20,638 bases of DNA from a virus. A model generated the notes under the pieces. It worked only from the letters and a program-made list of their open reading frames with translations. It did not search any database and was not told the origin of the DNA. Location of the stretch: IMG/VR virus record IMGVR_UViG_3300042523_000590, positions 1-20,638 of that record. The stretch is one strand, 5' to 3'. The position numbers were made by a program, and so were the translations under genes. Positions 1-20,638 of the stretch are shown piece after piece (the first letter of the stretch is position 1; every line of letters begins with the position of its first letter).

Positions 1-921
1 TATATTAAGTCTATAGTTTATTCTACCCTTTACTATAGTACCGTCTTCTTTTTTGTAAGATCCAACCCTACTTTTTTTTCTAACAATTCCACCTAAAGAA
101 TGTACTATTTCGGCAACATCATCGGCTAATTTTTCAGACACTGTTGAGTATTCTGTCCCAGTAAAATTACCGTTTTTTGATTTCATACAGTGACCATCAG
201 TATCCATAAGTCCTTGTAGAATAGAGAGTCTATCCTCTATTGAGGAATATTTATAGATATCAGGAATAAATTTAGAGTATGATAATTTACCATTTAAACC
301 TAATGATGTAATTTCTTTTTTAATGGTATTAATTAAATTGATTCTATTACCATTTTGTTCTTTACCCTCATTAATAAATTGATTAGTAAATATTTCATCA
401 AAATCATTTCCGTCTAATAAAATTCTAATATAACCTGAATTAGATATATGGCCATCACCAATGATAACACCTAACAAATATGGGTCAATAGGTAATTTAT
501 CATCATTACTAAATTGGATTGTCTTCACTATAGGTATTTGCCACTTATTTTGACCATTATTAGTTTTATAATAAGTTTTAAATTTATAAGATCTTTTTTT
601 ATTCCACCCTTTACCATACTGTTCTAACTCTAATTTTTCATCAATCATTTGTTCAACACTTAGTGTGTGATACTTATTTTCTTTATTTTTAGAGTTTTCT
701 CCACTATTATTACTACTTACAGTCCATAAATGTTCTTTACAACATAACGTAGAATACCCATCATTAAATGTTACCCTATATAAATCCTTAACCCCTTGTG
801 GGTATACCGCCTCAACTAAAGTAGGTTTTCCATCAGAACCGATAACATAATCACCTGATTTTATATTACCTATTTTTTCTCTTCCATAGGGTGTAAATAC
901 TTCAGAATTAACACACTGGGC
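1..921 (-). mobile_element. Intein with LAGLIDADG homing endonuclease, probable class 3 (partial)
   Basis: The intein begins directly after the Lys of GLGK, at nt 921. In this register residue 1 is Ala, Ser6-Glu7-Val8 align with the usual Thr6-x-Ile/Val8 of block A, and 'TPYG' follows at 10-13. Block B is 'TLCCKEHLW', with His64 and Trp66, so the Trp stands at B:12. The usual block B Thr is Cys61. Block C is at intein residues 149-158 and block E at 235-244, with catalytic Asp156 and Asp242, so the endonuclease looks intact. Blocks F and G are beyond the left edge. Restoration of GLGKT predicts Thr as the first C-extein residue. The alternative that Cys3 is really Cys1 of an ordinary class 1 intein cannot be excluded here, but it would leave Walker A as GLGKAQ. 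Confidence 0.85.
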
Positions 922-1455
922 TTTACCTAAACCCATGTCGTCCGCCAAAATACACTTTTTCTTCTTCATTAAGAACTTAATCCCATCCTCTTGATGTTTA
1001 AATGCCTTCCACCCTCTTTTATCTAATTTTTGATACTTATCAAAATCAATATCGATTTCTAATTCTTCATAATGAATATCATCTAATATTTGTGTTTTAG
1101 GTATCCATAATAATTTAACATCCTTTTGGTTTTTATATAACTTACATATAACGTGTATCGCTTTCTCCGATTCCGCCAATAAAGTTTCTAGAAATATTTT
1201 TTTAGGTGTTATTTTTAATTTGTGTTCTTCTTGTAATTCTTCAGAAAAATAATTAGTTAATTCTATAACTTTATTTAATACCTTTGGTTCAAAGGTAAAA
1301 TAATTTTTTACATAGTTTGACTGATTATTAGTAAGAAAATATTTTTTTTCGGTTTCTTTTTTTTTGCGCATGTAGTTAATATAAGGGTTTTTACCCTCAT
1401 ATGTCATAAGTAAATCTTCACTATCGAGATTTTTAATATCCTTAACATCCAACAT
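1..1455 (-). CDS. SNF2-family DNA helicase interrupted by a LAGLIDADG intein (3' end outside window)
   Basis: The frame is open from ATG at 1455 to the left edge (485 codons), so the protein is partial. Residues 1-178 are N-extein. They end in a SNF2/superfamily 2 motif I, with the upstream 'HQEDGIKFL' helix and then 'ILADDMGLGK' at about 169-178. The Walker A Thr is missing because an intein starts there: 'AQCVNSEVFTPYG', 'GDYVIG', and a block B 'CCKEHLW'. Two LAGLIDADG motifs follow, 'LLGVIIGDGH' (residues 327-336) and 'LQGLMDTDGH' (413-422), both with the acidic residue. After splicing the helicase would use ATP to translocate on DNA, as T4 UvsW-type and SNF2 proteins do in phage replication or recombination. 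The helicase and intein calls are firm. The intein C-terminus, C-extein and exact helicase subfamily lie outside the window. Confidence 0.88.
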   Translation of the reverse strand, partial: MLDVKDIKNLDSEDLLMTYEGKNPYINYMRKKKETEKKYFLTNNQSNYVKNYFTFEPKVLNKVIELTNYFSEELQEEHKLKITPKKIFLETLLAESEKAIHVICKLYKNQKDVKLLWIPKTQILDDIHYEELEIDIDFDKYQKLDKRGWKAFKHQEDGIKFLMKKKKCILADDMGLGKAQCVNSEVFTPYGREKIGNIKSGDYVIGSDGKPTLVEAVYPQGVKDLYRVTFNDGYSTLCCKEHLWTVSSNNSGENSKNKENKYHTLSVEQMIDEKLELEQYGKGWNKKRSYKFKTYYKTNNGQNKWQIPIVKTIQFSNDDKLPIDPYLLGVIIGDGHISNSGYIRILLDGNDFDEIFTNQFINEGKEQNGNRINLINTIKKEITSLGLNGKLSYSKFIPDIYKYSSIEDRLSILQGLMDTDGHCMKSKNGNFTGTEYSTVSEKLADDVAEIVHSLGGIVRKKSRVGSYKKEDGTIVKGRINYRLNI

Positions 1456-1486
1456 AATTACAATAATAAGGATTTTTTTCTTAAAA

Positions 1487-1498
1487 ATAAATATTTAT
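1487..1498. promoter_or_regulatory. Palindromic ATATTTAT promoter-like motif between divergent genes
   Basis: ATAAATATTTAT is its own reverse complement, so it presents ATATTTAT on both strands. It lies 13 bases before the neck-protein ATG (1512) and about 31 bases before the helicase ATG (1455). The same octamer occurs upstream of most genes here. A T-rich block (TTTTTTTC) stands just upstream on the plus strand. Its promoter function is inferred from its recurrence and position. Confidence 0.5.
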
Positions 1499-1511
1499 CT
1501 ATAAAAGATAT

Positions 1512-2033
1512 ATGACACAACCAAAAAGAGTACCGATTGAGAGGTTAAATAAGTTTTACTCTCAAGAAGATTTTGAGTTAGACATCGATTTTGGTAGGGA
1601 ATGGTTAGAGGGTGACATTAACATTAAAGTTATTCTCTATAGGGTAGACAGGACTGAAACCACCAATGACGATATATATGGTGAAACAGGTAAGGGTGAG
1701 ATAAGATTTAAACCACCTATAGAAATTCCTGTGAATTTTAATTACGCAGCACCAACAAACAAAAACTACAACTCTGATGGTTCATTGAGATATTTAGAGA
1801 GAGGTAATATTACTATAGGTGTATATCAAGATCAATTAGATGAATTAGGTATTGATATTAGTTATGGTGATTATATTGGTTATCCTGAAACAGAAACAAA
1901 GACAAACTACTTTACTGTTTCTAATGATGGTAAAATATTTGCGGATAACGCACATACAATAGTAGGGTATAAAGGGTTCTATAGAACTATTACTTGTGTA
2001 CCTACTGATTTAGATGAATTTGACGGAAGATAA
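1512..2033 (+). CDS. Putative neck / head-completion protein, T4 gp14-like
   Basis: This 173-aa soluble protein has no signal peptide or membrane segment. It reads like phage neck proteins: an early 'ILYRVDRTETTNDDIYGET' segment (about 41-59), then a beta-rich stretch, then 'GDYIGYP' followed by an aromatic beta region ending in 'YRTITCVPTDLDEF'. T4 gp14 has a comparable 'EGDLIYFP' step before its C-terminal region, but at 256 aa it is longer. The call rests on this loose pattern and on position: the next gene resembles gp15, matching the T4 order 14-15. In T4, gp13 and gp14 form the neck that joins the filled head to the tail. The start lies 13 bases after an ATATTTAT motif and has no Shine-Dalgarno. 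It could instead be another head-tail connector. Confidence 0.45.
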   Translation: MTQPKRVPIERLNKFYSQEDFELDIDFGREWLEGDINIKVILYRVDRTETTNDDIYGETGKGEIRFKPPIEIPVNFNYAAPTNKNYNSDGSLRYLERGNITIGVYQDQLDELGIDISYGDYIGYPETETKTNYFTVSNDGKIFADNAHTIVGYKGFYRTITCVPTDLDEFDGR

Positions 2034-2035
2034 TT

Positions 2036-3067
2036 ATGGGATTACCAAAGAACTATAGAAAAGATTTAAAAATAACTCCACATAAACAAGGGTTCGAACA
2101 AAGACAAAGTATCTTAGATGATATTGCGAATAAAGGTACCTATCTACCAAAAGGGATTCTTCATGAAGATATGGACGAGGAACTACTTAACTATGTCAAC
2201 AACGAAATTGATTTAACGTTGTCAGGTGAAAAAGTACCTGTAATATTCTTAAGTGCGCAAAGATGGGCGGAGTTTAGTAAAACTTGGCAATATTCTGATA
2301 TCGATAAAAATATTAAACTACCTTTTATAACTGTAGTTAGAAAACCTGACGCACAACAAGGAACAAATTACGCAGGATCTTTTAATATTCCGGGTAGACC
2401 AACATTTACATATATGAAAATTCCCACATGGGATGGTAATAGAAAGGGTTACGATATCTATAAAATACCACAACCCATATCTGTTGACATTATGTATGAA
2501 GTTAGATTATTCTGTAATAGAATGAGAGACTTAAATAAAATGAACAGTAAAATGTTGGGTTCATTTTCTTCGTTAGAAAAATATATTAGAGTAAATGGTC
2601 ACCCCATACCACTTATTTTAGATAGTATAGGTGATGAAAGTCAAATCACTAATTTAGATGAAAGAAAATATTATGTCCAATTATTCACTATAAAAATGAT
2701 GGGTTATCTCTTAGATGAAGATGACTTTGTTGTCACACCTGCAGTTAGTAGAGGTATTCAATTTTATGAGATTAGTGAAGAATTATATCGGGCACCATAT
2801 CAAATTAATGTTGATAAACAAAATAAGACTATTTGTTTAAATATAATATTTAATAGGGGTGTTAGTAGTGTTATTCTACCAATAGAAATTGATGCGACTT
2901 ATTCTGATTCTAACTTCACTAACGCGAATTCTTTAATATTTAAAATTAATGGTGTTACTAAAACATTACCATTTTCAGTTAGTAATGGTGATGAATTATA
3001 CATTAAAGTAAATAAGACGGATGTTAGTTTATCATCTGATGTAGAGATAATCGGTACAATATTATGA
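2036..3067 (+). CDS. Tail terminator / sheath stabiliser, T4 gp15-like
   Basis: This protein has 343 aa. The middle resembles T4 gp15 in the order of its segments. 'VPVIFLSAQRWAEFSK' (about 68-83) corresponds to the gp15 'VPITYASKEHF' region. 'PISVDIMYEVRLF' (about 147-159) corresponds to 'PIKMIYELSIF'. 'RKYYVQLFTIKMMGYL' (about 211-226) corresponds to the 'RRIEWSLTFEVNGWMYPP' region. gp15 caps the end of the tube and contracted sheath and joins the tail to the neck. The match is from memory of T4 gp15, not an alignment. Residues after about 255 form an extra beta-rich domain not expected from T4 (272 aa). The gene starts 2 bases after its upstream neighbour stops and overlaps the next by 4 bases (ATGA), so the three are probably co-translated. 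Confidence 0.65.
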   Translation: MGLPKNYRKDLKITPHKQGFEQRQSILDDIANKGTYLPKGILHEDMDEELLNYVNNEIDLTLSGEKVPVIFLSAQRWAEFSKTWQYSDIDKNIKLPFITVVRKPDAQQGTNYAGSFNIPGRPTFTYMKIPTWDGNRKGYDIYKIPQPISVDIMYEVRLFCNRMRDLNKMNSKMLGSFSSLEKYIRVNGHPIPLILDSIGDESQITNLDERKYYVQLFTIKMMGYLLDEDDFVVTPAVSRGIQFYEISEELYRAPYQINVDKQNKTICLNIIFNRGVSSVILPIEIDATYSDSNFTNANSLIFKINGVTKTLPFSVSNGDELYIKVNKTDVSLSSDVEIIGTIL

Positions 3068-3696
3068 GTAATTGCGACAATTCTAACATAAAAAAAAATT
3101 ATATAGTTACAAGTACTGAAATAGATATTTTAAGTGCGTGTACTGGATTTTATACCAATAATATTTATTCATGTAGTGGTGATACCATAACGATAGAAAG
3201 TGATATATTATCTACTAACACAATTAATTCGTCTGTAATTTTAAGTGGTGGTACTAATTTATTAGATATTTTTGGGGGTTCAGGTGCAAACACCTTCATC
3301 ACAGGATTTACATATGACAACTCAAATAATTTAAGTATTGAAAGAAATGATGACGTTTCTTTTAATGTTAACATAAGTGAATTTAGTGGTATTACAATTA
3401 ATGGTATTTTAAGTGCGTGTACCGGTATTAATACATCTAATTTATATGGATGTTCACCGATTACAATACATGATGATTTATTACCTTTAAATGACGGTAG
3501 TTCCGATTTAGGGACACCAATTAAAAGGTTTAGAGATATAAACACAATTAGTGGGACTTCCACAGTGTGGACATCATCCAGTAAAATTACAACGCCGGAA
3601 ATTGATTTAGGGGTAGATAGTTCTGGAAACACTAGATTAATTACCGCAGACAATTCTATTATAAATAACGATGTTTTATATGGAGGTGTATATTAA
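3064..3696 (+). CDS. Short tail-fibre-like protein with internal repeats
   Basis: This 210-aa protein is rich in Thr, Ser, Asn, Ile and Gly, as beta-structured fibre proteins are. It carries two copies of 'ILSACTG..T.N.Y.C' (about 22-38 and 115-131) and one copy of the 'TFITGFTYDNSNNLSIERN' repeat found several times in the next gene. A 'LPLNDGSSDLGTPIKRFRDI' segment (about 140-159) is typical of phage fibre or spike proteins that end in a trimeric beta region. The paired Cys residues in the repeats are unusual for a fibre. It overlaps the gp15-like gene by 4 bases, so it belongs to that operon. The role is inferred: a fibre component or fibre-attachment subunit. Confidence 0.6.
   Translation: MSNCDNSNIKKNYIVTSTEIDILSACTGFYTNNIYSCSGDTITIESDILSTNTINSSVILSGGTNLLDIFGGSGANTFITGFTYDNSNNLSIERNDDVSFNVNISEFSGITINGILSACTGINTSNLYGCSPITIHDDLLPLNDGSSDLGTPIKRFRDINTISGTSTVWTSSSKITTPEIDLGVDSSGNTRLITADNSIINNDVLYGGVY
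3127..3143 (+). repeat. 17-bp direct repeat, copy 1
   Basis: ATTTTAAGTGCGTGTAC occurs identically at 3127-3143 and 3406-3422, in the same reading frame, encoding 'ILSAC' plus the following Thr codon's first bases. It marks an internal duplication of about 279 bp (93 codons) in the fibre-like gene. Confidence 0.8.
3406..3422 (+). repeat. 17-bp direct repeat, copy 2
   Basis: Second identical copy of ATTTTAAGTGCGTGTAC. The downstream codons also encode a related peptide (TGINTSNLYGC versus TGFYTNNIYSC), so the duplicated unit is longer than the exact repeat. Confidence 0.8.
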
Positions 3697-3718
3697 ATAA
3701 TTTTTTTAATAAATTACA

Positions 3719-3726
3719 ATATTTAT
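3719..3726 (+). promoter_or_regulatory. ATATTTAT promoter-like motif
   Basis: ATATTTATAAATAAAAAC lies 15 bases before the fibre-gene ATG at 3742. A TTTTTTTAA block lies about 10 bases upstream. The A-rich leader (AAAAACAAAAAATGGC) has no Shine-Dalgarno. Confidence 0.45.
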
Positions 3727-3741
3727 AAATAAAAACAAAAA

Positions 3742-5301
3742 ATGGCAATAAGAAGTACAACACACATTTTAAAAAATTCGGATATAGTAAATCGACCGTT
3801 ACCTGCGTCTTTATTAAAAGGTGAACCAATAGTAAATACTGCAGATGGTATTATGTTATTTTCAGGTGTAACACAATCAACATCTGAATGGACACCCGCA
3901 GGAACAGGAACAACATCTAACTTTTTCGAAGTAGGTTCAAACCTTTATGATTTAAGGTTAAGAAATAAAATCACACACTATAATGATTTAACAAACTTAA
4001 CAGGTAAATTCTTATCGGGTACCACAAATGGTTTCGAATTGGCAAATATTTCGGATATCTCAGGTGTTGATACTTTTGTAACAGGATTTACTTATGATGA
4101 TGTAAATACATTTACAATATCTAGAAATCAGGGACTACCCGATTTAACATCAACCATTAGTGTATTATCAGGTATAACTTATTATGGTGATGGTACGGGT
4201 TTAACCAATATACCAATTTCTGGTGTAGTTAATTTACAAACAGAGTTAGATAGTAAGGTTGAGAACGGTGTTAATTCAGGTGGTGGTGAAGAAATATTTA
4301 GTGGTAAATCAGGTACTGACTTATATTTTAGAACACTAAGTGGTGGTTCTAACACAACTATTAGTACTATTGGAGATATAGTTCGGGTAGATGTGTCTAT
4401 TCCTGCCTCTACAAACACATTTGTAACTGGCGGTACATATAGTGACGTGACTGATACTATAACATTAACTAGAAATGATGCAGTTACTGTTGATATTACT
4501 GGAGTTTCAAACACATTTACAACTGGTGGTACTTATAACGTTGGTACAACATCTATAGACTTTGATAAAAATGATGGTACTACTTATAGCGTAGACTTAT
4601 CTAATATCGATGTTAACGATACTTTCGTAACGGGATTTACTTACAACTCAATTAATAACACATTCACCATTTTAAGGAATGAAGGTGAACCTGATTTAAC
4701 CGCATCTATCGATACCGTATCAGGGTTAACTATTTCAAACTTAACCGCAGGTAGAGTAGTTTATGTTGGAACAGGTGGAGTATTAACTGATGAAGCTGGA
4801 TTTACATATGATGCTTCTACAAATATATTCTCAGTTCCATCTGATGGTACTGTTAATGTTGGTACTGGTGGTTTAAATGTTGGTGGTGATGCAATTATTC
4901 AAGGTTCATTAACAGTATTTGGTCCGAGTATATCCGCCTTTACTAGTGAATTATACGTAGAAGACCCAAATATTATACTTAATTATAACCCAACAGGAAA
5001 TTCGATTACTACGTCAGTTGGTGCTGGTTGGACTATTCAAGACGGTAATGGTATTGTTTCTGGAGATGTTAACTTAGATATTATTAGACTTCAAAACCTT
5101 ACGGGTCTTACTGCAACACAAGTTCCAAATGTTTCTGAATACTCAGGAGGTGCGACTGGATACATAAACAGAGGTTGGATTACACAGTTGAATGATATTG
5201 TTATCAGAAGTACTGATGTTTCCGATGGTGGTTCACTAGGTGATATCAATGGCGTAAGGGTACTTGGGGAATTTGACACGTTAGATGGGGGTAATTATTG
5301 A
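3742..5301 (+). CDS. Tail fibre protein with FVTGFTY repeats
   Basis: This 519-aa protein opens with 'THILKNSDIVNRPLPASLLKGEPIVNTADG' features (about 7-36), an N-terminal module also seen, diverged, in the fibre gene at 5551 ('LLKRSNVVNKAP...GEIALNTAD'). It is probably the baseplate-attachment or trimerisation end. Four repeats follow: 'TFVTGFTYDDVNTFTISRN', 'FVTGGTYSDVTDTITLTRN', 'FTTGGTYNVGTTSIDFDKN' and 'FVTGFTYNSINNTFTILRN'. Next come a 'GLNVGGDAIIQGSLTVFG' beta-helix-like stretch (about 375-392) and a C-terminal receptor-side domain. It should form an elongated trimeric fibre outside the virion tail. The start is supported by a near-consensus A-rich leader. The gene stands alone between a promoter-like motif and a hairpin-rich gap. 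Confidence 0.75.
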   Translation: MAIRSTTHILKNSDIVNRPLPASLLKGEPIVNTADGIMLFSGVTQSTSEWTPAGTGTTSNFFEVGSNLYDLRLRNKITHYNDLTNLTGKFLSGTTNGFELANISDISGVDTFVTGFTYDDVNTFTISRNQGLPDLTSTISVLSGITYYGDGTGLTNIPISGVVNLQTELDSKVENGVNSGGGEEIFSGKSGTDLYFRTLSGGSNTTISTIGDIVRVDVSIPASTNTFVTGGTYSDVTDTITLTRNDAVTVDITGVSNTFTTGGTYNVGTTSIDFDKNDGTTYSVDLSNIDVNDTFVTGFTYNSINNTFTILRNEGEPDLTASIDTVSGLTISNLTAGRVVYVGTGGVLTDEAGFTYDASTNIFSVPSDGTVNVGTGGLNVGGDAIIQGSLTVFGPSISAFTSELYVEDPNIILNYNPTGNSITTSVGAGWTIQDGNGIVSGDVNLDIIRLQNLTGLTATQVPNVSEYSGGATGYINRGWITQLNDIVIRSTDVSDGGSLGDINGVRVLGEFDTLDGGNY

Positions 5302-5434
5302 TGGTGGTTATTACTAATTTTTGATAATTATGTGATATTTATTAAGGGGTGACAATTGTCTCTCCTTAATTATTTGTGAATTACCCACTCACGATAAATT
5401 GATGGGATGGTAATTCACATGAGAATGGAATAAA
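5302..5434. other. Structured non-coding gap with two inverted repeats
   Basis: No gene is evident. Inverted repeat 1 (5341-5370) pairs ATTAAGGGG with CTCCTTAAT, one of the pairs being a G-T wobble, and encloses the palindrome GACAATTGTC. Inverted repeat 2 pairs TGTGAATTACC (5375-5385) with GGTAATTCACA (5409-5419), 11 perfect base pairs with a 23-base loop. Neither is followed by a good T-run, so they are not plain terminators. An isolated ATATTTAT at 5335-5342 overlaps the first repeat. Candidates are a structured 3' end, a processed small RNA or a protein-binding site. Confidence 0.55.
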
Positions 5435-5472
5435 TAATAAAAAAAAGGAGGTTAGACTTCCCATTTTTATTA
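5435..5472 (+). terminator. Terminator-like hairpin downstream of the fibre gene
   Basis: TAATAAAAA (5435-5443) pairs with TTTTTATTA (5464-5472) around a short GC-richer stem, GGAGG/CTTCC (5447-5451 with 5457-5461, one G-T pair, loop TTAGA). The A and T tracts would allow function in either direction. It lies about 135 bases after the fibre stop and just before the next promoter-like motif. Confidence 0.5.
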
Positions 5473-5478
5473 CTTTTA

Positions 5479-5486
5479 ATATTTAT
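5479..5486 (+). promoter_or_regulatory. ATATTTAT promoter-like motif with long leader
   Basis: ATATTTATATATAAAG begins 72 bases before the ATG at 5551. The leader contains the palindrome AAAGTTATATAACTTT (5491-5506) and a small CTCT/AGAG hairpin (5521-5532), so this transcript would have a folded 5' end, unlike most others here. Confidence 0.45.
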
Positions 5487-5550
5487 ATATAAAGTTATAT
5501 AACTTTTAAATAAAAAAGGCTCTAAATAGAGTAATAGAATAGTCATAGAT

Positions 5551-7119
5551 ATGGCAAATAGAAAAAACACATTTCTTTTAAAGAGATCTAATGTTGTTAA
5601 TAAAGCACCCTCATTAGGTGATATACAACTAGGAGAAATAGCTTTAAATACTGCAGATGCAAAACTTTTTTCCACCTACACAGGCGGTTTAACTGGTGCA
5701 ACAGAAATTAGAGAGATAGGTTGGGATAGATTATCCACTATTTCGGGTGGAACAGTCAATGGTGATGTCATTATTAATGCCGACCTAACTGTTACTGGTG
5801 ATACACAATTAGTTAATGTTTCTGGAACTTCTTTTTACACTGATTACATAGATTTTAACAACACATTATCCCCATTACCAACAGACATAGAAGGTAGGAT
5901 TTACTGGGATGACGATAATGGTTCACTTACACTAGGAATGCATGGTGGGCAAGTTCTACAACAAATAGGTTTAGAACAATACTACTATATTAAAAACCAA
6001 AGTGGGTCAACGATTTCCAATGGTAGAGTTGTTAGGTCGGCAGGTACATTAGGTTCATCAGGTAGAATATTGGGTGAATATATGATTGCAGATGGTACCA
6101 TACCCGCAAATTTTACTTTGGGTGTGGCAACTGAAGATATTGTCGATGGTGATGATGGATATGTAACAAATTTTGGTTTAGTTAGGAATATAAATACGAC
6201 CGGCTCACTTTATGGTGAAACCTGGAGTGGTGGTACAATTCTTTATGTTTCACCTACAATTCCCGGTGGTTTAACAAGTGTAGAACCAAGCGCACCTGAT
6301 TTAAAAATAGAAATGGCGATTGTAATTAAAGCACATTCCAATGGTTCAATTTTCGTAAGACCAACCATTTATCCACATTTATATGATTTACAAGAAATAA
6401 ATTATTCTGCTGGTACCGAAACCAATTTGGATATTTTACAATGGAATGATTCTAACCAAACTTGGGATAAAACAAATACACCTTCATTTAGTGGTTTAAC
6501 AATATATAATAATATTAACCACTTAGGTAATTACATTTTAGATGGTAATATTTCACAAACAGGAGATTATAGTGTGACAGGTGATACATCAATTAATGGT
6601 AATTTAGATGTTACTGATACAGTAAATATAGGTACTTTGGGGACAGGAACCTCTGTTAATACATTGGGAATAGATTCTAACGGTTATGTTGTTAGTGCAA
6701 CAACAAAAAATATTGTTGAAATAATGTACTTTAATACAAATTCCACAAATCTATCCGATAACACAAATTACACTTTTACCACCAACACATCTTTAACAAG
6801 TGGCAGTATTAATACAACCCCAGGAATTCCTCTACCTATAGGAACTATAGTTGGGTGGAGATTATCAACTTATTGGGCATCTGCCCCAGTTGGTTCAAGT
6901 GAAACCGGCACTTTAAAATTATACTGGGGTTCTGGTCCAAGTGATGTGACTTTAAGTAATGCCATAACATGGGACGGTAACAGAACAGCCGTTTTTAGTG
7001 GTACTTTATCACAAGCTATAAGTGCAGTTGAGCCTAGTTGGGCTTTTGTGACTACACCAACTTTTGTAACTAATCCTCAAGGTGTTAAAATGGTCTTAAT
7101 TATACAAATGGAAATATGA
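5551..7119 (+). CDS. Tail fibre protein
   Basis: This 522-aa protein has an N-terminal module 'FLLKRSNVVNKAP...GEIALNTADAKLF' (about 8-41) that parallels the fibre at 3742, so both probably attach to the same platform. 'GDVIINADLTVTGDTQ' (about 73-88) and 'QTGDYSVTGDTSINGNLDV' (about 336-354) look like beta-helix shaft rungs. The region around 104-280 contains a 'GRIYWDDDNGSLTLG' domain common in fibre and spike proteins. The last 130 residues form a distinct beta domain ending in 'KMVLIIQMEI', the likely distal end. All its Arg codons that I read are AGA/AGG. The stop overlaps the next start (ATGA), so the downstream small gene is translationally coupled. Confidence 0.72.
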   Translation: MANRKNTFLLKRSNVVNKAPSLGDIQLGEIALNTADAKLFSTYTGGLTGATEIREIGWDRLSTISGGTVNGDVIINADLTVTGDTQLVNVSGTSFYTDYIDFNNTLSPLPTDIEGRIYWDDDNGSLTLGMHGGQVLQQIGLEQYYYIKNQSGSTISNGRVVRSAGTLGSSGRILGEYMIADGTIPANFTLGVATEDIVDGDDGYVTNFGLVRNINTTGSLYGETWSGGTILYVSPTIPGGLTSVEPSAPDLKIEMAIVIKAHSNGSIFVRPTIYPHLYDLQEINYSAGTETNLDILQWNDSNQTWDKTNTPSFSGLTIYNNINHLGNYILDGNISQTGDYSVTGDTSINGNLDVTDTVNIGTLGTGTSVNTLGIDSNGYVVSATTKNIVEIMYFNTNSTNLSDNTNYTFTTNTSLTSGSINTTPGIPLPIGTIVGWRLSTYWASAPVGSSETGTLKLYWGSGPSDVTLSNAITWDGNRTAVFSGTLSQAISAVEPSWAFVTTPTFVTNPQGVKMVLIIQMEI

Positions 7120-7487
7120 TAACAATATACAGACACAAATTACAAGGAAATGGTACTTCTAGTTGGGTTGTAGATGTGCATGATGCCGCAACAGAACAAG
7201 AAGCCACATCACAAAATCGTATATCTCGAGAACTTGTTTTTGTAAATCCATTGGCACTAGTGAAACCCGAAGTTTGGACTGTAGAATTAATAGATGCTCA
7301 AAGTGTTGATTTTTATGCCCCATATAATTTAATTATATCATCTAGTAGCAATGTTTTAAATTCTCCAACCATTCAAATAAAAGATGATAACGTTACATAT
7401 CAATTTGGAAACAACATATCCGCTGGAAGCAAAATAACAGTTAACTCAAGCACAGCATCAGTTATAAACTTAAATATTCTGAGATAA
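7116..7487 (+). CDS. Small protein of the fibre/adhesin cluster, unknown function
   Basis: This 123-aa protein has no recognised family. It has no signal peptide or membrane segment. The sequence is beta-rich, with a mixed N-terminal part ('YRHKLQGNGTSSWVVDVHDA') and a C-terminal Ser/Asn/Ile-rich part. It overlaps the fibre gene by 4 bases and is followed after 2 bases by the adhesin gene, so it is made with them. It is probably a fibre chaperone, an adaptor or a small distal subunit. CGT and CGA arginine codons appear here, as in the next gene, though they are scarce in most neighbours. That suggests this pair came as a cassette. Confidence 0.6.
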   Translation: MITIYRHKLQGNGTSSWVVDVHDAATEQEATSQNRISRELVFVNPLALVKPEVWTVELIDAQSVDFYAPYNLIISSSSNVLNSPTIQIKDDNVTYQFGNNISAGSKITVNSSTASVINLNILR

Positions 7488-7489
7488 TT

Positions 7490-8098
7490 ATGACACTACA
7501 AACACGATATATAAAAGCTGTAGCAGCTGGTGAAGGAAGTACTCCACTCAACACCTCAAATTTATTTAAAACTGGGGCTAATACTTCTTATACGGCTAAA
7601 GATGATGGAAATTTACAACGAGGTAGAGGAGTTGATTTTTTTACATTAAGTTTTAATAATGGATTTGGTAACACCATAAGATTTACAGATGATACTGGAA
7701 ATCAAACCTATACTAGCCTAGTTGTTGTAGATTGGTCTACATGGAATCAAGTTGATAGTACTGTTTTAGCTTATTATAAAACACCACTAAACTCCTTCGC
7801 ACTAACCACACAATTATCTGGACAACCATACACACGAAACTCATTAAGTGGTTGGTATGTTTGCAATCTAAACGAACTTCACAATATTCGTAATTGGTCA
7901 GTTTATAGAAATCCTTTTAACTACACCCCCTTTAATTATAATATGGTACTTACTGCTGATTCTATTTGGAGTAGTACAGTAGAAGGATCTACAGTTGGGT
8001 TTTTCCATGCACAGACTACAATTAACGTAGGAACTTCCGGGGGTGCTCGTAGAGCCTTTATATGTAGAACATACACACTTGCAGAATTAGGATTATAA
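7490..8098 (+). CDS. DUF1566/Lcl C-terminal-domain adhesin, probable receptor-binding protein
   Basis: This 202-aa protein has the signature of DUF1566 (Lcl C-terminal) domains. An opening 'DDGNLQRGRGVDFFTL' is followed by 'GNTIRFTDDTGNQTYT' (about 60-75), 'VVVDWSTWN', the central 'GWYVCNLNELHNI' (about 120-132; family form G-W-R-L-P-x-x-x-E-L), 'IWSSTVEG' (about 161-168) and a terminal aromatic/basic strand 'AFICRTYTL'. Such domains sit at the ends of phage tail proteins and bacterial adhesins and bind surface polysaccharide. Here the usual 'RLP' is 'YVC'. Its place directly after a long fibre gene fits a tip or side adhesin. About half of its Arg codons are CGN, unlike the neighbours, which points to recent module exchange. 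Confidence 0.7.
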   Translation: MTLQTRYIKAVAAGEGSTPLNTSNLFKTGANTSYTAKDDGNLQRGRGVDFFTLSFNNGFGNTIRFTDDTGNQTYTSLVVVDWSTWNQVDSTVLAYYKTPLNSFALTTQLSGQPYTRNSLSGWYVCNLNELHNIRNWSVYRNPFNYTPFNYNMVLTADSIWSSTVEGSTVGFFHAQTTINVGTSGGARRAFICRTYTLAELGL

Positions 8099-8113
8099 AA
8101 TTAAAACACAACT

Positions 8114-8359
8114 ATGAAATACAAATTTGAAAACCACAATATTGAATTCGAAAATCCCCAAATTGAAATCCAAAACGATGGTATAATATTAATGCCAAGT
8201 CAAATGGAGATTTCTGTTAACTTAATTCTTAAAGTTAACGGATGCAAATATGGAGTTACATTAGAAAATGTTAAGGTAGATAACTTTAATTACGACATAG
8301 ATTCTTTAAATGAAAAAGTAATGGTTAGACTACAAGATTTTTTGGTTGTTGAACAGTAA
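8114..8359 (+). CDS. Small conserved-looking protein, unknown function
   Basis: This 81-aa protein is acidic and beta-strand-rich ('YKFENHNIEFENPQIEIQNDG', then 'MEISVNLILKVNGCKYGVTL'), with no membrane segment or recognised motif. It follows the adhesin by 15 bases with an A-rich leader (AAAACACAACTATG) and ends the plus-strand run. A 14-bp inverted repeat lies about 55 bases downstream, where it meets the convergent small gene. Structural or fibre-assembly roles are plausible from context only. Confidence 0.5.
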   Translation: MKYKFENHNIEFENPQIEIQNDGIILMPSQMEISVNLILKVNGCKYGVTLENVKVDNFNYDIDSLNEKVMVRLQDFLVVEQ

Positions 8360-8413
8360 AACAATATTACGGTCGCACCAAATTAACGATAGAACAAATA
8401 CGACAACTAAAGA

Positions 8414-8452
8414 ATATTTATGGGGATTAATTAATTTCATCCCCATAAATAT
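8414..8452. terminator. Hairpin between convergent genes
   Basis: ATATTTATGGGGAT (8414-8427) is the exact reverse complement of ATCCCCATAAATAT (8439-8452), with an 11-base loop. The repeat covers the last codons and stop of the minus-strand ribbon-helix-helix gene and lies beyond the plus-strand 81-aa gene, so it can serve as a terminator or 3' stabiliser for both strands. There is no long T-run. Confidence 0.55.
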
Positions 8453-8585
8453 CTGTCTTAGGTTTACATTTTTCTCTAATCAATTTTTCCACAAATGCAA
8501 ACATTTTAAGACCATTCTTTTCGCAATACTCTTTTAGTAGTTTATGTGTCTGTGACGTTATTTTTAAGTTTTTGTCTCTTTTCAT
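8427..8585 (-). CDS. Small ribbon-helix-helix (Arc/MetJ-type) DNA-binding protein
   Basis: This 52-aa protein has the ribbon-helix-helix layout: a basic N-terminal strand 'KRDKNLKIT', helix A 'SQTHKLLKEYCEKNG', helix B 'KMFAFVEKLIREKC' and a short acidic tail 'DIYGDE'. Such proteins dimerise and read operators through the N-terminal strands. I take the start at the Met at 8585, not the upstream in-frame ATG at 8621. The family fold begins there, and the longer start would put a palindromic operator candidate inside the coding region. An ATATTTAT motif ends 4 bases before the chosen ATG, so the transcript may be almost leaderless. It is an orphan minus-strand gene between late structural genes and is likely a regulator of its own or the sheath promoter. 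Confidence 0.7.
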   Translation of the reverse strand: MKRDKNLKITSQTHKLLKEYCEKNGLKMFAFVEKLIREKCKPKTDIYGDEIN

Positions 8586-8589
8586 ATTG

Positions 8590-8597
8590 ATAAATAT
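8590..8597 (-). promoter_or_regulatory. ATATTTAT promoter-like motif for the RHH gene
   Basis: On the minus strand ATATTTATCAATATG runs directly into the start codon, leaving 4 bases. If this is the -10-like element, the message would have a very short leader or none. Confidence 0.45.
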
Positions 8598-8600
8598 GTA

Positions 8601-8631
8601 AGTATGACAAAAGTATGACAAAATTCATACT
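8601..8631. promoter_or_regulatory. Operator candidate: tandem and inverted AGTATGA repeats
   Basis: AGTATGACAAA occurs twice in direct tandem (8601-8611 and 8612-8622). The second copy also forms a perfect 7-bp inverted repeat with TCATACT (8625-8631) around a 6-base spacer. The 11-base spacing is one helical turn, which suits cooperative binding of ribbon-helix-helix dimers. It lies 16-46 bases upstream of the RHH start and about 50 bases before the sheath promoter-like motif. Confidence 0.6.
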
Positions 8632-8633
8632 AT

Positions 8634-8656
8634 TTTTTGTTGTAAAACAACAAAAA
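8634..8656. terminator. Hairpin TTTTTGTTGT/ACAACAAAAA upstream of the sheath gene
   Basis: A perfect 10-bp stem with a 3-base AAA loop, followed after 4 bases by a T-tract on the plus strand. It could stop antisense or read-through transcription ahead of the sheath promoter, or be a structured regulatory site next to the operator. Confidence 0.4.
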
Positions 8657-8678
8657 TAATTTTTTCAAAAAAATCTGC

Positions 8679-8686
8679 ATATTTAT
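8679..8686 (+). promoter_or_regulatory. ATATTTAT promoter-like motif for the tail sheath gene
   Basis: ATATTTATTATAAAAAG lies 43 bases before the sheath ATG, with TTTTTTC about 13 bases upstream. The leader is A-rich and lacks a Shine-Dalgarno. Confidence 0.45.
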
Positions 8687-8729
8687 TATAAAAAGAAATT
8701 AATAATAAATATTTAAAAAATAAAATTAA

Positions 8730-11585
8730 ATGGCATCAACAGACAGAATTTTTGTAAGTCCCGGAGTATTCACATCAGAAAAGGACTTAACATTCGTAAC
8801 GAGACAAGTCGGTGTAACAACATTAGGATTGTTAGGGGAAGTCCCTAAAGGTCCTGCGTTTGAACCGGTATTTGTTTCTAACTATGGTGAATTTATAAGT
8901 TATTTTGGAGGACTTAATCCTGAAAAATTTAAGGGTAGTGGTTTTCACAAATACGAATTAAATTATATCGCTAAATCATTTTTAACCCAAACCAACCAAT
9001 TGTATGTAAGTAGAGTTTTAGGTTTATCTGGTTATGATGCGGGTAATGCGTGGTCAATCACATTGGATTCCGCTGAGGATCCTAATACGGTAGGTAGTGC
9101 ATCTACAGTTACAGGTACGTTATTAACATATACCGCTAAAACAACAGGTAATCCAGTTACATTAAGTTGGAATAACGCTAACTTAGAGGCATTATATAAT
9201 GACGGTCAATTTTCACTATCAACATTAGGATTATTAAATACTGGACAGACTATTTCAATATCTAACCCAATATATGTTAAAACAGGATGTGACTTTAGTG
9301 GGGCAACTTTCGATATGGAAGTTATTGCCACAGGAACTAGTGGTGGATTTGTAACGGGTGTGACTAGTGGTACTGTAGTTAGTTATACCGCAACTTGTTT
9401 AACGGACATTGATGGTAGTGTTATTACAACATTGAGATCAAGAGGTGATTATGACGCAAATGAAGAATTAGTATTTGATGTTACAGGTGCAACTGACGCA
9501 GTTATGAGTAACACATCGAGTATTAAATCTAACGCATTGGCGTCATTCACAATTAATGGTACTGCAAGTAATGGTAATACATTTAGTTATGATGTATCAA
9601 TGGATAGAACTAAAAAGAATTTTTTACCTAGAGTATTTGGTAGTTCAACACAAGATAAAGAAACAGAATTATGGGTTGAGGAAATCTATACAAACGTATT
9701 GGAGGACTTAATTGGAAAAAGTCAAGTTAGAGGTTTAGATGTAACTTTCAATAGTATTTCAGGAACGTCAACAAATAACTTATCAAACTATAAAGAACAA
9801 TGGAAATCTGCTGTATCACCTTGGGTTCTTTCAGAATTAAAAGGTACTGGTACCGGCGCAACATTACAAAGACTTTTTAGATTTGTAACTATTTCTGATG
9901 GTAATGCGGCTAATCAAGATGTTAAATTCTCAATTGTCAATATACAACCTGATAATAAAACATTTGATTTGTTAGTTAGAAATTTTAACGATACAGACGC
10001 CAACCCATCTGTAATCGAAAAATTCTCTTCGTTGAATTTAGATGTTAATACAACAGGATTCATTGGGAGGAAAATAGGTACTAACGACGGGGAATACCCA
10101 TTAAGAAGTAAGTACATAATGGTTGAGTTCTACGATAATGACATACAATCTTCATATTTAGATGATCCTGATTTAGTTAATCACTTTCCTGCGGGATTTG
10201 AGGGTGTATTAAATAGAACTTACATTGGAACTAGAACTTCATTATCACCTAAGATTGAATACAAAACAGAATATACAGATTTTAATACTTCTAAATTAAG
10301 AAAAACTTATTTAGGGTTAAATAGTGATATCGGAGTAGATCAAGACTTCTTCGATTATAAAGGTAAAAACGCAGTTAACAACGGAGTATTCACAGGCAAA
10401 ACTGATGGATTCCACTTAGATGTAAACGCAAATGGTGCGACAGTTGATTTAGGAAATAATAGTTATGTTCCTACACTACAAGTTGGTGTGTCAGCGTTCA
10501 CATCAGACGCAGGATTAGTAGGTGGACCTTATGAGAAGTTAGCGTCAAGAAAATTCACATTCACATCATTCGGTGGATGGGATGGATGGGATGAGTATAG
10601 AACTCAAAGAACTAATGGTGACTCTTATACTAAGACAGGAACCAAAGGTTCTATAGGTTTAACAAACGGAACGTTCTCTACTTATGTAACATCTGAAGGT
10701 GATGATGGAATTACTTCTGACTACTACGCATACTTAGATGGTATTTACACTTTTAACAATCCTGAAGCGGTTAATATTAACGTATTCGCAACACCAGGTA
10801 TTGATTTAAGAGACAATATCAGTTTGATTGAAAATGCGGTAGATATGGTAGAAGTTGATAGAGCGGATTCACTATATGTAATCACAACACCCGATACTGA
10901 TGCAGATGGAATTGCGATAACTCCATCAGAAGCGGTAGACATTATAGAAGATTCGGGAATCGATTCTAATTATTCTGCCACATACTGGCCATGGTTACAG
11001 ATGAATGATACTGAAAATAACAGATATGTATGGTTACCACCGACATTAGAAGTTATGAGAAACATCGCCCTTACGGATAACGTAGCGTTCCCTTGGTTCG
11101 CAGCGGCAGGTTTAAATAGAGGAACTACAAACGCAATCAAAGCGAGAGTGAAACTTAAATTAGATGAAAGAGATGACTTATACGAAGGTAGAATTAACCC
11201 AATGGCGACATTCTCAGACGTAGGAGTTGTAATATTTGGTAATAAAACTTTACAAGTTAAAGAAACCGCACTTAACAGAATCAATGTTAGAAGATTGTTG
11301 TTACAGGCGAGAAAACTTATTTCAGCGGTGTCAATCAGATTGTTATTCGAACAAAATGATGATGTTGTAAGAAATCAGTTTTTAAGTTTGGTTAACCCAA
11401 TATTGGATAACATTAGAAAAGAGAGAGGTTTAACTGACTTTAGAGTTGTATTAGATGACACACCAGAGTCTATTGATAGAAACGAACTTAATGGTAGAAT
11501 CTTTATTAAACCAACAAGATCGTTAGAATTCATTTCAATTGAGTTCAACATCACCAACACTGGAGCATCTTTCGATGATATTTAA
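8730..11585 (+). CDS. gp18: Contractile tail sheath protein
   Basis: This 951-aa protein is a tail sheath by both ends. The N-terminus 'FVSPGVFTSEKDLTF' runs on to 'TTLGLLGEVPKGPAFEPV' and 'FVSNYGEFISYFGG' (residues about 8-70). The C-terminal core includes 'YWPWLQMND' and 'WLPPTLEVM' (about 750-775), 'FPWFAAAGLNRG' (about 786), 'NRINVRRLLLQARKLI' (about 848-863) and a last strand 'LEFISIEFNITNTG', which in sheath families links neighbouring subunits. Sheath subunits form helical rings around the tube and contract to drive injection. The protein is much longer than T4 gp18 (659 aa). The extra length lies in a beta-rich, Thr/Gly/Ser-rich middle and is probably surface domains. A strong terminator follows. 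Confidence 0.93.
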   Translation: MASTDRIFVSPGVFTSEKDLTFVTRQVGVTTLGLLGEVPKGPAFEPVFVSNYGEFISYFGGLNPEKFKGSGFHKYELNYIAKSFLTQTNQLYVSRVLGLSGYDAGNAWSITLDSAEDPNTVGSASTVTGTLLTYTAKTTGNPVTLSWNNANLEALYNDGQFSLSTLGLLNTGQTISISNPIYVKTGCDFSGATFDMEVIATGTSGGFVTGVTSGTVVSYTATCLTDIDGSVITTLRSRGDYDANEELVFDVTGATDAVMSNTSSIKSNALASFTINGTASNGNTFSYDVSMDRTKKNFLPRVFGSSTQDKETELWVEEIYTNVLEDLIGKSQVRGLDVTFNSISGTSTNNLSNYKEQWKSAVSPWVLSELKGTGTGATLQRLFRFVTISDGNAANQDVKFSIVNIQPDNKTFDLLVRNFNDTDANPSVIEKFSSLNLDVNTTGFIGRKIGTNDGEYPLRSKYIMVEFYDNDIQSSYLDDPDLVNHFPAGFEGVLNRTYIGTRTSLSPKIEYKTEYTDFNTSKLRKTYLGLNSDIGVDQDFFDYKGKNAVNNGVFTGKTDGFHLDVNANGATVDLGNNSYVPTLQVGVSAFTSDAGLVGGPYEKLASRKFTFTSFGGWDGWDEYRTQRTNGDSYTKTGTKGSIGLTNGTFSTYVTSEGDDGITSDYYAYLDGIYTFNNPEAVNINVFATPGIDLRDNISLIENAVDMVEVDRADSLYVITTPDTDADGIAITPSEAVDIIEDSGIDSNYSATYWPWLQMNDTENNRYVWLPPTLEVMRNIALTDNVAFPWFAAAGLNRGTTNAIKARVKLKLDERDDLYEGRINPMATFSDVGVVIFGNKTLQVKETALNRINVRRLLLQARKLISAVSIRLLFEQNDDVVRNQFLSLVNPILDNIRKERGLTDFRVVLDDTPESIDRNELNGRIFIKPTRSLEFISIEFNITNTGASFDDI

Positions 11586-11596
11586 TAATAAATTAT

Positions 11597-11630
11597 AATA
11601 ATGGGTGGGTAACCACCCATTATTTTTAAT
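11597..11630 (+). terminator. Rho-independent terminator after the sheath gene
   Basis: AATAATGGGTGG (11597-11608) pairs perfectly with CCACCCATTATT (11613-11624) across a GTAA loop, and TTT follows directly. It lies 11 bases after the sheath stop. Confidence 0.85.
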
Positions 11631-11643
11631 AAAATAAAAAATC

Positions 11644-12141
11644 ATGAAAATTAAGAAAAATGGTAAGGTGATTACTTTAACAGAATCTGATTTAATCAGA
11701 ATTGTTAAGAAATTAATGGTAGAACAAAATAATAATGGTTTAACGACATTGACTAAAATAGAGGATGATATAAAAACCAACCCTGAAAGTGTTAATAAAG
11801 GTTTATTATCTCCATCATCAGGGTTGATGATAACAAGTGATAATGGGTGGAAAGTTTATGAAAAAGGTAATATAAAAGGGATTACTCGAAGTTTTGTGGG
11901 GAAACATTCGGGTAGTCCCCTAAATTTAGGTGATGTTAATACATCCATTCAAATATCCTCACAAAACAATGGAACAATTAGTATATCAATTCAGATGAAG
12001 GGAAAGAGTAAAAATATTACTTTAGGAAATGAGGTTAAAACCCTTAACGAATTAAACAAATCAATTTTAGAGAAATTAAGTAGTGACGAAAAGCAAATGT
12101 TTGGGTTTGATACCCCAAAGTTGTCTAAAAACAGTAAATAA
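11644..12141 (+). CDS. Tagged protein A: unknown, with N-terminal LTESDL leader
   Basis: This 165-aa protein has no recognised domain. Its first 28 residues, 'KIKKNGKVITLTESDLIRIV' then 'KKLMVEQ', form the leader shared with the proteins at 12163, 12433 and 18816. After it the sequence is polar, with predicted beta strands ('NTSIQISSQNNGTISISIQM', about 99-118) and a helix near the end ('LNELNKSILEKLSSDEKQMFG'). It has no signal peptide or membrane segment. It follows the sheath terminator with a short A-rich leader and precedes the second tagged gene by 21 bases. I infer a minor virion or packaged protein whose leader directs or is removed during assembly; the body has no known function. Confidence 0.65.
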   Translation: MKIKKNGKVITLTESDLIRIVKKLMVEQNNNGLTTLTKIEDDIKTNPESVNKGLLSPSSGLMITSDNGWKVYEKGNIKGITRSFVGKHSGSPLNLGDVNTSIQISSQNNGTISISIQMKGKSKNITLGNEVKTLNELNKSILEKLSSDEKQMFGFDTPKLSKNSK

Positions 12142-12162
12142 AAAAATATAAAATTAAAAATT

Positions 12163-12348
12163 ATGAAAATAAAGAAGGATGGAAAAGTGATTAATCTGAC
12201 GGAATCAGATTTAAAAAGAATTGTAAAAGAACAAAGTAGTGAATCTTTAAAAATGCAAGGTGTTGACGCAGATGATTCACATATGGAACGTATTACCGAT
12301 TTAGAGTTTAGAGTTGGTAAAATAGAAAAAATGATGAAGGGGAAATAA
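12163..12348 (+). CDS. Tagged protein B: small coiled-coil-like protein with LTESDL leader
   Basis: This 61-aa protein starts with 'KIKKDGKVINLTESDLKRIV' followed by 'KEQ', almost identical to its upstream neighbour, so the two leaders arose by duplication. After the leader only about 36 residues remain. Their C-terminal part ('MERITDLEFRVGKIEKMMKG') has heptad spacing and should be a short coiled coil. It lies 21 bases after protein A with an A-rich leader, and a strong terminator ends the unit. It is hard to assign a role. A small packaged or scaffold-like protein would fit the leader and coiled coil. Confidence 0.65.
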   Translation: MKIKKDGKVINLTESDLKRIVKEQSSESLKMQGVDADDSHMERITDLEFRVGKIEKMMKGK

Positions 12349-12380
12349 AAACGTTTCGAAAAAAATAATTTTAATATTCT

Positions 12381-12410
12381 AAACCTATCGAATTCGATAG
12401 GTTTTTTTAT
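12381..12410 (+). terminator. Rho-independent terminator
   Basis: AAACCTATCG (12381-12390) and CGATAGGTTT (12395-12404) form a perfect 10-bp stem around AATT, followed by five more T residues. It ends the 11644-12348 unit just before the next promoter-like motif. Confidence 0.85.
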
Positions 12411-12419
12411 TTTATACGA

Positions 12420-12427
12420 ATATTTAT
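12420..12427 (+). promoter_or_regulatory. ATATTTAT promoter-like motif next to a start codon
   Basis: ATATTTATATTGTATG places the motif only 5 bases before the ATG at 12433, as at the RHH gene, implying a near-leaderless transcript. The preceding terminator supplies the upstream T-tract. Confidence 0.45.
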
Positions 12428-12432
12428 ATTGT

Positions 12433-13257
12433 ATGAATATTAAACTTACAGAGTCACAATATAAACTATTAAAAGAGTTTAAGAAAAAAGCGTATTCTTT
12501 TGATTGGGATGATAACATATTGATTATGCCCACAATAATACATTTGGATTATAGAGTTGGTAATACGGACACATATGTACCGGTTTCAGTTTCCACAGAA
12601 CAATTTAGAAATGTTAGACATAAATTAGGTAATGAGTTTAGATATCTTAATAATGATATCACACAATCATTTAAAGATTTCAGAGATTATGACGCATTTA
12701 TAGAAGACACAAAAAAGGCGTTATATCAAAATAAAATCGGACCTAGTTTTCAAAAATTTAAAGAGTCGTTAATAAGTGGTAGTGACTTTTCTATAATCAC
12801 CGCCAGATCCAATCCACCACAGGCGATTAAAGAAGGTATTAAAGTAATTATAAATAATGCGTTTAGTAATGTGGAAAGAGAAGAGATGGAAAAGAATCTT
12901 AATGGTTTATCTATAGATGAGTATTTAAATCTACAAGATTATCATCCTGTATCTTCATCAGAGTTCGCCAAACAATTCGGATTAGAAAGTGTGTCAACTA
13001 GTCCCGAAGAAGGAAAAAAGATTGCTTTTAAGAGTTTTGTAGATAGAGTGGTACAACAAATATCGAATATAAAAGATGATGGAGAATTTGAGGGTATTAG
13101 TGTTGGATTTAGTGACGATGATTTAGAAAATGTAGAAGTAGTAGAAGATTTAATTAGAGATGAATTACAAGTCTTGTATCCCGAAATTAATTTTATCGTA
13201 TATGATACTTCAGACCCAAAAGACACAAAAAAGAAAAGGATTATTATAAAAAAATAG
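12433..13257 (+). CDS. HAD-superfamily phosphatase with N-terminal LTESQY leader
   Basis: This 274-aa protein shows the four HAD motifs. Motif I is 'FDWDDN', with nucleophile Asp24 and acid/base Asp26 in DxDxN form. Motif II is 'SIITAR' with Thr123. A motif III Lys lies in 'EEGKKIAFK' (195/196 or 200). Motif IV is 'GFSDDD' with Asp228-230. HAD enzymes remove phosphate through an aspartyl-phosphate. The substrate is unknown, and the long insert between motifs I and II (28-118) is a cap domain. Its first residues 'NIKLTESQYKLLKEF' match the leader of tagged neighbours, so the enzyme may travel in the virion, though the leader runs within 8 residues of motif I. Its 3' end overlaps the antisense endonuclease gene by 14 bases. 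Confidence 0.75.
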   Translation: MNIKLTESQYKLLKEFKKKAYSFDWDDNILIMPTIIHLDYRVGNTDTYVPVSVSTEQFRNVRHKLGNEFRYLNNDITQSFKDFRDYDAFIEDTKKALYQNKIGPSFQKFKESLISGSDFSIITARSNPPQAIKEGIKVIINNAFSNVEREEMEKNLNGLSIDEYLNLQDYHPVSSSEFAKQFGLESVSTSPEEGKKIAFKSFVDRVVQQISNIKDDGEFEGISVGFSDDDLENVEVVEDLIRDELQVLYPEINFIVYDTSDPKDTKKKRIIIKK

Positions 13258-14851
13258 AATAAACCAAATTACCACAATCATATATTCTATTATAACCTCT
13301 TTCAAACATAATTTCTTGTTCAGTTTTATTGGAATCAAAACCTTCTGAAACTAATATATCTTTTCTAAATTTATATCTATGTTCTCTTTTTTTGTTGACT
13401 ACATAATGATAGTTTGGTTTAGATGTATTTTTATAAACAAAACCTAATTTATTATATAGATTACCATCACTCCATCTTATATCTGCATAACTAGTAATAT
13501 TCGTTGGGTTATTCTCTTTAATAAAATGTTTTAATAATTTAGACGGACCACCAATAACAGAATGATTTATTTTATTACAAAAACGTAATAACTCCCATTC
13601 GTAGTTAGAACCATTCATAACATTACGTCCTTTACCAAATGTCATTATAGATACAAGTTCATCATTATAATACAAACCATAATTTATTTTACTACCAACA
13701 CTACCTTGTATATGATTGTCATTTAGGAATTTAGTTTTTATTTTGGTTGGTACTTTTTTAATAATACATTTTCTACCATATATCCTATTATCTGTCAATC
13801 CCAATAGATTTTTAATTCTACTTTTCACAATTTCTTTCTTATTGTCCCATTCGTCCTCAAATATGTGAATTAAACGTATCCCTTCTTTATTACATTCGTT
13901 TGTTTTATCGATATGATATATTTTGTCTTTGAATAAGTCACAATGATAATATAAACCATTTAACTCAAAACCTATATTCTTCTCTTTAACTAATATATCA
14001 ATTTCTTTTCCATTTAATATATCTCTATCACTTGTTGTCACATCAAAACCTAAATCACTTATAAAATCAGATAACTCTTTCTCTTTGATTGATCTTAACT
14101 CACTCACAGGATTACATAGGGTACAACAATTTAAATTATTGTCAAAACGATAGAATAATAAACTTCTGTCAATGTCATAGTTTTGATTACACTTATCACA
14201 TTCTAATGTAACATAACTACCCCTATCATTTATTATTTTTAATGTCTTATACTTTTTATTGAATTTTTTTAGTTTCGATATGATATTACTTTCTCTATTA
14301 TTTTCTAATAATAAATTAGTGGATACACCATATTTTCTAATATTAGTTTTTCTCTTTTTTTCTTTTATACTATCTAACTTATTTGGGTTGGTGACACCTA
14401 ATTTATTTTTAGTTTTATCTATAATGTATTTAGAGTCTTTGAATATGTTATCTACACCATATCTTTCTAAATTTGTCTCCCTAACTTTATCCTTAACTGT
14501 TTTAGTATTCATAGGATGTCCACCATATTTTTTAGTGAATGTATCCTTTATCTTTTCTCTCTGTTCCTTAGATTGGTTATTACATTTTACTGAACAATAT
14601 ACTCCATACCCCTCTTTTAAACTTTTTTTAAATTTTAATTCCTTACCACAATTCCCACATTCTGGTTGTTCTATTATATTATTGATAAATAAAAATATCT
14701 TTTCTTTGAAGGGTAAATCATTGTTTAATTTATTTTTTTCCACAAATAAATTAATATTGTCGAAAATATCTTTATAATTTTTTTTAATAAAATCTTCTCT
14801 GGTTTTATTTCCCGATTTATTATCTGATAAAAAAAATTTTTTATAATCCAT
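13244..14851 (-). CDS. Free-standing homing endonuclease, Vsr-like/EDxHD type, with zinc ribbons and Mom/GNAT-like C-terminus
   Basis: This 535-aa protein contains: a Cys4 zinc site (C65, C68, C86, C90); 'YGV'-type DNA-binding repeats (about 105-180); a second zinc ribbon (C218, C221 with C243/C246); a Vsr-like nuclease core with 'EIDIL' (Asp285), 'GFELNGLYYH' (Glu296, His303), 'IYHIDKT' and 'LIHIFEDEW' (to about 335); and a C-terminal domain (about 362-490) with 'GLYYNDELVSIMTFGKG', 'ELLRF', 'SVIGGPSKLLKHF' and 'SYADIRWSDGNLY', which resembles Mom/GNAT folds. Such enzymes cut alleles lacking the gene and spread it by repair. It is antisense to the structural genes, overlaps the HAD gene end by 14 bases, and lies beside the tail tube gene. 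It is a paralogue of the gene at 16434. Confidence 0.85.
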   Translation of the reverse strand: MDYKKFFLSDNKSGNKTREDFIKKNYKDIFDNINLFVEKNKLNNDLPFKEKIFLFINNIIEQPECGNCGKELKFKKSLKEGYGVYCSVKCNNQSKEQREKIKDTFTKKYGGHPMNTKTVKDKVRETNLERYGVDNIFKDSKYIIDKTKNKLGVTNPNKLDSIKEKKRKTNIRKYGVSTNLLLENNRESNIISKLKKFNKKYKTLKIINDRGSYVTLECDKCNQNYDIDRSLLFYRFDNNLNCCTLCNPVSELRSIKEKELSDFISDLGFDVTTSDRDILNGKEIDILVKEKNIGFELNGLYYHCDLFKDKIYHIDKTNECNKEGIRLIHIFEDEWDNKKEIVKSRIKNLLGLTDNRIYGRKCIIKKVPTKIKTKFLNDNHIQGSVGSKINYGLYYNDELVSIMTFGKGRNVMNGSNYEWELLRFCNKINHSVIGGPSKLLKHFIKENNPTNITSYADIRWSDGNLYNKLGFVYKNTSKPNYHYVVNKKREHRYKFRKDILVSEGFDSNKTEQEIMFERGYNRIYDCGNLVYSIFL

Positions 14852-14867
14852 TTTTTTAGAAATTAAG

Positions 14868-14875
14868 ATATTTAT
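14868..14875 (+). promoter_or_regulatory. ATATTTAT promoter-like motif for the tail tube gene
   Basis: ATATTTATTAATAAAGG lies 60 bases upstream of the tube ATG at 14936, inside what would be the leader of the divergent endonuclease message. Confidence 0.45.
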
Positions 14876-14911
14876 TAATAAAGGTAAGAAAAAAAAATGA
14901 TACTTACAATA

Positions 14912-14919
14912 ATAAATAT
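14912..14919 (-). promoter_or_regulatory. ATATTTAT promoter-like motif for the antisense endonuclease
   Basis: On the minus strand ATATTTATTATTG lies 60 bases before the endonuclease ATG at 14851. Paired with the plus-strand motif at 14868-14875, it would give transcripts that overlap at their 5' ends. Confidence 0.4.
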
Positions 14920-14935
14920 TAAAAAACTATAAAAA

Positions 14936-15424
14936 ATGGCAGATTTATTAATGAGAATGCCTGTTCCTTACGAACCGTTAAGAAAGAATAGGTTTATTTT
15001 GAGATTCCCAGATGAATTGGGGATTCAAGAATGGTGGGTTTCTACAACATCTAGACCTAAGTATACAAGTACGGAAGTAGAAATTCCTTTCTTAAATACA
15101 TCTACCTATGTAATCGGTAGATTTCAATGGGAAACTATTTCAGTTACATTTAGAGATCCAATCGGACCTTCCGCAACACAGGCGTTGATGGAGTGGGTAC
15201 GTTTACATTCTGAATCAGTAACGGGTAGACAAGGTTACGCTGCGGGGTATAAGAAAGACGTAGAATTAGAAATGTTAGACCCAACTGGTGTTGTTGTTCA
15301 GAAATGGATTTTACAAGGAACTCAATTGAATGACGCAGATTTCGGAGGTTTAGATTATTCATCTTCAGATTTGGCGGATATTTCTTGCACGCTCCGGTTT
15401 GATAGGGCGATAAATGTATTTTGA
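14936..15424 (+). CDS. gp19: Tail tube protein, T4 gp19-like
   Basis: This 162-aa protein has nearly the length of T4 gp19 (163 aa) and the same layout: 'EPLRKNRFILRFPD' (about 13-26), 'STTSRPKYTSTEVEIPFLNT' (about 36-55), 'WETISVTFRDPI' (about 64-75), 'ALMEWVRLHSESVTGRQGYA' (about 82-101), then 'YKKDVELEMLDPTGVVVQKWIL' and a last strand 'DLADISCTLRFDRAINVF'. Tube subunits stack as hexameric rings and form the conduit for DNA inside the sheath. In T4 the tube gene follows the sheath directly. Here 3.3 kb of tagged genes and an antisense homing endonuclease separate them. The leader is A-rich (TATAAAAAATGGC). Confidence 0.88.
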   Translation: MADLLMRMPVPYEPLRKNRFILRFPDELGIQEWWVSTTSRPKYTSTEVEIPFLNTSTYVIGRFQWETISVTFRDPIGPSATQALMEWVRLHSESVTGRQGYAAGYKKDVELEMLDPTGVVVQKWILQGTQLNDADFGGLDYSSSDLADISCTLRFDRAINVF

Positions 15425-15449
15425 GATTCCTTCATCGAATATAAGACTT

Positions 15450-15489
15450 TCCCTTTTATGTATATATTTATATATAAAAGGGATTTTTT
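15450..15489 (+). terminator. Terminator after the tube gene, abutting the next start codon
   Basis: TCCCTTTTAT (15450-15459) pairs with ATAAAAGGGA (15474-15483) and is followed by six T residues ending at 15489. The ATG of the next gene is at 15490. The 14-base loop contains the ATATTTAT motif. Confidence 0.75.
15464..15471 (+). promoter_or_regulatory. ATATTTAT promoter-like motif inside a terminator loop
   Basis: ATATTTATATATAAAAG lies 18 bases before the ATG at 15490, in the loop and 3' arm of the tube-gene terminator. Transcripts started here would lack the 5' arm and so escape the terminator. Confidence 0.5.
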
Positions 15490-16365
15490 ATGCAATTTAA
15501 ATGTGAAATATGTGATAAGGAATATGATACATTATGGAGTTTATCTTCTCATAATGTTAAAAAACATAAAATTAAACCGCAAGAAACTTTTATTAAACAT
15601 AATTTAGAAGGTAAAACACCTGAATGTAAATGTGGTTGTGGTGAGACACCAACATTCTTAGGAATTCAAAAAGGGTTTAGAGATTATATTAGAGGTCACG
15701 CATCTAGAATTAACAATAATTGGGGGCATAATGTTGACGCACAGAAAAAATCTAAAGATACACAAAGAAAGTTATATGGGTCAGGTGAAATTATAATATG
15801 GAATAAAGGGTTAACCAAAGAAGATGACGAAAGGTTAGATTATGGGGATAAGATAAGTTCTAATTTAGAAAGGAATGAAAAAATTTCAAAGTCACTTAAG
15901 GGTAGAAAACGTCCACAGTATGTTTTAGATAAACTTAATGAAGGTATGAGAGAATACTGGAGTAAGGAAGAGAACAAAGAAAAACAAAGTATTTTACAAT
16001 CCAAAAGAGTAAAAAATAACCATCACAAAAATAAAACTTTATTAGAAAATTATTTTGAGTCTATACTAATAAAATTAAAGTTAAAATATATATCTCAATA
16101 TACAATATGTGGTTATAATTTTGATTTTTATTTACCTAAATATGACTTAGTTATTGAGGTTGACGGTGATTTTTTTCACTGTAACCCAAAAAAATATCCA
16201 GAAGGTCCTATATATGAATCACAAACTAATACAATAAATAATGATAAAATAAAAAATAATATCTGTGATAAAAGTAATGGTATAAGATTACTAAGGTTTT
16301 GGGAAGACGACATCAACAATAATATTGAGTGGGTGATTGATGAGATTAAAAAACATATAATTTAA
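15490..16365 (+). CDS. Free-standing homing endonuclease, C2H2 finger + NUMOD3-like + Vsr/DUF559-like nuclease
   Basis: In this 291-aa protein, residues 5-26 form a C2H2 zinc finger (C5, C8, H21, H26). A Cys-rich 'CKCGCGE' follows (about 46-52). Residues about 104-142 ('WNKGLTKEDD...ISKSLKGRKRP') look like NUMOD3 DNA-binding repeats. The C-terminal nuclease has 'LENYFESIL' (Glu186/190), 'YNFDFYLP' (Asp212), 'VIEVDGDFFH' (Glu223, His230), Asp252 and 'GIRLLRFWEDDI', the Vsr/DUF559 pattern with all key residues present. It should make site-specific cuts that mobilise its gene. It starts just after the tube-gene terminator T-tract and is co-directional with the second downstream endonuclease. It is not homologous over its full length to the 535- and 526-aa enzymes. 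Confidence 0.83.
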   Translation: MQFKCEICDKEYDTLWSLSSHNVKKHKIKPQETFIKHNLEGKTPECKCGCGETPTFLGIQKGFRDYIRGHASRINNNWGHNVDAQKKSKDTQRKLYGSGEIIIWNKGLTKEDDERLDYGDKISSNLERNEKISKSLKGRKRPQYVLDKLNEGMREYWSKEENKEKQSILQSKRVKNNHHKNKTLLENYFESILIKLKLKYISQYTICGYNFDFYLPKYDLVIEVDGDFFHCNPKKYPEGPIYESQTNTINNDKIKNNICDKSNGIRLLRFWEDDINNNIEWVIDEIKKHII

Positions 16366-16408
16366 AATTTTTTTTCACATAACCTTTTTATCCTAACAAA
16401 TAATCCGT

Positions 16409-16416
16409 ATATTTAT
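16409..16416 (+). promoter_or_regulatory. ATATTTAT promoter-like motif
   Basis: GTATATTTATAAAAAAAATA lies 17 bases before the ATG at 16434, giving this endonuclease its own likely promoter. A CTTTTTAT tract is about 15-20 bases upstream. Confidence 0.45.
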
Positions 16417-16433
16417 AAAAAAAATATAAGTAT

Positions 16434-18014
16434 ATGGATTTTTCTTTTTTCACCACTGACAATAAATCTGGTTATAAGACTAACGAAAAGTGGTTTTCAA
16501 AAAATTATGTGGGTGAATATGATAATATTATAAATTATTGTTCTCCGTATGAATTATCAACCTTTAAAGAAAAGATATGGTTTTATTATCATAAACTATT
16601 AGAAGTCCCAAATTGTAGTTGTGGAAAAAAAACTAAATTCAGTAATAGGTTAGATAGGGGTTATAATGAATTTTGTTCACTTTCTTGTTTCAACAGTAAT
16701 AACAGTGAAATGGTGAAAAGGATAAAAGATACGAATCAAAAAAAATATGGTGTAGATTATTATACACAAACTGAAGATTTCATAAAAAAACAAAAAAATA
16801 CAAAAAAGGAAAAATACGGTGATGAAAACTACAATAATAAAGAAAAAATGTTGTCAACTAAATCATCTAAGTATGGAAATATAGGTTATAATAATTTTGA
16901 TAAATATAAACAAACTTGTATGAATCTTTATGGTGTTGACAATTATTCGAAATCAGAAGAATTTAGACAAAAACTTAAAGAAAAAATAAATGAGAGGTAT
17001 GAAGAATTAAACATTATTAATATTTCAAATGACTTAACATCTTTATCGATTATTTGTGATAAATGTGATGAAACATACGAAATTACACAAAATTTACTAA
17101 GGGAACGAAAAAAACATAACTATGAGTTATGTACAAACTGTAACCCAATAGGTATGTCATCATCCTCTTCATATGAAAACGAATTATATGAAATTTTAAC
17201 CCATTGGGGAGTTGGGGTGGAAAGACATAAAAAAATAAAAGGTGATAATAGAGAAATAGATTTGTTTATACCGAGTCACAACATAGGTATAGAAATTAAT
17301 GGGTTATATTGGTACAATGAACTTTTTATTAATAAAGATTATCATTTTGAAAAAACAAAATTATGTAGAGATAATGGTATTGATTTAATTCACGTTTTTG
17401 AGGATGAGTGGTTATGGAAAAAAGATATTGTATTATCTGTATTAAAAAATAGACTTAATAACATAAATAAAAAAATTTATGGTAGGAAGTGTGATATTGT
17501 TGAGATTAGTTCCTCTATTAGTAAAACATTTTTAGATGAAAATCATCTTCAGGGTAACGTAAATACAACATTAAAATTTGGGTTATTACATAATGATGAA
17601 TTGGTGTCAGTAATGACATTTGGGAAACGTAATGGTATAGGTAATGGTGAGGAATGGGAATTAATAAGATTTTCCAATAAAATAAATTATAATGTGATAG
17701 GTGGGGGATCAAAATTATTTAAGTATTTCTTAAAAAAAATTAACCCTAAAATAGTAAAATCGTATTCCGATAATAGATGGTTTAGTGGGGGATTATATGA
17801 AAATTTAGGTTTTAAATATATACACGAAACAAAACCTAATTACTGGTATGTGAAAAATGATATGAGATATCATAGACTAAACTTCAAAAAAAATCGGTTG
17901 GTTGGTGAAGGTTTTGATAAAAATAAAACTGAAAAACAAATTATGTTCGATAGAAAAATATATAGGGTGTACGATTGTGGTAATAAACTATGGTTGTACG
18001 AACATATCATATAA
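16434..18014 (+). CDS. Homing endonuclease paralogue, Vsr-like/EDxHD type, with altered catalytic His
   Basis: This 526-aa protein is collinear with the antisense enzyme at 13244-14851, beginning with the shared 'DNKSG.KT' and ending with 'EGFD.NKTE..IMF.R...R.YDCGN'. It keeps the zinc cysteines (C61, C63, C81, C85; C208, C211, C233, C236), the repeat region, 'EIDLF' (Asp276), 'GIEINGLYW' (Glu287), 'YHFEKT' and 'LIHVFEDEW'. The C-terminal Mom/GNAT-like domain (about 353-480) is intact ('LLHNDELVSVMTFGKR', 'NVIGGGSKLFKYF', 'SYSDNRWFSGGLY'). The oddity is Tyr294, where the paralogue and the family as I know it have His (GLYxH). Cutting may be weak or lost, although the frame is undamaged. It has its own promoter-like motif and a terminator. 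Confidence 0.84.
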   Translation: MDFSFFTTDNKSGYKTNEKWFSKNYVGEYDNIINYCSPYELSTFKEKIWFYYHKLLEVPNCSCGKKTKFSNRLDRGYNEFCSLSCFNSNNSEMVKRIKDTNQKKYGVDYYTQTEDFIKKQKNTKKEKYGDENYNNKEKMLSTKSSKYGNIGYNNFDKYKQTCMNLYGVDNYSKSEEFRQKLKEKINERYEELNIINISNDLTSLSIICDKCDETYEITQNLLRERKKHNYELCTNCNPIGMSSSSSYENELYEILTHWGVGVERHKKIKGDNREIDLFIPSHNIGIEINGLYWYNELFINKDYHFEKTKLCRDNGIDLIHVFEDEWLWKKDIVLSVLKNRLNNINKKIYGRKCDIVEISSSISKTFLDENHLQGNVNTTLKFGLLHNDELVSVMTFGKRNGIGNGEEWELIRFSNKINYNVIGGGSKLFKYFLKKINPKIVKSYSDNRWFSGGLYENLGFKYIHETKPNYWYVKNDMRYHRLNFKKNRLVGEGFDKNKTEKQIMFDRKIYRVYDCGNKLWLYEHII

Positions 18015-18032
18015 AAATTATTTAATTTCATA

Positions 18033-18068
18033 AAAAAATCCTTATCATTAGTTTGGTCGGGATTTTTT
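18033..18068 (+). terminator. Terminator after the 526-aa endonuclease
   Basis: AAAAAATCC (18033-18041) pairs with GGATTTTTT (18060-18068), with an 18-base loop that can pair little further. It lies 19 bases after the stop codon, and the T-tract is part of the 3' arm. Confidence 0.6.
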
Positions 18069-18079
18069 GTTATTTGAGT

Positions 18080-18087
18080 ATATTTAT
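18080..18087 (+). promoter_or_regulatory. ATATTTAT promoter-like motif
   Basis: GTATATTTATTAGTATATAA lies 29 bases before the ATG at 18117, right after the terminator whose GATTTTTTG gives the usual upstream T-block. Confidence 0.45.
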
Positions 18088-18116
18088 TAGTATATAATAG
18101 TATTTAAAAAGATGGT

Positions 18117-18812
18117 ATGAGAAAAATTAATAATATTAATGAACAAATAGGTAGAATGAAGTCCCTATTTACCGAAGAAAGAATGTTCGGTAATCTTGTG
18201 GAACAAGAAGAAAAAGAACTTGAGACTATTGAAATTATAGGAGATACCCCCAAAGTCAAACAAAATACTGATACACCAAAAGAAACTGAAACTGAAGAAG
18301 AAGTTAACTTAGATAAAAGAGGTTGTATAAAACACATAAAAGAAAAATTTAAAGAAGTTAATAGTTCTGGTGACGCACCAAAATGGAAACTTGATAATCC
18401 TAAAAGTGTTAAGACTATTGAATCGTGTTTAAAAACACATTATGAAACATTCCAAAAAGAGGGAATTTTTAAGGTGGGCGATGAGGCAGAAAAACTAATT
18501 GACTTATTGGAATTAAAAATAGAAAAACCTAAAGAGGTTGCGGATAAAGATATCATTCAGATTAAAAATGATAAAGGTCGAGTTGTAATGTTGATTAAAA
18601 ATGTTAAGGATAACCTATATAGATTTAGAGGTAACAAAGGTGAGGTTATATTTGATAGTGCGAGGTCAGGTGGAGTAGGAAAGGTTAAATATTTCGATCC
18701 TCAGGTAGAAAGGTTTATAAGAAATCAGATGAGTTTGGGTAACAAAAAAATAACTATCAACAAAGGAATGAACACTAAAGGACTCGATGTGGGGTCATTT
18801 ACTGTAAATTAA
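18117..18812 (+). CDS. Unknown protein with a leader-like N-terminus
   Basis: This 231-aa protein has no recognised family. The N-terminus 'NINEQIGRMKSLFTEER' (about 6-22), ending in 'NLVEQEEKE', resembles the leaders of the tagged proteins in style (amphipathic helix, then EE or EQ) but not in exact sequence. An acidic linker follows (about 30-62, Thr/Glu/Lys-rich), then a basic helical region around Cys69 and Cys102, and a C-terminal beta domain ('QIKNDKGRVVMLIKNVKDNL', then 'YRFRGNKGEVIFDSARSG'). It lacks a signal peptide and membrane segments. It is 3 bases upstream of the large partial gene, so they are co-expressed. Context suggests a virion protein packaged with its neighbour; no enzyme motif is visible. 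Confidence 0.6.
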   Translation: MRKINNINEQIGRMKSLFTEERMFGNLVEQEEKELETIEIIGDTPKVKQNTDTPKETETEEEVNLDKRGCIKHIKEKFKEVNSSGDAPKWKLDNPKSVKTIESCLKTHYETFQKEGIFKVGDEAEKLIDLLELKIEKPKEVADKDIIQIKNDKGRVVMLIKNVKDNLYRFRGNKGEVIFDSARSGGVGKVKYFDPQVERFIRNQMSLGNKKITINKGMNTKGLDVGSFTVN

Positions 18813-18815
18813 TAT

Positions 18816-20638
18816 ATGAGTAAAAAAATTATCATATCAGAATCACAGTACAGACGTGTCTTTTTAAATGAACAATCTTCTATTGATGATATTATAGTAT
18901 ATTTTAACGAAGATAAGGGTAATGTTATTGAACAAACCGCAAGACTTTATAGATTGTGGGCAAATTCTACAAAGCGGTATTCTTACACATACGGTAAGAA
19001 TAGTTCGTTTGATTTGGACGCTAGTAAAAAACCTGCGAATAGTGGGACATTTGATAAGTCTTTTTCTATTGGTAAATCTCAGTTTGATAAAGATTGGTTA
19101 ATAGTACCTAAAGAAAATGATTTCCTTTTATTCACTAAAGGCGGTAGAACAATATATTCTGTTTTAACTAAAAAAGTTTTACCTAATGAGTTATCAGAAC
19201 AAGATATTTTCTATCGTTTAGAGAGGGGTGAAGTTATAAAAGATGTTAAAACTATATCAGAAATTAAAAATATTTATTCTTCTCCTTACACTAAGAAAGC
19301 AACTAATGTAGTGCAAAAAGAAAAAGAATCTGACGTAGAAAACAAATTAGTTTCTTTTAGAGATACTATAGATTATTTAGAATCACTTGGGTTAGGGGTA
19401 AATGGTTTAATCCCATATAAGAAAAATCAAACCTTTAATCAATCGGAAGATATCCCCTCTACGAACTATTTATTTGCAAAAACCGCGATTAATGGAATTA
19501 AGTATTTAACTGATTTAATTGCGGGCAAAGTAATAACAGGTAGTAAGGGTGCGACAAGTATATGTGTTACAAAATTAGATAGTGGGTGTAAGAGTAGCAA
19601 TCCATATGTCACATCAAGTACTTACAACATAAACTTATCTAGAATTTTATCCAGTTCACCCATAGAAACAATATATGGTAAATATCCCGCATCTTGGATA
19701 ATGTATGATTATGGGTTTTATTTTAATTGGGAAAAAATTAAAAAAGATCTGGAAAGTACATTCCAAACAGATAAATACGCATATAAAAGTAGTTTATTTT
19801 CTGATGGGTGGTGGAATTATTTTACTCAAACATATGGTGTAGGATCTAAAGGTAGTTTCTCACAAATAAAATCGGCAATAAATAAAATATCTTATGATGA
19901 TTTTGATAAGGTAAGTACTATTAATAAATATGATGATAATAAAAGTGTTTGGGGGTATTTAGGTGATTGTTTTAGTGATTATCACTGTGTTTTAGATATA
20001 GCATCAATAGCCACTTTGGCTATTCCCGGTGTTGGTTTAGCAATTAGTTCGGGAATCGACTTTGTAAATGCAGCATCCTATGGTGTTGAAGCATATAATG
20101 CCGATACTGAAGAAGAAAGGGATGGGGCATTAATTGCTGGTACACTTACTTTGTTTGGTGGTTTATTAGGTGGTGGAGTTGGACAAACTAAGAGATTAGT
20201 GACTAGGGGTAACGCAAACCCTAATATTTATCAGTACGCTGATGAAGTTATGGATAGGGTGAAAAAAGAAATTCCTGATGCTAAAAATCTAAAAGAACTT
20301 GACCCAACTAAAGGTAGTCTCATACAAAGAAACTTTAATGAAAAACAAATACCTGAAAATTTAACTAAAATCTATAAAGAAACTGCGGAAAAATATGGAT
20401 TAAAAGAAAATGATATTTTAGTCGCACATGACATACTTAAAGATTTTAGTAAGATTGATATTAATCTTGCGAAAAAATATACTGAAGCTTTGAACGCTTT
20501 AACCAAAAGGGTCGATAGAGCGAGTTTATTTAAATTCGCCAAGAGACCTGAGTTTCAAAAAATGTTAATAAATAATAATGGTGATGTTATTGTAACATTA
20601 AATAAGTATATGAAACTAGTTGCAAAAAAAGAAGCGAT
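18816..20638 (+). CDS. Large tagged protein with a hydrophobic glycine-rich segment (3' end outside window)
   Basis: The frame is open from ATG at 18816 to the right edge (607 codons), so the protein is partial. It starts with 'KKIIISESQYRRVFLNEQ', the leader shared with the genes at 11644-12433. Residues about 20-390 are mixed alpha/beta with several Trp and Tyr and no known motif. Residues about 390-458 ('CVLDIASIATLAIPGVGLA', then 'ISSGIDFVNAASY', and later 'GALIAGTLTLFGGLLGGG') form hydrophobic Gly/Ala-rich helices like those of pre-toxin or membrane-inserting segments in polymorphic toxins and ejected phage proteins. The rest is helical and charged. I infer a packaged protein delivered with the DNA that may act at the host membrane. 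The enzymatic end, if any, lies outside the window. Confidence 0.7.
   Translation, partial: MSKKIIISESQYRRVFLNEQSSIDDIIVYFNEDKGNVIEQTARLYRLWANSTKRYSYTYGKNSSFDLDASKKPANSGTFDKSFSIGKSQFDKDWLIVPKENDFLLFTKGGRTIYSVLTKKVLPNELSEQDIFYRLERGEVIKDVKTISEIKNIYSSPYTKKATNVVQKEKESDVENKLVSFRDTIDYLESLGLGVNGLIPYKKNQTFNQSEDIPSTNYLFAKTAINGIKYLTDLIAGKVITGSKGATSICVTKLDSGCKSSNPYVTSSTYNINLSRILSSSPIETIYGKYPASWIMYDYGFYFNWEKIKKDLESTFQTDKYAYKSSLFSDGWWNYFTQTYGVGSKGSFSQIKSAINKISYDDFDKVSTINKYDDNKSVWGYLGDCFSDYHCVLDIASIATLAIPGVGLAISSGIDFVNAASYGVEAYNADTEEERDGALIAGTLTLFGGLLGGGVGQTKRLVTRGNANPNIYQYADEVMDRVKKEIPDAKNLKELDPTKGSLIQRNFNEKQIPENLTKIYKETAEKYGLKENDILVAHDILKDFSKIDINLAKKYTEALNALTKRVDRASLFKFAKRPEFQKMLINNNGDVIVTLNKYMKLVAKKEA

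Follow-up and report, generated by a model that had tools for sequence, protein, structure and literature searches.

Class 3 inteins and the helicase locus

Class 3 inteins splice through two branched intermediates, with the Cys at block F:4 as the first nucleophile (PMC5222942). The working examples described in PMC3196547 include those of Deinococcus radiodurans Snf2 (Dra Snf2), the mycobacteriophage Bethlehem DnaB (MP-Be DnaB), and MP-Catera Gp206. A census from 2020 comprised 1,701 class 3 inteins, defined by the lack of an N-end cysteine together with Cys F:4, and gave LAGLIDADG in 82.5% of them (PMC7891396 section 6). The junction between the Lys and the Thr of the P-loop is a classic insertion site (PMC5050341), and the helicase DnaB of Mycobacterium smegmatis carries inteins of both class 3 and class 1 (PMC6195587). 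The origin of class 3 from class 1 is treated as unsettled in PMC3196547 and PMC7664689.

The window, which is the whole stretch of DNA analyzed here, is a virus record of 20,638 bases carrying tail sheath and tail tube genes; hence, "phage" is a fair label for it. On its minus strand, an ORF of 485 aa (1455..1) has no stop and exits the left end of the window. Almost certainly, this ORF holds most of a full-length class 3 intein (intein 1) with a LAGLIDADG endonuclease, which separates the Lys from the Thr of Walker A in an SNF2-type phage helicase. The features of the ORF are as follows:

922..1455, minus strand: N-extein, the first 178 aa of the SNF2-type helicase, ending ILADDMGLGK (Walker A through the Lys); the intein-free relative L084 shares ILADDMGLGK and then reads T
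924..922, minus strand: Lys codon of GLGK
1..921, minus strand: predicted class 3 intein, the first 307 of its 370 residues, with the C-terminal 63 lying past the contig end; complete copy at L002:4359-5468
919..921, minus strand: Ala1, the first intein residue, no nucleophile; register from the empty alleles GLGK/TYQS
739..741, minus strand: Cys61, block B:7, the partner of residue 1 by co-variation; class 1 usually has Thr here
730..732, minus strand: His64, block B:10, the catalytic His; kept in 72/72 relatives
724..726, minus strand: Trp66, block B:12, the W of the WCT signature; Trp in 69/72 and Phe in 3/72 relatives
451..477, minus strand: LAGLIDADG block 1, LLGVIIGDG; GDG in the window, GDD in L002 and L003
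193..219, minus strand: LAGLIDADG block 2, LQGLMDTDG

Block A (TPYG) and block B (Cys61-Lys-Glu-His64-Leu-Trp66) are both present in the window ORF. The preliminary description of this DNA had read Ala1, a Cys in place of the block B Thr, the His, and a Trp two residues on, and all four are as it claimed. It had placed the intein at 1-924; the intein is there, but its proper extent is 921..1, as the earlier range takes in the Lys codon.

Intein 1 shares the WCT signature, the lack of an N-terminal nucleophile, His B:10, the terminal His-Asn, and a Ser or Thr at +1 with the inteins of D. radiodurans Snf2, mycobacteriophage Bethlehem DnaB, and M. smegmatis DnaB (DnaBi1). It differs from these class 3 cases in its host, the SNF2 helicase of an uncultured contractile-tailed phage, and from DnaBi1, a mini-intein, in having a full LAGLIDADG domain. 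M. smegmatis DnaB, like the present helicase, combines a class 3 intein in the P-loop with a second intein of class 1 (PMC6195587), although the latter lies in a DNA-binding loop there and in motif VI here. The comparison with named class 3 inteins ran through their solved structures only. The D. radiodurans Snf2 intein has the same host family by name only, and a scan of genome contigs for this comparison gave five loci, none titled Deinococcus. The host had been put forward as a different protein family for class 3 inteins; this novelty is lost, as the D. radiodurans Snf2 intein was already characterized as class 3 (PMC3196547). Since class 3 is well established, intein 1 is a further case of an already described class, and its host family was known as well.

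Complete gene and insertion site

Viral contigs were searched with the part of the gene present in the window, which gave 131 relatives, from which 80 loci were kept. Two contigs are near-identical to the window: L002 (77.7 kb), with 99.96% identity over 5,279 nt, and L003 (128.6 kb), with 99.97% identity over 6,927 nt. Both contain the whole helicase gene as an open frame of 1,327 aa. Blocks F and G lie outside the window and were read in these two contigs. There, intein 1 comprises 370 aa, GLGK/AQCV…CKEHLW…AVCIQV…VTHN/TYQS, and its C-terminus, …QGEAVCIQVAAEDHLYVTEHGIVTHN/TYQSIV, harbors Cys F:4 (Cys350, in AVCIQV), Thr G:5 (Thr368), His G:6, the terminal Asn G:7 (Asn370), and Thr+1. Cys F:4, Thr G:5, the terminal Asn, and Thr+1 had been named beforehand as the residues to look for, and all of them were found.

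Over the 307 residues of the window intein, the sole difference from L002 is at residue 157 (Gly vs. Asp), and L003 differs at residues 157 and 80. Residue 157 is the Gly of LAGLIDADG block 1, which is nearly invariant among 30 relatives; as L002 and L003 read GDD at this place, their endonuclease may be impaired.

The register of intein 1 was set by intein-free alleles. The search with the C-extein gave 25 loci, and L082, L083, L089, and L096 were left out as contigs already counted as intein-bearing. From the 21 loci counted, 19 cover an uninterrupted site 1, L105 stops short of the site, and only L100 bears an intein. L098 is empty by alignment only, as its Walker A did not fit the search pattern. 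The closest intein-free allele, L084, shares 89% identity with the query over the region searched, and its sequence at the site is ADDMGLGK/TYQSIVAALE. In an affine-gap alignment of the ORFs to L084, which used no intein motif, the insert was located at K178/T179, and the site-1 insert follows K178 in all reporting loci but one (L039, in which the aligner moved the insertion by three residues and which was excluded from the motif-free set described below). Loci starting inside the intein were not scored as empty, L119 and L120 end before site 1, and seven loci repeating an already counted contig were skipped in the gap alignment and in the conservation counts.

The intein-free alleles and the motif-free gap alignment thus make Ala1, and not Cys3, residue 1 of the intein. 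The Ala1 register of the preliminary description agrees with the empty alleles (GLGK/TYQS), as does its insertion between the Walker A Lys and Thr, which is seen as GLGK/…/TYQS in L002 and L003. A class 1 intein in the Cys3 register would start with CVNSEVFTPYG and leave Ala-Gln in the N-extein. Cys3 does exist, most inteins start with Cys or Ser, and C-V-N-S-E-V resembles class 1 at first glance; however, the empty alleles carry no AQ, which excludes this register. Moreover, residue 3 is Cys in just 2 of 45 dereplicated relatives, with 12 different residues at this position, and in the structural alignment with the class 3 structure 6bs8, the aligned range opens with residue 1 of the predicted structure, opposite residue 1 of 6bs8. 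We give the Cys3 register next to no probability.

Class 1 inteins begin with Cys1, Ser1, or Thr1. Intein 1 begins with Ala in the window, L002, and L003, and this Ala1 is accompanied by the class 3 residues Trp66 at B:12, Cys350 at F:4, Thr368 at G:5, and Thr+1. Ala1 is also known in class 2 inteins of the KlbA type (PMC4031507), in which the +1 residue attacks directly. Nevertheless, class 2 goes with Cys+1, Ser at G:6, and a KlbA host, and the members described in PMC4031507 are all KlbA orthologues, whereas intein 1 has Thr+1, His at G:6, and an SNF2 helicase as host; its relatives conserve Cys F:4 and, nearly always, Trp B:12. Class 2 was rejected on Thr+1, His G:6, and the conserved Cys F:4, and its probability is negligible.

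The C-extein, read in L002, harbors SNF2 (PF00176, 3e-23) and Helicase_C (PF00271, 2.6e-14) domains, and the helicase extein matches PHROG 62 'DNA helicase' (3.2e-84). Both LAGLIDADG motifs align across 30 relatives, and Pfam LAGLIDADG_3 matches the window protein at 1.4e-7, above the model cut-off. With the full signature in L002 and L003 and the register given by empty alleles, the earlier proposal of a class 3 intein in a phage SNF2 helicase holds.

Predicted structure

AlphaFold2, run on an alignment of 30 sequences, provided a model with a mean pLDDT of 89.3 and a pTM of 0.88, in which a Hint domain is combined with a LAGLIDADG fold. The closest full-length fold is PI-SceI (the VMA intein), with a Z of 25.3 over 319 residues and about 20% identity over aligned residues, and the two share the architecture of Hint plus LAGLIDADG endonuclease. 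PI-SceI is a class 1 intein with Cys1. The splicing domain of the model, compared with the class 3 intein of M. smegmatis DnaB (6bs8), gave a Z of 19.5 and an rmsd of 1.4 Å over 123/125 residues, and the aligned ranges begin at residue 1 in both. In the structural ranking of the splicing domain among endonuclease-free inteins, 6bs8 is the nearest, followed by 6riy/6rix. By sequence, the best solved structure is the gp41-1 variant 6riz (C1A, F65W, D107C) with 44 bits, and the wild type 6qaz has 38.

Intein 1 has no match to Pfam Intein_splicing at E <= 0.01, and its splicing blocks are spanned by none of the NCBIfam intein models. The Hint part was recognized from a sub-threshold match to Pfam Hom_end_hint (5e-4), the predicted structure, and motif conservation. 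The LAGLIDADG endonuclease of the preliminary description is borne out by the two LAGLIDADG-type motifs, the LAGLIDADG_3 match, and the PI-SceI-like predicted fold.

Conservation of catalytic residues and proposed splicing

For the conservation analysis, we used a motif-free set of 72 full inteins from relatives found by similarity to the window intein or the C-extein. The inteins were located by the gap alignment of each ORF to an intein-free helicase, and no catalytic motif was demanded; the set includes near-identical contigs, and 45 inteins were left under 97% identity. No variation was seen at His B:10, Cys F:4, Thr G:5, His G:6, or Asn G:7 (72/72 each), and B:12 is Trp in 69 and Phe in three. 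Lys-1 and Thr+1 are kept in all 45 dereplicated inteins. At residue 1, the same 45 carry Cys (12), Ala (11), Gly (6), Phe (6), Met (5), Leu (3), and Ser (2), and at least 20 changes of this residue are needed on a tree from which the first six positions had been omitted.

Chance would not be a reasonable account of these conserved catalytic residues. Because residue 1 may be Met, Phe, Leu, or Gly, it cannot be the obligatory nucleophile, and the unchanging Cys F:4 can. The variable residue 1 with the fixed Cys F:4 is the strongest sequence evidence for the predicted class 3 route. The use of residue 1 as a class marker in the preliminary description is not sustained, since A, C, G, F, M, L, or S occurs at the same site while Cys F:4 is constant.

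A degenerate intein that no longer splices, with the helicase gene lost, would have a precedent in the putative class 3 intein Arsp-FB24 Arth_1007, a proven pseudogene (PMC3196547), and the ORF of one relative (L009, on the same contig as L118) stops within its second intein. The catalytic residues of intein 1 are intact, though, the frame of 1,327 aa is open in two contigs of the window's species, and the five residues at B:10, F:4, G:5, G:6, and G:7 do not vary in the 72 relatives, which makes an inactive intein very improbable.

For an active class 3 intein, the precursor with the intein in place would not bind ATP, and we infer on sound grounds that the helicase is inactive before splicing. 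Cys350 (F:4), aided by His64 (B:10) and Thr368 (G:5), would attack the Lys-Ala1 peptide bond, and this attack would form the branched thioester at block F. The N-extein would then pass to Thr+1, Asn370 would cyclize and release the intein, and an acyl shift would yield GLGK-T, with Walker A complete. A second, putative class 1 intein, located in motif VI of the same protein, would also have to leave before the helicase works. The endonuclease domain is predicted to cut intein-free alleles, and the element would thereby be copied between phages.

Co-variation of residue 1 and block B:7

The link between residue 1 and B:7, which lies three residues before the catalytic His, was first noticed in the 45 dereplicated inteins. 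For a wider set, 178 of 240 loci passed a motif script that demanded a preceding GK, Cys F:4, and an end of T/S/A/V followed by HN or HQ; 84 were left under 90% identity after one locus (L239), for which the script had picked the wrong start, was dropped. The 62 loci missed by the script comprise empty alleles, fragments, and also real inteins with other spacing or sites, such as L024 and L038, which are within the motif-free set. Cys F:4 is fixed by construction in the wide set, so only the motif-free set of 72 speaks for F:4. Nine of the 84 (L007, L008, L045, L158, L159, L167, L170, L193, and L200) have Phe instead of Trp at B:12 and represent a natural W-to-F series of the WCT signature.

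When residue 1 is bulky or charged (not A, G, S, or C), B:7 is Gly in 18 of 19 inteins, vs. 7 of 65 in the rest (Fisher 9e-12). Gly1 is paired with Asp B:7 in 13 of 13, vs. 8 of 71 others. With Ala1 (n=36), B:7 is Cys in 16, Asp in eight, Ser in six, Gly in three, Thr in two, and Asn in one. The bulky/Gly link survived phylogenetic control, with nine supported independent pairs and a median p of 0.016; on average, B:7 differed in the same way in 6.7 pairs, in the other way in none, and showed no difference in 2.4. The Gly1/Asp link did not reach significance under the same control, as its three supported independent pairs are too few for a test.

By APC-corrected mutual information, B:7 is the top partner of residue 1 among 333 other columns, and the pair ranks 11th of 55,611. 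By raw mutual information, B:7 falls outside the top eight partners of residue 1 and columns of the endonuclease domain lead; hence, part of the raw signal is common descent. The rule was also seen in a distant set of 26 inteins, drawn from bacteria, other phages, and other host proteins, in which a bulky or charged residue 1 goes with Gly in 5/6 and other residues in 0/20 (Fisher 9e-5), although six of the 26 were already known when the rule was framed and the other 20 give 3/4 and 0/16. The exception in the distant set is L231, with Arg1 and Cys.

As B:7 has been placed near residue 1 (Asp62 and Ala1, PMC6195587), the plain reading of the pairing is a steric fit that would hold the scissile bond in place. 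Section 10 of PMC7891396 describes no conserved residue at B:7 for class 3 inteins in general; the present counts suggest that this position is tied to residue 1. Full-text literature searches, which covered few subscription journals and, in part, 10 of 1,600 hits judged by title and opening of the abstract, showed no report of such co-variation. The pairing provides a concrete rule for splicing reporters.

Relatives with Cys1

Cys1 occurs together with the internal Cys F:4 in 15 of the 84 dereplicated relatives. Tori and Perler are said to have widened class 3, in 2011, so that it included an intein whose residue 1 is a different nucleophile. The census definition given in section 6 of PMC7891396 excludes an N-end cysteine, and inteins with Cys1 and Cys F:4 therefore fall outside that census.

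The Cys1 relatives, as distinct from the window copy, could follow the class 1 route in splicing or use the two routes together, in which case the family would not be purely class 3; we regard this as possible but rather unlikely. At B:7, five of the 15 have Thr and two have Ser, as in the TxxH of class 1, but the other eight have Cys (4) or Gly (4). The association of Cys1 with Thr or Ser at B:7 (Fisher 0.004) was not significant on independent pairs (1.9 the same, 0.3 opposite, of five) and serves as a lead only. Cys F:4 and Thr G:5, in turn, stay fixed (72/72 in the motif-free set), and the switches between Cys1 and other residues, at least six on the tree, are as expected for a dispensable residue.

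It is also conceivable, as a tentative proposal, that the helicase-intein relatives form a natural series across the boundary between class 3 and class 1. Residue 1 and B:7 would be interlocked (a bulky or charged residue 1 paired with Gly, Gly1 with Asp, Ala1 mostly with Cys, Asp, or Ser, and Cys1 also with Thr or Ser) while F:4 and G:5 remain constant. Inteins that combine Cys1, Thr B:7, and Cys F:4 have both nucleophiles and might then splice either way, which would allow a step between the classes without loss of activity.

Distribution and mobility

Of 50,697 phage records searched by tblastn with intein 1, 726 had a match, and no match reached 60% identity. In four cultured phages, Brevundimonas phage Papperlapapp, Pseudomonas phage PhiPA3 (gp233), Escherichia phage EC001, and Mycobacterium phage Alice (gp175), the insert directly follows GxGK. 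These inteins are about 32-36% identical to the window protein and share HLW (Trp B:12), Cys F:4, and THN/T (S in Alice) with intein 1, as well as LAGLIDADG by eye. Their residue 1 is Met in Papperlapapp, Ala in PhiPA3, Cys in EC001, and Ala in Alice. Class 3-type inteins after the same helicase Walker A Lys in cultured phages further reduce the novelty claimed for the locus. The four genes are annotated as helicase or DarB-like antirestriction, and the annotation stretches shown list no intein. When the L100 and PhiPA3 inteins served as queries, they retrieved little other than themselves.

Among the matches listed, some Salmonella phage records are already annotated as intein-containing helicases. 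The names of the listed GenBank phage genes under the intein match include terminase, RNA polymerase beta subunit, RNA ligase, gyrase, DarB-like antirestriction, and HNH endonuclease; some of these very mixed names may be right for the extein and others wrong.

L055 and L068 are 78% identical in the intein and 42% in the extein, whereas L002 and L100 are 55% identical in the intein and 78% in the extein. Such unequal values, taken from pair identities only, would fit a mobile element. The relatives are more useful than the window intein itself, as they represent a dense class 3-type set at one exact site, covering full, empty, single, and double states.

Second intein in the helicase

The second intein is an insert of 360 aa in helicase motif VI, QAEDR/CIFGGQ…YDLSVEDDNSFVVGIYNVHN/CYRIGQ, at L002:6555-7634 and likewise in L003. 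By its residues (Cys1, Asn, and Cys+1), it is classified as a predicted class 1 intein, and it matches Pfam Intein_splicing at 6.7e-8 with 32.9 bits (cut-off 35.8). All four occupancy states are present among the relatives: neither site, site 1 only, both, and site 2 only. Both inteins were found in L002, L003, L029, L033, L035, L040, L041, and L051, and site 2 only in L121-L124, in which site 1 reads GAGK/SYQS.

Close relatives from the C-extein search with an insert-free motif VI have Ala at the position of Cys+1, so an intein-bearing protein would retain a Cys there after splicing. In more distant insert-free motifs, Ser or Cys also occurs at the +1 position. The helicase ORF of L009 ends in the second intein, although the match spans its full length, and this intein may be decayed or the stop may be a sequencing error.

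Other genes in the window

The tail sheath was identified by PHROG and Pfam. Its best-scoring PHROG and Pfam stretches all lie past residue 517, and the N-terminal half is mostly without a best match among those listed; PHROG 23 has a second stretch. Three free-standing homing-endonuclease-like genes lie near the tail tube gene. The coordinates are as follows:

8730-11585, plus strand: tail sheath, 951 aa
13244-14851, minus strand: free-standing homing-endonuclease-like gene
15490-16365, plus strand: free-standing homing-endonuclease-like gene
16434-18014, plus strand: free-standing homing-endonuclease-like gene

Two of the three free-standing genes match PHROG 3339 'homing endonuclease' (4.4e-136 and 5.5e-112), and the third matches DUF559 (1.4e-7), with sub-threshold Vsr and zinc-finger matches.
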